This document shows, one piece after another, positions 1 to 64,000 of a DNA stretch of 64,000 nucleotides (position 1 is its first letter; every line of letters starts with the position of its first letter). A program made the position numbers and the translations under genes. The notes beneath the pieces are model-generated. The model did no database searches, was not told the origin of the DNA, and saw only the letters and a list, made by a program, of their open reading frames with translations. The stretch is taken from positions 7,785,314 through 7,849,313 of the forward strand of contig NZ_KI421511.1 in assembly GCF_000473265.1 (NCBI RefSeq), read 5' to 3'. The stretch comes from Amycolatopsis thermoflava N1165 (GTDB taxonomy: Bacteria > Actinomycetota > Actinomycetes > Mycobacteriales > Pseudonocardiaceae).

Positions 1-24
1 CCTGTTTGGTGGTGGGATTGTGGG

Positions 25-960
25 GTGGTGAGGGAACGTGCTGTGGCGGCTCTGGCGGGTCTGGCCATCGGGGATGCGCTCGGTATGCCCACAGAAGGAC
101 TGTCACCGGCGGAAATCACGCCTGTCACGGGCTTCGCGGCGGCGCGGGGGTTGCCTGCGGGCGGTGTCACCGATGACACCCAGCAGGCGATGATCGTCGC
201 ACAGTTGCTGGTCTCCGGGGGTGGGCGGATCGACCCCCACGGGCTCGCCGATGCGCTCCTGGAGTGGGAGCGGGACCTGCGCAGCCGCGGCATTCGGGGG
301 TTGCTCGGGCCGTCCACGCGCGCCGCTCTCACGGCCGTCGCCGCGGGGGAAGCGCTTGAGGAGGCCGGCAAGTACGGCACCACGAACGGTGCGGCCATGC
401 GCATCGCCCCGGTGGGGATCGCGAATCCGGCCGACCTCGACGTGCTCGTGGACAGCGTGGTCGAGGCCAGTTGGGTCACCCACAACACGGGCGTCGCCCT
501 CGCGGGGGCTGCCGCGGTCGCCGCCGCAGTGAGTGCGGGCGTCGGTGGGGCGAGCCTGTCCGAGGCGATCGACTTCGCCGTCGAGGCGGCGGAACGAGCC
601 GCCAAGCGGGGGAACTGGGTCGCGGCCGGGGACGTCGCCGCGCGGATCCGCTGGAGCCGCACCATGGATCCGGCCGACGTGCCCGCGCTGATCGGCACGA
701 GCGTCGCTACCCAGGAGTCGGTGCCCGCCGCGTTCGCGGTGCTCCGCCACGCGGAGGACCCGTGGCAGGCCTGTTGCACGGCGGCGAGCCTCGGCGGCGA
801 CACGGACACCATCGCGGCCATCGCCGGCGCGATCGCGGGCGCCTGCACCGGCGCGGGCGCATTCCCGGACGAAGCCGTTCGCACGGTGACCGAGGTCAAC
901 GACCTTCCGCTGCCGGAACTCGCCGACGATCTGCTGAAACTGCGCGCCAGAACCCGATGA
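25..960 (+). CDS. ADP-ribosylglycohydrolase family protein
   Basis: A 311-residue DraG/ARH3-type hydrolase. The family removes ADP-ribose from proteins or small molecules using a dinuclear Mg/Mn centre in the cytoplasm. The family metal motifs are all present: GDALG near residues 16-20, TDDTQ at 49-53 and GGDTDT near 257-262, plus the SWVTHNT segment in the middle. The length is normal for the family. The start is a GTG GTG pair at 25; the recognisable fold begins only about ten residues in, so little can be missing although the window begins just upstream. The 3' end overlaps the convergent hydrolase gene by 65 bases. The substrate cannot be told from sequence; ADP-ribosyl-arginine or free ADP-ribosylated metabolites are options. 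Confidence 0.85.
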   Translation: MVRERAVAALAGLAIGDALGMPTEGLSPAEITPVTGFAAARGLPAGGVTDDTQQAMIVAQLLVSGGGRIDPHGLADALLEWERDLRSRGIRGLLGPSTRAALTAVAAGEALEEAGKYGTTNGAAMRIAPVGIANPADLDVLVDSVVEASWVTHNTGVALAGAAAVAAAVSAGVGGASLSEAIDFAVEAAERAAKRGNWVAAGDVAARIRWSRTMDPADVPALIGTSVATQESVPAAFAVLRHAEDPWQACCTAASLGGDTDTIAAIAGAIAGACTGAGAFPDEAVRTVTEVNDLPLPELADDLLKLRARTR

Positions 961-1744
961 GCGCCTCGGCCGTCTCCTGTGGACGGTCCAGCTGCACGCA
1001 ATGGCCAGCGCCCTCGACGGCGACCGCGTCCCGCCCGAACCGGTGGGCCGTCCGCTGGTACTCCTCGGGCGAACCGGTGAACTCGTCGTCCACGCCATGC
1101 ACGAACAACAACGGCACCCCGGAACCGGCCAGCTCGCCGACCCCCGCCCGCGGCCCGCACAGCAGCCGCGCGAACCCGACGAGGTGACCGGTCCGCGTGG
1201 TCGACAACCGGGTCCGCATCAGATCCGCCCGGTCCGGATCCGTGCGGACCCAGTGGTCGACCAGGTTGCGCAGGCCCGCGGCTCCCTCCGCGGCGACCGC
1301 GTCCGCGCACCAGGTGAGGAACGCCGTCTCCTTCTCCGAACCGGTCAGCAGGCTGCCCAGCGGCGCGAAACTGCGCACCGCCCGCGGCAGGGCGACGGCG
1401 GCGGCGTGCGCGACCGCGGCGCCCGCGCAGTGCGCCACCACGTGCGCCGGCTCCCCCTCGCCGACCTCGCCGATCACCGCCAGCAAGTCCTGCGCCATCG
1501 CGGACAACGTGTACGCGCTCGGATCGTCCGAGCCCGGGCTTTCGTGCTGACCGTGGTGGTCGACCGCCCAGGCCGCGTACCCGGCGGCGGCCAGCAGCGG
1601 CAACAGCGGTGCGAAGTCCTCTTTGGACCCCAGGTACCCGCCCACCAGGACGACGGGCTCGCCGGACCCGGCCCGGCAGGCGGCGAACCGGCCGCGGTCG
1701 GTCTCCAGCATGACGTTTCGGACCGGGCTCTCCAGTGTCGTCAC
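896..1744 (-). CDS. alpha/beta hydrolase with Cys nucleophile elbow
   Basis: A 282-residue alpha/beta-fold hydrolase. The nucleophile elbow reads AHCAG (Cys106) where a serine is normal. A candidate acid is in HGVDD (about 219-220) and the histidine is His248 in GAGHC, so the triad would be Cys-Asp-His, as in dienelactone-hydrolase-like enzymes. There is no signal peptide, so it is cytoplasmic. The GTG start at 1744 overlaps the stop of the upstream glycosyltransferase (GTGA), so the two are translationally coupled. It is the last gene of a three-gene leftward operon. The substrate is unknown; a lactone or thioester is one possibility, and a non-hydrolytic role cannot be excluded. Confidence 0.8.
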   Translation of the reverse strand: MTTLESPVRNVMLETDRGRFAACRAGSGEPVVLVGGYLGSKEDFAPLLPLLAAAGYAAWAVDHHGQHESPGSDDPSAYTLSAMAQDLLAVIGEVGEGEPAHVVAHCAGAAVAHAAAVALPRAVRSFAPLGSLLTGSEKETAFLTWCADAVAAEGAAGLRNLVDHWVRTDPDRADLMRTRLSTTRTGHLVGFARLLCGPRAGVGELAGSGVPLLFVHGVDDEFTGSPEEYQRTAHRFGRDAVAVEGAGHCVQLDRPQETAEALIGFWRAVSADRRRVPAAEGR

Positions 1745-2892
1745 AGCGCGGCACCTTCCCGGACCGAGGCCTTTTCGATCACGTCCGCGGCCTCCGCCGC
1801 CCCACCGCAGGCCCGCACGATTTCCCGCATGCCCGCCACGTTCGCTGCGATGCCGGCATCCGACGACACCCGCAGCACGGCGTTGTGCAGCGTCTGCGCC
1901 GACACCTCCGCACGGTCGAGCGTCACGCCCAGTCCGAGTTCGGCGAGACGCGCCGCGTTCAGCCGCTGCTCGGCCATCTGCGGGACCGCGACCATCGGCA
2001 CCCCGTGGTACAGCGCCTCCAGCAGGCTGCCCATCCCGGCGTGCGTGACGAACGCCGACGCGGCGGCCAGCACGTCGAGCTGCGGCACCATCGGGGCGAT
2101 CTCGACACCGTCCGGAACCGGCCCCAGCGACGCCGGATCGACGTGCCGACCGATCGCCATCACGGTATGCCAGCCCAAGCCCGCGGCCAGGTCGAGGCAG
2201 GCCCGGAAGAAGTCCGGCTGGTCGGTGAAACACGACCCGAGCGAGACCAGCAGCACCGGTTGCCCCACCGGTGGCCGCCACGACCCCTGGAACGACCGGT
2301 CGCCGAGCGCGGGACCGGCGAAGGTGTGCTCCGGCCCGAGCAGGTCCGGCGAAATCTGGAACGCCCGCGGCACGAACACCACCTTCGGGTCGTCCACCGC
2401 CTGGAACTCCTCGACCGAACAGCCAAGGCCGTTGGCGTCGAGAAACCGCTGGAACCGTTGGTACACCGGCAGGTCCGAGAGGTTCTCGACGCCGAACGCG
2501 ATCCGCTCCCAGCCGGGGAACAACGCGTGCGTCGGCGACAGCTGCACCATCGGCAAGCCGAGCTTGCGCGCCAGGACCTTGCCCGCGAACGCGACGAAGT
2601 CGTAGGCCACCACGTCGGGCGCCTCGTCGAGGGCTTCCAGCACGGGCAGCGCGGCCTCGGCGTCCCGGTGGTACATCGCCACGCCCGCCATCAGGTCCTC
2701 CGGCGGCGGGCTGCCGTCCCGGACATCCGGCAGCACCACCGGTTCCGCACCGGACGCGCGCACCTGCGGGACGAAGTCCGCGCCGACCGCGTAGCTCACC
2801 CGCCAGCCGCGCGACACCAGCTCCGACACCACGGCCAGCGTCGGGTTGACGTGCCCGTGGTCGGCGACGTTGACGAACAGCGCGTGCTTCAC
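1741..2892 (-). CDS. MGT-family glycosyltransferase (GT1/UGT-like)
   Basis: A 383-residue GT-B enzyme of the macrolide glycosyltransferase type, which moves a sugar from an NDP-sugar to a hydroxyl of a small hydrophobic acceptor. The N-terminal acceptor half opens with DHGHVNP, where His14 is the expected catalytic base. The C-terminal donor-binding half carries THAGMGSLLEAL, GVPMVAVP and AEQRLNA, the family signature. Its GTG start at 2892 overlaps the stop of the upstream hydrolase (GTGA), and its own stop overlaps the next start. It is therefore the middle gene of a coupled operon with two hydrolases. Single glycosyltransferases of this kind often inactivate macrolides, and others decorate secondary metabolites; no polyketide genes are nearby to decide. 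Confidence 0.87.
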   Translation of the reverse strand: MKHALFVNVADHGHVNPTLAVVSELVSRGWRVSYAVGADFVPQVRASGAEPVVLPDVRDGSPPPEDLMAGVAMYHRDAEAALPVLEALDEAPDVVAYDFVAFAGKVLARKLGLPMVQLSPTHALFPGWERIAFGVENLSDLPVYQRFQRFLDANGLGCSVEEFQAVDDPKVVFVPRAFQISPDLLGPEHTFAGPALGDRSFQGSWRPPVGQPVLLVSLGSCFTDQPDFFRACLDLAAGLGWHTVMAIGRHVDPASLGPVPDGVEIAPMVPQLDVLAAASAFVTHAGMGSLLEALYHGVPMVAVPQMAEQRLNAARLAELGLGVTLDRAEVSAQTLHNAVLRVSSDAGIAANVAGMREIVRACGGAAEAADVIEKASVREGAAL

Positions 2893-3779
2893 CGCGCCAC
2901 CCCGCAGACCACGTGCTCGACCGGGGTGCAGTACGGCAGACCGGACAGCGGCTCGCCGGCGAAGAACCGCAACGCGAGGTCCACCACCTCGGCCGGCCGC
3001 TCCAGGTGCACGAGGTGGTCGGCGCCGTGGATCACGGTGAAGCGGGCGTCGGCGCACCGGGCCGCGGCTGCCCGGCTCAACACCGGCGTGGTCAGCGGAT
3101 CGTGCTCCCCGGTCGTGACCAGCACGGGGACGGGCAGGACCCGGCCGTCGTCGCCGGGGTGGTCGAGCAGCCGCCGCGTGTTGTCCAGGTACTTGGCGAC
3201 GTCGGCGTCGGTCATCGCGCCCACCAGGCTGTTGAGGCACCGGCGGACCGCGGCCTGCCGCCGGATGCCCGGTGCGCGGCTCAGCATCAGGTCCAGCACC
3301 TCGGCGGTGAACTCCGCGTGCCTGCCCTGCTCGGCCAGTTCCACGCTGCGGGCGATGCGGCGGCGCAGCCGACCGGTCACGTGCGTCATCGTGCCGACGA
3401 GCAGCAGGCGGCGCACCCGTTCGGGACGCAGCTGCGCCCACCGGTGGGCGACCCCGCTGCCGTAGGAGGCGCCGACGACGTGCACCGGCTCCGGCGCGAC
3501 GTGGTCGAGCAGGTGGCCGAGCGCGCCGGCGAGGAAGTCCACGCCGTAGCCGGGCGGCAGCCGGTCCGCCGCGCCCCAGCCGGGCAGGTCGACCGTGATC
3601 ACGTCGGCGTGCCGGAGCAGATCGCGTTCCACCCGGCCCCACGCGTCCTTGTGCTGGAAGGCGCCGCCCACCAGGACGATCGGCGCGAGTCTGCCGCCCC
3701 CGCGAACGATGCGGCCCGCGAAGTCGAATCCGCCGAACGTGAGCGGGACGGTTTCCTGCCGGGTGGTCGTTGCCGTCAC
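2889..3779 (-). CDS. alpha/beta hydrolase (Ser triad)
   Basis: A 296-residue alpha/beta hydrolase with a classical triad: Ser105 in GASYG, Asp227 in GEHDP and His255 in GADHL. The oxyanion region lies near VGGAF (38-41). The GTG start at 3779 was chosen because GAGGA sits about eight bases upstream; longer readings extend into the intergenic promoter region without homology. It is the first gene of the leftward operon, followed by the glycosyltransferase and the Cys-type hydrolase, each with a 4-base overlap. It is divergent from the IclR regulator across 221 bases, so IclR control is likely. The sequence gives no substrate. Confidence 0.82.
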   Translation of the reverse strand: MTATTTRQETVPLTFGGFDFAGRIVRGGGRLAPIVLVGGAFQHKDAWGRVERDLLRHADVITVDLPGWGAADRLPPGYGVDFLAGALGHLLDHVAPEPVHVVGASYGSGVAHRWAQLRPERVRRLLLVGTMTHVTGRLRRRIARSVELAEQGRHAEFTAEVLDLMLSRAPGIRRQAAVRRCLNSLVGAMTDADVAKYLDNTRRLLDHPGDDGRVLPVPVLVTTGEHDPLTTPVLSRAAAARCADARFTVIHGADHLVHLERPAEVVDLALRFFAGEPLSGLPYCTPVEHVVCGVAR

Positions 3780-3886
3780 AAGCGATCTTCCTCGGTGTGG
3801 TCGGGGTTTGGGGCCCGCCACGTAACCACGTCGTCCTCCGCGGGCGCGCCACGGAAACTCGATCGAGCCAACTTGACCACTCGCGC

Positions 3887-3948
3887 GTGTGACCGCTGCG
3901 CAACGGGGCTTCCACCATGCGGAAGGCCCGTTGTATGAGCGGTCACAC
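3887..3948. promoter_or_regulatory. inverted repeat, candidate IclR operator
   Basis: GTGTGACCGCT at 3887-3897 and its exact reverse complement AGCGGTCACAC at 3938-3948 face each other in the divergent promoter region between the hydrolase/glycosyltransferase operon and the IclR gene. The copies are centred about 51 bases apart, roughly five helical turns. A TTGATC-N15-TACAAC arrangement overlaps the right arm on the minus strand and could be the operon promoter, though the spacer is short. Confidence 0.45.
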
Positions 3949-4000
3949 TCGATCAAGGATGGGTCCGACGGAGTCAGCGCCGACCCCCGGAGGAGCCGCC

Positions 4001-4798
4001 GTGGACAGGGCTTTGCGGAGACCGATTCCCATGACGGCGGCGGGACGGCTGCTCGCCGTGCTCGACGCGTTCACGCCGGGCCGCAGCCTGCTCACGTTGA
4101 GCGAAATCAGCCGCCGGGCCGGGCTTTCGCTGACGACCGCGCACCGGCTCGCCGGCGAGCTGGTGAACTGGGGCGCGCTCGAACGCGACGACGACGGCCG
4201 CTACCGGATCGGGCTGCACCTGCTGGAGCTGGCCGCGCTCGCGCCCCGCGGGCTGGAACTGCGCGAACTGGCGCAGCCGTTCCTGGAGGACCTGTTCCAC
4301 TCCACGCGCGCGCATGTGCACCTGGCGGTGCGGGACGGGCATGAGGTGGTGTACGTCGAGACGCTGCGGGCGCGCGGCACGGTGACGGTGCTGAGCCGGC
4401 TTGGGCAGCGGTGGCCGTTGCACGCCACGGGGACCGGGCTCGCGCTGCTCGCCCACGCGGGGCGCGAGGTGCAGGAGCAGGTGCTGGAGGCGCCGCTGAA
4501 GCGCTTCACGCACAAGACGATCACCGACGCGCGGGAGCTGCGGCGGGTGCTGGCGGAGGTGCGGCGCACCGGGGTCGCGGTGGCGGAGGAGCAGCTGACG
4601 CTGGAGGCGGTGGCGATCGCGGCGCCGATCCGCGGCGCCGGTGACGAGGTGGTCGCCGCGCTGGGTCTGGTGGTGCACGTGGACGAGTGCGACCCGAGGG
4701 CCCTGGTCCCGGTGATGACCGCCGCGGCGCGGGGGATCTCGCGTGCGCTGGGCGCACCGTCGGCCGCGGACGTGCGGGGCGTGGTGCGCGGGCGGTGA
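4001..4798 (+). CDS. IclR-family transcriptional regulator
   Basis: A 265-residue regulator. The N-terminal winged helix-turn-helix covers roughly residues 15-75 (LTLSEISRRAGLSLTTAHRL is the recognition region). The C-terminal IclR effector domain follows, with LPL-type segments such as WPLHATGTGLALLA and a VAIAAPIRGA stretch. IclR proteins are usually dimers or tetramers that bind a small aromatic or organic-acid ligand. The GTG at 4001 was chosen because AGGAG lies about five bases upstream and the length then matches the family; an ATG at 3917 would add 28 residues without homology. It is divergent from the glycosyltransferase operon and is its likely regulator. Confidence 0.88.
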   Translation: MDRALRRPIPMTAAGRLLAVLDAFTPGRSLLTLSEISRRAGLSLTTAHRLAGELVNWGALERDDDGRYRIGLHLLELAALAPRGLELRELAQPFLEDLFHSTRAHVHLAVRDGHEVVYVETLRARGTVTVLSRLGQRWPLHATGTGLALLAHAGREVQEQVLEAPLKRFTHKTITDARELRRVLAEVRRTGVAVAEEQLTLEAVAIAAPIRGAGDEVVAALGLVVHVDECDPRALVPVMTAAARGISRALGAPSAADVRGVVRGR

Positions 4799-4836
4799 GG
4801 GGGTTGGGTCGCTGCGCGGTCGGCTCGGCGGGCGCG

Positions 4837-5335
4837 ATGCCCGTGGTGGGGAATGCGGTGCCCGGGCGGTGAAGGTGGTGCCCGGGGTGGGGAATGCGGC
4901 GCCGGGGTGGCGGACGTGGTGCCCGAGGTGGTGAGCGTGGTGCCCGGGGTGGCGGACGTGGTGCCCGAGGTGGTGAGCGTGGCGCCCGAGGTGGTGAGCG
5001 CGGCGCCGGGGCGGTGAGCGTGGCGCCGGGGTTAGGGAACGTGGTGCCCGAGGTGGGGAATGCGGCGCCGGTGCGGCGAAGGTGGTGGCCGAGGTGAGGA
5101 ATGCGGTGCCTGAGGCGGGGAATGCGGTGCCCGAGGTGGTGAACGCGGCGGCGGCGTGGTGAACACGGTGCCCGGGATGGTGGTCGGCGGCACCCGGGGG
5201 CGGTGGAGGTGGTGTCCGGCCTGGGAATGCGGCGCGGGGGTGGCGAGCGTGGCGCTGGGGTGGTGAACGTGGTGCCCGGGGCGGCCGGCGCGGCGCCCGG
5301 CGTGGTGATCGCGGCGCCCGGCGTGCCGAGGTGCC
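4837..5335. repeat. degenerate 20-21 bp tandem repeat array
   Basis: About 23 head-to-tail copies of a 20-21 bp unit close to GGTGCCCGAGGTGGTGAACGT fill the region between the IclR gene and the DUF1330-like gene. Variants alternate GGTGCCC/GGCGCC at the front and GGGAATGC/GGTGAGCGT/GGCGGACGT at the back. Units of both 20 and 21 bp occur, so reading frames shift between copies. No frame has a ribosome site or a constant peptide, so I read the array as non-coding. Bases 4799-4836 hold nothing recognisable. Confidence 0.8.
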
Positions 5336-5355
5336 GAGCCCGCCATCATGAGCCC

Positions 5356-5661
5356 ATGCCCCTGACCTTCCTGCTGATCGCGCGGCTGCCCGAGGGTGGC
5401 GCGGAAGCCTTCGACGCCTACGAGGGCGCCGTCCTGCCCCTGCTGGCCGAGTACGGCGGCCGCCTCGAACGGCGTGTCCGGTCCCTCGACGACGGCACCG
5501 AGGTGCACCTCGTCGGGTTCCCGGGCGAGCAGGAGTTCGAGGCCTACCGGAACGACCCGAGGCGCGCCGAGCACGCGCACCTGCTCGAACGGTCCGGGGC
5601 GGCGGTCGAACTCCTGCCCGTTCGCGACCTCACTTCCCGAAACCCGCCGTCAGGCCGCTGA
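5356..5661 (+). CDS. DUF1330-like small protein
   Basis: A 101-residue protein that looks like a ferredoxin-like dimeric alpha/beta barrel of the DUF1330 kind. It has a beta strand at the start (LTFLLIARL), a helix with YEGAVLPLLAEYGG, a central strand with VHLVGFP, then EFEAYRNDPRR leading into a last helix. Proteins of this fold are often small monooxygenases or dimeric domains of unknown role. The ATG at 5356 is used because upstream codons belong to the tandem repeat. The last 32 bases overlap the convergent sugar permease gene. The function is not known. Confidence 0.65.
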   Translation: MPLTFLLIARLPEGGAEAFDAYEGAVLPLLAEYGGRLERRVRSLDDGTEVHLVGFPGEQEFEAYRNDPRRAEHAHLLERSGAAVELLPVRDLTSRNPPSGR

Positions 5662-6448
5662 CCAGCTGCCGCCGCCCCAGGACGTACAGCGCCAGCACCG
5701 GCAGCGTCGACAACACGACCGCCGCCAGCACCGCGGGGATGTTGACCCGGAACTGCCCCTGGAACGACCACAACGCGAGCGGCAGCACCCGCTGGTCCGG
5801 GCTCTGCGTCAGGATCAGCGGGAACAGGAACCCGTTCCACACGTTCAGTCCGTCGTACACCGCGACCGTCACCACCGCCGGCCGGATCATCGGCAGCACC
5901 AGGCTGAACAGCATCCGCCAGTCACCGGCGCCGTCCACCCGCATCGACTCGAACAGCTCGTTCGGCACGTCCCGCAGGAAGTTCGCCAGGATGATCACCG
6001 ACAGCGGGATCGCGAACGCCACCGACGGCAGGATGATCGCCAGCAGCGTGTCGTACAGCTGCGCCCGCGTGATCAGGTAGTACACCGGGATGATCGTCGC
6101 CTGGATCGGGATCGCCAGGCCCAGCAGGTAGCCGCGGTAGGTGAACCGCGAGAACCACGTCGTGCCGCGCACCACGTAGTAGGCGGCCATCAACGCCACC
6201 GCGACCGCGATCGCCACCGTCGCGAGCGTCACGACCACGCTGTTGGCGAAATACCGCCAGAAGTCGTTGCGCAGCACCAGTTCGTACGCGCTGAACGTCG
6301 GCGGGGCCGGCACCGACAACGGGTTCGCGTCGTAAAACCCGCGCTGGTTGCGCAGGCTCGTCACCACCACGTAGTACACCGGCACCAGCACGACGGCCAG
6401 CCACACGAACCCGGCGAGGCCGCCGAGGTAGTTCGGACGGGTCCGCAT
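5630..6448 (-). CDS. sugar ABC transporter permease (MalG type)
   Basis: A 272-residue inner-membrane permease with about six hydrophobic segments. It carries the EAA motif region (LFESMRVDGAGDWRMLFSLV) that docks the ATPase, followed by PMIRPAVVTV, typical of the carbohydrate-uptake-1 class. It is the third gene of a leftward operon: binding protein, permease, permease. Its ATG overlaps the stop of the upstream permease (TGATG). No ATPase gene is present in the operon, so a shared MsiK-like ATPase encoded elsewhere is expected from what is known of actinomycete sugar importers. Confidence 0.9.
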   Translation of the reverse strand: MRTRPNYLGGLAGFVWLAVVLVPVYYVVVTSLRNQRGFYDANPLSVPAPPTFSAYELVLRNDFWRYFANSVVVTLATVAIAVAVALMAAYYVVRGTTWFSRFTYRGYLLGLAIPIQATIIPVYYLITRAQLYDTLLAIILPSVAFAIPLSVIILANFLRDVPNELFESMRVDGAGDWRMLFSLVLPMIRPAVVTVAVYDGLNVWNGFLFPLILTQSPDQRVLPLALWSFQGQFRVNIPAVLAAVVLSTLPVLALYVLGRRQLVSGLTAGFGK

Positions 6449-7380
6449 CACGCCCCCTCCAGCTGGCTGCCCCGCCGGAAGCTGGACAGCCTCGACAACC
6501 CCAGCGCCAGCGCGAGCCCGGCGACCACCAGCAGCACGGCCAGCGTGCTCGCCCGCCCCATGTCGTTGCCGGAGAACCCGGACAGGTACATGTCCAGCGG
6601 CAGCATCCGCGTCGCGTCGCCCGGGCCGCCGCCGGTCAGCACGAACACCAGGTCGAAGTAGGTCAGCGACCCGACCAGCATCATCGTCGACGAGGTGATG
6701 ATCGTGTAGCGCAGCTGCGGCAGCGTGATGTGGAAGAACTGCCGCACCCGGCCCGCCCCGTCCAGCTCCGCCGCCTCGTACAGCGACTTCGGGATCTGCC
6801 GCACCCCGCCCTGGTAGAGCAGCGTGTGGAAGGGCACGAACTGCCAGGCGATCACGAAGATCACCACGTACAGCGCGAGCGTCGGGTCGCCGAGCCAGTC
6901 CTGCGACAGGAAGTCCAGCCCGAACGCGCGGCTCATGCCGAAGTTCGGGTCCAGCAGCGCCTTGAACGCGATCGCGATGGCCGCCGCGGACAGCAGCATC
7001 GGCAGGAAGTACAGCACCCCGAGCAGCGCGCGGTACCGGCCGCGCCCGGCGATGAGCACGCCGAGCAGCAGCGAGATCGGCGTCTGCACCAGCCAGCTGA
7101 CCACCATCACCTGCACCGACAGCCAGATCGCGTGGTAGGTCGCCGGGTCGGCGAGCGCCGCGGCCCAGTTCGCCAGCCCGGCCCACGACGGGTCGCCGAT
7201 GCCGTCCCACTCCATGAAGCTCAGCACCGCGACCCCGCCGAGCGGCACGATCGCGAACACCCCGAAGAACGCGAGCGCGGGCACCGCCATCAGCGGGCTC
7301 GGGCCGGTCCGCAGCCGGCCGCGGCCGGGCGCCGGCGTGCGTGCCGGCGCCCGGTCCCGCTGTTCGAGAACCGTGCTCAT
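6448..7380 (-). CDS. sugar ABC transporter permease (MalF type)
   Basis: A 310-residue membrane protein. A proline-rich cytoplasmic leader of about 30 residues comes first, then six predicted membrane helices, with the EAA loop LYEAAELDGAGRVRQFFHITLPQL in the last third. It pairs with the second permease to form the channel of a carbohydrate importer. The ATG at 7380 overlaps the stop of the binding-protein gene (ATGA), and the gene's own stop overlaps the next start, so the three products are made in step. Confidence 0.9.
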   Translation of the reverse strand: MSTVLEQRDRAPARTPAPGRGRLRTGPSPLMAVPALAFFGVFAIVPLGGVAVLSFMEWDGIGDPSWAGLANWAAALADPATYHAIWLSVQVMVVSWLVQTPISLLLGVLIAGRGRYRALLGVLYFLPMLLSAAAIAIAFKALLDPNFGMSRAFGLDFLSQDWLGDPTLALYVVIFVIAWQFVPFHTLLYQGGVRQIPKSLYEAAELDGAGRVRQFFHITLPQLRYTIITSSTMMLVGSLTYFDLVFVLTGGGPGDATRMLPLDMYLSGFSGNDMGRASTLAVLLVVAGLALALGLSRLSSFRRGSQLEGA

Positions 7381-8663
7381 TGCCCGATCGTCGCGTTCAT
7401 GTTGGCGGAGAACTGTTCCGGCGTGATCTGCTTGAGGAACAGCTGCTCCAGGTTGGTCAGCAGCGCGTCGGCCTGGCCGGGGGAGAGCGCCTGATCCCAG
7501 GACAGCTGGAAGTTCGGCGCCTTGCTCGCCATTTGGTACACGTAGGACAGGTACTGCGGGTCCTCGGTTTTCGCGAGCTTGTCCTCGATGCCGGTGAGCG
7601 GCGGCACCGAACCGCCGGCGAGCAGCGAGTCGACGTAGGAGTCGTTCATCAGGTCCTCGCGCAGGTAGCGCAGCGCGGCCTGCTTCTGCTCGTCGCTCGC
7701 GGTGGCCGAGACGGACCAGTAGTTGGCCGGGTTGCCGACGATGTTCGCCGGGTCGCCCTTGCCGCCGGGCACGGTGGGGAAGGTGGTCCAGCCGAGCTTG
7801 CCGCTCGAGATGAACTCGGGGTCGGCCTGCTTGATGGTGGGGAAGGCCCAGGAGCCCATCAGGTACATCGCGGCCTTGCCGGTGAACAGCAGCGCGGTGT
7901 CGGCGTTGCTGTCGGTCGCGATCGAGTTGAACCCGCGGACGAACCCGCCTGCGTCGACGAGCTGCTGGATCATCGTGTTGGCGCGGATGATCGCCGGGTC
8001 CGACCACGCGCCGGGCTTGCCCGCGACGATGTTGTTGAACACCTCGGGCCCGCCGATGCGGTCGACGAGGTACTCCTCCCACATCAGCTGCGGCCACTTG
8101 CTCTGCCCGCCGAGGGAGAACGGCGCGATGCCGGCCTCGTTGAACCGTGGCACCAGGGCCATCATCTCGTCCCACGTCTTCGGCGGCTGCGCGCCGATCC
8201 GGTCGAACAGTTCCTTGTTGTAGAACAGCACGACCGGTTGCATGCCGTTGTTCGGCACGGCGTAGGTCTTGCCGTCGAGCACGCCGGTGCGCGCCACCGA
8301 CGGCAGGAAGCGGTTCACGAACGCCGGGTCGTTCGCGGCCTCGCCGGACAGGTCCATGATCTTGCCGGAGTCCACCCAGGACTGGAGCAGGCCGCCGCTC
8401 CAGCTGAAGACCAGCGTCGGGGCCTCGTTGGCGCCGATCGCGGTGCGGATCTTCTGCTTGTACGCGTCGTTGCCGAAGTACTGCGCGTCGACCCCGGACG
8501 ACTCGAAGGACGTCCGGAACGTCTGCTCGTCGCCGCCGGTGAGCGCCCACGCGGTGGCGCCGCCCCCGCCGGAGGGACCGCTGGAGCCGCACGCGGTGGT
8601 GAGGGAGAGAACCGCGGCCAGGCCGGCCGCGATCACGGCGGTGCGCCGCTTGACCAGTGTCAT
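7377..8663 (-). CDS. sugar-binding lipoprotein (extracellular solute-binding, family 1)
   Basis: A 428-residue substrate-binding protein. It has a lipoprotein signal: positively charged start (KRR), hydrophobic core, then LSLTTAC at about residues 19-25, so the protein would be lipid-anchored outside the membrane. The mature part shows family-1 features such as GKTYAVPNNG, KTWDEMMALV, AAMYLMGSWAFPTIK and a Trp-rich C-terminal half. The ATG at 8663 has a GGGGAAGG ribosome site about ten bases upstream. It heads the importer operon, and the CCGAAA-N2-TTTCGG operator lies about 24 bases upstream of the start. The ligand is probably an oligosaccharide cleaved by the neighbouring GH3 enzyme; that is inference. 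Confidence 0.92.
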   Translation of the reverse strand: MTLVKRRTAVIAAGLAAVLSLTTACGSSGPSGGGGATAWALTGGDEQTFRTSFESSGVDAQYFGNDAYKQKIRTAIGANEAPTLVFSWSGGLLQSWVDSGKIMDLSGEAANDPAFVNRFLPSVARTGVLDGKTYAVPNNGMQPVVLFYNKELFDRIGAQPPKTWDEMMALVPRFNEAGIAPFSLGGQSKWPQLMWEEYLVDRIGGPEVFNNIVAGKPGAWSDPAIIRANTMIQQLVDAGGFVRGFNSIATDSNADTALLFTGKAAMYLMGSWAFPTIKQADPEFISSGKLGWTTFPTVPGGKGDPANIVGNPANYWSVSATASDEQKQAALRYLREDLMNDSYVDSLLAGGSVPPLTGIEDKLAKTEDPQYLSYVYQMASKAPNFQLSWDQALSPGQADALLTNLEQLFLKQITPEQFSANMNATIGQ

Positions 8664-8686
8664 GATGCGCCTTCCCCATCGAAGGT

Positions 8687-8700
8687 CCGAAAGTTTTCGG
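8687..8700. promoter_or_regulatory. LacI-type operator 1
   Basis: CCGAAAGTTTTCGG, a perfect 6-2-6 palindrome, lies just upstream of the binding-protein gene. The same pattern recurs at 8787-8800, next to the LacI-family regulator gene, which fits binding by that regulator. Confidence 0.7.
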
Positions 8701-8777
8701 AAACACTCTGGTGTGTGTCGGAAGATATGCGCCTCGCCCGGACCCGTCAAGAGCTGTTTCGACGAGGAAAATAGCGT

Positions 8778-8800
8778 TATAGTCGCCTGAAACTTTTCGG
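8778..8800 (+). promoter_or_regulatory. regulator promoter -10 with LacI-type operator 2
   Basis: TATAGT at 8778-8783 is a good -10 element for the regulator gene. CTGAAACTTTTCGG at 8787-8800 matches operator 1 in all but one arm position. It falls where transcription would begin, so binding there would repress the regulator and glucosidase genes. Confidence 0.55.
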
Positions 8801-8823
8801 CAAGAACATGGTTGGAGGGTGCG

Positions 8824-9843
8824 GTGCCGGCGCGTTCTCAGCGGGCGACGCTCGCGATGGTGGCCGAGGCCGCCGGGGTTTCGCTGCCGACGGTCTCCAA
8901 GGTGCTCAACGGCCGCGGCGACGTGGCGGCGGCGACCCGGCAGCGGGTCCAGGACGTGCTGAAGGACCTGGGTTACGTGCCCCAGCCCGGGCGGCGCACG
9001 GTCGGGCCCGCGCGCGTGGTGGACCTGGTGTTCGACGACCTGGTGAGCCCCTATTCGCTGGAGGTCCTGCGCGGGGTCACCGAGGCGGGCGCGGAAACCG
9101 GGGTGGACGTCGTGGTCGGGCGCCTGCCGGAGTCCGACGACGACGACTGGGCGCGGCGCCTGAGCCTGGCCGGCCGCGAAGGGCTGATCGTGGTCACCTC
9201 CGAGCTGACCCGCGCACAGGTCGAGGGCTTCGCGCGGGCCGGGCTGCCGCTCGTGGTGATCGACCCGCTGAACCTGCCGCGCGTCGAGGTGACCAGCGTC
9301 GGCGCCACCAACTGGAACGGCGGGGTGTCCGCCACCGAACACCTGTTGCAGCTGGGCCACCGGCGCATCGCCTACGCCGGCGGGCCGGTGCAGGCCTCCT
9401 GCAGCCAGGCCCGCCAGCACGGCTATCGCGCGGCGCTGGAGAACGCCGGCGTGACCGTCGACCCGCGGCTGATCCTGCACGGCGCCTTCGGCTACCCGGA
9501 CGGACTGGAGATGGGCGGGCGGCTGCTCGACCTGCCGGAGCCGCCGACCGCCGTGTTCGCGGCCAGCGACGCGACCGCGCTGGGCGTGATGGAAGCCGCC
9601 CGGCGGCGGGGACTGCGCGTGCCCGAGGACCTGTCGGTCGTCGGGTTCGACGACACCATGCTCGCCGAGCTGGCCACGCCCGCGCTGACCACCGTGCGGC
9701 AGCCGTTGCAGGACATGGGCCGCGTCGCGCTGCGCACGCTGATGCGGCTCGCTGCCGGCGAAACCCTCGACTCCCACCACGTGGAGCTGGCCACCAACCT
9801 GGTGGTGCGCGATTCGACGACGAACCTGCGAGGAGCACCATGA
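8824..9843 (+). CDS. LacI-family transcriptional regulator
   Basis: A 339-residue repressor. The N-terminal helix-turn-helix (TLAMVAEAAGVSLPTVSKVLNG) is followed by a hinge and a periplasmic-binding-protein-like sensor domain ending with SVVGFDDTMLAEL and TTVRQPL, both typical. The GTG at 8824 was preferred over a TTG at 8812 because GGAGGG lies at 8814-8819. The stop overlaps the ATG of the glucosidase gene (ATGA). It is divergent from the sugar importer, with two near-identical palindromes in between, so it most likely represses both units and releases on binding the imported sugar or its product. Confidence 0.92.
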   Translation: MPARSQRATLAMVAEAAGVSLPTVSKVLNGRGDVAAATRQRVQDVLKDLGYVPQPGRRTVGPARVVDLVFDDLVSPYSLEVLRGVTEAGAETGVDVVVGRLPESDDDDWARRLSLAGREGLIVVTSELTRAQVEGFARAGLPLVVIDPLNLPRVEVTSVGATNWNGGVSATEHLLQLGHRRIAYAGGPVQASCSQARQHGYRAALENAGVTVDPRLILHGAFGYPDGLEMGGRLLDLPEPPTAVFAASDATALGVMEAARRRGLRVPEDLSVVGFDDTMLAELATPALTTVRQPLQDMGRVALRTLMRLAAGETLDSHHVELATNLVVRDSTTNLRGAP

Positions 9844-12152
9844 CGGAACCGACCTGGCGCGACAGCGCGCTGCCCGCCGCCGCCCGAGCCGAGGCGCTGC
9901 TGGCGGAGATGACCCTCGAAGAGAAGGTGGCGCAGCTGGGCAGCGCATGGCCGGGCAACGAGCAGCTGAACGGCAACGTCGCGCCGATGCAGGACGTCTT
10001 CGCGCGTGGCGGGGTGCCGTTCGAGCAGGCGCGGGAGAACGGCATCGGGCACCTGACGCGGGTGTTCGGCACGGCGCCGGTCAGCGCGGCCGACGGCGCG
10101 GCGCGTGTTGAGGCGCTGCAGCGGGAGATCGTCGAGGAGACCCGGCTCGGCATCCCGGCGATCGTGCACGAGGAATGCCTGACCGGGTTCACCACCTACG
10201 GCGCCACGGTCTACCCGGCGGCGCTGGCGTGGGCGGCGACGTTCGACCCGGAGCTGGTCGAGCGGATGGCGTCGGCGATCGCGGACGACATGCGCGCTTC
10301 CGGGGTGCACCAGGGCCTGTCGCCGGTGCTGGACGTCGTGCGGGACTACCGGTGGGGCCGGGTCGAGGAGACCCTCGGTGAGGACCCCTACCTGGTCGGC
10401 ACGCTCGGCGCCGCGTACGTGCGCGGCCTGGAGCGCAACGGGATCGTCGCCACGCTCAAGCACTTCGCCGGGTACTCGGCGTCGCGCGCGGCCCGCAACC
10501 ACGCGCCGGTGTCGATCGGCCAGCGGGAGCTGCGGGACGTGATCCTGCCGCCGTTCGAGATGGCGATCCGCGAGGGTGGGGCGCGCTCGGTGATGAACGC
10601 CTACGTCGACCTCGACGGGGTGCCCGCGGCGGCGAACGCGCCGCTGCTGACCGGGATCCTGCGGGACGAGTGGGGTTTCGAGGGCGTGGTGGTGTCCGAC
10701 TACTGGGCCATCGCGTTCCTGGGCAGCATGCACCGGGTCGCCGACAGCACCGGGCAGGCCGGGGCGCTCGCGCTGGCTGCGGGCATCGACGTCGAGCTGC
10801 CGGACACCCTGTGCTACGGCAAGGAACTCGTCGAGCTGGTGCGATCGGGCGAGGTGCCGGAGTCCCTTGTGGACCGCGCGGTCGGGCGGCTGCTGCGTCA
10901 GAAGGCGGAGCTTGGCCTGCTCGACGCGGACTGGGCGCCGCGGGCGCGGCCGGTGGACCTGGACTCGCCACGCAACCGCGCGATCGCGCGGGAACTGGCG
11001 GAGAAGTCGGTGGTGCTGCTGGCCAACGACGGCACGCTGCCGTTGCGCGCGAAGCGGATCGCGGTCGTCGGCCCGTGCGCGGACGACCCGTTGGCGTTCA
11101 TGGGCTGCTACTCCTACCCGAACCACGTGCTGCCGCGCTATCCCGAGTACGGCATCGGTGTCGACGCGCCGTCGCTGCTGGAGTCGCTGCGCGCGGAACT
11201 GCCGGACGCGGTGATCACTTCGGCGGCCGGCTGCCCGATCCGCGACGAGGACCGGTCCGGCTTCGCCGAAGCAGTGAAAGCCGCGCGAGACGCGGACGTG
11301 TGCATCGCGGTGGTCGGCGACCGCGCGGGCCTGTTCGGCGAGGGCACCTCCGGCGAGGGCTGCGACGCGCCGGACCTGCGCCTGCCCGGCGTGCAGGACG
11401 AGCTGCTGACGGAACTGCTGGCCACCGGCACGCCGGTGGTGGTGGTCGTGGTGTCCGGCCGTCCGTACGCGCTGGGGGACCACACCGGGGCGGCGGCCCT
11501 GGTGCAGGCGTTCATGCCCGGCGAGGAGGGCGGGCCCGCGCTGGCGGGTGTCCTGTCTGGACGGACGAACTTCGGCGGGCGGCTTCCGGTGCAGGTGCCG
11601 CGGGTGGCCGGCGCGCAGCCGAGCACCTACCTGCAGCCCCCGCTCGGCGGCAACAGCGAGGGCATCAGCAACCTCGACCCGAGCCCGCTGTTCCCGTTCG
11701 GGCACGGCATCTCCTACACCACGTTCGACTACGAGGACCTGACGCTGAGCGCCCGCGAGGTGCCGACCGACGGTGCGGTCGAGGTCTCGGTGCGGGTGCG
11801 CAACTCCGGCGACCGCGCCGGGGACGAGGTTGTGCAGCTGTACTTCAGCGACGTGCTGGCGCAGGTGACCCGCCCGGTGCGGCAGCTGGCCGGGTTCGCG
11901 CGGGTCACCCTCGACGCGGGGGAGGCGCGCACGGTGACGTTCCGGCTGCACGCCGACCGGCTCGCGTTCACCGGACTGGACCTGCGCCGGATCGTCGAAC
12001 CCGGCACGATCGAGGTGTTCGCCGGCCGCTCGGCCGACGACCTGCCCTGCCGCGCCGCGTTCGAGCTGACCGGCCCGGTGCGCGAGGCCGGGCACGACCG
12101 CGTGCTGACCACACCGGTTCAGTCGCCCGGGGAGACCAGCCCGGTTTCGTAG
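9840..12152 (+). CDS. GH3 family beta-glucosidase/beta-xylosidase
   Basis: A 770-residue glycoside hydrolase. Order of parts: the (beta/alpha)8 domain with KHFAGYS and the nucleophile loop GVVVSDYWA, where the Asp is the predicted catalytic nucleophile; the alpha/beta sandwich with VVGDRAGLFGEGTSGEG; then a C-terminal fibronectin-like domain (EVSVRVRNSGDRAGDEVVQLYFSD begins it). No signal peptide is seen, so it works in the cytoplasm on imported oligosaccharide. AGGAG lies at 9831-9835 before the ATG, which overlaps the stop of the LacI gene. The last 34 bases overlap the convergent response-regulator gene. Whether it acts on glucosides or xylosides cannot be told. Confidence 0.92.
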   Translation: MTEPTWRDSALPAAARAEALLAEMTLEEKVAQLGSAWPGNEQLNGNVAPMQDVFARGGVPFEQARENGIGHLTRVFGTAPVSAADGAARVEALQREIVEETRLGIPAIVHEECLTGFTTYGATVYPAALAWAATFDPELVERMASAIADDMRASGVHQGLSPVLDVVRDYRWGRVEETLGEDPYLVGTLGAAYVRGLERNGIVATLKHFAGYSASRAARNHAPVSIGQRELRDVILPPFEMAIREGGARSVMNAYVDLDGVPAAANAPLLTGILRDEWGFEGVVVSDYWAIAFLGSMHRVADSTGQAGALALAAGIDVELPDTLCYGKELVELVRSGEVPESLVDRAVGRLLRQKAELGLLDADWAPRARPVDLDSPRNRAIARELAEKSVVLLANDGTLPLRAKRIAVVGPCADDPLAFMGCYSYPNHVLPRYPEYGIGVDAPSLLESLRAELPDAVITSAAGCPIRDEDRSGFAEAVKAARDADVCIAVVGDRAGLFGEGTSGEGCDAPDLRLPGVQDELLTELLATGTPVVVVVVSGRPYALGDHTGAAALVQAFMPGEEGGPALAGVLSGRTNFGGRLPVQVPRVAGAQPSTYLQPPLGGNSEGISNLDPSPLFPFGHGISYTTFDYEDLTLSAREVPTDGAVEVSVRVRNSGDRAGDEVVQLYFSDVLAQVTRPVRQLAGFARVTLDAGEARTVTFRLHADRLAFTGLDLRRIVEPGTIEVFAGRSADDLPCRAAFELTGPVREAGHDRVLTTPVQSPGETSPVS

Positions 12153-12775
12153 GCGAGGACGACGGCCTGGGCGCGGTCGCGCAACGACAGCTTGGCGAAG
12201 ATGCGGGCCACGTGGGTCTTGACCGTCGCCTCGCTGAGCGTCAGCTCCGCGGCGATCTCGGCGTTCGACCGGCCCCGCGCGACGAGGGTGAGGACCTCCA
12301 GTTCGCGCGGGGTCAGGACGGCGAGGTCGCGGTGCGGCGCCGGGCGTGCTTGCCCCGCGGCGAAACGTTCCACCAGCCGCCGGGTGATCGACGGGGCCAG
12401 CAGCGCGTCGCCGGTGCCGACCAGGCGCACCGCGGCCACCAGGTGCTCGGGGGTGACGTCCTTGAGCAGGAAGCCGCTGGCCCCGGCGGCGAGCGCGTCG
12501 TAGACGTAGCGGTCGAGGTCGAACGTGGTCAGCATGAGCACCCGGCAGCCGGGGTCGCGCGCCAGGATGCGGCGCGCGGCCTCCAGGCCGTCCATCGCCG
12601 GCATCCGGATGTCCATGAGCACGACGTCCGGCTCCAGGTCGCGGACGGTGGCAACGGCCTCCGCGCCGTCCGCCGCCTCGCCCACGACGTCGACGCCGCC
12701 GGAGGCGAGGATCATCCGGAAGCCGGTGCGCACCAGGGCCTGGTCGTCGGCGATCACCACGCGCGGCCCGGTCAC
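12119..12775 (-). CDS. NarL/LuxR-type response regulator
   Basis: A 218-residue two-component regulator. The receiver domain has the acid pair in VIADDQ near residue 10, the phosphorylation Asp in DVVLMDIRMP near 55, and the conserved Lys in GFLLKDV. A LuxR-type DNA-binding helix-turn-helix (LTPRELEVLTLVARG, then AELTLSEATVKTHVARI) ends the protein. The GTG start at 12775 overlaps the stop of the sensor kinase. The pair is divergent from an ABC exporter, the usual arrangement for a stress-responsive efflux system. Confidence 0.93.
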   Translation of the reverse strand: MTGPRVVIADDQALVRTGFRMILASGGVDVVGEAADGAEAVATVRDLEPDVVLMDIRMPAMDGLEAARRILARDPGCRVLMLTTFDLDRYVYDALAAGASGFLLKDVTPEHLVAAVRLVGTGDALLAPSITRRLVERFAAGQARPAPHRDLAVLTPRELEVLTLVARGRSNAEIAAELTLSEATVKTHVARIFAKLSLRDRAQAVVLAYETGLVSPGD

Positions 12776-13569
12776 GGCCGCTCCAGCGGGATCTTCGCCC
12801 GGACCCGGAACCCGCCGCCGATGCGCCGCCGGGCGTCCAGGTCGCCGCCGAACACGGCCACGCGCTGCCGCAACCCGAGTAGGCCGCGTCCCTCCTCGGT
12901 CTCGCCGGACGGGGCCGGCGCGTCCCCGGACAGCACGCTGGGCCCGCTGTTGAGCACCTCGACCCGCAGGTAGCGGTCGGAGTACCGGACAGTCACCTCC
13001 GCCTGCCGCCCGTCGCCGTGCTTGAGTGCGTTGGTGAGCGCTTCCTGGATGATCCGGTACGCCGTCAGGTCCACACCGGACGGCAGCGGCCGCGGCTCGC
13101 CGGACACGCGGACCTCCACCGGCAGCCCGGCGAACGCGATCCGGTCGATCAGCGGGCTGAGCCTGCTCAGGCTGGGTTGCGGCGACAGGTCCGCGGTCTC
13201 GTCACCGTCGGCGGGCGGGGCGAGCACGCCGAGCAGGTTCCGCAGCTCGGTCATCGTGTCCCGCCCGGCCGCCTCGACCGCTTCCAGCGCCGTCGCGGCC
13301 TGCCCGGGTTCGGTCGCGAGCACCCGGCGCGCGGCCCCGGTCTGCACCACCATGACGCTCACGTTGTGGCTGACGATGTCGTGCAGCTCCCGCGCGATCC
13401 GGGCCCGCTCGTCGTCGACCGCGCTGCGCGCCGCGCTTTCCCGTTCCCGCTCCAGCAGCCAGCCGCGCTCCTCCAGCGCCCTCGCGAACGCCCGCCGCGC
13501 GCGCCCGAGCCGGACCGCCAGCACCGCGGCCACCAGGCACGCCACCGCGGCGACAACCAGTTCCCACAC
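12772..13569 (-). CDS. DesK-like sensor histidine kinase
   Basis: A 265-residue kinase of the HisKA_3 class. Only one membrane helix (residues 3-22) is seen, so it is a short form without the usual four- to six-helix sensor. The phospho-acceptor is the His in RARIARELHDIVSHN. The ATPase domain carries YRIIQEALTNALKHG (N box) and GRGLLGLRQRV (G box). The start is a GTG at 13569. It is coupled to the response regulator downstream and divergent from the ABC exporter. With so little outside the cell, the signal may be a membrane state or a partner protein, possibly the exporter; that is inference. Confidence 0.9.
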   Translation of the reverse strand: MWELVVAAVACLVAAVLAVRLGRARRAFARALEERGWLLERERESAARSAVDDERARIARELHDIVSHNVSVMVVQTGAARRVLATEPGQAATALEAVEAAGRDTMTELRNLLGVLAPPADGDETADLSPQPSLSRLSPLIDRIAFAGLPVEVRVSGEPRPLPSGVDLTAYRIIQEALTNALKHGDGRQAEVTVRYSDRYLRVEVLNSGPSVLSGDAPAPSGETEEGRGLLGLRQRVAVFGGDLDARRRIGGGFRVRAKIPLERP

Positions 13570-13698
13570 CCGGCAACTGTGTCAGGACCCGGAGCGATAC
13601 GCATCCACCGCCGGACTACATCCCCGGGATGACCCGCGCCGGGAGTTACCTCCCCGGACCGATGCCGGTACCGGGCCGCTGCCCGCAGGATGGCCGGC

Positions 13699-14397
13699 GT
13701 GACCAGAGATGACGGCGCGGTCGTGCGGTTGACCGACGTGCGCAAGGAGTACAGCGAATCGGTCGCCCTGGACGGGGTCTCCCTGGAGATCCGGGCCGGG
13801 GAGGCGGTCGCGGTGATGGGACCCTCCGGCAGCGGCAAGTCCACGCTGCTGAACATGGTGGCCGGGCTGGACCGCCCGACGTCCGGCTCGGTCGTCGTGC
13901 ACGGCGAGGACCTGGGGAAGCTCAACGAGACCGGGCTGGCGCTGTTCCGCCGCCGCCGGATCGGCATGATCTTCCAGTTCTTCAACCTGCTCGACGACCT
14001 GCCCGCGCTGGACAACGTGGCGCTCGCCGCCCAGCTCACCGGCACCCCGGCCGGCCAGGCCCGCAAGCGCGCGCTCGAACTGCTCGACGAGCTCGGCATC
14101 GCCGGGCGCCGCAACATCTACCCGGCCCGGCTGAGCGGCGGCGAGCGGCAGCGCGTCGCGGTCGCGCGGGCGCTGATGAACCGGCCCGCGCTGCTGCTGG
14201 CCGACGAGCCGACCGGCGCGCTGGACAGCCGATCCGGCGAGCAGGTGATGGACCTGCTGCTCGACCTCAACCAGATCGGGCAGACGCTGCTGCTGGTGAC
14301 GCACGACGAGCGGCTCGCCACCCGGTGCGCGAGCCGCGTGGTCGAGGTCGCCGACGGGCGGGTCGCGCGCGAGACCAGCCTGGAGCGGACGCCGTGA
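13699..14397 (+). CDS. MacB/LolD-type ABC transporter ATP-binding protein
   Basis: A 232-residue ATPase with Walker A GPSGSGKST, Q-loop FQFFNLL, signature LSGGERQR, Walker B ALLLADEPTG and the switch His in VTHDE. This set is characteristic of the LolD/MacB subfamily that powers FtsX-like permeases. The GTG at 13699 is favoured because AGGATGG sits at a normal distance upstream; an ATG at 13690 is the alternative but leaves no room for a ribosome site. The stop overlaps the start of the permease gene (GTGA). It probably expels an antimicrobial or lipid-like substrate, controlled by the divergent two-component genes. Confidence 0.93.
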   Translation: MTRDDGAVVRLTDVRKEYSESVALDGVSLEIRAGEAVAVMGPSGSGKSTLLNMVAGLDRPTSGSVVVHGEDLGKLNETGLALFRRRRIGMIFQFFNLLDDLPALDNVALAAQLTGTPAGQARKRALELLDELGIAGRRNIYPARLSGGERQRVAVARALMNRPALLLADEPTGALDSRSGEQVMDLLLDLNQIGQTLLLVTHDERLATRCASRVVEVADGRVARETSLERTP

Positions 14398-16721
14398 GCG
14401 CGGTGTGGCGGGTGGCGCGGGCCGCGGTGGGGCGCCGCCGGCTCCAGACCGCGGTGATCGGGCTGGTGGTGACCATCTCCACGGCGACGATCGTGCTGGC
14501 GCTCGGGCTGCTGGTGTCGTCGTCGGCCCCCTTCGACCGTGCGCACGAGCAGCAGAGCGGAGCGGACCTGGTCGCGGCGTTCGACCGCACCCTGGTGGCC
14601 GACGAACAGTTGACGGCGGCCGCCGCGGGCGCCGAGGCGGCGGCCGGGCCGTTCGCCCAGCTCACCCTCGACACCTCGCAGAGCGCGCAACGCGTCGGCC
14701 CGTCCCTGACCACCGTGGGGCGCGCGGACCCCGGCGGGCCGGTGGACCGGGTCGACGTGTGGGAGGGCCGGTGGGCCGCCGCGCCGGGCGAGATCGTCCT
14801 GAACCTGGTCCCCGGCACCACCCTGGTGCCGCTCGGGACCCGGATCGAGGTTCCCGGCCGTCCCGCGCTGACCGTCGTCGGGTTCGCCTACTCGGTGAGC
14901 GCGTCCGCCGACGCGTGGGTCACCCCCGCCCAGGCGGTGGCGTTGCAGCCCACCGCGAGCCAGATGCTCTACCGGTTCACCGCGAGTGCGACCGCCGCGG
15001 AGATCAGCGCCGGGCAGGCGGCGGTGACGGCCGGGCTGCCGCCCGGTGCGCTGCTGGGCGCGCAGTCCTACCTCACGGTGAAGCAGCACCTCGCCACCGA
15101 GGTCGGGGTGTACGTGCCGTTCCTCGTCGTCTTCGGGTTCCTCGGGCTCGCGGTCGCGGTGCTGATCGTCGCCAACGTGGTCGGCGGCGCGGTGGTGGCC
15201 GGGTACCGCGACATCGGGATGCTCAAGGCGCTCGGCTTCAGCCCGAACCAGGTGATGGGGGTGTACCTGGTGATGGTCACCGTCCCCTCCGCCGCCGGCT
15301 GCGTGCTGGGCACGGTGCTCGGCAACGTGGTCGCGCGGCCGTTGCTGGCCGACGCGTTCCAGGTCTTCGGCGCGGGCGCGGTCGGCATCGACGTCTGGGT
15401 GGACATCGCGGCGTTGCTCGGGATGCCCGCCGTGGTCGCCTTGGCCGCGCTGGTGTCCGCGCTGCGGGCGCGCCGGTTGCCTGCGGCGGTGGCGATCAGC
15501 GCGGGCAGCGCGCCCCGGCCCGGGCGGGCGCTCGCCGTGCAGCGCTGGTTGTCGGGCCTGCGGCTGCCGCGGTCGGTGAGCCTCGGCCTCGGGGTCCCGT
15601 TCGCCCGCCCGGCACGCAGCGGCCTGACGCTGGCCGCGGTCGTCCTCGGCGTCACCACCGTGACGCTCGCGATCGGCGTGACGTTGTCGGTGAACGCCTA
15701 CAACTCGGCGGTGCGGCCGTCCCACCCGGACCGCATCGACGTGGTGGCGGGCGGGCCGGCGCTGTCGGACGGCGCGTCGCCGAAGCCGGGCGGCCCCGGT
15801 GTCACGACCACGCTGACCGACGCCGAGGACGAGGCGCTGCTGCGCTCGACCCCCGGCGCGGAGCTCGTCGCCGCGGTGGCCACGAAGAACGTCAACGTGG
15901 TCGGCGGGCAGCAGACCGCGACGGTCGAGTTCTCCCGCGGCGACTCGGCGGCCCTCGCCCCCCAGGTCACGAGCGGCCACTGGCCGGACGGGCCGGGGCA
16001 GGTCGCGGTGCCGTCGAGGTTCCTGAACCAGCGCGGGCTCGCGCTCGGCGACACCGTCACCGTGGAACTTGCCGGGCAGCGCACCCCGGTGCGGATCGTC
16101 GGCGTCGTGCTGACCAACAACGCCGACACGATCTTCGCCGACTGGTCCACCCTGACGCTCCTCGACCCAGCCGCGCGGGCCGACACCTACACGGTCGAAC
16201 TCGCGCCGGGCACCGACCAGCAGGCCTACCGCGCCGCGGTCGAGGCCGGCGACCCCGGCCTGACCGTGCTGCCCCCGCGCGACGGGACGTCGAGCCAGGC
16301 CGTGGTGCTCATCAGCTCCGCCACGCTCCTGACGCTGGTGCTGGGCGCCGTCGCCGCGCTCGGCGTGTTCAACACCGTCGTCCTCAACGCCCGCGAACGG
16401 CGGCGCGACCTCGGCATGCTGAAGTCGATCGGCATGACACCGCGCCAGGTCACCGTGATGCTGGTGACCTCGATGGGCGCGCTGGGACTGGTCGGCGGGC
16501 TGATCGGCGTGCCGCTCGGGATCCTCGCGCACCGGGTGGTCGCCCCCGCGATGATGCGCGCGGCCCAGTCCGACGTCTTCGGCTTCGTCCTGGACGTCTA
16601 CCGCGCGCCGATGGCGGCCCTGCTGGCGCTGGCCGGCATCGTCATCGCGGTGGCGGGTGCGTTCATCCCGGCGCGCGGCGCGGCGCGGACGCCCATCGCG
16701 GCCGTCCTGCGCAGCGAATGA
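14394..16721 (+). CDS. FtsX-like ABC transporter permease
   Basis: A 775-residue permease with the duplicated FtsX arrangement. The first helix is near residues 17-40. A long extracytoplasmic domain follows, then three helices around 240-370 with GYRDIGMLKALGFSPNQV. A second cluster comes after, with the matching RRRDLGMLKSIGMTPRQV in the C-terminal three helices. This doubled layout is usual in actinobacteria. It is translationally coupled to the ATPase gene. The substrate is unknown; peptide antibiotics are common for such systems next to DesK-type regulators. Confidence 0.9.
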   Translation: MSAVWRVARAAVGRRRLQTAVIGLVVTISTATIVLALGLLVSSSAPFDRAHEQQSGADLVAAFDRTLVADEQLTAAAAGAEAAAGPFAQLTLDTSQSAQRVGPSLTTVGRADPGGPVDRVDVWEGRWAAAPGEIVLNLVPGTTLVPLGTRIEVPGRPALTVVGFAYSVSASADAWVTPAQAVALQPTASQMLYRFTASATAAEISAGQAAVTAGLPPGALLGAQSYLTVKQHLATEVGVYVPFLVVFGFLGLAVAVLIVANVVGGAVVAGYRDIGMLKALGFSPNQVMGVYLVMVTVPSAAGCVLGTVLGNVVARPLLADAFQVFGAGAVGIDVWVDIAALLGMPAVVALAALVSALRARRLPAAVAISAGSAPRPGRALAVQRWLSGLRLPRSVSLGLGVPFARPARSGLTLAAVVLGVTTVTLAIGVTLSVNAYNSAVRPSHPDRIDVVAGGPALSDGASPKPGGPGVTTTLTDAEDEALLRSTPGAELVAAVATKNVNVVGGQQTATVEFSRGDSAALAPQVTSGHWPDGPGQVAVPSRFLNQRGLALGDTVTVELAGQRTPVRIVGVVLTNNADTIFADWSTLTLLDPAARADTYTVELAPGTDQQAYRAAVEAGDPGLTVLPPRDGTSSQAVVLISSATLLTLVLGAVAALGVFNTVVLNARERRRDLGMLKSIGMTPRQVTVMLVTSMGALGLVGGLIGVPLGILAHRVVAPAMMRAAQSDVFGFVLDVYRAPMAALLALAGIVIAVAGAFIPARGAARTPIAAVLRSE

Positions 16722-16725
16722 CCGG

Positions 16726-17913
16726 CTACGCGAGCCGCTCCACGGCCTCGGCCAGCGCGCGCAGCTCGTCCTCGGTGTTGTAGTAGTGCACGGACGCCCG
16801 CACCATGTCCGGCAGGCGCCGCACCTCCTGGTCGTACTGGTAGGAGGTGGGGCGCGCCACCGAGGTGTTGATCTTCGCCGCGGCCAGCGCCGCCTGGACC
16901 TCCGCCGCGTCGGTCCCGGCCACGCTGAAGGTGACGATGCCGCACTTGCGCTTGCCCTGGTCGTGCACCGAGACGCCGGCGATCTGCGACAGGTCCGCCC
17001 GCAGTCGCGCGGCCAGCGCGGTCACCCGCTCCTCGATGGCGGACAGGCCGATCTCGTGGGCGTACTCGACGGCGGCGCCGAGGCCGAGCACGAGACCGTG
17101 GTTGCGTTCCCAGGTCTCGAAGCGGCGGCCGTCCGGTGCGATCTCGAAGCTGTCCGGCGCGGTCCACGTGGCCGAGTGCAGGTCGAGCATCGCGGGCTCG
17201 AGCCGCTCCCGCAGCCGCGGGTGCGTGTAGAGGAAGCCGGTGCCGCGGGGGCCGCGGAGGTACTTGCGGCCGGTGCCGGACAGCGCGTCGCAGCGCAGGC
17301 GGCGCACGTCGAGGTCCAGCTGCCCGGCCGACTGGCAGGCGTCGAGCAGGAACGGGATCCCGGCCGACTCGGCGATCGCGCCGATCTCCTCGGCCGGGTT
17401 GACCAGGCCGCCCTGGGTCGGCACGTGGGTGATCGCGATGAGCTTGACGTCGTCGTCCAGGCGGCGCTCCAGGTCGGCGACGTCGAGCTGGCCGCTCTCG
17501 TCGTCCTCGACGACCTCGACCACCGCGCCGGTGCGGCGCGCGATCTGCAGGTAGGCGATCGCGTTGCTGGCGTACTCCGACCGGCAGGTGAGGATGCGGT
17601 CGCCCGGCTCGAAGCGGAACGCGTAGAAGACGGCCTGCCACGAGCGGGTCGCGCTGTCGGTCACCGAGATGTCGGCGGCTTCCGCGCCGAGGAACCGGGC
17701 GATCGCGTCGGGCACGGCCTGGATGCGGTCGTCGTGCGCGGCCGCGGTCTCGTAGCCGCCGCGCACCGACTCCTCGCGCAGGTAGTCGAGAACCGTGTCG
17801 GTGACCTGCCGCGGCGGCAGCGCCGAGCCGGCGTTGTTGAGGTGCACGACCTCTTCCGTGCCCGGGGTGTCGCGGCGGAAGCGGTCGACGTCTTCTTCGC
17901 GCAGTGTCGTCAC
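16726..17913 (-). CDS. class V aminotransferase-fold PLP enzyme
   Basis: A 395-residue PLP enzyme of the cysteine desulfurase / isopenicillin-N-epimerase-like group. The PLP lysine is in SGTGRKYLRGPRGTGF, and the cofactor-binding Asp/Gln pair is in FLLDACQSAGQ. HLNNAGSALPP opens the fold. It lacks the Cys loop of IscS/SufS desulfurases that would make a sulfur-transfer role certain, so a different amino-acid reaction is likely. The GTG start at 17913 overlaps the stop of the upstream asparaginase gene, so the two form an operon. Confidence 0.82.
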   Translation of the reverse strand: MTTLREEDVDRFRRDTPGTEEVVHLNNAGSALPPRQVTDTVLDYLREESVRGGYETAAAHDDRIQAVPDAIARFLGAEAADISVTDSATRSWQAVFYAFRFEPGDRILTCRSEYASNAIAYLQIARRTGAVVEVVEDDESGQLDVADLERRLDDDVKLIAITHVPTQGGLVNPAEEIGAIAESAGIPFLLDACQSAGQLDLDVRRLRCDALSGTGRKYLRGPRGTGFLYTHPRLRERLEPAMLDLHSATWTAPDSFEIAPDGRRFETWERNHGLVLGLGAAVEYAHEIGLSAIEERVTALAARLRADLSQIAGVSVHDQGKRKCGIVTFSVAGTDAAEVQAALAAAKINTSVARPTSYQYDQEVRRLPDMVRASVHYYNTEDELRALAEAVERLA

Positions 17914-18827
17914 AGACCGACCATATTGGGCGCGTGCAGGCTGGGACAGCGGTTTACCACGTCGTCCCAGTCGTACCGGGGCGCGAAGCGGCGCAGGGCC
18001 GCCAGCGTGGCCGGCATGCGGGCGCGCGCGGAGCCGTCGGCGATCTTGACAGCGACCGTGACACCGTCCGGCAGGACCGCGATCTGCACGGCCTCGGCGC
18101 CGTCCTTGGCGATCAGCCCGGGCACCGCGGTCATGAGCTGGGTGACGTCCCGGTTCGGGCCGGCCAGCATCTCCGGGTGCGTGCGGATCGCCTCCGCCAC
18201 GCGGTGTTCCGGGGTGCCGGGCGGGGCGGTGGCGACCCGCTGGACGGCGGTCGCGAGGCCGTGCAGGGAGATCGCGAACAGCGGCGCGCCGCACCCGTCG
18301 ACCGCGGTGTGCGCGATCGGTTCGCCCGCGAGTTCGGCCACCGTCTCGGCGAGCTTCACCTGCAGCGGGTGCGCGGGGTCCAGGTAGTCGTGGGTGGACC
18401 AGCCGTTCAGCTTCGCGGTGGCGAGCATCGCGGCGTGCTTGCCGGAGCAGTTGTGCGCGAGCCGCCGCGGCGCGCGTCCCTCCGCGATCCACACGTCGTG
18501 CAGGACCGGGTCGTGGGGGAGGTGGGCGGGGCACTGCAGGTCGTCCTCGGTGAGCTCGCCGAGGATCTTGCGCGCCCCGTCGAGGTGGAACTCCTCCGCG
18601 GAGTGGCTCGCGGACGCCAGCGCGAGCAGGTCGGGCGGCAGGTCGAGCCCGAGCCGCACCATGCCGGCGGCCTGCATGAGCTTCGCCGTGGACCGGGGGT
18701 AGCCCGGCTGGTCGACGTCACCCCCGGCCTCCAGCACCTCGCCACCTGGGCCGAGGACGACCCGCGATCCGAAGTGGACGCTTTCCACGAGCCCGTCGCG
18801 GACTACCTGAACGAGGGGGATCACCAC
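17910..18827 (-). CDS. L-asparaginase II family protein
   Basis: A 305-residue protein of the PF06089-type asparaginase family found in actinobacteria and rhizobia. It converts asparagine to aspartate and ammonia. Family segments seen are LVESVHFGSRVVL near the start, YPRSTAKLMQAAGMV, ALASASHSAEEFH, HNCSGKHAAML and VDGCGAPLFAISL. The start is a GTG at 18827, with a second GTG one codon later; no strong ribosome site distinguishes them. The next gene, a class V PLP enzyme, overlaps by four bases. Together they suggest amino-acid breakdown. Confidence 0.87.
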   Translation of the reverse strand: MVIPLVQVVRDGLVESVHFGSRVVLGPGGEVLEAGGDVDQPGYPRSTAKLMQAAGMVRLGLDLPPDLLALASASHSAEEFHLDGARKILGELTEDDLQCPAHLPHDPVLHDVWIAEGRAPRRLAHNCSGKHAAMLATAKLNGWSTHDYLDPAHPLQVKLAETVAELAGEPIAHTAVDGCGAPLFAISLHGLATAVQRVATAPPGTPEHRVAEAIRTHPEMLAGPNRDVTQLMTAVPGLIAKDGAEAVQIAVLPDGVTVAVKIADGSARARMPATLAALRRFAPRYDWDDVVNRCPSLHAPNMVGL

Positions 18828-18876
18828 GCCCCGAGGCTCGCCGCGCCACTTCCCCCTGTCAACCGGATGCTCGTCA

Positions 18877-19638
18877 CTACACGGTCTTGATCACCCCGCC
18901 GTCGGCCAGGTAGTCGGCGCCGGTCAGGTTGCCGGAGCGGGGCGAGGCGAGGAACGTCACCAGCGCGGCCGTCTCCTCGGGCTCGGTCAGCCTGCCGGTG
19001 GTGATGCCCATCGACGCGGGCACGCCGGCCAGAAACTCCTCCAGCGGGATCCCGGCGGCGGCCGCCAGCTCGCCCGCGTACCCCGCGGGGTCGGCCCAGT
19101 TGGCGGTCCGCGTCGGGCCGGGGCTGACGGTCAGCGCGCGCAGGCCGCGCGGCCCGAACTCCTCGGCCAGGGCCTTCGTCAGGTTCGTCAGCGCGGCCTT
19201 GGCGGTGCCGTAGTCGACCGGCTGGAAGGCGGCCCGCGCGCCGATCGACGAGATGTTGATCACGATGCCGCGCCGGCGGAGGAGTCCCGGCAGCAGCGCC
19301 CTGGTCACCCGCACGGTCGAAAACAGGTTCAGCTCGTACGTGCGCTGCCACGCGTCGTCGTCGATGTCCAGGAAACCGTCTGCGCGCATGCTGTCCGTGG
19401 TCACGCCGCCCAGGTTGTTGACCAGGATGTCTACGTCACCGGCCCGCTCCGCGAGCAGCGCCACCCCCTCGCGGGTCGTGAGGTCGGCCTGCACCGGCAC
19501 GCCTTCGCTCACGGTGCGTGCCGCCGCGAACACCGTCACGCCCTCGGCGGCCAGCGCGCGGACGACCGCCAGGCCGATCCCCTTGCTCGCGCCGGTCACG
19601 ACCGCCGTCTTGTCGTCCAACTGCAGGTCCACGTGCAC
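18877..19638 (-). CDS. SDR-family oxidoreductase
   Basis: A 253-residue classical short-chain dehydrogenase. The NAD(P) motif TGASKGIG is near residues 15-22, NNLGG is the NAG-type motif, the catalytic Ser is in NISSIGA and the YxxxK is YGTAK. C-terminal GADYLADGG is typical. The start is a GTG at 19638 with only a weak AGAAAGAG ribosome site. It lies 61 bases downstream of a TetR gene on the same strand, and a GAACTAGAGTTAC motif that resembles one before the TetR gene sits in that gap. The substrate is unknown. Confidence 0.87.
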   Translation of the reverse strand: MHVDLQLDDKTAVVTGASKGIGLAVVRALAAEGVTVFAAARTVSEGVPVQADLTTREGVALLAERAGDVDILVNNLGGVTTDSMRADGFLDIDDDAWQRTYELNLFSTVRVTRALLPGLLRRRGIVINISSIGARAAFQPVDYGTAKAALTNLTKALAEEFGPRGLRALTVSPGPTRTANWADPAGYAGELAAAAGIPLEEFLAGVPASMGITTGRLTEPEETAALVTFLASPRSGNLTGADYLADGGVIKTV

Positions 19639-19648
19639 TCTCTTTCTT

Positions 19649-19664
19649 GAACTAGAGTTACAAA
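19649..19664. promoter_or_regulatory. candidate TetR operator (SDR side)
   Basis: GAACTAGAGTTACAAA resembles GAACTGGAGGTCAAA at 20295-20309 upstream of the TetR gene. The core AACT-N2-AGTT is an inverted repeat. It sits about ten bases upstream of the SDR start. Confidence 0.35.
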
Positions 19665-19699
19665 ATGAAGGCAGCGCAAAACGCCGCAGGTCAGCGGGT

Positions 19700-20272
19700 T
19701 CAGAGCGCGCGCAGAGCCGTGCCTGCCAGGTCCGCGAGGCGGCGCGGGTCCGGGTCGGCCTTGGCCAGCACGCGGATGCCGTTGATGGTGGTGAGCAGGA
19801 ACGACGCGAGCGCCCGCGCGTCGGCCCCGGCGTCGATCTCGCCTGCCCGCTGCCCCTCCTCGATGGTGCTGCGGAAGGCGGCCTCCTGGCGCTCGAAGGT
19901 GCGTCGCACCAGGTGGTTGACCACCTCGTCGGCCGCGCCGAACTCGACCGCGGCGTTGGCCATCATGCAGCCACGCCGGTCTTCGCGGGCCGCGTCGACG
20001 ACGAGTTCCAGCGCCGCGCGCAGTCGCTCGCGGGCCGGGCCTGGGCCGTCCAGCACCTCGATCAGCCGGACCGTCTCGCGCTCGTAGTAGCGCCGCAGCG
20101 CCCGCTCGTAGAGGGCGTGCTTGCTGTCGAACGCGTTGTACAGGCTGCCCCGCCCGATGCCCAGTGCGTCGACCAGCTGCTGGGGCGTGGTGCCGCCGAA
20201 CCCGTTCGCCCAGAAGACCTCCATCGCCTTGTCCACGGCGGCGTCCACGTCGAAGGCCTTCGCTCTCGCCAT
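19700..20272 (-). CDS. TetR-family transcriptional regulator
   Basis: A 190-residue repressor. The N-terminal helix-turn-helix (TTPQQLVDALGIGRGSLYNAF, about residues 28-48) is followed by an all-helical ligand domain that includes RRGCMMANAAVEF, the AcrR/YxaF-type marker. The ATG at 20272 lies 7 bases after a TAGCGT -10 element, so the message may be leaderless. It sits upstream of, and in line with, an SDR gene that it probably controls along with itself. It is divergent from dnaE. Confidence 0.9.
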   Translation of the reverse strand: MARAKAFDVDAAVDKAMEVFWANGFGGTTPQQLVDALGIGRGSLYNAFDSKHALYERALRRYYERETVRLIEVLDGPGPARERLRAALELVVDAAREDRRGCMMANAAVEFGAADEVVNHLVRRTFERQEAAFRSTIEEGQRAGEIDAGADARALASFLLTTINGIRVLAKADPDPRRLADLAGTALRAL

Positions 20273-20278
20273 GCCGGA

Positions 20279-20308
20279 ACGCTAGCTCATATTGGAACTG
20301 GAGGTCAA
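20279..20308 (-). promoter_or_regulatory. promoter of the TetR gene (leaderless type)
   Basis: On the minus strand TTGACC (20308-20303) and TAGCGT (20284-20279) are separated by 18 bases. The ATG at 20272 follows 6 bases after the -10, so transcription would start at the initiation codon. The operator-like GAACTGGAGGTCAAA overlaps the -35, which suits autorepression. Confidence 0.5.
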
Positions 20309-20419
20309 ATAAATTTCACTCGGCACGTCGGCACGTCGGCGCGTTTTTCGTCGGTGCCGCGAGCTAGGCTGATCCCTCCAGGCCGGGAGTCAGCGTGAAA
20401 CAAGGGGAGGTTCCTGCTG

Positions 20420-23400
20420 GTGTCGAACGATTCCTTCGTCCACCTGCACGTGCACACCGAGTACTCGATGCTCGACGGTGCGGCGAAGATCGCCCCGCTG
20501 TTCGCCGAGGCGAGTCGTCTCGGCATGCCCGCGGTCGGGATGACCGACCACGGCAACATGTACGGGGCGGACGAGTTCTACCAGCAGTCGCGCAAGGCCG
20601 GGCTCAAGCCGATCATCGGGATCGAGGCCTACATCGCGCCGGAGTCGCGGTTCACCAAGAAGCCGATCTTCTGGGGGCAGGCCTCGCAGCGGGGCTCGGA
20701 CGAGTTCGGTGAGGGCGGTGACGTCTCCGGTGGTGGTGCGTACACGCACATGACGATGCTGGCGGAGAACGCGACGGGGTTGCGCAACCTGTTCAAGCTG
20801 TCGTCGCTGGCGAGCATTCAGGGCTACTACCGCAAGCCGCGGATGGACCGGGAGCTGATCGCGGAGAACGCCGCCGGCATCATCGCCACCACCGGCTGCC
20901 CGTCGGGTGAGGTGCAGACCCGGTTGCGGCTGGGGCAGAAGCAGGAGGCCATCCAGGCCGCCTCGGATTACAAGGACATCTTCGGGGCGGACAACTTCTT
21001 CCTGGAGCTGATGGACCACGGCCTGCCCATCGAGCGGTCGGTGCGCGAGGGCCTGCTGGAGATCGGCAAGCTGCTCGACCTCAAACCGCTGGCCACCAAC
21101 GACTCGCACTACGTCACCAAGGACCAGGCCGACTCGCACTCGGCGTTGCTGTGCGTGCAGTCGGGCAAGACGCTCAACGACCCGAACCGGTTCAAGTTCG
21201 ACGGCGACGGCTACTACCTGAAATCGGCCGCCGAGATGCGCGAGTACTGGGACACCGAGGTCCCCGGCGCCGCCGACTCCACCCTGCTCATCGCCGAACG
21301 CGTCCAGTCCTACGAAGACGTCTACACCCACAAGGACCGCATGCCCGTCTTCGAGGTGCCCGAAGGGCACGACGAGGCGTCCTGGCTGCGCGCCGAGGTC
21401 GACCGCGGCCTGGCGTGGCGGTTCCCGGAGGGCGCGCCCGAGGGCTACCGCGAGCGGCTCGACATGGAGCTCGAGGTCATCATCGGGAAGGGCTTCCCGG
21501 CCTACTTCCTCGTCGTCGCCGACCTCATCAACTACGCCCGCAAGGTCGGCATCCGCGTCGGCCCCGGCCGTGGTTCGGCCGCGGGTTCGCTGGTCGCCTA
21601 CGTCCTGGGCATCACGAACCTGGACCCGATCCCGCAGAAGCTGCTGTTCGAGCGGTTCCTCAACCCCGAGCGCGTGTCGATGCCCGATATCGACATCGAC
21701 TTCGACGACCGCCGCCGCGGCGAGATGATCCGCTACGCCACCGAGAAGTACGGCGCGGACAAGGTGGCCCAGGTCATCACCTTCGGCACCATCAAGACCA
21801 AGGCGGCGATCAAGGACTCGGCGCGCGTGCACTTCGGCCAGCCGGGTTACGCGATCGCGGACAAGATCTCCAAGGCGCTGCCGCCGCCGATCATGGCGAA
21901 GGACATTCCGCTGTCGGGCATCGTGGACCCGCAGCACGAGCGCTACGGCGAGGCGGCCGAGGTCCGCACGCTGATCGAGACCGACGAAGAGGTCTCCACG
22001 ATCTTCAACACCGCCCGCGGCCTGGAGGGCCTGATCCGCAACGCGGGCGTGCACGCCTGCGCGGTCATCATGTCCAGCGAACCGCTGATGGACGCCATCC
22101 CGCTCTGGCAGCGCGACGACGGGTCGATCATCACCGGGTGGGACTACCCGTCCTGCGAAGCCATCGGCCTGTTGAAGATGGACTTCCTCGGCCTGCGCAA
22201 CCTCACCGTCATCGGTGACGCCATCGACAACATCAAGGCCAACCGCGGCATCGACATCGACCTCGACACCCTGGGCGTCGACGACCCGGAGACCTACAAG
22301 CTGCTGTCCCGCGGGGACACGCTCGGCGTGTTCCAGCTGGACGGCGGCCCGATGCGGGACCTGCTGCGCCGCATGCAGCCGACGGTGTTCGACGACATCG
22401 TCGCGGTCGGCGCGCTGTACCGGCCCGGTCCGATGGGCATGAACGCCCACAACGACTACGCCGACCGGAAGAACAACCGGCAGCAGGTCAAGCCGATCCA
22501 CCCCGAGCTGGAAGAGCCCCTGAAGGAGATCCTGGCCGACACGTACGGCCTGATCGTCTATCAGGAGCAGATCATGCACATCGCGCAGAAGGTCGCCGGC
22601 TACTCGATGGGCCGAGCGGATGTGCTGCGCCGCGCGATGGGCAAGAAGAAGAAGGAGGTCCTCGACAAGGAGTTCGAGGGCTTCCACGCCGGGATGAAGG
22701 AGAACGGCTTCTCCGACGAGGCCATCCAGGCGCTGTGGGACACGATCCTCCCGTTCGCCGGGTACGCGTTCAACAAGAGCCACGCGGCCGCCTACGGCCT
22801 GGTGTCGTACTGGACGGCGTACCTGAAGGCGAACTACACCGCGGAGTACATGGCCGCGCTGCTCACCTCGGTGGGTGACAACAAGGACAAGTCCGCGGTC
22901 TACCTGTCCGAGTGCCGCCGCCTCGGCATCAAGGTGCTGCCCCCGGACGTCAACGAATCCGGCCAGCGCTTCGCCGCGGTCGGCGACGACATCCGCTTCG
23001 GCATGGGCGCCGTCCGCAACGTCGGCGCCAACGTGGTGGAGTCGATCATCAAGACCCGCCAGGAGAAGGGCAAGTACTCCTCCTTCACCGACTTCCTCGA
23101 CAAGTCCGAGCTGGTGGCCTGCAACAAGCGGGTCATCGAATCGCTGATCAAGGCCGGCGCCTTCGACAGCCTCGGCAACACGCGCCTGTCGATGATCCAG
23201 GTGCACGAGGACGCGGTCGACGCGGTGGTGCCGCTCAAGCGCCAGGAGGCGATGGGCCAGTTCGACCTGTTCGGGGCGTTCGGCGGGGACGGCGACGCGG
23301 CCGAGCCCGCACCCTCGTCGTCGCCGCTGGCGCACCTGAAGTTCGGCGACGAGGAGTGGCCGCGCAAACAGCTGCTGGCCTACGAGCGGGAAATGCTGGG

Positions 23401-23995
23401 CCTGTACGTGTCCGCGCACCCGCTGGACGGCGCCGAACGGATCCTGCGCAAACACGCGCCGCGCCCGATCGCCGCGATCCTGGACAACCCGCCCAAGGAA
23501 GGCGAGCTGGTCATCTCCGGCCTGATCACCTCGCTCGAACGGCGGGTCAACAAAAAGGGCGAACCCTGGGCCATCTGCACGGTCGAGGACATGGACGCCT
23601 CGCTCGAGGTGCTGTTCTTCCCCAAGTCCTACGCCCTGTTCCAGGCCGACCTCATCGAGGACAACGCCGTCCTGGTCAAAGGCCGCGTCAACTGGCGCGA
23701 AGACAAGATGTCCGTCTTCGGCGGCGGCCTGGTACCGCTGGACCTGTCGGAAATCGGCAACGGCGACGACGAGCCCCCGCTCGTGCTGCGCTGCACGGCG
23801 GAGCGCCTGGACAAGAGCGTGGTCGGCGAGTTGAAGTCCACGCTGCTCGCCCACCGCGGTGACACCCCGGTCCGCTTGAAGCTGGTAGGCAAACAACGCG
23901 AGACGACCTTCGCGCTGTACGACTACCCGGTCAAGGTGAGCTCCATGCTGATGGGTGAACTGAAAGGCATCCCCGGCATCACCGCCGGCACCTAA
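20420..23995 (+). CDS. dnaE: DNA polymerase III alpha subunit
   Basis: A 1191-residue replicative polymerase of the DnaE1 type. The PHP domain ([13 protein letters not shown] at residues 8-20, MTDHGNMYG) retains the metal-binding His residues and could proofread, as known for actinobacterial DnaE1. The palm holds [15 protein letters not shown] and the catalytic aspartates of PDIDIDF near 422-428. The finger region ([18 protein letters not shown]), the helix-hairpin-helix and the OB-fold [19 protein letters not shown] follow, and a QFDLFG beta-clamp-type motif is present. The GTG start at 20420 has GGGGAGG nine bases upstream. A TAGGCT -10 lies at 20365-20370. It stands alone as a transcription unit. 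Confidence 0.98.
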
Positions 23996-24078
23996 ACAGC
24001 AGAACCAACGGACACCCGGCGACGAAAGCCGGCCACCTCCGAGCCAGCCCCCTCCTGCAACCCGATCCCCAGCCAAAT

Positions 24079-24140
24079 CGGTTGCCGAGCCACCGGGTCA
24101 AGGCACGCTTTCCCGCCTTGACGCGGTGTCTCGGCAACCG
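24079..24140. repeat. 26-bp inverted repeat forming a large hairpin
   Basis: The arms at 24079-24104 and 24115-24140 are reverse complements over 26 bases with two mismatches; the loop is ten bases. Each arm begins or ends with CGGTTGCCGAG or its complement. It lies 84 bases after dnaE and could end its transcript, although there is no following T run. The length is far beyond a usual terminator. The rest of 23996-24078 shows nothing clear. Confidence 0.85.
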
Positions 24141-24168
24141 AACACTGAAAGATCGGGTTCGGGAGGGG

Positions 24169-24206
24169 CTCAATCGGGGCGTAGCGAAGCGAAGCCGGCG
24201 ATTGAG
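24169..24206. repeat. second inverted repeat of the post-dnaE element
   Basis: CTCAATCG (24169-24176) and CGATTGAG (24199-24206) flank a 22-base stretch containing GCGAAGCGAAGC. It sits 28 bases after the large hairpin and may be part of one interspersed repeat element. The remaining 24207-24265 leads to the exporter start. Confidence 0.55.
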
Positions 24207-24265
24207 AAACCCGCGTAGCGCCGCCAGACCGCGCGCAACCCGGACCCAAAGGTCACCATGGATGA

Positions 24266-25735
24266 GTGACCCTCACCCAGCAACAGGACCCACGCCGCTG
24301 GAAAGCCCTGGCCGTGACCCTCACCGCGGGTTTCATGGGCCTGCTGGACGTCAGCATCGTGAACGTGGCGCTGCCGTCCATCCAGAAGGGGATCGGTGGC
24401 GACGCCGGCACCGCGCAGTGGGTCGTCTCGGGCTACGCGCTCACCTTCGGCCTGGTCCTCGTCTCGGGTGGGCGTCTGGGCGACGCGCTGGGCAGGCGCC
24501 GGATGTTCCTCATCGCGCTGGCGGCGTTCGTGGCGATGAGCGCGTTCGCGGGTGCCGCGCCGACGGGTGAGGTGCTGGTCGTCGCGCGGTTGCTGCAGGG
24601 GTGCGCGGCCGGGTTGCTCACGCCGCAGAACACGGGGCTGATCCAGGACCTGTTCCGCGGCGCGGAGCGGGGCAAGGCGTTCGGCGCGTTCGGGTCGGTG
24701 GTCGGCATCTCCACGGCGGTCGGGCCGGTGCTGGGCGGTCTCATCCTCGCCGTGTTCGGTGAGGAGCAGGGCTGGCGCTGGGTGTTCTACGTGAACGTGC
24801 CGATCGGGGCGTTCGCGTTCGTCCTGGCGCTGCGGTTGCTGCCGCGTGCCGAGGGCCGTCCCGCGCGGCTGCGGTCCGAGATCGACTTCGTCGGTGTGCT
24901 GCTGCTCGGGCTCGCCGTGCTGGGGGTGCTGCTGCCACTGGTGGAGTCCGAAGAGGACGGTGTGCGGCGGTTGTGGTGGTTGTTCCCGGTCGCGGCCGTG
25001 TTCGGGTTCGCGTTCGTCCGCTGGGAGCGGCGCGTGGTGCGGCACGAGCGCACGCCGTTGATGGACGTCCGGTTGTTCACCGAAACCCCGGGCTACACCC
25101 CGGGTGCGCTGATCGGCGCGGTGTACTTCTGCGGGTTCGCCGGGATCTGGCTGGTGTTCGCGATGTTCTTCCAGCAGGGTCTCGGTTACACGCCGCTGGA
25201 GTCCGGGCTGGCGGTGACGCCGTTCGCGGTGGGGGCGGCGGTTTCCGCGGCGGTGGCGGGGCGGCTCGTCGCGCGGTGGGGGCGGGGCCTCACGGTCACC
25301 GGCCTCTCGCTGGTGGCGTTGGGGCTGGGTGTCGTCGCGTTGCTGGCGTGGCTCGCGCCGGGGCAGGACCTCGGTCTGGTGGTCGCGTTGCCCCTGCTGG
25401 TGGCCGGGATCGGCGGTGGCATGGTGATTTCGCCCAACACGACGCTGACGCTGGAGTGTGTGCCGACCCGGATGGCCGGCGTCGCCGGGGGAGCGTTGCA
25501 GACCGGGCAGCGGATCGGCACTGCGATCGGCACCGCGGTGCTCGCGTCGGTGTTCCGGGCGGTCCTCCCGGCGTCCGGCAACGACTTCCCGGCCGCGCTC
25601 GCCGTCTCGCTGCTGTGTGCTGCCGGTTTTGTCCTCTTCGCGCTGGGGCTCGGGATCGCCGAACTCCGCGCCCGGCGAGCACGCGCCTCTAACGATCAAC
25701 TACTCAGCGCCACAACTGCTGCTCCATATGAGTGA
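24266..25735 (+). CDS. MFS transporter, DHA2 (EmrB/QacA) drug exporter
   Basis: A 489-residue membrane protein with about fourteen hydrophobic helices. Family markers are GFMGLLDVSIVNVALPSI in helix 1 (motif D1), GGRLGDALGRRRMF in loop 2-3 (motif A) and VGPVLGGLI in helix 5 (motif C of antiporters). It would export drugs or metabolites using the proton gradient. The GTG at 24266 is the only reasonable start in frame; ATGs at 24258 and 24262 lie in other frames and could give an overlapping short reading frame. No local regulator is seen. Confidence 0.9.
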   Translation: MTLTQQQDPRRWKALAVTLTAGFMGLLDVSIVNVALPSIQKGIGGDAGTAQWVVSGYALTFGLVLVSGGRLGDALGRRRMFLIALAAFVAMSAFAGAAPTGEVLVVARLLQGCAAGLLTPQNTGLIQDLFRGAERGKAFGAFGSVVGISTAVGPVLGGLILAVFGEEQGWRWVFYVNVPIGAFAFVLALRLLPRAEGRPARLRSEIDFVGVLLLGLAVLGVLLPLVESEEDGVRRLWWLFPVAAVFGFAFVRWERRVVRHERTPLMDVRLFTETPGYTPGALIGAVYFCGFAGIWLVFAMFFQQGLGYTPLESGLAVTPFAVGAAVSAAVAGRLVARWGRGLTVTGLSLVALGLGVVALLAWLAPGQDLGLVVALPLLVAGIGGGMVISPNTTLTLECVPTRMAGVAGGALQTGQRIGTAIGTAVLASVFRAVLPASGNDFPAALAVSLLCAAGFVLFALGLGIAELRARRARASNDQLLSATTAAPYE

Positions 25736-25943
25736 GACTTCCCCGAAGGTGCTAGATCTACGGAGAGCGACCGGGTAAACCTTGACTTGCCTTCACGTTG
25801 CGGGCATCAGCTACGCACAGTGGCTATGTGGAGCGGGTTCCGGGGATGGGGACCGCGCTCCGGGCTCTCGAGATCGGACACTCAGGGTCACGCCCGCCCC
25901 GGTACCGTCGGCGTCCGCGGGGGATCGTACGGCGGCAGGAAGG

Positions 25944-25987
25944 CACCCACGTGGGTGGGCCCGGACGAGGGGGAGCCGGGCCCACCC
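25944..25987. promoter_or_regulatory. two overlapping hairpins in the ltrA leader
   Basis: CACCCACGTGGGTG at 25944-25957 is a perfect 14-bp palindrome. GGGTGGGCCCGG (25953-25964) pairs perfectly with CCGGGCCCACCC (25976-25987) across 11 bases. The two structures share 25953-25957 and cannot form together. They lie 51 bases before the LtrA start. No T run follows. The rest of the 303-base gap 25736-26038 has a TTGACT at 25782-25787 but no convincing -10. Confidence 0.6.
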
Positions 25988-26038
25988 GTCGTGTGTGCTG
26001 GGATGAGGCGGACAGCAGCCGACCGGGAGGGGCGAGGC

Positions 26039-27217
26039 ATGTCCGTGGCACCCGCCAACCGGCGGTACCGCGTCTGGTACCGGCCGATGACCGCGCGGAA
26101 CCGCGACGAGGAGCACCGCGCGGCGACGCCGCTGGAATTGTTGTTCGACCTGTGTTTCGTCGTCGCGGTCGGCCAGGCCGCGGCGGAACTGCACCACGCG
26201 TTGTCGGAGAACCACGTCGGCCACGGTGTGCTGAGCTTCCTGCTCGTGTTCTTCGCGATCTGGTGGGGCTGGGTCAACTTCACCTGGTTCGCCTCCGCGT
26301 TCGACACCGACGACGGCCCCTACCGGTTGCTGACGTTCGTGCAGATCGCCGGCGCGCTGGTCGTCGCTGCCGGCGTGAGCAGGGCGTTCTCCGACGACTT
26401 CACGGTCATCGTGATCGGGTACGTGCTGATGCGGCTGGCGATGGTCGCGCAGTGGCTGCGGGCCGCCCGCAGCGCGCCCGAATGCCGGCCGACGGCGCTG
26501 CGGTACGCGCTGGGCATCACGATCGTGCAGGCAGGCTGGATCGCGCGGCTCGCGGTGCCCGAATCGTGGTTCCTACCCAGTTTCCTGGTGCTCGCCGCGG
26601 CCGAGATGCTCGTGCCGGTCTGGGCCGAGCGCCGCACGCCGACCAAGTGGCACCGCCACCACATCGCCGAACGGTACGGCCTGTTCACGCTGATCGTGCT
26701 CGGCGAAACGATCTTCGGCGCGACGAACGCGGTTCGCGAGGCCATCGACACCGGTCACGACGTGCTGAACCTGGTGTTCCTCGCGCTGGCCGGGCTGGTC
26801 CTGGTGTTCGGCATGTGGTGGCTGTACTTCGATCAGCCCGGCCACCAGCGGCTCGCCCAGTTCAAGTACGGCTACGCCTGGGGCTACGGCCACTACCTGA
26901 TCTTCACGTCGGCGGCCGCGGTCGGCGTCGGCATCGAGGTCGCGCTGGACCACGAAACCCACACCGGGCACGCGCCCGAGCTGGTCGCCGCGTTCGCCAC
27001 GACCGTGCCCGTGGCGGTGTTCCTGGTCAGCGTGTGGCTGCTGCACGTCGGACCGCGCAACGAGTGCCGCCCGATCGCGATCGGCTTCCCGCTGGCCGCG
27101 GTGCTGGCGCTGGCGGTGTCGTTCACGCCGGTGCCGGTGTACCTGACCGCGCTGGTCGTCGCGGCGCTGGTAGCCACCATGGTGATCGCCAGCCACGGCG
27201 AACCGGTCAGCGACTGA
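26039..27217 (+). CDS. ltrA: low temperature requirement protein A family membrane protein
   Basis: A 392-residue integral membrane protein. RNRDEEHRAATPLELLFDLCFVVAVGQ opens the LtrA domain, which contains FFAIWWGWVNFTWFASAFDTDD, then HIAERYGLFTLIVLGE and WWLYFD, the usual conserved blocks. About ten to eleven helices are predicted. The family is named after a Listeria mutant unable to grow in the cold; the biochemical role is not established. The ATG at 26039 has GAGG just upstream. The 3' end overlaps the convergent Sir2 gene by 11 bases. Confidence 0.9.
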   Translation: MSVAPANRRYRVWYRPMTARNRDEEHRAATPLELLFDLCFVVAVGQAAAELHHALSENHVGHGVLSFLLVFFAIWWGWVNFTWFASAFDTDDGPYRLLTFVQIAGALVVAAGVSRAFSDDFTVIVIGYVLMRLAMVAQWLRAARSAPECRPTALRYALGITIVQAGWIARLAVPESWFLPSFLVLAAAEMLVPVWAERRTPTKWHRHHIAERYGLFTLIVLGETIFGATNAVREAIDTGHDVLNLVFLALAGLVLVFGMWWLYFDQPGHQRLAQFKYGYAWGYGHYLIFTSAAAVGVGIEVALDHETHTGHAPELVAAFATTVPVAVFLVSVWLLHVGPRNECRPIAIGFPLAAVLALAVSFTPVPVYLTALVVAALVATMVIASHGEPVSD

Positions 27218-27962
27218 CCATCTTCGGCAGCACCTCGCCCAGCGGCTCGCGCAACACGACGGTCGCCACCTCGTCGTAGGGCGTTTCGGAGGCGTTCGCG
27301 ATGATCACCGGCGCCCCGGCCGCCGCCGCGATGTCCACCAGGCCCGCGGCCGGGTGCACCGTCAGCGAGGTGCCCAGCGCCAGCATCAGGTCGCACGTCT
27401 CGGCGGCCTCGCGGGCGCGGTCCACCACCTCCGGGTCGAGCATCTGCCCGAAGGAGACCGTCGCGGACTTCAGGATCCCGCCGCAGATCTCGCACTCCGG
27501 GTCGGACTCCCCGGCCCGCACGCGGTCCAGTGTCTCGTGCATGTCGCGGCGGTCGTCGCAGGCCAGGCAGATCGTGTCGGCCATCGTGCCGTGCAGTTCG
27601 ACCACCCGGTCCGGCGAGTTCCCGGCCTTCTGGTGCAGCCCGTCGATGTTCTGCGTGAGGATCGCCGACAGCCTGCCCTGCCGTTCCAGGTCGACCAGGG
27701 CCAGGTGCGCCGCGTTCGGCCGCGCCCACCAGCCGGGGTGGTCGAGCCTGGCCTGCCATGACTGCTCGCGCACCTCGCGGCTGGCGACGTAGTCGTCGAT
27801 GTGCGACAGCTTCTCGGCGTCCGGGTTCTTCGTCCACACCCCCTGTGGGCCCCGGAAGTCCGGGATGCCCGAATCGGTGGAGACACCGGCGCCGGTGAGC
27901 GCGACGATCCGCGAAGCGCCGTCCACGAGCCGTCGCGCGCGATCGAGTTCCGGGGCAGTCAT
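27207..27962 (-). CDS. Sir2-family NAD-dependent protein deacylase
   Basis: A 251-residue sirtuin that removes acyl groups from lysines while consuming NAD. It has GAGVSTDSGIPDFRG (NAD site), TQNIDGLHQKAG, the catalytic His in VELHGTM, and four Zn-binding cysteines in CLAC and CEIC. GTSLTVHPAAGLV follows. Start choice is ATG 27962; a GTG at 27998 would add 12 residues outside the domain. It overlaps the end of ltrA and stands as a single-gene unit. Because acetyl-CoA synthetases are common sirtuin targets in bacteria, a metabolic role is likely. Confidence 0.93.
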   Translation of the reverse strand: MTAPELDRARRLVDGASRIVALTGAGVSTDSGIPDFRGPQGVWTKNPDAEKLSHIDDYVASREVREQSWQARLDHPGWWARPNAAHLALVDLERQGRLSAILTQNIDGLHQKAGNSPDRVVELHGTMADTICLACDDRRDMHETLDRVRAGESDPECEICGGILKSATVSFGQMLDPEVVDRAREAAETCDLMLALGTSLTVHPAAGLVDIAAAAGAPVIIANASETPYDEVATVVLREPLGEVLPKMVSR

Positions 27963-27999
27963 GCCCCCATCGTGCCGCCCCGGAACCGCGATCACCACA

Positions 28000-29223
28000 T
28001 CACTTCAGCGCGCTGCCCTGCTGCCACTGCTCCCACGACAGCGCCCAGTCGCCGTAGAGGTCCCACACCGGCAGCTGCTGCCCGCCGGAGTTGGTCACCT
28101 CGACCACGTCACCCAGCCCCAGGTTGTGGAAGAACCACTCGGCGTTCTCGGCGTTGAGGTTGATGCAGCCGTGCGACACGTTCGAGCTCCCCTGCGCGCC
28201 CACGCTGTTCGGGTTCTCGTGGACGAACTCGCCGTCGTTGGAGATGCGCTCGGTCCACTTCTCCTCGGACCGGTACCACTTCGGATCGCCCTGGCAGACG
28301 CCGTAGGTGCAGGAGTCCATCGTGTAGCTCTCGGCCTTGAACGAAATCACGTGCGCGCCGAGGTGCGTCGGGGTGGCGTCCTTGCCCATCGAAATCGGCA
28401 TGGTCTTCACCACCTGGCCGTTGTGGAAGATCTGCATCTGCTCGGTGTTGCCGTCGGCTTTCGCGATCCAGGAATCGTGCACGTGGTAAGTCTCCGTGCG
28501 GTCCTCCGCGCCGTAGACGCCGTTGCCGAAATCGACACCGTAGATCTTCGCGGAAACGGTCAGCGTCGTGCCCGGCTGCCAGTACTCCTTCGGCCGGTAA
28601 TGCACGTTCTTGTCGTCGATCCAGTACCAGCTGCCCTCCTGCGGCGGATTCGACACCACCGACAGCTGCTTTTCCACGTCCGCCTTGTTCTTCACCGGGT
28701 AGCTGAACTGGAAGACGACCGGCTGCCCGACGCCGACGCCGGTCTGGGCCACCGAAGCCGGCGCGGGGATCATGTTCGGGTTCGCCTGCTTCGACGGCGA
28801 CACCGTGGTCACCTGGCCCTGCTGCTCGACGGTCTTGCCGCTGCGGTCCGCGCCGTGCGCGTCGATCGTGTAGGTGCTGCCGTACCCGAGCGGTTCCGAC
28901 GAGGTCCAGGTGGTCTTGTCCGCCGAGAACTCGCCCTTCACGGTGGTGTGCTTCGCGGTGTTCTGGACGGTCACGTCCGTGAGCGTGCCGTTCGCCGCCT
29001 TCACCACGATCGGCGTGACCGGGCTGATGTTCTTCCCGTTCGCGGGTTCGATGGAAACGGAGACCGCGGCCCCCTGGCTCGACGTGCCGGGCGCAGCCGT
29101 GCCGCCGTTGTTCGTATTGCCCGAATTGCCGGAACTGCATGCCGACAAAAAGAGCGCCACCGCGAGCAGTCCAGCCGCGATCGGCGCGCTGCGGGCGAAA
29201 AGTAAAGTCTTCTTGACTGTCAT
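28000..29223 (-). CDS. L,D-transpeptidase lipoprotein
   Basis: A 407-residue cell-wall enzyme. The signal peptide ends with FLSAC, a lipobox near residue 29, then a Ser/Gly/Asn-rich linker. Two Ig-like domains follow (about 50-150 and 150-260, the second with YRPKEYWQPGTTLTVSAKIYG). Last is the YkuD catalytic domain with HVISFKAESYTMDS and SHGCINLN holding the active-site Cys. This is the layout of mycobacterial LdtMt2, which makes 3-3 crosslinks in peptidoglycan. The ATG at 29223 is the clear start. Bases 29224-29319 upstream hold nothing I recognise. Confidence 0.95.
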   Translation of the reverse strand: MTVKKTLLFARSAPIAAGLLAVALFLSACSSGNSGNTNNGGTAAPGTSSQGAAVSVSIEPANGKNISPVTPIVVKAANGTLTDVTVQNTAKHTTVKGEFSADKTTWTSSEPLGYGSTYTIDAHGADRSGKTVEQQGQVTTVSPSKQANPNMIPAPASVAQTGVGVGQPVVFQFSYPVKNKADVEKQLSVVSNPPQEGSWYWIDDKNVHYRPKEYWQPGTTLTVSAKIYGVDFGNGVYGAEDRTETYHVHDSWIAKADGNTEQMQIFHNGQVVKTMPISMGKDATPTHLGAHVISFKAESYTMDSCTYGVCQGDPKWYRSEEKWTERISNDGEFVHENPNSVGAQGSSNVSHGCINLNAENAEWFFHNLGLGDVVEVTNSGGQQLPVWDLYGDWALSWEQWQQGSALK

Positions 29224-29319
29224 GTGGTCTCTTTTTGGGAAATAGTGGGTGAGAAAGCAAAACTACCGCGCCCGGATAGACGTGCCCTCACCCGGTTTGT
29301 TGTCCCGGAGTGGCCCGCG

Positions 29320-30189
29320 TCACGCGATCTTGACCCCGGGGCCGCCGTAGAGGCCGGGCCCGTCGATCACGAGGCCGTCCAGGTATATCCGCGCGGCCTC
29401 GAACGCCAGGTCGGTCAGCTCCTCGGTGCGGCTGAAGTCCAGCGGGCTCAGCCGCACCGGACGCGGCCCGGGCAGGTAGACCACCGGTACCTCCGCCGCC
29501 GCGATCGGCGCCTCCAGCACGGCCTGGTTCCGCATGCTCACCATCGCCGTGTACATCAGCACCTCGGCGAACGTCTGCGGCGGCGACGGGATCTGGCCGG
29601 GGAAGGCGCAGTCCAGCACGACGAGCGACCGCGCGCCGAGCACCAGCGCCTGCCGCATCGGCACGTTCGCCACCAGGCCGCCGTCGTAGAGCAGCCGCCC
29701 GTCGTGCTCGACCGGCGGGTAGATGCCCGGGATCGCCGCGCTCGCCAGCAGGGGCGGCCGCAGGTCGCCGGAGGTGAACAGGCGCGCCTCCGCGGTGTCC
29801 ACGTCGGTCGCGACGACGCCCAGTGGCAGCGCGAGGTCCTCGAACGTGGTGCCCGGCCCGAGGTGGTCGTCGACGATCGTGGCCAGCCCGATGTTCGGGA
29901 AGAGGTGGGTCTTGCTGTGCCGCAGGGTGCGGACCTGGCTGAGGACCCCGCCCGGGAACGCCTCGTGGCGGGTCATGTGGGTCCACGTCTTACGCAGCCG
30001 TTCGCCGGCGTCGTCCGGGTCCAGGGCGAGCACGGCGCCGTTGAGCGACCCCACCGACGTGCCGACGACCAGGTCGGGCCGGATCCCGGCCTCGGTGAGG
30101 GCACGCAGCATGCCGACCTGCATCGCACCCAGGCTGCCACCCCCGCCGAGCACGAACCCGACCGGGCGGGGCAGGTCGACCTCGGGCAT
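29320..30189 (-). CDS. patatin-like phospholipase
   Basis: A 289-residue patatin-type acyl hydrolase. It has the oxyanion loop GGGGSLGAM, the nucleophile elbow GTSVG with Ser near residue 45, and the catalytic Asp in YDGGLVANVP, forming the Ser-Asp dyad. The length is normal. GGAGG lies about eight bases before the ATG at 30189; an upstream ATG at 30261 would add 24 unrelated residues. There is no signal peptide. It is probably a lipid acyl hydrolase in the cytoplasm or at the membrane. It is divergent from the acyl-CoA dehydrogenase gene with 153 bases between them, which hints at lipid metabolism on both sides. Confidence 0.9.
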   Translation of the reverse strand: MPEVDLPRPVGFVLGGGGSLGAMQVGMLRALTEAGIRPDLVVGTSVGSLNGAVLALDPDDAGERLRKTWTHMTRHEAFPGGVLSQVRTLRHSKTHLFPNIGLATIVDDHLGPGTTFEDLALPLGVVATDVDTAEARLFTSGDLRPPLLASAAIPGIYPPVEHDGRLLYDGGLVANVPMRQALVLGARSLVVLDCAFPGQIPSPPQTFAEVLMYTAMVSMRNQAVLEAPIAAAEVPVVYLPGPRPVRLSPLDFSRTEELTDLAFEAARIYLDGLVIDGPGLYGGPGVKIA

Positions 30190-30342
30190 CGGACCACCTC
30201 CACTCGCATGGTGCTCCGCGTCCCCGCGCGCCGCCATCGGACGCGCGGTGGCATTCACCACCCCGGTCTAGGGGCTTCCGTTCGCACTACCGGTGAGTAA
30301 CACTGGTCACAATGTCTTGACGGCGCACCGAGGAGGTGTTCG

Positions 30343-32268
30343 GTGGTTGATCAGCCGAAGGTGACGGAGAAGGAAGCCCGCGCGGTCGCCGAGGAGGCCC
30401 GGGAGAGCGGCTGGCGCAAGCCGTCGTTCGCGAAGGAGCTCTACCTCGGGCGGTTCCGGCTCGACCTCGTCCACCCCCACCCCCGTGCCGAACCCGCGGC
30501 CGCGAAGAAGGCCGAGCAGTTCCTCACCCGCCTGCGCGAGTACGCCGAGACCCTCGACGGCACCGTCATCGAGCGGGAGGCGCGCATCCCGGACGAGTAC
30601 GTCAAGGGCCTGGCCGAGCTGGGCTGCTTCGGCATCAAGATCCCGGAGGAGTACGGCGGCCTCGGGCTGTCCCAGGTCGCCTACAACCGCGCCCTGGCGT
30701 TGCTCGGCTCGGTGCACCCGACGCTGGGCGTGCTGCTGTCCGCGCACCAGTCGATCGGCGTGCCGGAACCGCTCAAGCTGGCAGGCACGCCCGAGCAGAA
30801 GGCGAAGTTCCTGCCGCGCTGCGCGAAGGGCGCGGTCACCGCCTTCCTGCTCACCGAGCCCGACGTGGGATCCGACCCGGCGCGCCTGGCGACCACCGCG
30901 ACCCCGACCGAGGACGGCGGGTACCTCCTCGACGGCGTCAAGTTGTGGACCACCAACGGGGTGGTCGCCGAACTGGTCGTCGTGATGGCGCGGGTGCCGC
31001 GCAGCGAGGGGCACCGCGGTGGGATCACCGCGTTCATCGTCGAGATGGACTCGCCAGGCATCACGGTGGAGCGGCGCAACGCGTTCATGGGCCTGCGCGG
31101 GATCGAGAACGGCGTCACCCGCTTCCACCAGGTGCGGGTGCCCGCGGACGCGGTCGTCGGTGGCGAGGGCAAGGGGCTCAAGATCGCGCTGGCGACGCTG
31201 AACACCGGGCGGCTGTCGATCCCGTCGATGTGCGCCGGCGCGGGCAAGTGGTGTCTCAAGATCGCCCGCGAGTGGGCGGCGGCCCGTGTGCAGTGGGGCA
31301 AGCCGATCGCCGGGCACGCGGCCGTGGCGAACAAGATCTCCTTCATCGCCGCGACCACGTACGCGCTGGAGAGCGTGCAGGAGCTGTCCGGCCACATGAG
31401 CGACGAGGGCCGCAACGACATCCGCATCGAGGCGGCGCTCGCCAAGCTGTACGCCAGCGAGATGTCCTGCAAGATCGCCGACGAGCTGATGCAGATCCGC
31501 GGCGGCCGCGGCTACGAGACCGCCCAGTCGCTCGCCGCACGCGGGGAACGGGCGGTCGGCGTCGAACAGCTGGTGCGCGACCTGCGGATCAACCGCATCT
31601 TCGAGGGCTCGACGGAGATCATGCACCTGCTCATCGCACGCGAGGCGGTGGACGCGCACCTGGCGGCGGCCGGGGCGCTCGCCGACCTGGAGGCCGACCT
31701 GCCCGCGAAGGCGAAAGCGGCGGCCAAGGCCAGTGGCTTCTACGCGAAGTGGCTGCCGCAGCTGGTCACCGGCCGCGGTCAGGTGCCCACGTCGTTCGCC
31801 GAGTTCGGGCAGCTCGCGCCCCACCTGCGTTACGTCGAGCGCACCGCCCGCAAGCTGGCGCGCTCGACGTTCTACGGGATGGCGCGCTGGCAGGCCGGGC
31901 TGGAGAAGCGGCAGGGGTTCCTCGGCCGGATCGTCGACATCGGCGCCGAGTTGTTCGCGATGTCCGCGGCGTGCGTGCGGGCGGAGATGCAACGCGAGGA
32001 CGACGTCCGGGAGGGCGAGGCCGCCTACGAGCTGGCCGACGTGTTCTGCCGCCAGGCGCGGGTGCGGATCGAGACGTTGTTCGAGGGCCTGTGGCGCAAC
32101 ACCGACGACGTGGACCGCCGCCTCACCGACCGGGTCATGGACGGCGCCTTCACCTGGCTGGAGGAGGGCGTCCTGGACCCGAGCGAGGGCACCGGGCCGT
32201 GGATCGCGGACTGGCGGGCGGGCGCGTCCACCGCGGAGGACGTCGCGCGGCGGTACACGGCGGGCTGA
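30343..32268 (+). CDS. acyl-CoA dehydrogenase, long FadE10/VLCAD-like form
   Basis: A 641-residue flavoenzyme that makes the first double bond in fatty-acyl-CoA. The N-terminal 60 residues are an extra lead. The acyl-CoA dehydrogenase core follows with FLLTEPDVGSDPARL (FAD site), FMGLRGIENG, and MQIRGGRGYETAQSLA with RINRIFEGSTEIM near the catalytic region. About 180 extra C-terminal residues resemble the membrane-associated part of VLCAD/ACAD9. GAGGAGG precedes the GTG at 30343. Its closest M. tuberculosis counterpart by length and layout would be FadE10; that is from memory of the family. Confidence 0.92.
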   Translation: MVDQPKVTEKEARAVAEEARESGWRKPSFAKELYLGRFRLDLVHPHPRAEPAAAKKAEQFLTRLREYAETLDGTVIEREARIPDEYVKGLAELGCFGIKIPEEYGGLGLSQVAYNRALALLGSVHPTLGVLLSAHQSIGVPEPLKLAGTPEQKAKFLPRCAKGAVTAFLLTEPDVGSDPARLATTATPTEDGGYLLDGVKLWTTNGVVAELVVVMARVPRSEGHRGGITAFIVEMDSPGITVERRNAFMGLRGIENGVTRFHQVRVPADAVVGGEGKGLKIALATLNTGRLSIPSMCAGAGKWCLKIAREWAAARVQWGKPIAGHAAVANKISFIAATTYALESVQELSGHMSDEGRNDIRIEAALAKLYASEMSCKIADELMQIRGGRGYETAQSLAARGERAVGVEQLVRDLRINRIFEGSTEIMHLLIAREAVDAHLAAAGALADLEADLPAKAKAAAKASGFYAKWLPQLVTGRGQVPTSFAEFGQLAPHLRYVERTARKLARSTFYGMARWQAGLEKRQGFLGRIVDIGAELFAMSAACVRAEMQREDDVREGEAAYELADVFCRQARVRIETLFEGLWRNTDDVDRRLTDRVMDGAFTWLEEGVLDPSEGTGPWIADWRAGASTAEDVARRYTAG

Positions 32269-32287
32269 GCCGTGGTACTACTCGGCG

Positions 32288-32995
32288 GTGGCCTTCGTCG
32301 AGCTGAGCACGGACACTGTGGACGGTGCGATCGCGGCGGACCGGCTCGGCGCGGACCGCGTCGAGCTGTGCGCCGCGGGCGCGCTGGGCGGGCTGACCCC
32401 CGGGCCGGGACTGCTCGCGGCCACCCTGGCGCGCTGCACGCGCGCCGGGGTGCACGTGCTGATCCGGCCGCGGGACGGCGGGTTCCGCTACGCGCCTGCC
32501 GAGGTGGACGCGATGCTCGCCGACGTCCGGCACGCGGTCGCGGCCGGAGCGGCGGGCGTCGTGGTCGGGGCGCTGACCGCGGCCGGCGAGGTCGACCGGG
32601 TCGTGGTGGGTGAGCTGGTGGCCGCCGCCGGTGGCCGCGAGGTGACGTTCCACCGGGCGATCGACGTGTGCGCGGATCCGCTGGCGGCGCTGGAGGTGCT
32701 GGCCGAGCTGGGCGTGCGGCGCGTGCTCAGCTCCGGCCAGGCGGCGACCGCCGTCGAGGGGGCGCCGCTGCTGGCGCGGATGACGGAGCTGGCAGGCGAG
32801 CGGGTGACGGTGATGGCGTGCGGCGGGATCCGGCCGCACAACGTGCGTCAGGTGCTGGAGACCACCGGCGTGCGGCACGTGCACGCCGCGCCCCGGCGCC
32901 CGGCCGAACAAGTGCCGGCGACGGCCGTGGACTTCGGCGTGCACCAGACCCTCGACGTCCACGCGGCGGAAGAGCTGATCGCCGCCGCCCGCTGA
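32288..32995 (+). CDS. cutC: CutC-family copper homeostasis protein
   Basis: A 235-residue TIM-barrel protein. The family segments are GADRVELCAAGALGGLTPGPGLL near the start, VLIRPRDGGF, EVTFHRAIDVCADPLAAL, RVLSSGQAATAVEG and VMACGGIRPHNV. The E. coli protein was linked to copper tolerance, but the true role of the family is unsettled. The GTG at 32288 starts 19 bases after the acyl-CoA dehydrogenase stop, so the two may be co-transcribed; no clear ribosome site is seen. A strong hairpin follows the stop. Confidence 0.88.
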   Translation: MAFVELSTDTVDGAIAADRLGADRVELCAAGALGGLTPGPGLLAATLARCTRAGVHVLIRPRDGGFRYAPAEVDAMLADVRHAVAAGAAGVVVGALTAAGEVDRVVVGELVAAAGGREVTFHRAIDVCADPLAALEVLAELGVRRVLSSGQAATAVEGAPLLARMTELAGERVTVMACGGIRPHNVRQVLETTGVRHVHAAPRRPAEQVPATAVDFGVHQTLDVHAAEELIAAAR

Positions 32996-33000
32996 ACGCA

Positions 33001-33040
33001 CACGAGCGCAGAACTCGCTGTGGTGAGTTCTGCGCTCGTG
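33001..33040. terminator. bidirectional hairpin terminator
   Basis: CACGAGCGCAGAACTC (33001-33016) pairs perfectly with 33025-33040 across an 8-base loop. It lies between the convergent cutC and DedA genes, six bases after the cutC stop. There is no T run on either side. Confidence 0.7.
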
Positions 33041-33059
33041 GATGTTCCCGCGCGGGGGG

Positions 33060-33716
33060 TCACTCGGCCTTGCTGGGCTCCGCGGTGCGCTCGTCGAGCT
33101 TGCCCATCGCCTTCTTCTTCTTCCACCGCAGCAGGAAGAAGAGCCCGACGGCGACCAGCACGCCGACCACGATCAGGCCGCCGGTGTTCAGCACGCCCTC
33201 GATGCGCTTGGCCGCCTCGCCCATCGCGGCGCCCAGGCTGATGTGCAGCAGCGACCAGCTGATCGCGCCCGCGGCCGCCGCGGGCAGGAACTTCCGGAAC
33301 TCCAGTCCCGACGTCCCCGCCGCGGCCGGCGTCAGCGTCCGGATCACCGGCAGGAACCGGGCGAAGAACACTGCCCACGCGCCCCTGCGGTGCAGCACGT
33401 CGGTCGCCTTGTCCCAGGCGTCCGTGCCGTACTTCTGGATCAGCTTGGTCTCGCGCAGCCGTGGCCCGAACTTCCGCCCGATCGCGTAGCCGAGCGAGTC
33501 GCCGAGGATGGCGCACACCGCCACCACCGCCCACAGGATCAGGAACCGCGGCGCGGTGTTGGCGGTGGTCGCGGCGACCAGCAGTCCCGACTCGCCGGGG
33601 GCGATGAAGCCGAGCCCGATGGTGCACTCGGCGAACACGAGTGCGCCGGTCGCGCCGACCAACGCCGGCTGCGGCAGTGCCTGCAGCCATTCCAGGATGT
33701 CGGTTACCAGCGCCAC
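33060..33716 (-). CDS. DedA-family membrane protein
   Basis: A 218-residue integral membrane protein of the SNARE-associated/DedA family, now viewed as lipid scramblases or flippases. It has GFIAPGESGLLVAA near the start, GDSLGYAIGRKFG and FARFLPVIRTLTPAAAG, the family signatures, followed by two C-terminal helices and a KKKK tail. The GTG start at 33716 is used. It is convergent with cutC and separated by a hairpin. A recycling role for undecaprenyl phosphate or phospholipid is inference. Confidence 0.92.
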   Translation of the reverse strand: MALVTDILEWLQALPQPALVGATGALVFAECTIGLGFIAPGESGLLVAATTANTAPRFLILWAVVAVCAILGDSLGYAIGRKFGPRLRETKLIQKYGTDAWDKATDVLHRRGAWAVFFARFLPVIRTLTPAAAGTSGLEFRKFLPAAAAGAISWSLLHISLGAAMGEAAKRIEGVLNTGGLIVVGVLVAVGLFFLLRWKKKKAMGKLDERTAEPSKAE

Positions 33717-33815
33717 GTGTGATCCCCTGTCCTTTTTGCCCCTGCTGACCCCTTCAAACTACCGTGCACGGTATCGGGCTCGCGGCGCACTTTCGTCAGG
33801 GAATTCCCCCGACTT

Positions 33816-34817
33816 TCAGCGCGTCAGGAGGCTGCTGGCTTCCTGGGCGGCGGGTCCGGCTTCGGCCAGGTGCGCCAGGTTGGCGGGCAGTTCCTCGCCG
33901 CGGTGGCGCTTGGTCTGGGCGTAGAGGCGGCCGGCGCGGTAGGAGGAGCGGACCAGCGGCCCGGCCATCACCCCGGCGAACCCGAGGGCCTCGGCGACCT
34001 TGGCGTGCTCGACGAACTCCTCCGGCTTGACCCAGCGGTCCACCGGGTGGTGCCGCACCGACGGGCGCAGGTACTGGGTGATGGTCAGGATTTCGCAGCC
34101 GGCGTCGACCAGGTCGCGCATCGCGGGCTCGACCTCCTCGGGGGTTTCCCCCATACCCAGGATCAGGTTCGACTTGGTGACCAGCCCGGCCTCGCGGGCG
34201 CGGGTGATGACCTCCAGCGACCGGGCGTAGCGGAAGCCGGGGCGGATGCGCTTGAAGATCCGCGGCACGGTCTCCACGTTGTGCGCCAGCACCTCCGGCG
34301 CGGAGCCGAACACCTCGGCCAGCTGCTCGGGGTCGGCGTTGAAGTCCGGGATCAGCAGCTCCACCCCGGTGCCCGGGTTGAGCGCGTGGATCTGGCGGAC
34401 GGTCTCGGCGTACAGCCACGCCCCGCCGTCGTCGAGGTCGTCGCGGGCGACCCCGGTGACCGTCGAGTAGCGCAGGCCCATTGCCTGCACGCTCTCCGCG
34501 ACCCGGCGCGGCTCCTCCCGGTCCAGCGCCGCCGGCTTGCCGGTGTCGATCTGGCAGAAGTCGCAGCGGCGGGTGCACTGGTCACCACCGATGAGGAAGG
34601 TCGCCTCGCGGTCCTCCCAGCACTCGTAGATGTTGGGACAGCCCGCCTCCTCACAGACCGTGTGCAGGCCCTCCCGCCGCACCAGGCCCTTGAGCTCGGT
34701 GAACTCCGGCCCCATCTTCGCGCGGGTCTTGATCCAGGACGGCTTCTTCTCGATCGGCGTTTCACTGTTGCGGACCTCGAGCCGCAGCAGCTTCCGACCT
34801 TCAGGCACAACAGTCAC
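33816..34817 (-). CDS. lipA: lipoyl synthase
   Basis: A 333-residue radical-SAM enzyme that inserts two sulfurs into octanoyl groups on E2 and H proteins. The auxiliary cluster ligands are in [12 protein letters not shown] (about residues 55-66), the radical-SAM triad is CTRRCDFC (about 81-88), and the third auxiliary-cluster Ser is in RSSYRAG near the C terminus. The GTG start at 34817 gives the family length. It works with lipB (38237-38980) and on the E2 protein encoded at 42146-43936. It is separated from lipB here by four genes. Confidence 0.97.
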
Positions 34818-34853
34818 GCGCCCCAGCGTACGCCCCCGGACGGGGCGGATGAC

Positions 34854-35798
34854 CTACGCTGGGTCGGGGGTCACGCCGGTCAGCTTGGCCGTCAGGTCCC
34901 ACAGCTTGCGGCCGTTCTCGCGGTCCAGCGCGGCCCGCAGCGGCGGCACCACGGTGGGGTTGCCGCGGATGCCGCGCAACAGGCGCGGGCCGATGTAGTC
35001 GCCGCCGTTGACGTCCGGCGCGGTGGCCGCGATCAGGGACGGCAGTGCGCCGGTGCGGACACCCTGCGCGATGAGCAGATCGCCCAGGAAGGTCACGCCG
35101 CCGACGAGCTTGCGCACGACCGGGTGGCCCTGCGCGTTGGCCATGTTGGAGTTCAGGTTGGTGGCCGTGTAGCCGGGGTGGGCGGCCACGCTGATCACGT
35201 CGTCACCGGCGGCCCGCAGGCGGCGGTCCAGTTCCAGCGCGAAGATCTGGTTGGCGATCTTGGACTGGCTGTACGCTGCGGCCGGGTTGTAGCGCCGGTG
35301 CTCGAAGCCGGGGTCGTCGAAGTCGACGCGGCCGCCGGTGGCGGCGAGGCTGGACAACGTCACCACGCGGGCGTTGGTGCCGCGCCGCAGTGCGGGCATG
35401 AGCAGCCAGGTCAGTGCCGCGTGGCCCAGGTGGTTGGTGCCGAACTGCAGCTCGAAGCCGTCCTTGGTGCGCCCCTTCGGGGCGGCCATCAGGCCGGCGT
35501 TGTTGATCAGGACATCGAGTTTCCCGCCGGTGATCTCCTCGGCGCGGGCCGCCGCCGCGCGCACCGACGACAGGTCGGCGAGGTCCAGGGAGATCAGTTC
35601 GGGAGCGACCGCCGCGCCCGCCGAGACGGTGCGCAGCGCCTGCTCGCCGCGCTCCGGATTGCGGCAGGCGATCAGCACGCGCGCGCCCTTGGCGGCCAGC
35701 ACGAGGGAGGTTTGCAGACCGAGGCCGGAGTTCGCGCCGGTGACGAGCACCGTGCGGCCCGTCTGGTCGGGGATGTCGGCCTCGGTCCAGGTTTTCAT
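34854..35798 (-). CDS. SDR-family oxidoreductase (retinol-dehydrogenase-like)
   Basis: A 314-residue short-chain dehydrogenase of the large WWOX/RDH-like type. It has TGANSGLG at about residues 20-27, NNAGLM, the catalytic Ser in TLSSLAA and YSQSK as the YxxxK. HPGYTATNL follows. The C-terminal extension is typical of this group. The ATG at 35798 is the clear start though the ribosome site is weak. It is on the same strand as lipA, 36 bases upstream of it, and is probably unrelated to lipoate. The substrate is unknown. Confidence 0.9.
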   Translation of the reverse strand: MKTWTEADIPDQTGRTVLVTGANSGLGLQTSLVLAAKGARVLIACRNPERGEQALRTVSAGAAVAPELISLDLADLSSVRAAAARAEEITGGKLDVLINNAGLMAAPKGRTKDGFELQFGTNHLGHAALTWLLMPALRRGTNARVVTLSSLAATGGRVDFDDPGFEHRRYNPAAAYSQSKIANQIFALELDRRLRAAGDDVISVAAHPGYTATNLNSNMANAQGHPVVRKLVGGVTFLGDLLIAQGVRTGALPSLIAATAPDVNGGDYIGPRLLRGIRGNPTVVPPLRAALDRENGRKLWDLTAKLTGVTPDPA

Positions 35799-35872
35799 GT
35801 TCGCGATAGTAGAGCGACGCGGAGCGTCACCGTTGAGGGTGGCGGTGGGAGACGGGCGGGGCCTGGGGAAGA

Positions 35873-36370
35873 TCACGCGCTCGGGGCCAGCATGCGCAGC
35901 AGGCGGTCGAACGGGCGCGCCGGACGCAGCCCGGGACCTTCGCTCAGCAGGGCCTCGAAGGCCGCGCCGACCTTGGCCACCTCGTCCACCGGCTCGTCCG
36001 GCTCGGCCAGCCCGGCCGCGATGGCGAGCATCGCCTGCTCGGCGCGGTGCGCGGCCTTCAGCGCCGGGTATTCGTCGCGATGGGCGGCGACGACCTGGTA
36101 CAACGCGCGGTTGCGCCGGACCGCGGCGGTCCAGGCGCGCTTGACGGCGTCCACGTGGTCGTTGTCGCTCTCGACCTGGGCGCGCAGGTGGCCGCTGAGC
36201 AGCTGGGTCCACCGGTAGTGCAGCGCGAGCATGAGGTTTTCGCGCGTGCCGAAGGCCTTCTCGGCACCGGGGATCTCGTCGAAGGGCAGCGGGTCCTGCG
36301 GGTCGCGGGCCGCCGCGGTCAGGACGGCGTCCAGGATGTCGCGCCGTCGGTAGAAGTCGTTCCAGCTCAC
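35873..36370 (-). CDS. protein of unknown function, TetR-linked
   Basis: I do not recognise this 165-residue protein. It looks wholly alpha-helical, with charged helices and no signal peptide or membrane segment. A segment YRWTQLLSGHLRAQVE and a repeated RRNRALYQVV/HRAEQAMLAI pattern may suggest a four-helix bundle. The GTG at 36370 was chosen because GGGGAGGACCC lies directly upstream. It is divergent from a TetR gene, and CATACC-N3-GGTATG operators lie between, so it is likely the main target of that regulator. Confidence 0.72.
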   Translation of the reverse strand: MSWNDFYRRRDILDAVLTAAARDPQDPLPFDEIPGAEKAFGTRENLMLALHYRWTQLLSGHLRAQVESDNDHVDAVKRAWTAAVRRNRALYQVVAAHRDEYPALKAAHRAEQAMLAIAAGLAEPDEPVDEVAKVGAAFEALLSEGPGLRPARPFDRLLRMLAPSA

Positions 36371-36415
36371 GGGTCCTCCCCAAGTTGTGACCCCGGCCAT
36401 ACTCTGGGTTTGAAG

Positions 36416-36461
36416 CATACCGTCGGTATGGTGCCGACACTGCGAACATACCACGGGTATG
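36416..36461. promoter_or_regulatory. paired TetR operators CATACC-N3-GGTATG
   Basis: Two copies, CATACCGTCGGTATG (36416-36430) and CATACCACGGGTATG (36447-36461), are centred 31 bases apart, three helical turns. A weaker third copy CATACTCTGGGTTTG is at 36398-36412. They fill the gap between the unknown gene and the TetR gene and would control both. Confidence 0.7.
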
Positions 36462-36499
36462 GAAACGGAAACCGGCGTAAGCTTGTGAGCGTGGTGACA

Positions 36500-37093
36500 A
36501 TGCGGTCCAGGCGTCTCGACTATTCGGAGTCCACGCGGTCGGCCCTGGTGAACAGTGCTGTGGAGCTGTTCACCAAACGGGGCTACGCCGGCACTTCGCT
36601 CGACGAGGTCGCCAAGCGCGCCCGGGTCACGAAAGGTGCCCTGTATCACCATTTCAGTGGAAAGCAGGCGCTCTTCGAAGCGGCGTTCGAGAAGGTGGAG
36701 AGCCGGGTTTTCGGGCGCCTGGAAGAGATCATGGGCGGCAGCGGCACGCCGTGGGAGCGGGCGCTGGCTGGGCTGCGGGAGTTCATCTCCAGCTGCCTCG
36801 ACCCGGCCTACCAGCGGATCGCGATCCACGAGGCGCCGGTGGTGATGGGCTGGGAGCGCTGGCGGGAGGCCGAGGACAGGGCGAGCTTCGGGCTGATCCG
36901 GTCGAGCCTGGAGGACCTGATCGAGGCGGGCGAGGTGGACGAGGTCCCGGTCGAGATCACCGCGCGGCTGCTGTTCGGGGCCCTGCACAGCGCGGCGACC
37001 GAGATCGCCAGCTCACCCGACCCGAAGAAGGTCGGCGCCCAGATCGAAGCGGTGATCGTGCAGCTGCTGCACCGCGTGCGCCGCACCGCCTAG
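36500..37093 (+). CDS. TetR-family transcriptional regulator
   Basis: A 197-residue regulator. The helix-turn-helix (TSLDEVAKRARVTKGALYHHF, about residues 32-52) is near the N terminus. A ligand-binding region follows with EAPVVMGWERWREAED, a segment shared by the TetR_C_33-like group. Possible starts are GTGs at 36485, 36491 and 36494 and the ATG at 36500; none has a strong ribosome site, so the start is uncertain. The operator pair upstream indicates autoregulation and control of the divergent unknown gene. Confidence 0.9.
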   Translation: MRSRRLDYSESTRSALVNSAVELFTKRGYAGTSLDEVAKRARVTKGALYHHFSGKQALFEAAFEKVESRVFGRLEEIMGGSGTPWERALAGLREFISSCLDPAYQRIAIHEAPVVMGWERWREAEDRASFGLIRSSLEDLIEAGEVDEVPVEITARLLFGALHSAATEIASSPDPKKVGAQIEAVIVQLLHRVRRTA

Positions 37094-37266
37094 CTTTTGA
37101 ACGATGCAGGCAGCCGGCACCGCCGCGGGTTCTCAGGCGGCCTCTCGCGAGGACAGCGCCGACGTGGTGAACCTGCGTTCATGAGGAGGCGATCCCACAG
37201 CGAGAGGTCGTCTGAGGTTCCGCTACCCGCACCGCCACGTAAGCCCGTTACCGGAGATTCCTTAGG

Positions 37267-38208
37267 GTGGAGACCGTGGACTTGAGGATCTTCACCGAAC
37301 CGCAGCAGGGCGCGAGCTACGACGATCTCCTGCGCGTCGCCAAGGCGACCGAGGACAACGGCTTCGACGCCTTCTTCCGTTCCGACCACTTCCTGAAGAT
37401 GGGCTCCGCCTCCGGGCTGCCCGGCCCGACCGACGCCTGGGTGACCCTCGGCGCGCTGGCCCGCGAGACCTCCCGCATCCGGCTGGGCACGCTGGTCACC
37501 GCCGCGACGTTCCGGCACCCGTCGGTGCTGGCGATCTCCGTGGCGCAGGTCGACCAGATGTCCGGCGGCCGCGTCGACTTCGGACTCGGTTCCGGCTGGT
37601 ACGACGCCGAGCACCAGGCCTACGGCATCCCGATGCCGGAGATCAAGGAGCGCTTCGACCTCTACGCCGAGCAGCTGGAGATCATCACCGGCCTGTGGGA
37701 GACCCCCGAGGGCGAGACGTTCTCCTTCGACGGCAAGCACTACCAGCTCGCCGACGCGCCCGCGCTGCCCAAGCCGGCCCAGTCGCCGCGCCCGCCGGTG
37801 ATCATCGGCGGTGGCGGCAAGAAGCGCACCCCGGCGCTCGCGGCCCGCTTCGCCGACGAGTTCAACGCCGCGTTCGTCGACGCCGCCACCGCCGCCACCC
37901 AGTTCGAGCGCGTGGACGCCGCGTGCCGCGAGATCGGCCGCGACCCGAAGGCGGTCATCCGCTCCGCGGCCCAGGTGGTGGCGGTCGGCAAGGACGACGC
38001 CGAGTTCGCCCGCCGCGCCGCCGCGATCGGCCGCGAGACCGACGAGGTGAAGCAGAACGGCCTGGCAGGCACCGTGGACGAGGTGGTCGACAAGATCGGC
38101 CGCTACCGCGAGGCCACCGGCGTCACCCGCCTCTACCTGCAGGTGCTGGACCTGTCCGACCTGGACCACCTCGAGCTGATCGCCTCGAAGGTCGCCCCGC
38201 AGCTGTGA
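37267..38208 (+). CDS. LLM-class F420-dependent oxidoreductase
   Basis: A 313-residue luciferase-like TIM-barrel enzyme, similar to the Rv1855c-type family of F420 users. It has FDAFFRSDHF, IRLGTLVTAATFRHP, GRVDFGLGSGWYDAEH and VIIGGGGKKRTPALAA, the cofactor-site segments. The GTG at 37267 is used; a GTG at 37276 is a close alternative, and neither has a good ribosome site, so the message may be nearly leaderless. The 173-base gap 37094-37266 contains only a short inverted repeat (CCTCTCGC at 37141-37148 and GCGAGAGG at 37200-37207). The substrate is unknown. Confidence 0.9.
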   Translation: METVDLRIFTEPQQGASYDDLLRVAKATEDNGFDAFFRSDHFLKMGSASGLPGPTDAWVTLGALARETSRIRLGTLVTAATFRHPSVLAISVAQVDQMSGGRVDFGLGSGWYDAEHQAYGIPMPEIKERFDLYAEQLEIITGLWETPEGETFSFDGKHYQLADAPALPKPAQSPRPPVIIGGGGKKRTPALAARFADEFNAAFVDAATAATQFERVDAACREIGRDPKAVIRSAAQVVAVGKDDAEFARRAAAIGRETDEVKQNGLAGTVDEVVDKIGRYREATGVTRLYLQVLDLSDLDHLELIASKVAPQL

Positions 38209-38236
38209 CCGCGCGTCCTCCGGTCCTGGGCTCGGC

Positions 38237-38980
38237 TCAGGGCCGGAGGGCGAACGTCACGCCCGGCGCCGAGGGCGCCGAATCCTCGCGGCGCAGCCAC
38301 CGGTCGTCCGACACCGCCAGCTCGCCGTCCAGCGCGGCCAGCACGGCGTCGCGGGCCAGGGGGAGCGCCTCGGCGACCGGGACGTCCCGCTCCAGCTCGA
38401 ACGACAGCGACGTCACGCCGGCGTCCCGGATCCCGCACGGCACGATCTTGTCGAACGCCGTCAGGTCCGCGTTGCAGTTCAGCTCGAAGCCGTGCATCGT
38501 CACGCCGCGCTGCACGCGGATGCCGATCGCCGCGATCTTGCGCTCCGGGCCGCGCTCGTCGGCGGGCACCCACACGCCGCTGCGGCCCTCGACCCGCCCG
38601 GTGTAGACGCCGAACTGGTCGCACACCCGGATCAGCGCCTCCTCCAGGCGCCGCACGTAGTGCACGACGTCGATCGGGTCACCCAGCTTGACGATGGGGT
38701 AGCCGACCAGCTGTCCCGGCCCGTGCCAGGTGATCTTCCCGCCCCGGTCGACGTCGATCACCGGCGTGCCGTCGGTCGGCCGGTCGGCGTCCTCGGTGCG
38801 CTTGCCCGCGGTGTAGACCGACGGGTGCTCCAGCAGCAGGAGTGTGTCCGGGGCCTCCGAGCAGTCCGCCCGCGCGTTCACCAGCTCCCGCTGCAACTCC
38901 CAGGCTTGCAGGTAGTCGATGGTGCCGATGTTCTTGACGGTGACGGGGGTGCTGGCGGCGCGGCAGGACTTGGGACTCAC
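38237..38980 (-). CDS. lipB: lipoyl(octanoyl) transferase
   Basis: A 247-residue enzyme that moves octanoate from acyl carrier protein to lipoyl domains. [18 protein letters not shown] and [15 protein letters not shown] are present, as is FDKIVPCGI with the acyl-binding Cys and the paired Lys in DK. The length is normal. The GTG start at 38980 lies ten bases after the PAP2 gene stop, so lipB is at the end of a leftward run with the epimerase and PAP2 genes. Its partner lipA lies 3.4 kb further left. Confidence 0.96.
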
Positions 38981-38990
38981 GACTGGCAGG

Positions 38991-39623
38991 TTACGCCGAC
39001 CGCGGCGCCGAGGGCACGGGCTGTGGCGGTAACAACCGCACCGCCCACCCCGTGAGAAAACCCACGCCGAGCACGCCGAGCACGGCGCCGACGGTGTCGC
39101 TGACCCAGTGCACCCCGAGTATCACCCGGCTCGCCGCGCACAGCACCGTCGCGACCGAGAAGAACACCACGACCCACTTCGTCAGCTTCGGCGCGAGCCA
39201 CAGGCACAGCAGCGCCGCCGCGAGCCCGGTGCTGGAGATCGACACCACGTGGCCGCTGGGGTAGCTGAACTCCGGGTACTCGCGGGGCCGGTCGCGCACG
39301 AACAGCGGTTTGAAGACCACGCTCACCAGCCGGGTGGCGGCGAGCACGGCCAGCACCCGCAGCGCCACGCCCGCCTGGTACCGCATGCCGCGCCACAGGC
39401 ACACGACGATCCCGACCGCGAGCGCGATCGCGAAGATCGCGGGCACGACCGGTCCGAACGCGTCGCTGACCACCTGCGCCACCCGTCCCGGCGTGCCGCG
39501 CCACCAGCCCTGCACCAGGCCGGCTACGGCCAGATCGACGGCGTACGGCGGCCGCGCCACCGCCACGCCCAGCCCGAGGAACAGGACGAAGAACGCGCCG
39601 CCGAGCGGAAGCCACCTGGTCAA
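38991..39623 (-). CDS. PAP2-family phosphatase
   Basis: A 210-residue membrane phosphatase with about six helices. The three catalytic motifs are present: [16 protein letters not shown] and [12 protein letters not shown], the His residues being catalytic. Such proteins dephosphorylate phosphatidic acid or isoprenyl diphosphates at the membrane. The best start is a TTG at 39623 overlapping the stop of the epimerase gene (TTGA); no ATG or GTG exists near it in frame. It lies between the epimerase gene and lipB, and co-transcription is likely. Confidence 0.85.
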
Positions 39624-40498
39624 AGGGCGACCGCCAATGCGCCCTCGAGGTCGGTGTGCACGAACGTGAACCCGGCCTTCTCCAGCACCGCAGGCACCGC
39701 CCGCTGCGAGATCAGCGCCATCTCGTCGGCCACCTCGCCGAGCGCCGCCCGCAACGCGAACCCGGGCGCCCACCACGGGGCGGGCCGCCGCAGCACGTGC
39801 CCCATCGCGCGGGTGAACTCGGCGTTGGTCGCCGGCTCCGGGTTGCACACGTTCACCGGGCCGGACAGCGTCTCGTGCTCGATCAGGAACCGCATCGCGG
39901 ACACGTGGTCGCGCAGGCTGATCCACGGCATGTACTGCTTGCCGTCACCCAGCTTGCCGCCGAGGCCGAGCCAGAACAGCGGCTTGAGCGGCCCGAGCAG
40001 GCCCTCCTTGGACAGCACCAGACCGGTGCGCAGGTTCACCACGCGCGAGCCCGCCTCCGTCGCAGGCGCGGCCGCCGCCTCCCACGCCTCGCACAGCTCG
40101 GCCAGGAACCCCTGACCCCGTGGCGCGGTCTCGGTCACCACGGTGTCGCCGGTGTCGCCGTAGTAGCCGATCCCGGAGGCGTTGACGAGGGTCGGGATGC
40201 GGTACTCCGCGACGGCCTCGGCCAGCACCTCGGTGGGCTCGATCCGGCTGTCGCGGATCATCTGCTTGCGGGCCGCGCTCCACCGCAGCCCCATCGGCGA
40301 GCCGCACAGGTTGACGACGGTGGTGACGTCTTCGAACGCGCGGTCGTCGATCCGGCCCGCGGGCGGGTCCCACGAGTGCTCGTCGGCGGCCCTGGCCGGA
40401 CGCCGTACCAGCCGGCGCACGTCGTGCCCCGAGTCGCGCAGCGTGGCGACGAGCGCCGAGCCGAGTAGCCCGCTGGATCCGGCGATCAGTACTCGCAT
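39620..40498 (-). CDS. TIGR01777-family NAD-dependent epimerase/dehydratase
   Basis: A 292-residue extended-SDR protein of the YfcH-like family. GSSGLLGSAL is the nucleotide site, VVNLCGSPMGLRWS follows, and NASGIGYYGD and LFWLGLGGKLGDGKQYMPWI are near-signature blocks. The reaction is not known. The M. tuberculosis counterpart (Rv2216) sits between dlaT and lipB, as here, so the link to lipoate is conserved. The ATG at 40498 is used. It overlaps the PAP2 start. Confidence 0.93.
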   Translation of the reverse strand: MRVLIAGSSGLLGSALVATLRDSGHDVRRLVRRPARAADEHSWDPPAGRIDDRAFEDVTTVVNLCGSPMGLRWSAARKQMIRDSRIEPTEVLAEAVAEYRIPTLVNASGIGYYGDTGDTVVTETAPRGQGFLAELCEAWEAAAAPATEAGSRVVNLRTGLVLSKEGLLGPLKPLFWLGLGGKLGDGKQYMPWISLRDHVSAMRFLIEHETLSGPVNVCNPEPATNAEFTRAMGHVLRRPAPWWAPGFALRAALGEVADEMALISQRAVPAVLEKAGFTFVHTDLEGALAVAL

Positions 40499-40539
40499 AC
40501 CCCGATCGTTGCTCACGCCGCCGTTTCGCGCACGTTCCC

Positions 40540-40992
40540 TCACCGCAGTTGCCCGGCGACGTCGGCGGCCGCGGTCAGCAACACGAGCACGGGGATCGTT
40601 GCGCGGGCGGGCAACCGGTAGCTGCCGCGCTTGTCCGGCTCGACGATCCCGGCGCCGGTCAACGCTTTGAGGTGGTGGTACAGCTGCCCGGTCGAGCCGA
40701 GCCCGGCGGCCTCCTGCAGCGCGGCGGCAGGCTGCGACCCGCGCGCGGCCAGCGCCCGCACGATCGCCAGGCGCGCCGGATTGCCCAGCGCCGCCAGCAC
40801 TTCCGCGCGGGGACCGTCGTCGAGGGCCAGCGCGCGGGCCGGGGTCACGGTGATCTCCCACTCGAGTTCGAGGGGCTCCTCGGTGCGGCCGCGGTAACCG
40901 ACCATCCCCGTCCCGTCCGCCCTGGCGCCGCTTTCCAGCGCGGCCACCCGGCGTTCCAGGTCCGCCAGACGGTTGAGCACGTCGTCGTTCAC
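40540..40992 (-). CDS. ArsR-family winged-helix regulator
   Basis: A 150-residue DNA-binding protein. A short coiled-coil lead (LNRLADLERRVAALES) comes first. The winged helix has EVLAALGNPARLAIVRALA and STGQLYHHLKALTGAGIVE. A C-terminal hydrophobic helix (ATIPVLVLLTAAADVAG) is unusual for this family. There is no metal-binding ELCVCD motif, so it probably senses something else. The GTG at 40992 starts 16 bases after the beta-lactamase stop, so it is likely co-transcribed with that gene and may act on the palindrome at 42100-42115. Confidence 0.85.
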   Translation of the reverse strand: MNDDVLNRLADLERRVAALESGARADGTGMVGYRGRTEEPLELEWEITVTPARALALDDGPRAEVLAALGNPARLAIVRALAARGSQPAAALQEAAGLGSTGQLYHHLKALTGAGIVEPDKRGSYRLPARATIPVLVLLTAAADVAGQLR

Positions 40993-41008
40993 GGACCCAG
41001 CATGACGG

Positions 41009-42079
41009 TCAGCCGCGCAGCGCCCGCACGAGCCCGTCGAAACCCTCCCGCGTGGACAGTGCGGCGAGCCCGGCGCGCAGGAACGGCCCCTGGTTGGCGA
41101 AATCCGCGTCGGCCACGTCGTCGAGCAGGAGCGCGAGGCTCGCGGCGCGTCCGTCCGGCCACCGCACGGTCATCCCGGTGGCCAGCACTCGCGGCAGGCT
41201 GCCGCCCTTGAACGCGACCGCGGCGGCGCCGGGCGGGACGAGCGCGGCGAACGGCTCTTCCAGGTGGCGCCGCACGACGGTCTCGCCGAAGCGGCCGGCC
41301 GCGAGCGCCCGGTGCATCGCGAACAGCCCGGCCGCGCTCCCACGCCCGTGCCCGCGCGTCCAGGCCACCTGGGCCTCGGCGCCCGGCGGGGTCTGGAAGC
41401 GGGCGAGCACCTCGTCCCGGAACGCCGGCTCGGTGGCGAACCGGCGCGCCAGCCGGTCGCCCGCGCCGGGCCGCAGCGCGGGGGAGCGCGGGAGGAACTC
41501 GGGGAACAGCAGCAGGAGCACCTCGCCGCAGAACGACCGGAGGTCGGGCCGGAGCCAGCCGCCGCGGGCGGCCGCCGCGGTCAGGGCCTGGTCGCCGAGG
41601 CGGTGGCGCAGGTAGTCGGCCGCGGAGTTGTCGCTGAAGACGATCATCGCGCGCGCCAGCCGATCCAGCGGGACCGTCGCGTCCGGGGCGAGCGCGTTGC
41701 CCCGGTCGGTGTGCGGGATGCCGAGTTCCTGGAGCGCGAACAGGTGCGCGCCGCCGTCGCCGCCGAACGGGTAGAACGCCTCCCAGTCGCCGAGCCGCAC
41801 CGGCTCGTCCGGGTCCAGACCGCGCTCGACCGCGGTGGCGTAGGCGGCGAGGTGCACGACCTTGATCGTGGACGCCAGGATCTGCGGGGCGTGCGGCCGG
41901 TGCGCCACCCGGCGTCCGTCGGCGTCCACGGCCAGCGCGCCGACCCGGTCGCGGTGCCGGGCGATCCAGTCGAACCAGCCCTGCGGGGTGGACGTGTCGG
42001 CGACCGCGGTCGCGGGCACGGCGAGCGTGGCCACGCCGGCGAGCGCCGCGGAGCCGAGCAGAGTGCGCCGGGAAAGCAC
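41009..42079 (-). CDS. Tat-exported class A beta-lactamase-like protein
   Basis: A 356-residue serine hydrolase. SRRTLLGSAALAG at the start is a twin-arginine signal with cleavage near AVA. The active-site Ser is in STIK, the second motif is SDN and the third is KGG, all with normal order. This matches actinomycete class A beta-lactamases, which open the beta-lactam ring outside the cell. A weak or PBP-like role cannot be excluded because the Glu166-type loop cannot be placed with certainty. The GTG start at 42079 has GGAGGAGG upstream. A 16-bp palindrome lies 21 bases upstream of the start. Confidence 0.87.
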   Translation of the reverse strand: MLSRRTLLGSAALAGVATLAVPATAVADTSTPQGWFDWIARHRDRVGALAVDADGRRVAHRPHAPQILASTIKVVHLAAYATAVERGLDPDEPVRLGDWEAFYPFGGDGGAHLFALQELGIPHTDRGNALAPDATVPLDRLARAMIVFSDNSAADYLRHRLGDQALTAAAARGGWLRPDLRSFCGEVLLLLFPEFLPRSPALRPGAGDRLARRFATEPAFRDEVLARFQTPPGAEAQVAWTRGHGRGSAAGLFAMHRALAAGRFGETVVRRHLEEPFAALVPPGAAAVAFKGGSLPRVLATGMTVRWPDGRAASLALLLDDVADADFANQGPFLRAGLAALSTREGFDGLVRALRG

Positions 42080-42099
42080 GAAGACCCCCTCCTCCAGTT

Positions 42100-42115
42100 T
42101 TCCGTAATTACGGAA
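42100..42115. promoter_or_regulatory. 16-bp perfect palindromic operator
   Basis: TTCCGTAATTACGGAA is a perfect palindrome in the 66-base gap between sucB and the beta-lactamase gene. It covers the region expected for the beta-lactamase promoter. Its AT-rich core stands out in this GC-rich DNA. Confidence 0.65.
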
Positions 42116-42145
42116 TACCGGCGGAGGGGGTCTCCGGTCAAGCGG

Positions 42146-43936
42146 CTACAGACCCAGCTCGTCCTCGAAGTGGCCCTCTTCCAGGCGGTTCTTGATCGTG
42201 GTCAGGAACCGGCCCGCGTCCGCGCCGTCGATCAGGCGGTGGTCGTAGGTCAGGGCCAGGTAGGCCATCGACCGGATGGCGATGGTGTCCTGCCCGTCCG
42301 CGTCGGTGACCACGACCGGCCGCTTCACCACCGCGCCGACGCCCAGGATCCCGGACTGCGGCTGGTTGATGATCGGCGTGTCGAACAGGGCGCCGTTGCT
42401 GCCCAGGTTGGTCACCGTGAAGGTGCCGCCCGACAGCTCGTCCGGCTTGATCTTGTTCGCGCGGGTGCGGGCCGCGACGTCCGCGATCGCCCGGGCCAGG
42501 CCCGCCAGGTTCAGCTCGCCAGCCTTGTGGATGACCGGGGAGATCAGGCCCTTCTCGGTGTCCACCGCGACGGCGAGGTGCTCCTCGCCGAAGTAGGTGA
42601 TCTCCTTCTTCTCCTCGTCCAGGTAGGCGTTGATGTTCGGGTGCTGCTTGAGCGCCTCGACCGTCGCCTTCGCGAAGAACGGCAGGAAGGTGAGCTTCAC
42701 GCCCTCCCGCTCCTGGAAGGCGGCCTTCGCCTGCTGACGCAGCCGGGCGATCTTGGTGACGTCCACCTCGAACACCTGGGTGAGCTGCGCCGAGGTCTGC
42801 AGCGACTCGCGGGTGCGCTGCGCGATGACCTGGCGGATCCGGCTCGCCTTCTGCGTGGTGCCACGCAGTGCGGCCAGCTCCGGCGACGGGGCAGCCGGGG
42901 CCTTGGCGGCGGGGGCGCTCGGCGCGGCGGCCGGGGCCTGCGCGGCGGGCGCCTGGGCGGCCGGAGCGCTCTGCTTCTGCTTCGCCTCGGCCGCCGCCAG
43001 CACGTCCTGCTTGCGGATGCGGCCGCCGACACCACTGCCGGTCACCGACGCCAGGTCGATGCCGTGCTCGGTGGCGAGCTTGCGCACCAGCGGAGTGACG
43101 TACGGGCCGCTGCCGTTGCCGTCGCTCGCGGCCGGGGCGGCCTGCGGCTGCGGAGCCGGCTGCTGCGGCGCGGGCTGCTGGGGGGCCGGCTGCTGGGGAG
43201 CCTGCTGCGGAGCGGGCGCCTGCGCGGCCGGGGTGGGCTCGGGCTTCGGTTCCGGCTTCGGCTCGGCCTTGGGCTCCGGCGCCTTCGGCTGCTCCTGCTG
43301 CTCGGCGGGCGCGGCGCTCGCGTCGCCGATGATGGCGAGCGTGCCGCCGACCTCGACGGTCTCGTCCTCACCGACGCTGATCTCCAGCAGCGTGCCCGCG
43401 ATTGGCGACGGGACCTCGGTGTCGACCTTGTCGGTCGAGATCTCCAGCAGCGGCTCGTCCACCTCGACCGTGTCGCCGACCGACTTCAGCCAGCGGGTGA
43501 CGGTGCCCTCGGTGACGCTCTCGCCCAGCTCGGGCAGCGTGACCGGCGTGCCCTGAGCGGAACCGCTCGGCGCGGGCTGCGCCTCCGGGGCGGACTGCTG
43601 CTGCGGCGCGGACTGCTCCGGCTCGGGCTCGGGCTCCGGCTCGGGCTGGGCCTGCTGCGCGGGCGCCTGCTCCTGCGCGGGGGCGGAACCGCCGCCGGAA
43701 CCGTCGTCGATCACGGCGAGCTCGCCGCCGACCTCGACGGTCTCGTCCTCCTGGGCGACGATCTTCTGCAGCGTGCCTGCGACCGGCGACGGGACCTCGG
43801 TGTCGACCTTGTCGGTCGAGATCTCCAGCAACGGCTCGTCGACCGCGACCGTGTCACCCTCCTGCTTGAGCCAGCGGGTGACGGTGCCCTCGGTAACGCT
43901 CTCCCCGAGCTCCGGCAGTGTGACGGAGAAGGCCAT
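42146..43936 (-). CDS. sucB: dihydrolipoamide acyltransferase (E2) with two lipoyl domains
   Basis: A 596-residue E2 protein. Two lipoyl domains (about residues 2-76 and 122-196) each carry [14 protein letters not shown] with the lipoylated Lys. Linkers are Ala/Pro/Gln/Glu-rich, with PAPQQ and EPEP repeats. A peripheral-subunit-binding domain ([20 protein letters not shown]) and the catalytic domain with [15 protein letters not shown] follow. In actinobacteria this E2 (DlaT) serves pyruvate dehydrogenase and is related to the 2-oxoglutarate complex. It lies 41 bases after lpd on the same strand. The lipB and lipA products lipoylate it. Confidence 0.96.
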
Positions 43937-43977
43937 CGTGAATTGACTCCCTTGAATCTTTGTCGGCTGCGGTCCGG

Positions 43978-45351
43978 TCAGCTGTGCACGTGCAGTGGCT
44001 TGCCGGCCAGGGCAAGGTGTGCTTCGCCGAGGGCCTCGGTCTGGGTCGGGTGGGCGTGGATCAGCGGAGCGACGTCCTCCGGGAAGGCCTCCCAGTTGTA
44101 GATCAGCTGGGCTTCGCCGATCAGTTCGCCGACCCGGTCCCCGACCAGGTGCAGGCCGACGACCGGCCCGTCCGGCGCCTTGATCACCTTGATCGCGCCG
44201 GAAGTCTTGAGGATCTGGCTCTTGCCGTTGCCGGCCAGGTCGTACGTGAAGGTCTGCACGTCCGAGCCGTAGCGCTCCTTGGCAGCCGCCTCGCTCAGGC
44301 CGACGGAAGCGACCTCGGGGTGGCTGTAGGTGACGCGCGGGATGCCGGCCTCGTCGATCGCCTTCGGCTCCAGGCCGGCGATCTCCTCGGCGACGAAGAT
44401 GCCCTGGGCGAAGCCGCGGTGCGCGAGCTGCAGGCCGGGGACGATGTCGCCGACGGCGTAGACGTTCGGCAGGTTGGTGCGCAGGCGCTCGTCGGTGATG
44501 ACGAACCCGCGCTCCATCCGGACGCCGGCCTCCTCGTAGCCGTGGCCCGCGGTGTTGGGGCCGCGGCCGACGGCGACCAGCAGCAGGTCGGCCTCCAGCG
44601 TCTCACCGGACTCCAGGGACACGGTCACGCCGTTGTCGTCCTGCTTGGCGCCGGTGAACTTCACGCCGGTCTTGAAGTTGATCTTGCGACGGCGGAACGC
44701 CCGCTCGAGCTGCTTGCTGGCGAACTCGTCCTCGGCCGGGACCAGCCGCGGCAGCGCCTCGACGATCGTCACGTCCACGCCGAAGGAGGCCCACACGCTG
44801 GCGAACTCGACGCCGATGACGCCGCCGCCGAGCACGACGACCTTCTCCGGGATCCAGTCCAGGGTCAGCGCCTCGTCGCTGGCGATGATCCGGCCGCCCA
44901 GCTCCAGGCCCGGCAGGGTCTTCGAGTACGAGCCGGTGGCCAGGACCAGGTTCTTGCCCGTGTACCGGGTGCCGTCGACCTCGACCGTGGTGCCGCCGAC
45001 GAACGTGCCGGTGCCCTCGACGACGGTCACCTTGTGGGCCTTGGCCAGGCCCTGCAGCCCCTTGTAGAGGCGGCTGATGACGCCGTCCTTGTACTTGTGG
45101 ACGCCGGCGATGTCGACGCCCTCCAGGGTGGTCTTCACGCCGAACTGCTCGCCCTCGCGGGCGGTGTCGGCGACTTCGGCCGCGTGGAGCAGGGCCTTGG
45201 TCGGGATGCAGCCGCGATGCAGGCACGTCCCGCCCAGCTTGTCCTTCTCGATCAGGATGACGGACTGGCCCAGCTCCGCGGCGCGGAAGGCCGCGGCGTA
45301 GCCGCCGGATCCGCCACCGAGGATCACCAGGTCGGCGCCAGCGTCGCTCAC
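43978..45351 (-). CDS. lpdA: dihydrolipoyl dehydrogenase (E3)
   Basis: A 457-residue flavoprotein that reoxidises dihydrolipoamide using NAD. It has [17 protein letters not shown] (FAD), the redox pair in [32 protein letters not shown] (NAD), YAVGDIV and the C-terminal [14 protein letters not shown] with the catalytic His-Glu pair. The GTG at 45351 is preferred because GAGGAG lies 8-13 bases upstream. It leads the lpd-sucB operon. A 10-bp palindrome ACTACGTAGT lies at 45396-45405 upstream. Confidence 0.97.
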
Positions 45352-45489
45352 GTCGTTTACTCCTCGTTTTACGTCCAAACCCTCATCATCTTGTCACTAC
45401 GTAGTCCGGCCCTGCGAGGTAGCCGGGTGTGTTAATCGGCGCACTTCTGATCCCCGGGATAATGGCGGGGGAGGGCAGGCGGAGATGAG

Positions 45490-45831
45490 GTGGTCGAGGT
45501 GGGTCTGTTCGACGGTCTGAAGCGCAGACGCGGCGCCGGGAAACCGGGCACGCTGCGCCGTGCCAGTGACGCTGACCTGCGTCATCTGGAGGGCTGGGCG
45601 GCCGCGCGGCGGGGCGTCGAGGCGTTCGTCGAGCCGCGGACGACGGTCACCGAGACCACCGTCGTCCTGGTCGCGCACGACGGCGAATGGACGCGGCGCC
45701 GGATCGGCAGCCTGGACGCCGCGCAGCAGTTCGGGCGCAAGCATTCGATCCCGGTGTACGAGGTCGCGAAAGTCGGTTACCCGAAGCGCATGCGCGAATA
45801 CACAGAGCGGCAGAAGCGCGCCAAGGGCTGA
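45490..45831 (+). CDS. conserved small protein of unknown function
   Basis: A 113-residue protein I cannot assign. It is basic at both ends. A central VVLVAHDGEWTRRRIGS and a C-terminal YEVAKVGYPKRMREYTERQKR may form a small alpha/beta unit. There is no signal or membrane segment. GGAG five bases before the GTG at 45490 supports the start. It is divergent from lpd and convergent with the alcohol dehydrogenase gene, with 3 bases between the stops. A GATAAT at 45458-45463 may be its -10. Confidence 0.75.
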   Translation: MVEVGLFDGLKRRRGAGKPGTLRRASDADLRHLEGWAAARRGVEAFVEPRTTVTETTVVLVAHDGEWTRRRIGSLDAAQQFGRKHSIPVYEVAKVGYPKRMREYTERQKRAKG

Positions 45832-45834
45832 GAT

Positions 45835-46860
45835 TCAGTCCAGGTCGGACAGATCGAGGACGAAGCGGTAGCGGACGTCGCCCCGGGCCAGCCGCTCCAG
45901 CGCGTCGTTCACCCCGGCCGAGGGGAGCACCTCGACGTCGGCGGTGATCCCGTGGGCGGCGCAGAAGGCGAGCATGGCGGCGGTCGCGGGCCTGCCACCG
46001 CTGCCCGCCGAGCTGAGCTTCTTGCGCCCGACCAGCAGGTCGAGGGTCTCCACCGTGACCGGCCCCAGGTGCCCGAGGTGGCTGAGCGTGCCGTCCAGCG
46101 CCACGAGGCGCAGGTAGGCGCCCAGGTCGTGGGGCGCGGAGATGGTGTCGATCAGGATGTCGAACCGCCCCCGCGCGTCCGCCATGCGAGCCGGGTCCGT
46201 CGAGTCGAGCAGGTCGGCCGCGCCGAGCCGGCGCGCGTCACCCGCCTTGTCCGCCGACCGGCTGATCACCGTGGTCTCGGCGCCGAGCGCCACCGCGAAC
46301 TTGACCGCGAGGTGACCCAGCCCGCCCAGCCCGGCCACGGCGACCCGGGTGCCCGGCCCGGCGCCCAGGCTGTGCAGCGGTTCCCACACGGTGATCCCGG
46401 CGCACATCAGTGGTGCGGCGCCCGCGGGGCCGAGGCCTGCCGGGAGCGGGTAGGCGAACCGGTCGCGGACGACGTACTCCCGTGAGTAGCCGCCCAATGT
46501 CGTGGAGCCGTCGTGGCGGTCGGTGCCGCCGTAGGTGAGGGTGGGGAAGTCGTGGCAGAAGTTCTCCTGCCCCGCGAGGCACATGGCGCAGGTCCCGCAG
46601 GAGTCCACGATGTTGCCGACGGCGACCGCGTCCCCGGCGGCGAAGTCGGTCACCGCGGATCCCGTGGCGGTGACCACGCCGGTGAACTCGTGGCCGGGCA
46701 CGAGTGGAGTGTCGCCTGCCCGCACCGCGTGCAGGTCGGTGTGGCAGACGCCGCAGTAGTCGACCCGGACCGCCAGGTCGTCGGGCCGCAGCTCCCGCCG
46801 CTGGACGGGCGCCTGTCGTAGCGTCCCCGCGACCGCATGCCATCCCGTCGTCGTCCGCAT
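45835..46860 (-). CDS. zinc-dependent alcohol dehydrogenase (CAD-like)
   Basis: A 341-residue medium-chain dehydrogenase. Catalytic zinc ligands are in YCGVCHTDLH and PGHEF. The structural zinc is held by the four Cys of CGTCAMCLAGQENFC. NAD(P) binds at GLGGLGHLAVKFA. The layout resembles YahK/cinnamyl alcohol dehydrogenases that reduce aldehydes. The ATG at 46860 has AAGGAGG nearby. Its 5' side carries one arm of a 17-bp inverted repeat shared with the divergent TetR gene, so it is likely repressed by TetR and induced by an aldehyde or similar. Confidence 0.92.
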   Translation of the reverse strand: MRTTTGWHAVAGTLRQAPVQRRELRPDDLAVRVDYCGVCHTDLHAVRAGDTPLVPGHEFTGVVTATGSAVTDFAAGDAVAVGNIVDSCGTCAMCLAGQENFCHDFPTLTYGGTDRHDGSTTLGGYSREYVVRDRFAYPLPAGLGPAGAAPLMCAGITVWEPLHSLGAGPGTRVAVAGLGGLGHLAVKFAVALGAETTVISRSADKAGDARRLGAADLLDSTDPARMADARGRFDILIDTISAPHDLGAYLRLVALDGTLSHLGHLGPVTVETLDLLVGRKKLSSAGSGGRPATAAMLAFCAAHGITADVEVLPSAGVNDALERLARGDVRYRFVLDLSDLD

Positions 46861-46872
46861 GGACGCCTCCTT

Positions 46873-46924
46873 CAAACAGACTGTTCGGTTTGTTTCGACC
46901 GTAACAGACCGAACAGTCTGTTTG
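46873..46924. promoter_or_regulatory. 17-bp inverted-repeat TetR operator
   Basis: CAAACAGACTGTTCGGT (46873-46889) and its exact complement ACCGAACAGTCTGTTTG (46908-46924) frame 18 bases between the alcohol dehydrogenase and TetR genes. Each arm contains AACAG-A-CTGTT, itself a near palindrome, so two dimers could bind. Confidence 0.75.
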
Positions 46925-46937
46925 CTAGGGTCGTCTC

Positions 46938-47521
46938 ATGTCCGATCTGCCCGCCACCGCCCGCGGCGCCGCGACCCGTCAGCGCATCCTGGAGGAGGCG
47001 ACCCGCGAGTTCGCCGAACACGGGATCGCCGGTGCCCGCGTCGAGCGCATCGTGGCCGCGGCGCGCACCAACAAGGCGCAGCTTTACGGCTACTTCGGCA
47101 GCAAGGAAGGGCTGTTCGACGCGATCTTCTCCGCCTCACTGGAACGGATCGTGAACGTCGTGCCCATCGACGCGGGCGACCTGGCGGACTGGGCGGTGCG
47201 GCTCTACGACGAGTACCTCCGCCGGCCCGACCTCATCCGGCTCGCCACCTGGGCGCGGCTGGAGCGCAGGCCCGCCGGGCACCTCGTCGAGGACGCAGAC
47301 CGCCTCGACGACCACAAGCTGCGCGCGATCGCCGAGGCGCAGGCCGCGGGCAAGGTGGTGCCCGGGGACCCGTTCGACATCATGGCGCTGGTGATCGCCC
47401 TGTCGATGGCGTGGTCCCCGGTGAGCAACGTCTACGCCGCGACGGCCGAGGAGCCCGGCGAGGTCCACGACCGCCGCCGGGCGCTCCTCCGCGAAGCGGT
47501 TCGCCGCGCCGTGACGCCGGA

Positions 47522-47525
<4 letters not shown>
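46938..47525 (+). CDS. TetR-family transcriptional regulator
   Basis: A 195-residue repressor with the helix-turn-helix [22 protein letters not shown] near residues 32-53, and a TetR_C-type helical domain behind it with [15 protein letters not shown]. The ATG at 46938 is 13 bases after the operator arm. It is divergent from a zinc alcohol dehydrogenase gene and most likely represses both. The 3' end shares four bases (CTAG) with the stop of the convergent pepA gene. Confidence 0.92.
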
Positions 47526-49027
<1,502 letters not shown>

Positions 49028-49126
49028 TTGTGGCTCCTCGCGCATCCATCGACGGTCGTGCCGGGTGGGGTACCCGGCCAGGTAGTGAGCCATGCTAATG
49101 AGGACGGAGCCCGGCAGGAGAGGCAG

Positions 49127-50104
49127 GTGGTGGGCGTGCGGCTGGCGGCGGGACTGCTGATCGCGCTGGCCGTGGGCGCGCAGGCGGGCGGCTGGTGGCT
49201 GCTCGGCGGCGCCGTGGTGGCGGCGCTGCTGGCGTTCTGCGTGCCCGAGCCTCCCGCGCTGGAGCCGAACCCCGCCCGGCTGGTGGCCGCCACGCGCCTG
49301 GTGTCCCGCCTCGCGCTGGTGCCGCTGTTCGCGTCGGTGTTCACCGCCTACCTGTTCCCCGGGCAGCCGTGGGCGGGCGCGGTCGTCGCGCTGGTGGTCA
49401 CCGCGGCCGACGCGGCCGGGCTGCGGCTGGCGAGGTACGCGCGGGCGTGGCTGCTGGGCATCCTGCTGGTCGCCGGGGCCGGTTTCGTGGCGCTGAGCTT
49501 CGCGATCGAGCCCGCGCAACCGGTGACCGCGCCGCACTTCACGATCGGCGGGCTGTTCGCGGCGGGCGCGGTGGTGTTCCCGTTGCTGCCGCGGCACAAC
49601 CCGTCCTGGCTCGCGGGTTCGGTGATGGTGGTGCTGGCCATCGGCGCGGGCGCGCTGTACCAGCTCGGCCCGGTGCGGCTGGCGTTGTCCAGCGTGCCGG
49701 TGCGGGACGCGCTGGCCGCGCTGGACGGGCAGGTGCTGAACCCGTTGCTGGCCGGGGTCGTCGTGCTGTCCACTGTGCCCGCCGCGCTGCTCGCGATCGG
49801 CGGCGCCCGCGAGGAGCTGGCGTGGCCGCGCGCGTCCGTCGCTTGTGGACTGATCGCCGCGGTCGCGGCCGTGCTGCTGGACCCGGACCAGGCGCTGCTG
49901 CTGGCCGCGGCGGCCGCGCTGGCCGAGGTGCTGGTGACCGCGGTGCTGTCGATGATCACCGGGATCACCGCGCGCGGCGTGATCGCGGCGGTACTTGCCG
50001 TGACGCTGCTGGCCTGGCTGCCGCCGGTCTATCTACTGGGGACGGTGGTCGCCGTCGCGGCAGGCGCCGCCGTCACGCCACGAGCAGAAACGCCAGCAGC
50101 GTGA
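49127..50104 (+). CDS. membrane protein of unknown function
   Basis: A 325-residue hydrophobic protein with about nine or ten membrane helices; the rest is short loops. Long Ala/Leu/Val stretches leave few charged residues, and one soluble loop ([13 protein letters not shown]) lies after about 235 residues. I do not recognise the family. The GTG at 49127, with others at 49130 and 49136, follows GGAG. It is divergent from pepA with about 100 bases between, and its last 32 bases overlap the convergent small membrane gene. Confidence 0.75.
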
Positions 50105-50381
50105 TCAGCGCGGTGGCGACGGTGAGGACGATCAGCGACTTCGCCGGCAGGTCGCGCGGGAACACCTTCTTGTCGTGGACGCTGCGCCACCACACGATTC
50201 CGAAGATGCCGCCGACCAGGCCGATGATCCCGCCGAACACGCCGAGCAGGGCGTAGCCGAGGAGCGTCAGCTCGCCCACCGCGAAGGTGAGCAGGACGGC
50301 GGTGACGAAGGTCTTGACGTCGGAGGCGGGTCCGGCGGACACGGAGTTCGGCGTGGCGGTCTGCGGCACGTTGGCGGTCAC
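50073..50381 (-). CDS. small two-helix membrane protein
   Basis: A 102-residue protein with a soluble Thr/Ser/Pro-rich N terminus of about 24 residues, then a hydrophobic stretch from VTAVLLTFAVGELTLLGYALLG through GGIIGLVGGIFGIVWW, a charged loop (RSVHDKKVFPRDLPAKS) and a last helix. The family is not recognised. The GTG at 50381 lacks a strong ribosome site. It is divergent from ilvE by 60 bases and overlaps the end of the larger membrane protein gene. Confidence 0.68.
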   Translation of the reverse strand: MTANVPQTATPNSVSAGPASDVKTFVTAVLLTFAVGELTLLGYALLGVFGGIIGLVGGIFGIVWWRSVHDKKVFPRDLPAKSLIVLTVATALITLLAFLLVA

Positions 50382-50441
50382 GCCGCCATGGTAGGGGAGT
50401 AGGCGATTCTCGGAAGTCCAACTGACAGTTATCCTGGTCGA

Positions 50442-51545
50442 ATGACGACCACGTTGCCCTTCACCCGTACCCCGCACCCGTCTCCCGCTTCCGCGGAGCG
50501 TGTAGCCGAGGTACTGGCGAAGCCGGGCTTCGGGACGTTCTTCACCGACCACATGGTCACGATCAAGTACAGCAAGGACCGCGGCTGGTACGACGCGAAC
50601 GTCGGCCCTTACGAGCCGGTCACGCTCGACCCCGCCACCTCCGTGCTGCACTACGCGCAGGCGATCTTCGAGGGCCTCAAGGCCTACCGCCAGCCGGACG
50701 GGTCGGTCGCGGCCTTCCGTCCGGACGCCAACGCGGCCCGGTTCCGCAAGTCGGCGGCCCGAATCGCGATGCCGGAGCTGCCCGAGGAGCTGTTCCTCGG
50801 CTCGTTGCAGGAGCTGATCGCGGCCGACGAGCGGTGGGTGCCCAGCAACCCGGGCGACACGCTGTACCTGCGCCCGTTCATGATCTCCACCTCGGTGGGG
50901 CTCGGCGTGAACGCGCCGGCGAGCGAGTACCTGTACCTGGTGATCGCCTCGCCCGCCGGCTCGTACTTCACCGGCGGGATCAAGCCGGTGAGCGTGTGGC
51001 TGTCCACCGAGTACGTGCGGGCCGCCCCGGGCGGCACCGGCGCGGCGAAGTTCGCCGGCAACTACGCGGCGTCCTTCGTGGCGCAGTCGCAGGCCGTGGA
51101 GAAGGGCTGCGACCAGGTGGTGTGGCTCGACGCGGTGGAGCGCCGCTTCGTCGAGGAGATGGGCGGCATGAACCTGTTCTTCGTGTTCGGCTCGGGTTCG
51201 GATGCCCGGATCGTCACGCCGGAGCTGTCCGGTTCGCTGCTGCCCGGCGTCACGCGTGATTCGCTGCTCAAGCTGGCCGCGGACCACGGCCTCGGCATCG
51301 AGGAGCGCCGGATCTCCACCGACGAGTGGGAGAAGGCGGCCGCGTCCGGTGAGCTGACCGAGGTGTTCGCGTGCGGCACCGCGGCGGTCATCACGCCGGT
51401 CGGCCGGGTCAAGCACGCGGGCGGCGAGTTCACCATCGCGGGCGGCGAGCCCGGCGAGGTGACGATGAAGCTGCGCGCCGAGCTGACCGGCATCCAGGAG
51501 GGCACGCGCCCCGACCCGCACGGCTGGATGCACAAGCTGTCCTGA
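50442..51545 (+). CDS. ilvE: branched-chain amino acid aminotransferase
   Basis: A 367-residue fold-IV PLP enzyme that makes the last step of Leu, Ile and Val synthesis from 2-oxoacids and glutamate. The PLP Lys is in [12 protein letters not shown]. Other class markers are [38 protein letters not shown] and [15 protein letters not shown]. The ATG at 50442 gives normal length. A clear hairpin terminator follows. Confidence 0.97.
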
Positions 51546-51557
51546 TCGCTTCGACGT

Positions 51558-51591
51558 GAAGGGCCACCCCGTTCCGGCTGGGTGGCCCTTC
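51558..51591 (+). terminator. ilvE terminator hairpin
   Basis: GAAGGGCCACCC (51558-51569) pairs perfectly with GGGTGGCCCTTC (51580-51591) across a ten-base loop, 12 bases after the ilvE stop. It is followed by a GTCGTTGTT stretch. Confidence 0.75.
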
Positions 51592-51604
51592 GTCGTTGTT
51601 GAGG

Positions 51605-52099
51605 AGGCGCGGGCGCGCCGGATGAACTCCAGCCGCTCCGACGACGGGTGCCGTGCTCACGCTGGATCCGCTCGCTGTTGTCCGCCTGCATGCGGTGGAG
51701 CGAGTCCCGCAGCCGGTGTCGCCACCGTGGAAAGCCTCCAGCAGGCGCATCCACTCGGCCGCGACCTTCCGCCCCTCCGCGGAAGCCGGGGGCGACCCCG
51801 GTCTCGACGGCCCGCTGCACGCGGGGGATCAGGTCCTGCCACCTCCGCTGGACGTCCTCCTGCTCGCCGAGCCGCGATCGGCGCTCGGCCAGCTCCGCCG
51901 GCTGGGTTTCGCTGAAGGACTGCTTCACCGACTCGTCCACCGCGGTCACCTCCCGGATCAGAGCCAGGCAGCCGGTGACGCCTGCCGGTCCGTCGACGGC
52001 CGCCAGCATCCTGGTGAGGTGCGCCCGGAGCGTGCGCATCGCGCCAGCTCGCCGACCTTGGAGAACCTGCCGTTCACCCACTTCCCCCAGCGCCTTTGC
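51605..52099 (-). pseudogene. decayed MerR/TipA-type regulator
   Basis: Reading leftward from about 52099, one frame gives FSKVGELAR, like the start of a MerR helix-turn-helix. A second frame then gives LRAHLTRMLAAVD and SFSETQPAELAERR with RRWQDLIPRVQRAVETG, which resemble the effector domain of TipA-like MerR proteins. Further shifts give KVAAEWMRLLEAFHGGD, then LRDSLHRMQADNSERIQREHG, and finally SSERLEFIRRARASS, the usual end of that domain. The order is right but at least three frame changes and a missing DNA-binding middle are needed. It therefore looks like a dead gene between ilvE and cobT rather than a coding one. Confidence 0.6.
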
Positions 52100-52139
52100 G
52101 CCGATGTGGACGACGCTGGGACCTGACGTCACGTGAGGA

Positions 52140-53183
52140 TCAAGCGTTCGGCGGCGTGACCCCGGCTTCCGCGTGCGTCGGCAGGTCCGTGAGCAGCCGG
52201 GCGGCCGTGATCAGCAGCGGGAGGGCCGTCGCGGCGCCGGTGCCGTCGCCGAGCCGGATGCCCAGGTCGACGACCGGCTTGAGGTCCAGGTGGTCCAGCG
52301 CCATCTGGTGCGCCGGCTCGGCGTCGCGGTGCGCGGCCTGCCACCACGAACGCGCGCCGGGCGCCAGTTCCTCCGCCACCAGCGCCGCCGCGCCCACCGC
52401 GAGCCCGTCCAGCAGCACCGGCGTGCGCCGCACCGCGGCCTGCGCCAGGAAACCGGTCAACGCGGCCAGGTCCGCGCCCCCCGCGGTGCGCAGCAGCGCG
52501 ACCGGGTCGGGCAGCGCCGCCCGCGCCCGTCGCAGCGCGTCCCGGATCGCCACGGTCTTGCGCATCCACGCGTTGTCGTCGATACCCGACCCGCGGCCGA
52601 CCACGGCCACCGGCTCGGCGCCGGTCAGCGCGGCGACCAGCACCGCGGCCGGCGTGGTCGCCCCGACCCCGACGCTGCCCGCGACGAGCAGATCGGCGCC
52701 CTCGTCCACCTCGGCGTCCGCGATCGCCATGCCGGCCCGCAGGGCGGCCCGCACCTCGTCCTCGGTGAGGGCGTCCTCGACGTCGATCGACCCCGAGCCC
52801 GCCCGCACCTTGTACTCGGCGACCGGCGTCTCCCCGTCCACCGCGATGTCCACCACACGCAGCCCGGCGTCGGCCACCGCGGCGGCGACCGCGACCGGCC
52901 CGGCGCCCTTGAGCAGGTTGTCCACCAGCTGCCCGGTGACCTCCGGCCGGTAGGCGGACACGCCCTTCGCGGCGATCCCGTGGTCCCCGGCGAACACGAT
53001 CACCCGTGGCCGCTGGAACCGCCGCGGCGGCGCCGAGCCCTGGCAGGCCGCGACCCACGCGCCGAGCGCCTCCAGCTCACCCAGCGCGGACACCGGTTTG
53101 AGCAGCTCGGCGTGCCGCCGCACCGCCTCGGCGCGGGCGGCTTCGTCGGGCTGGGGGACATCGGCGAACGACACGTCAGTCAC
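52140..53183 (-). CDS. cobT: nicotinate-nucleotide--dimethylbenzimidazole phosphoribosyltransferase
   Basis: A 347-residue CobT that makes alpha-ribazole phosphate for the lower ligand of cobalamin. Family blocks are [60 protein letters not shown] and the C-terminal [26 protein letters not shown] with the base Glu region nearby. The GTG at 53183 is 16 bases after the aldo/keto reductase stop. Partners cobS and cobU are not in this window. Upstream DUF3043 linkage is as in M. tuberculosis. Confidence 0.95.
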
Positions 53184-53199
53184 GGCGCCAAACCTATCG

Positions 53200-54189
53200 T
53201 CAGCCTGCCCGGGCGGTCAGGCGCGGATCGTCCTCGACCACGCCCAGCAGCACCGAGTCGATCTCGGTCAGCAGGTCGGCGTCGAGCTTCACGCCGGCCG
53301 CCTTCACGTTCTCGTGCACCTGCTCCGGCCGCGAAGCGCCGACGATCGCCGAGGAGACGTTCGGGCTCTGCAGCACCCAGGCCACCGCCAGCTGCGCCAG
53401 CGTCAGCCCGGCCTGCGCGGCAAGCGGCTCCAGTCGGGCCACGCGCTCGAGCACCTCGTCCCGCAGGAAGCGCTGCACGAACCGCGAGCCGTTCTCGTCG
53501 GTGGCGCGCGACCCGGCGGGCGGCGGCTGGCCCGGCTTGTACTTGCCGGTCAGCACACCCTGCGCGATCGGCGACCAGACGATCTGGCTCAGGCCCTCGC
53601 GCTCGCTCGCGGGCACGACCTGCGCCTCGATGACGCGCCAGAGCATGTTGTACTGCGGCTGGTTCGACACGAACGGGATCCGCAGCTCGCGGGCCAGCGC
53701 GGCGCCGCGGGTGATCTCCTCGGCGTTCCACTCGGACACCCCGACGTAGAGCACCTTGCCCTGGCGGACCAGGTCGGCGAAGGCCGACATGGTCTCCTCC
53801 AGCGGCACGGTCGGGTCGAACCGGTGTGCCTGGTAGAGGTCGATGTGGTCGGTCTGCAGCCGCTTCAGCGAGGCGTGGCAGGACTCGATGATGTGCTTGC
53901 GGCCCAGCCCGCGGTCGTTCGGGCCGCCGGGGCCGGTCGGCCAGAACACCTTCGTGCAGATCTCCAGGCTCTCCCGGCGCTGACCGGCGAGACCGCGGCC
54001 GAGCACCGACTCGGCCACCGTGTTCGCGTAGACGTCGGCGGTGTCGAAGGTCGTGATCCCCGCGTCCAGCGCGGCCCTGATGCAGGCCTGGGCCTGCTCC
54101 TCCTCGATCTGGGAGCCGTGGGTGAGCCAGTTCCCGTAGGCGATCTCACTGACGGACAGGCCACTGCGGCCGAGACGGCGAAACTCCAT
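53200..54189 (-). CDS. aldo/keto reductase (Kv-beta-like)
   Basis: A 329-residue NADPH-dependent reductase. The catalytic tetrad is visible: Asp and Tyr in FDTADVYAN, Lys in ICTKVF, His in [23 protein letters not shown] near the C terminus binds the cofactor phosphate. The overall layout is that of the potassium-channel beta-subunit-like group (AKR6/AKR14). The ATG at 54189 is used. It lies between DUF3043 and cobT on one strand and is probably co-transcribed. Its substrate is an unknown aldehyde. Confidence 0.93.
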
Positions 54190-54248
54190 GTCCGGCAGCC
54201 TACCGGAAATGGTTCGCCTTGCTAACGACCTGGAGTGCCCTCCAGTGG

Positions 54249-54905
54249 TCAGGAGACCGTGTCGCCGACCTTCACGCGCGGCTTGGGCATCCGGAGCTTG
54301 CGGATCTGGCTCGCCCGCACGAACGCGTACCAGCCCAGCGACCGGCCGCTGATGTTCTCCTTCGGGAACTTCGCCCTGGCCAGGCGCGCGATGCGGCGGC
54401 CGTTGAAGTAGCCCTCGACGGCCATGACCAGCAGCGCGGCCATGCACAGCAGCGTCACGTACTGCTGGATCACCGGGTACGGCACCAGCAGCACGACGAA
54501 CACGAGGATCGCCAGCGGCATGAACGCGCCGAGGAAGTGGCGGCGCGAGTCGACCAGGTCGCGCACGTACGCCTTGACCGGACCCTTGTCGCGCGGCAGC
54601 AGGTAGCGGTCGTCGCCCGCGGCCATCCGCTCCTGGCGCTCCTTGGCCAGCCTGCGGCGCTCTTCCTTGTCCACCGGGTTCGACTTGCGCAGCTCGCGGT
54701 TGCGCTTCATCGCCTCCCGCATGGTCCTCGGCGGGGGCGCGACGGGGCCGCGGCGCTTGCCCTCGGCCTCCTTGCGCTTCGGCGTCGGCCTGCCCTTGCC
54801 CGGGGTGTAGCCACGGGTGTGAGATTCGACGCTTTCGGCCACCTCGGCCGCCTCGATCTCGGGGCTGTCTGCGGTGGTCGTGCTGTTACGACGGAGAAAC
54901 CTCAC
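54249..54905 (-). CDS. DUF3043-family membrane protein
   Basis: A 218-residue actinobacterial protein of unknown function. A charged N-terminal half (residues 1-120) has YTPGKGRPTPKRKEAEGKRRG and a basic MKRNRELRK region. Two helices (about 128-165) follow, and a C-terminal cytoplasmic tail has GYFNGRRIARLARAKFP. The M. tuberculosis counterpart is Rv2206, also next to cobT. The GTG at 54905 is used. It is divergent from erpA over a 172-base gap in which I see no clear operator. Confidence 0.9.
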   Translation of the reverse strand: MRFLRRNSTTTADSPEIEAAEVAESVESHTRGYTPGKGRPTPKRKEAEGKRRGPVAPPPRTMREAMKRNRELRKSNPVDKEERRRLAKERQERMAAGDDRYLLPRDKGPVKAYVRDLVDSRRHFLGAFMPLAILVFVVLLVPYPVIQQYVTLLCMAALLVMAVEGYFNGRRIARLARAKFPKENISGRSLGWYAFVRASQIRKLRMPKPRVKVGDTVS

Positions 54906-55077
54906 CCAACCAGCTTATTCCAGACAGCGGCGTGCGTGTTCAACCCCCTCGCCGATGTGTAACCATGGGATCAGCGCCAAGGCGGGAACCAGCCCGGGAA
55001 CAGAACGGGTGGCACCGGTGTTCCAGTAGGGAGGAGCACCCCCCACCCGGTGCACGGCAAGACCCCGAGGGAGAGCT

Positions 55078-55449
55078 ATGACTGCCGCTGAGCAGACCAG
55101 CACGCAGGCCGAGGCCGAGGCCACCCACGGCGTCACGTTGAGCGACGCCGCGGCGAGCAAGGCGAAGGCCCTGCTCGAGCAGGAAGGCCGCGACGACATG
55201 CACCTGCGCATCGCGGTCCAGCCCGGTGGTTGCGCGGGCCTGCGCTACCAGCTGTTCTTCGACGAGCGCACGCTCGACGGCGACCTGTTCCGCGACTTCG
55301 ACGGCCTGCGCGTGGCGGTCGACCGCATGAGCGCGCCGTACGTCGAGGGTGCGGTGATCGACTTCGTCGACTCGATCGAGAAGCAGGGTTTCACCATCGA
55401 GAACCCGAACGCCACGGGCTCCTGCGCCTGCGGCGACTCGTTCCACTGA
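55078..55449 (+). CDS. erpA: iron-sulfur cluster insertion protein (HesB/IscA type)
   Basis: A 123-residue A-type carrier that passes Fe-S clusters to target proteins. The three cluster-binding cysteines are in GGCAGLRY and in the C-terminal GSCACGDSFH. FDFDGLRVAVD-like segments and ERTLDGD complete the fold. About 18 extra residues lead the domain. The ATG is at 55078, with a GAGGGAGAG ribosome site. A strong hairpin terminator follows. The LipA and other Fe-S enzymes in the window are possible clients. Confidence 0.94.
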   Translation: MTAAEQTSTQAEAEATHGVTLSDAAASKAKALLEQEGRDDMHLRIAVQPGGCAGLRYQLFFDERTLDGDLFRDFDGLRVAVDRMSAPYVEGAVIDFVDSIEKQGFTIENPNATGSCACGDSFH

Positions 55450-55463
55450 GCCAGCTACACGCG

Positions 55464-55498
55464 AAAGGGCGCCGGTCGAGGTTCGACCGGCGCCCTTT
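55464..55498 (+). terminator. erpA terminator hairpin
   Basis: AAAGGGCGCCGGTCGA (55464-55479) pairs perfectly with TCGACCGGCGCCCTTT (55483-55498) across three bases. A TTTTC run ends it, the form of an intrinsic terminator. Confidence 0.9.
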
Positions 55499-55514
55499 TC
55501 GCATGTCCGCGTAA

Positions 55515-55685
55515 CTAATAGTCCTCCAGCCCGACTACCTGTGCGTGGCAGGCGTCGTCGACCGCCCAGCCCCGCGGCGCAGGCGGGCGGGGCGCCGAGG
55601 CGTGTGCCGCGCGCAGTTCGGCGGGGATGTCGGCGCAGTCGTCGATCAGCTCGGCGATGGTCTCCGGTTCCGTCACGGTGCTCAC
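55515..55685 (-). CDS. 56-residue small acidic protein
   Basis: A 57-codon frame runs from GTG 55685 to TAG 55515. It begins with STVTEPETIAELIDDCADIP, continues AELRAAHAS, then a PRPPAPRG linker and ends WAVDDACHAQVVGLEDY. It has two Cys and one Trp, acidic ends and a helix in front. Third positions are GC as in neighbouring genes. A TAGCGT -10 at 55693-55698 lies 7 bases before the GTG, so a leaderless message is plausible. I do not know the family; a small regulator or binding partner is possible. It is convergent with erpA and divergent from the adenosine kinase. Confidence 0.5.
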   Translation of the reverse strand: MSTVTEPETIAELIDDCADIPAELRAAHASAPRPPAPRGWAVDDACHAQVVGLEDY

Positions 55686-55789
55686 GCAGGCGACGCTAGG
55701 ACGACCGGCGCGAGCCGGACAGGTCTACCAGCTAGTAGTGTCGGTCAGCGGGTCAGATTTAGCTCCGACGGGGTATTTCCCGCCGGTAA

Positions 55790-56815
<1,026 letters not shown>

Positions 56816-56949
56816 CCGGGCCCGCGGGCCTGGTCGGCCGAACGGCCACCCACCGCGGACCGCACCAGCCGGCGGTTCGATGGCGCAGGCCGCCCAGCAC
56901 GAACTCGATCGCTGCCCGGCAGGCCCACCCGCCTGCCGTGGGCGCCCCC

Positions 56950-57360
56950 GGTGTGGGGTGACGTGGCAGGGTTTGGCGCCGGGCTGTCTGGCAGCGCAGC
57001 CTGGGTTGCCGTGGGTGCCCCCCGGTGTGGGGTGACGTGGCAGGGTTTGGCGCCGGGCTGTCTGGCAGCGCAGGCCGGGTTGCCGTGGGTGCCCCCCGGT
57101 GTGGGGTGACGTGGCAGGGGCTGGCGCCGGGCTGTCTGGCAGCGCGGCCTGGGTTGCCGTGGGTCCCCCCGGCGCGCGGTGACGCGGCACGGTTTGGCGC
57201 CGCGCTGTCTGGCAGCGCAGGCCGGGTTGCCGTGGGCGCCCTGCGGTGTGGGGTGACGTGGCAGGGTCTGGCGCCGCGCTGTCCGGCAGCACAGCCTGCG
57301 TTGCCGTAGGTGCAACCCGGCGCGGGGCGACGCGGCACGGTCTGGCGCCGCGCTGTCCGT
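56950..57360. repeat. 74-bp tandem repeat, about 5.5 copies
   Basis: Copies start at about 56950, 57024, 57098, 57171, 57245 and 57319, a steady 73-74 base step. The unit runs GGTGTGGGGTGACGTGGCAG, then TTTGGCGCCGGGCTGTCTGG, then CAGCGCAGCCTGGGTTGCCG and a short C-rich tail. The first three copies are nearly identical and the later ones drift. 74 is not a multiple of three, so reading frames rotate through the copies. Long open frames on both strands come only from the lack of stops in GC-rich DNA. Bases 56816-56949 and 57361-57490 hold nothing else I can name. Confidence 0.9.
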
Positions 57361-57490
57361 CTGACTCGCAATGGCCGCAAGCGGCGCCAAGCAGCACAAC
57401 TCGCCGGCCGCCGCCCGCCACCCGCCCGGCGGCCGGGTGGCGCAGCACGATCAAGCCTCCGCGCTGCTTGCCCGGCCAGCCAACAAAAAA

Positions 57491-57518
57491 CGGGCCGCGG
57501 CCCTCCGGCCGCGGCCCG
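57491..57518 (-). terminator. asnB terminator hairpin
   Basis: CGGGCCGCGGCC (57491-57502) pairs perfectly with GGCCGCGGCCCG (57507-57518) across four bases. A run of six A before it gives a T run at the end of the leftward asnB transcript. Confidence 0.9.
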
Positions 57519-57533
57519 TCCGACGTTCGCGCC

Positions 57534-59468
57534 TCAGATGCGCACCGGGTAGACCGGCTCCGGGATCTCCGGCTTGATGCGGTGCTCGATGAAGATTCCG
57601 TGCCAGATCATGAACACCAGCAGCGCCCAGATCCGCCTGCTGTGGTCCAGCGTGCCCGCCTTGTGCTCGTCCAGCAGGCGCTGCACGGCCTGCTTGTCCA
57701 GCAGCTCGCCGGTCTGCGAATCGGCGATGATGCCGCGCGCCCAGTCGTACATCTCGTCCCGCAGCCACAGCCGGATCGGCACCGGGAAGCCCAGCTTGCG
57801 CCGGTTGAGCACGTGCGCGGGCACGATGCCCTCCAGCGCGCGGCGCAGCGCGTACTTCGTGGTCTCCTTGGTGATCTTCTGGTCCAGCGGGATGCCGGCC
57901 GCGACCTTGAACACCTCCGCGTCCAGGAACGGCACCCGCAGCTCCAGCGAGTTCGCCATGGTCATCTTGTCGGCCTTGACCAGGATGTCGCCGCGCAGCC
58001 AGGTGAACAGGTCCACGTGCTGCATCCGCGCGACCGGGTCCCAGTTCGCCGACGTGCGGTAGTGCTCCGCGGTGACGTCCTTGTGCCCGACGCCCTCCTG
58101 GAAGGTCTTCAGCACCCCGCGCAGCTGGTCGTCGCGGAAGATGCGGGCGTTGCCGTAGTAGCGCTCCTCCAGCGGCAGCGCGCCGCGGCGCAGCAGGTCC
58201 TTGCCGCGCGTGCCTTCCGGGATCCGCTCCGACACCTTGCCGATGACCTTGCGCAGGCTGCCCGGCACCTTCTCGAACGGCGCGAGCGACAGCGGCTCGT
58301 TGTAGATCGTGTAGCCGCCGAACAGCTCGTCCGAGCCCTCGCCGGACAGCACTGCCTTGACGTGCTTGCGCGCCTCCCGCGCGATGAACCACAACGGCAC
58401 CAGCGCCGGGTCGGCCACCGGGTCGTCGAGGTACCAGACGATGAGCGGCAGCGCCTCCATCATCTCGTCGGCCGACACCGTCCGGATGACGTGCTTCACG
58501 CCGATCGCCGCCGCGGACTCGGCCGCCACGTCGACCTCGGAGTAGCCCTCGCGCTCGAACCCGGTGGTGAACGCGATCAGGTTCGGGTTGTGCTCCTTGG
58601 CCAGCGCCGCGATCGCGGTCGAGTCGATGCCGCCGGACAGGAACGTGCCGACGGTGATGTCCGGGTCGGCGATCATGTGCTTGCCGACCGAGTCGCGCAT
58701 CACGTCGCGGATCCGCTCGTGCAGGATCTTCGCTTCGGCCTCGCCGCGAACCGGCTTCGCGGCGAACTCGGGGAAGAAGTAGCGCTCGATCTTCGGGGCG
58801 CCGCCGGGGGAGACGGTGAACGAGGTGCCGGACTCGATGCGGCGGATGCGCGTGTGCAGCGTCTCCGGCTCCGGCACGTACTGCAGCGTCAGGTAGTGCT
58901 GCAGCGCGGTCCGGTCCAGTTGCTTGGTGATCCCCAGCACGCCGGAGAGCTCCAGCAGCGACTTCTTCTCGCTGGAGAACGCCGTGCCGCCCGGCCCGTG
59001 CGTGTAGAACAGCGGCTTGATGCCGAACGGATCACGTGCGCCGAAGATCACCTTCTCCTCGGCGTCCCAGATCAGGAACGCGAACATCCCGCGCAGCTTC
59101 GACACCGCGGCGCGGCCCCAGTGGTGGTAGGCCGCGACGATCGCCTCGCCGTCGCCCTCTGTGGCGAACTTCGCACCGTGCTCTGCCGTGAGCTGTTCCC
59201 GCAGCTCACGGTAGTTGTAGATCTCGCCGTTGAAGTTCAGCGTGTACCGGTTCGGCGACTCCGGCGGACCCCAGGTCAGCGGCTGGTGAGCGTGCTCGAC
59301 GTCGATGAACGCGAGCCGGTTGAAGCCGTAGACGACCTCGCCGTCGGTCCAGGTGTCGCGCTCGTCGGGACCGCGATGACGCTGGCAGCGCATGGCTTCG
59401 CCGACCGCGTCACGCGCGTTGACCGCGTCGTTCTCAGTGGCACACACCAGTCCAAGCAGGCCGCACAC
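57534..59468 (-). CDS. asnB: glutamine-hydrolysing asparagine synthetase B
   Basis: A 644-residue two-domain enzyme. The N-terminal glutaminase has the nucleophile Cys2 (MCGLLG), RGPDERDTW and FNGEIYNYRELRE. The synthetase domain has the ATP loop FLSGGIDSTAIAAL, then LSGEGSDELFGGY and MANSLELRVPFLD. It makes asparagine from aspartate, glutamine and ATP. In mycobacteria the same gene sits divergent from ctaC, as here, and a close relative amidates cell-wall peptide; which role applies is not clear. The GTG start at 59468 codes the initiator Met next to Cys2. Confidence 0.95.
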   Translation of the reverse strand: MCGLLGLVCATENDAVNARDAVGEAMRCQRHRGPDERDTWTDGEVVYGFNRLAFIDVEHAHQPLTWGPPESPNRYTLNFNGEIYNYRELREQLTAEHGAKFATEGDGEAIVAAYHHWGRAAVSKLRGMFAFLIWDAEEKVIFGARDPFGIKPLFYTHGPGGTAFSSEKKSLLELSGVLGITKQLDRTALQHYLTLQYVPEPETLHTRIRRIESGTSFTVSPGGAPKIERYFFPEFAAKPVRGEAEAKILHERIRDVMRDSVGKHMIADPDITVGTFLSGGIDSTAIAALAKEHNPNLIAFTTGFEREGYSEVDVAAESAAAIGVKHVIRTVSADEMMEALPLIVWYLDDPVADPALVPLWFIAREARKHVKAVLSGEGSDELFGGYTIYNEPLSLAPFEKVPGSLRKVIGKVSERIPEGTRGKDLLRRGALPLEERYYGNARIFRDDQLRGVLKTFQEGVGHKDVTAEHYRTSANWDPVARMQHVDLFTWLRGDILVKADKMTMANSLELRVPFLDAEVFKVAAGIPLDQKITKETTKYALRRALEGIVPAHVLNRRKLGFPVPIRLWLRDEMYDWARGIIADSQTGELLDKQAVQRLLDEHKAGTLDHSRRIWALLVFMIWHGIFIEHRIKPEIPEPVYPVRI

Positions 59469-59616
59469 GGATATTCACACCTCGAGGTCGTGGCCGGATG
59501 TCGAGCGCCCAGTATGCCCGCAGCCCCCGCCACGAACGGTCACCCCTTGGGCTGCGGATCGCGGTAGCTCGGCTAGGCTCCCGCTGGTAAGCCAGAAATC
59601 GTCAAGGAGGCCTGGG

Positions 59617-60576
59617 TTGAAAGGGCGCTGCGCAGTGGGCAGGGATGAGCGCACTCCGGCATCACGTTCGGCGAAAGTGGGTAAGGTCGCCGCGCTGGCC
59701 GGGCTCGTCGCGCTCCTGGCGACCGGGTGCTCCGGTGACGAGGTGCTGCGGTTCGGGTGGCCCGTCGGCGTGACCAAGGAGTCCGAGGACATGCGCGTCC
59801 TCTGGACCTGGTCCGTGATCGCCGCGCTCGTCGTCGGTGTGATCGTGTGGGGCCTGATCTTCTGGTCGGTCGCGTTCCACCGGAAGAAGAAGACCGACGG
59901 CCCCGGCGACCTGCCGCGGCAGTTCCAGTACAACGTGCCGCTCGAGCTGTTCTGCGTCGTGCTGCCGCTCGTGATGGTCTGCGTGCTGTTCTTCTTCACC
60001 GCGACCACCGAGAGCAAGGTGCTGGCCGAGGAGCCGGACCCGGACGTCACGGTCGACGTGATCGCCTTCCAGTGGAACTGGGAGTTCGACTACCCGAGCG
60101 CGCCGAAGGACGCCAACGGCCAGGTCATCAAGACCGTCGGCAGCTCGAGCGAGATCCCGATCCTGGTCCTGCCCGTCGGCAAGCGCATCCAGTACAACCT
60201 GCGCTCCGCGGACGTCATCCACTCGTTCTGGGTGCCGGAGTTCCACTTCAAGCGGGACGTGTTCCCGGACCCGGAGAAGAACAACCAGGACCCGTCGTTC
60301 CAGAACACGATCGACCGGACCGGTGCGTTCGTCGGCCGCTGCGCCGAGCTGTGCGGCACCTACCACTCGGGCATGAACTTCGAGGTCCGGGCGCTGCCCG
60401 CCGACCAGTTCGACCGGTACATCCAGCTGCGCACCCAGATCAACCCGGCCACCGGGCAGCCGAACACCACCGCCGAGGCGCTGGCCGCGCTGAACTGCGG
60501 CGAGCTGTGCGCGCCGCAGGCGACCACGACGAAGCCGTTCAACACCGACCGCACGCTGCGGACGCAGTCCGGCTGA
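59617..60576 (+). CDS. ctaC: cytochrome c oxidase subunit II
   Basis: A 319-residue subunit of the aa3 oxidase. A lipoprotein-type signal ends with LLATGC near residue 45. Two membrane helices (WTWSVIAALVVGVIVWGLIF and a second near 115-135) follow. The cupredoxin domain has the copper-A ligands CAELCGTYHSGM and His in SADVIHSFWVPEF. The actinobacterial extension is at the end. The TTG start at 59617 is set by a perfect AAGGAGG seven bases upstream. TAGGCT at 59574-59579 may be its -10. It is followed 52 bases later by ctaF. Confidence 0.96.
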   Translation: MKGRCAVGRDERTPASRSAKVGKVAALAGLVALLATGCSGDEVLRFGWPVGVTKESEDMRVLWTWSVIAALVVGVIVWGLIFWSVAFHRKKKTDGPGDLPRQFQYNVPLELFCVVLPLVMVCVLFFFTATTESKVLAEEPDPDVTVDVIAFQWNWEFDYPSAPKDANGQVIKTVGSSSEIPILVLPVGKRIQYNLRSADVIHSFWVPEFHFKRDVFPDPEKNNQDPSFQNTIDRTGAFVGRCAELCGTYHSGMNFEVRALPADQFDRYIQLRTQINPATGQPNTTAEALAALNCGELCAPQATTTKPFNTDRTLRTQSG

Positions 60577-60628
60577 GCCGGTTGGTTCCCGTGGGTGTTG
60601 GAAGCATGAGCACAGTGAGGACAGCGTC

Positions 60629-61048
60629 ATGAAGGTCGAAGCCCGGATTTTCGACTTGGTCACCGCTTTCGCGTTCTTCATCGCGATCGTGTACGGCGTG
60701 TGGACCGGCCTGGCCAGTGGCTACGGCGTCGAGCCGGTCGGCCTGGTCGCCCTGATCCTGACCGGCGGACTGTCCCTCCTGGCGGGCAGCTACATGCGGT
60801 TCGTCGGCCGCCGGATCGAACCGCGCCCCGAGGACCGCGACGACGCCGAGATCAGCGACGGCGCCGGTGAGATGGGCTTCTTCAGCCCGGGCAGCTACTG
60901 GCCGATCGGGCTGGCCGCCTCGGCCGCGTTCGTCGGTCTCGGCCTCGCGTTCTTCCACATCTGGATGCTGGTCGTCGGCGGCATCCTGATCCTGCTCACG
61001 GTCGGCGGCCTGGTGTTCGAGTACCACACCGGCCCCAACCACGAGTGA
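60629..61048 (+). CDS. ctaF: cytochrome c oxidase subunit IV (actinobacterial)
   Basis: A 139-residue membrane protein with four helices: residues 8-28, 36-55, 91-110 and 113-132. EARIFDLVTAFAFFIAIVYGVWT opens it, and GEMGFFSPGSYWPIGLA links the two halves, both standard for CtaF. It stabilises the aa3 oxidase in the bc1-aa3 supercomplex. The ATG at 60629 follows GAGG. It is in one transcription unit with ctaC, closed by a strong terminator. Confidence 0.95.
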   Translation: MKVEARIFDLVTAFAFFIAIVYGVWTGLASGYGVEPVGLVALILTGGLSLLAGSYMRFVGRRIEPRPEDRDDAEISDGAGEMGFFSPGSYWPIGLAASAAFVGLGLAFFHIWMLVVGGILILLTVGGLVFEYHTGPNHE

Positions 61049-61060
61049 TCTGATCCGCGA

Positions 61061-61100
61061 AAAGGGCCCGCCCGGTGATTTCCTACCGGGCGGGCCCTTT
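61061..61100. terminator. bidirectional terminator between ctaF and trpD
   Basis: AAAGGGCCCGCCCGGT (61061-61076) pairs perfectly with 61085-61100 across eight bases. A-rich and T-rich ends on the two sides make it work for both convergent genes. Confidence 0.9.
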
Positions 61101-61137
61101 CGTTGTGGAGCGCGGGGATTCATCCCGGCCCCTCAGC

Positions 61138-62163
61138 TCAGCGGAAAGCCGCCCAGCGGGCCAGCAGATCCGCCGCAGCGCCGGAATCCACGGCCTCCGC
61201 GGCCCGCGTCAGCCCCGCCGCGAGATCGTCCGTCAGCGACGAGCTGAACCCGGCGTGCGCGGCCAGCGCTCCGGCCGCGTTCAGCAGCACCGCGTCCCGC
61301 ACCGGACCCGGCTTGCCGGCCACCAGTTCACGCACCACCTCGGCGTTGGCTGCCGGGTCGCCACCCCGCAGGTCTTCCGCCCTGGCGCGTGCGATGCCCA
61401 GCTCGGCCGGATCCAGCGACTCGGCCCGCACCGAACCGCCGGACACGACCCACACGGAGCTGGTCGTGGTCGTAGTGAGCTCGTCGAGGCCGTCGTCCCC
61501 GCGGACCACCAGCGTCGAGGTGCCCCGGCCTGCGAAGACCCGCGCCAGCACCTCCGTCTTGTCCGGGAACGCGCACCCGATCAGCCCGGCCGTCGGCTGC
61601 GCCGGGTTCGTCAGCGGCCCCAGCAGGTTGAACGCGGTCGGCACCCCCAGCTCACGGCGCGGGGCGCCGGCGTGGCGGAACCCGGGGTGGAACACCGGCG
61701 CGAAGCAGAACCCGATGCCCAGCTCGTCGACGCACCGCTGCACGCCCTCCGGCGGCAGGTCGATCGCCACGCCGAGGGCCTCCAGCACGTCCGCTGTCCC
61801 GGCCTTCGACGACGCCGCCCGGTTGCCGTGCTTCACCACCGGCACGCCGGCGGCCGCGGTGACCAGCGAGGCCATCGTCGAGATGTTCACCGACCCGGAC
61901 CGGTCGCCACCGGTGCCGACGATGTCGACCGCGTCCCGCGCGATCCGCACCCGGCGCGCGTGCGACAGCATCGCGTCCGCGAGGCCGGTGATCTCGTCCG
62001 GCGTCTCGCCCTTGGCGCGCAGCGCGACCAGGAAACCGCCGACCTGGGCCGGCGTGGCCTCCCCGGACATCACCTGGTCCATCGCCCACGCGGTGTCCTC
62101 CGCGGAGAGGTCGGCGCCGGCGATCAGCTGGTTGAGCAGCGTGGGCCAAGTCTGCGTGCCCAT
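61138..62163 (-). CDS. trpD: anthranilate phosphoribosyltransferase
   Basis: A 341-residue enzyme that joins anthranilate to PRPP in tryptophan synthesis. Its PRPP loop [65 protein letters not shown] and DGLDELT are all normal. ATG 62163 is preferred to the GTG at 62169 because AAAGG is then correctly spaced. It lies last in a leftward run behind an unknown gene and a pseudo-receiver, next to ctaE as in mycobacteria. The other trp genes are elsewhere. Confidence 0.96.
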
Positions 62164-62210
62164 GGTCACCTTTCACGGCCGGCGAACCGGCCTCATTCGG
62201 TCGCGGCGCC

Positions 62211-62621
62211 TCAGCCCCGGACGACCGGGACCCGGCGGGCCCGCAGCACGTCCGCGACCGTCTCCGCCGCGGTCAGCGGGTCGAGCGGATGGACCAGGAC
62301 GGCGTCGGCCTGCGACCAGGTCGCCAGCCAGCGGTCGTCCTTGCGCCGCACGGCGATCACGATGGGCGGGCAGTCGTCGATCTCGTTCTTCAACTGCCTG
62401 CACAGCCCGATGCCGCCGGTCGGCTGGGCCTCGCCGTCCAGGATCGCCAGATCGACCGCGCCCTCGTCCATCTCGGCCAGCACGTCGGCCACTCCCGCGG
62501 CCTCGACGTAGTCGACCCGGCCCAGGTCGGTGGCGGGCCTGCGGCCGACCGCCGTGATGATCGACTCCCGGACTTCGGGACGGTGGCTGAACACCAGGAT
62601 CCGCGTGGACTGTTCGGACAA
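62211..62621 (-). CDS. receiver-like protein without key acidic residues
   Basis: A 136-residue protein with a receiver (CheY-like) fold. TRILVFSHRPEVRESI opens it where a true receiver has two acidic residues after the first strand. AILDGEAQPTGGIGLCRQL keeps an Asp at the phosphorylation place, and PPIVIAVRRKDD and VLVHPLDPLTAAETVADVL keep later strands, but the conserved Lys is changed to His. It is therefore probably not phosphorylated in the usual way. It has no output domain. The TTG start at 62621 is set by GGAGGG. It lies between an unknown gene and trpD and may be a protein-protein adaptor. Confidence 0.75.
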   Translation of the reverse strand: MSEQSTRILVFSHRPEVRESIITAVGRRPATDLGRVDYVEAAGVADVLAEMDEGAVDLAILDGEAQPTGGIGLCRQLKNEIDDCPPIVIAVRRKDDRWLATWSQADAVLVHPLDPLTAAETVADVLRARRVPVVRG

Positions 62622-62662
62622 GTCGACCCTCCGGCTTCGTCGCTGTACTGGTCGTGTCGATG

Positions 62663-63094
62663 CTAGCCGTCCCGGCCGGTTCCACCCAGGCCCATCGGCT
62701 GTAGCGCGTCCCAGCCGAGCCAGTCGCCGTCCAGCCGCTGCGCCAGCCCGGCCATCCGGGCCCGTTCCTGGGCGCAGTGCAGCGCGTCGAGCTTCTGCAC
62801 GCGCAGCGCGTGGACCCGGACGGGTCCTTCGCCGCCGGTCCCGGGGCGCAGCTCCCACCCGTCCTGGGCGAGCACCGACGCGGCCTCGGTGACCCGATCC
62901 GGTGGCAGAACGAGGTGGTGGCGCAGAATCGCCGGTTCGTCCGGCCGCCAGAGGTGTGATCTGCCCAGCACAGCCGAGTCGGCCTCGGCGACGTCGAAGG
63001 CCTCGGCCACGACGACGACACCCTCGGTGTCCACGGTGAGGTCCGGCCCGCCACGCTTTCGCAGCAGGTCACGAACCCGATCGATGAATCCCAC
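62663..63094 (-). CDS. conserved protein of unknown function near ctaE
   Basis: A 143-residue soluble protein. It opens with [15 protein letters not shown], then [21 protein letters not shown], a central [26 protein letters not shown], and [27 protein letters not shown]. The middle looks like a small alpha/beta domain, but I cannot name the family. The GTG at 63094 has GAGG about nine bases upstream. It is divergent from ctaE and first in the run that ends with trpD. The ctaE link suggests, but does not prove, a respiratory role. Confidence 0.72.
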
Positions 63095-63190
63095 GCTCTG
63101 ATCCTCACCCTCCGCGTTCGTCGCTGTGACCAACACCCCCGGCGCGGCGTGCCGGACCCGACCAAGCAGGTCGCTTCGCAGGGAGACATA

Positions 63191-63820
63191 ATGCGACCCG
63201 TGACAACGGCAGCTCCCACCATCAGCCAGCGGGTGCACTCGCTGAACCGGCCGAACATGGTCAGCGTCGGCACGATCGTGTGGCTCTCCAGCGAGCTCAT
63301 GTTCTTCGCCGGGCTGTTCGCGATGTTCTTCACGGTCAAGGCGCAGAACAGCACGGGGGTCTGGCCGCCGATCAACCCGGCGACCGACGAGCCCATCCAC
63401 CTCGACATCCCGTACGCGCTGCCCTTCACCATCATCCTGGTGGCGTCGTCGTTCACCTGCCAGCTCGGCGTGTTCGCCGCCGAGCGCGGTGACGTCTACG
63501 GGCTGCGCCGCTGGTACGTCATCACCCTGATCATGGGCGCGATCTTCGTCGCCGGTCAGGCTGGTGAGTACGTCACGCTCGTCGAAGAGGGCGTGACCAT
63601 CCCGTCCGGTGCCTTCGGCACGGTGTTCTTCCTGGCGACCGGTTTCCACGGTCTGCACGTGATCGGTGGTCTCGTCGCCTTCGTCTTCTTGCTCATCCGC
63701 ACCAAGCTGAGCAAGTTCACCCCCGCGCAGGCGACCTCGGCGATCGTCGTGTCCTACTACTGGCACTTCGTCGACATCGTGTGGATCGGCCTGTTCGCGG
63801 TCATCTACATCATCCCGTGA
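63191..63820 (+). CDS. ctaE: cytochrome c oxidase subunit III
   Basis: A 209-residue membrane subunit of the aa3 oxidase with five helices, the actinobacterial short form. It has [67 protein letters not shown] and [16 protein letters not shown], including the Glu and His residues usual for the family. GGGAG lies six bases before the ATG at 63191. It precedes qcrC on the same strand, 54 bases apart, as in other actinobacteria. Confidence 0.96.
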
Positions 63821-63874
63821 CCGCGCCAGCCACCCCATGGACCGGCCTGAACTGACAGCAAGGGTTGCCGAAGA

Positions 63875-64000
63875 ATGACCACCAGCAAGAACACCTCCAG
63901 GCGCCGCTTCGGCGCCCGCACCAAGCTGCGCCGCCGCATCGCCGGTGCGCTCGCGCTCGGTGTGGCGCTGGTCGGCGCCGGCCTGGGCTACGCCCTCCTG
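63875..64000 (+). CDS. qcrC: cytochrome bc1 subunit QcrC, N-terminal part (cut by window end)
   Basis: The ATG at 63875 opens a frame that is still open at the window edge, giving 42 residues. It has a basic Ser/Arg/Thr-rich start (TSKNTSRRRFGARTKLRRR) and then a hydrophobic helix (IAGALALGVALVGAGLGYALL). QcrC proteins start this way, with an N-terminal anchor before two haem domains; the haem motifs lie beyond the window. The call rests on the gene order ctaE-qcrC and this N-terminal layout. Confidence 0.78.
   Translation, partial: MTTSKNTSRRRFGARTKLRRRIAGALALGVALVGAGLGYALL

Follow-up and report, generated by a model that had tools for sequence, protein, structure and literature searches.

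The stretch directly past the stop codon of dnaE in Amycolatopsis thermoflava N1165 is best read, with slightly better than even confidence, as one member of a dispersed, REP/ERIC-like family of 3′-UTR hairpins that occurs mainly in Pseudonocardiaceae, exchanges stem tips between its copies and putatively acts at transcript ends. Among bacteria, long palindromic repeats between genes are known chiefly from Gram-negative species, and there is no agreement on their role. The actinomycete family combines four properties, namely gene-end positions common to species, a one-strand bias in RNA-type pairing, conservation of the loop, and a measurable exchange of tips among dozens of dispersed sites. 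Its natural variants, including loop types, several stem tips and lost hairpins at orthologous sites, offer direct tests of a transcript-end function and of how fast short-tract gene conversion proceeds. Among the papers listed in searches of open-licence literature, none was recognised as a description of this repeat.

The window analysed was the whole stretch of 64,000 nucleotides, and the features of the dnaE site are listed in Table 1. The large hairpin of the original prediction was found with arms of 27 nt, two mismatches and a 10-nt loop at 24105-24114, and the second 8-bp inverted repeat reported behind it was also present, with CTCAATCG (24169-24176) facing CGATTGAG (24199-24206) and GGGCGTAGCGAAGCGAAGCCGG in between. 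When the 64-kb window was scanned for 26-nt arms with no more than two mismatches and loops of 3-20, this place alone was returned, in two overlapping registers. The arms form the inner part of a larger structure, surrounded by an outer stem, and the complete main hairpin measures 120 nt (24049-24168). Folded as RNA, positions 24026-24222 reached -111.9 kcal/mol (z = -8.0), and 0 of 200 shuffles was equally good. The reported lack of a T run was confirmed: a terminator scan, accepting loops of 3-8 only, yielded 0 terminator-like sites in 23800-24500, and no T run is found in the sequence itself. The missing T-tract indicates that the element is not a classical intrinsic terminator and that termination would need a non-classical mode or processing. 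Comparison with Rfam 15 gave nothing above gathering score in loci L102, L040 and L009, and two sub-threshold matches only in positions 23900-24400, the best being mir-592 with 26.9 of 67 bits.

Table 1 Features of the dnaE site. Edges of the family-A element are approximate and mark the points where copies stop matching.
Feature	Position	Strand	Evidence
dnaE, DNA polymerase III alpha subunit	20420..23995	+	ORF; Pfam DNA_pol3_alpha, DNA_pol3_finger, PHP
Whole family-A element	24008..24222	+	Alignment of 22 copies and match-depth profile of copies
5′ module ACCCGGCGACGAAAG, design common to families A and B	24014..24028	+	Copy alignments
Outer stem, 5′ side	24049..24067	+	RNA fold
Inner stem, 5′ arm (left arm of the original prediction)	24078..24104	+	Repeat search
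Apical core GTCAAGGCACGCTTTCCCGCCTTGAC, 26 nt, 8-bp stem and 10-nt loop	24097..24122	+	66 genome copies; conserved columns in relatives
Inner stem, 3′ arm (right arm of the original prediction)	24115..24141	+	Repeat search
Outer stem, 3′ side	24151..24168	+	RNA fold
Second small hairpin, GCGAAGCGAAGC loop, part of the family-A 3′ module	24169..24206	+	Copy alignment, RNA fold, inverted-repeat check
3′ end motif CCCGCGTAGCGCC, final conserved stretch of family A	24210..24222	+	Copy alignment
Downstream MFS transporter gene, co-directional with dnaE	24266..25735	+	ORF; Pfam MFS_1

The suspicion that the element is an interspersed repeat was borne out by the genome (G000). With up to three mismatches, 66 copies of the 26-nt apical core were counted (30 forward, 36 reverse) versus 0 for the reversed control, and the copies have a mosaic architecture. 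The element matched 57 places in a DNA search of the genome, and 17 of these matches were near full length, at 88-100% identity. A single copy with an unconserved stem, the outcome that would have refuted the original prediction, was thus not what was found. The cores were assigned to family A, the dnaE-site type (20 copies), family B (44) and others (2). The family-A unit of ~215-225 bp extends ~95 nt 5′ and ~105 nt 3′ of the core. Family B has the 5′ module and the hairpin design in common with family A; its unit of ~500 bp reaches ~370 nt 3′ of the core and contains a second long hairpin, as judged from a consensus that left out 12 of the 44 copies as truncated or interrupted. An arm of this second hairpin had 78 matches in the genome, and the repeat family is therefore mosaic.

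The copies lie on both chromosome strands in no evident order, as judged by eye, and a replication-oriented site was rejected on this ground. No core copy was found at 0.254-3.10 Mb of the main contig, and none of 20,000 random placements produced a gap this large; the gap does contain a single second-hairpin element, at 2.55 Mb. This core-free interval makes up a third of the main contig and is perhaps a younger, non-core region. Elsewhere, two family-B copies (L045 and L053, C1 near 5118950 and 6673640) apparently have at least 1.3 kb of left flank in common, representing a segmental duplication. The genome also contains a second dnaE-like copy (L257, C1 near 3241837), 88.8% identical over at least 2.2 kb.

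The genetic context analysis placed the element between genes, mostly at their 3′ ends. In the predictions of a home-made gene caller based on codon usage, none of the 66 cores is spanned by a gene, spanning of the core being the definition of a position inside a gene. Convergent genes flank 43 of the 66 copies, tandem genes in the two orientations flank 15 and 7, and one copy is divergent. For comparison, 339 neighbouring gene pairs from 20 stretches of 20 kb each (400 kb) comprised 59 convergent (17%) and 53 divergent pairs, with genes under-called in three of the 20 stretches (L334, 1% coding; L327, 41%; L335, 63%). Against these baseline pairs, the copies showed a convergent excess (p = 1e-17) and a divergent shortage (p = 3e-4). 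Across the loci of all genomes (n = 208, with orthologues entered more than once, and L233-L262 and copies near locus ends left out), 113 were convergent, 42 plus-plus, 25 minus-minus, 5 divergent and 23 incomplete, with 0 inside a gene. At the approximate edges used here, 13 of 15 convergent family-A copies end at most 15 nt from the opposing stop codon. The orientation bias of tandem copies is weak (15 versus 7 in G000, 42 versus 25 over all genomes). The window itself has three long spacers between called convergent genes, at 961-1740 (780 nt), 51546-52139 (594 nt) and 56816-57533 (718 nt). Two ARAGORN calls inside called genes (9296-9381 and 41756-41849), the first with its anticodon unresolved and the second a tRNA-Val, are probably spurious.

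Many of these positions are common to species. When flanks had to match over at least 300 bp, an occupied orthologue in G000 was found for 24 of the 30 copies tested in the relative G146 (out of 32) and for 22 of the 28 distinct copies tested in G162 (out of 46), and such sites were presumably inherited vertically. The dnaE site was compared over 390 nt each in 14 of the 19 genomes of the genus. It is occupied in G146, G162 and G113 with a different compensated tip, CAGCGGG/GCCGCTT instead of the CCACCGG/GCGGTGT of G000, and G146 and G113 have another loop form as well. The site in G209 and G026 carries a similar lower stem topped by a long GCGAAGC-type loop. In G130 the greater part of the hairpin has been deleted, and G187 lacks it; no element was seen at this site in G064, G175, G092, G263 and G242, nor in the compared part of G257. 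The absence of copies from sites in some relatives indicates that no single copy is essential.

The part of the original prediction that likened the element to REP/BIME or MITE sequences was not supported as far as membership in these families goes. The many dispersed extragenic palindromic copies are as expected of REP/BIME sequences, but the 120-nt main hairpin and the ~215-500 bp unit far exceed the 20-40 bp of a REP unit. REP hairpins carry a GTAG or CGTC tag at their foot; here GTAG was seen by eye in the 3′ module at 24181 and 24215 but not at the foot of the main hairpin. A search of G000 for the Y1 transposase family (PF01797) gave 0 matches, the same model matching 5 of 14 control genomes; RAYTs presumably match this model, and a REP/RAYT origin was rejected on the negative search. 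A recurrent neighbour gene acting as mobiliser was likewise rejected, with no candidate seen by eye in the 15 largest neighbour-protein clusters, whose members appear to be orthologues and widespread families, MFS transporters among them. No target-site duplication was found at two sites occupied in G146 and unoccupied in G000, where the whole spacer differs: at the convergent one, the same flanks enclose 31 unrelated bases in G000, and G113 and G162 have other, longer spacers, while the second measures 320 bases in G146 versus 63 in G000.

These data bear on the proposal that the element is a non-autonomous, REP- or MITE-like mobile element, in which the hairpin would serve as substrate of a putative transposase, perhaps on single-stranded DNA, and the 3′-end location would reflect tolerated insertions. 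Discrete edges and subfamilies, the lack of an occupied G000 orthologue for 6 of 30 G146 and 6 of 28 G162 copies, and an inverted element at one intergenic site common to G209 and G000 (L352 and L024, opposite in orientation) agree with it, as do single copies elsewhere near mobile-type genes (an AAA-domain gene at L322 of G349 and an integrase-core gene at L133 of a Bacillota MAG); a single-strand substrate would also yield the G-U bias described below. We nevertheless consider this explanation unlikely, given that most compared positions are common to species, that neither a Y1 transposase family nor a candidate mobiliser was found in the searches above, and that the two unoccupied counterparts differ in their spacer instead of presenting a clean insertion with duplication. 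Past mobility of the element is likely. Transposase genes (HTH_Tnp_1; DUF4096, IS4/5 type) occur at L071 and L061 (C1 near 3101882 and 7161205), at the points of interruption of a family-B hairpin arm, which suggests that the repeats are targets of insertion.

A structured RNA with compensating changes, also raised in the original prediction, was supported by the pairing of the stems. In 167 distinct stems, 91% of the stem cells were paired; shuffling left 54% paired (at most 57%), and sliding the arms left 25-51%. In the RNAalifold structure, both sides had changed in 12 of the 22 predicted pairs. Because of a gap set by MAFFT, the RNAalifold run on A2 puts some of the middle stem out of register and predicts one doubtful pair; fixed-offset pair counts were used instead. 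Stem sequence differs among lineages with pairing kept, and the loop and inner stem are conserved. In 48 diverse aligned relatives, which were selected by the core, the pattern GTCAAGG.A..CTTTCC.GCCTTGAC was almost constant, as expected, and the apical core columns were mostly invariant or near-invariant. Also conserved were an AGCC motif 5′ of the inner stem and ACAAT..TCGGGG 3′ of it, the stem between the conserved motifs being variable. Two linked loop forms were distinguished in 169 stems, CACG in 107 and TACT in 56, with 6 mixed.

Pairing in intact stems is biased to one strand. After removal of 46 of 215 distinct stems with more than three hard mismatches, a filter neutral between G-U and A-C, the dnaE-reading strand contained 46 G-U versus 5 A-C pairs in the consensus of 36 stem clusters (p = 2e-9), and 21 versus 7 among variants within clusters (p = 0.013). 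The excess was smaller in unfiltered stems, with 217 G-U versus 71 A-C cells over 20 positions, or 91 versus 38 by cluster, where shuffled columns already gave 1.86:1. An alternative-loop family of G209 and G026 showed 36 G-U versus 1 A-C, counted in 21 distinct arms that come from close relatives and are not independent. The predominance of G-U over A-C on one strand of intact stems points to RNA read in the dnaE direction, and a duplex site would account for the bias less well than RNA or single-stranded DNA of one strand. Nucleoid or gyrase binding, or a replication-related role, has been proposed for some BIMEs as a DNA-level function. Such a site would be compatible with dispersed, conserved and palindromic copies and with the 2.85-Mb chromosome stretch without a core copy. 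It is nonetheless very improbable here, since the orientation along the chromosome is mixed (30 versus 36) and a site in double-stranded DNA leaves the G-U bias unexplained.

Comparison of orthologous and non-orthologous copies indicated that stem tips are exchanged between copies. Orthologous family-B tips of G000 and G162 differed by 0.097, versus a permuted mean of 0.099 (p = 0.485, 19 pairs). The closer relative G146 kept an orthologue signal, with 0.080 versus about 0.113-0.119 (permutation p = 0.034, 15 pairs). For family A, orthologues and non-orthologues differed by 0.206 (4 pairs) and 0.209 between G000 and G162, and by 0.095 (5 pairs) and 0.076 between G000 and G146. Family-A tips within G000 differed by 0.028, and family-B tips by 0.046 within G162, 0.111 within G000 and 0.108 between these two genomes, so that B copies resemble each other no more closely inside G000 than between genomes. 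From these differences, family A in G000 and family B in G162 look homogenised, and family B in G000 appears to draw on a tip pool. Hybrid tips such as CAGGCGT..ACGGCTG are also present. A gapless comparison of the far flanks was uninformative because of indels. Gene conversion is the probable route of exchange.

The alternative loop noted at the dnaE site recurs in 24 copies of G209 (one without a left arm) and 4 of G026, and was found in none of 17 of the 19 genomes of the genus. G209 also retains one standard-core copy. The sites common to G209 and G000 among the matches listed include dnaE and L360-L019, and the loops differ between the two species.

Recombination of this kind, visible in tip exchange and hybrid tips, could also be that of a neutral relic, in which template switching at imperfect palindromes together with gene conversion would restore pairing in repeats without a role. 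The loss of copies, as at the dnaE site in G130 (mostly gone) and G187 (missing), is in line with this account. However, it predicts neither the one-strand G-U bias nor a single loop across genera on unrelated stems, nor the convergent enrichment, although exclusion from genes and promoters alone would give part of the latter; we judge it rather improbable.

We favour the reading as a transcript-end hairpin, which from the positions and pairing of the copies would operate as follows. Transcription of the upstream gene would let its 3′-UTR fold into the hairpin, which would then form or protect the transcript 3′ end and limit read-through, chiefly where genes converge. A factor that binds or processes RNA may recognise the conserved loop, and compensated stem tips and loops would be swapped among copies by short gene conversions within the near-identical core. 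A more speculative and rather doubtful extension is that the 3′-UTR hairpins form a chromosome-wide set evolving as one unit. The loop would then be the recognition module for a lineage-specific RNA factor, gene conversion would spread loop and compensated tip over dozens of gene ends, and a lineage could replace the module at many sites, as may have happened in G209 with its 24 copies including the dnaE site.

The family resembles several described systems in part. REPs are described as extragenic units of 20-40 bp that lie mostly between convergent and co-directional genes and are linked to RAYTs (PMC3733652); that article mentions neither actinobacteria nor Streptomyces or Mycobacterium. 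The present element shares with REP/BIME sequences, represented by the GTAG and CGTC REPs, a high copy number, an extragenic and palindromic nature, a convergent or co-directional context and plausible transcription, and family B is BIME-like as a mosaic of several hairpin units. Beyond its greater size, it differs in the absence of a Y1 transposase family here, in the many sites common to species and in the compensated tip exchange. ERIC sequences are elements of 127 bp, for which orientation-dependent effects on mRNA stability are reported in Yersinia (PMC2229807). ERIC/IRU sequences are likewise imperfect palindromes of more than 100 bp in intergenic positions; compared by description, they are enterobacterial and are listed as having TA ends and target duplications, whereas here no duplication was found, and a superfamily of different stems has one apical core in common. 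Terminators of Bacillus cereus are described as showing compensatory stem evolution, often via G-U states (PMC5381666). Bidirectional intrinsic terminators share the hairpin between convergent genes and this mode of stem evolution, but the present family lacks a T-tract, has a much longer stem and forms a repeat family with a conserved loop. Among broader surveys, one of stem-loop families in bacterial genomes covers two mycobacteria and a corynebacterium, and a term search found no mention of Streptomyces, Saccharopolyspora or Amycolatopsis in it (PMC2267715). According to a 2026 survey, perfect inverted repeats are enriched downstream of stop codons in bacteria; a term search of it for Pseudonocard-, Amycolatopsis and Actinomycet- gave nothing (PMC13155455).

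The core was detected with at most two mismatches in 58 of 297 Pseudonocardiaceae genomes, representing 11 of 46 genera and 13 of the 19 genomes of its genus; in the rows listed, the reversed controls gave 0. A class-wide sample of 394 genomes contained it only in G000 and, as one copy, in G349 from another family. A scan of named genomes returned at least 119 stretches; the 80 titles listed were mostly Amycolatopsis, and the matches listed also included Actinokineospora, Halosaccharopolyspora and two Bacillota MAGs. Loci of Amycolatopsis thermalba and tucumanensis carry near-identical family-A copies. Viral contigs gave 0 stretches with the exact core pattern, and a phage origin was rejected accordingly. 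The single copy in G349 (L322) is one full element near an AAA-domain gene resembling a transposon ATPase. The two Bacillota MAGs (L133 6113-6138, L144 307-332) carry the 26-nt core without the long stem and have ~110 nt around the core in common. The core in L133 lies past the end of an integrase-core gene, which we take to be of the IS3 type.
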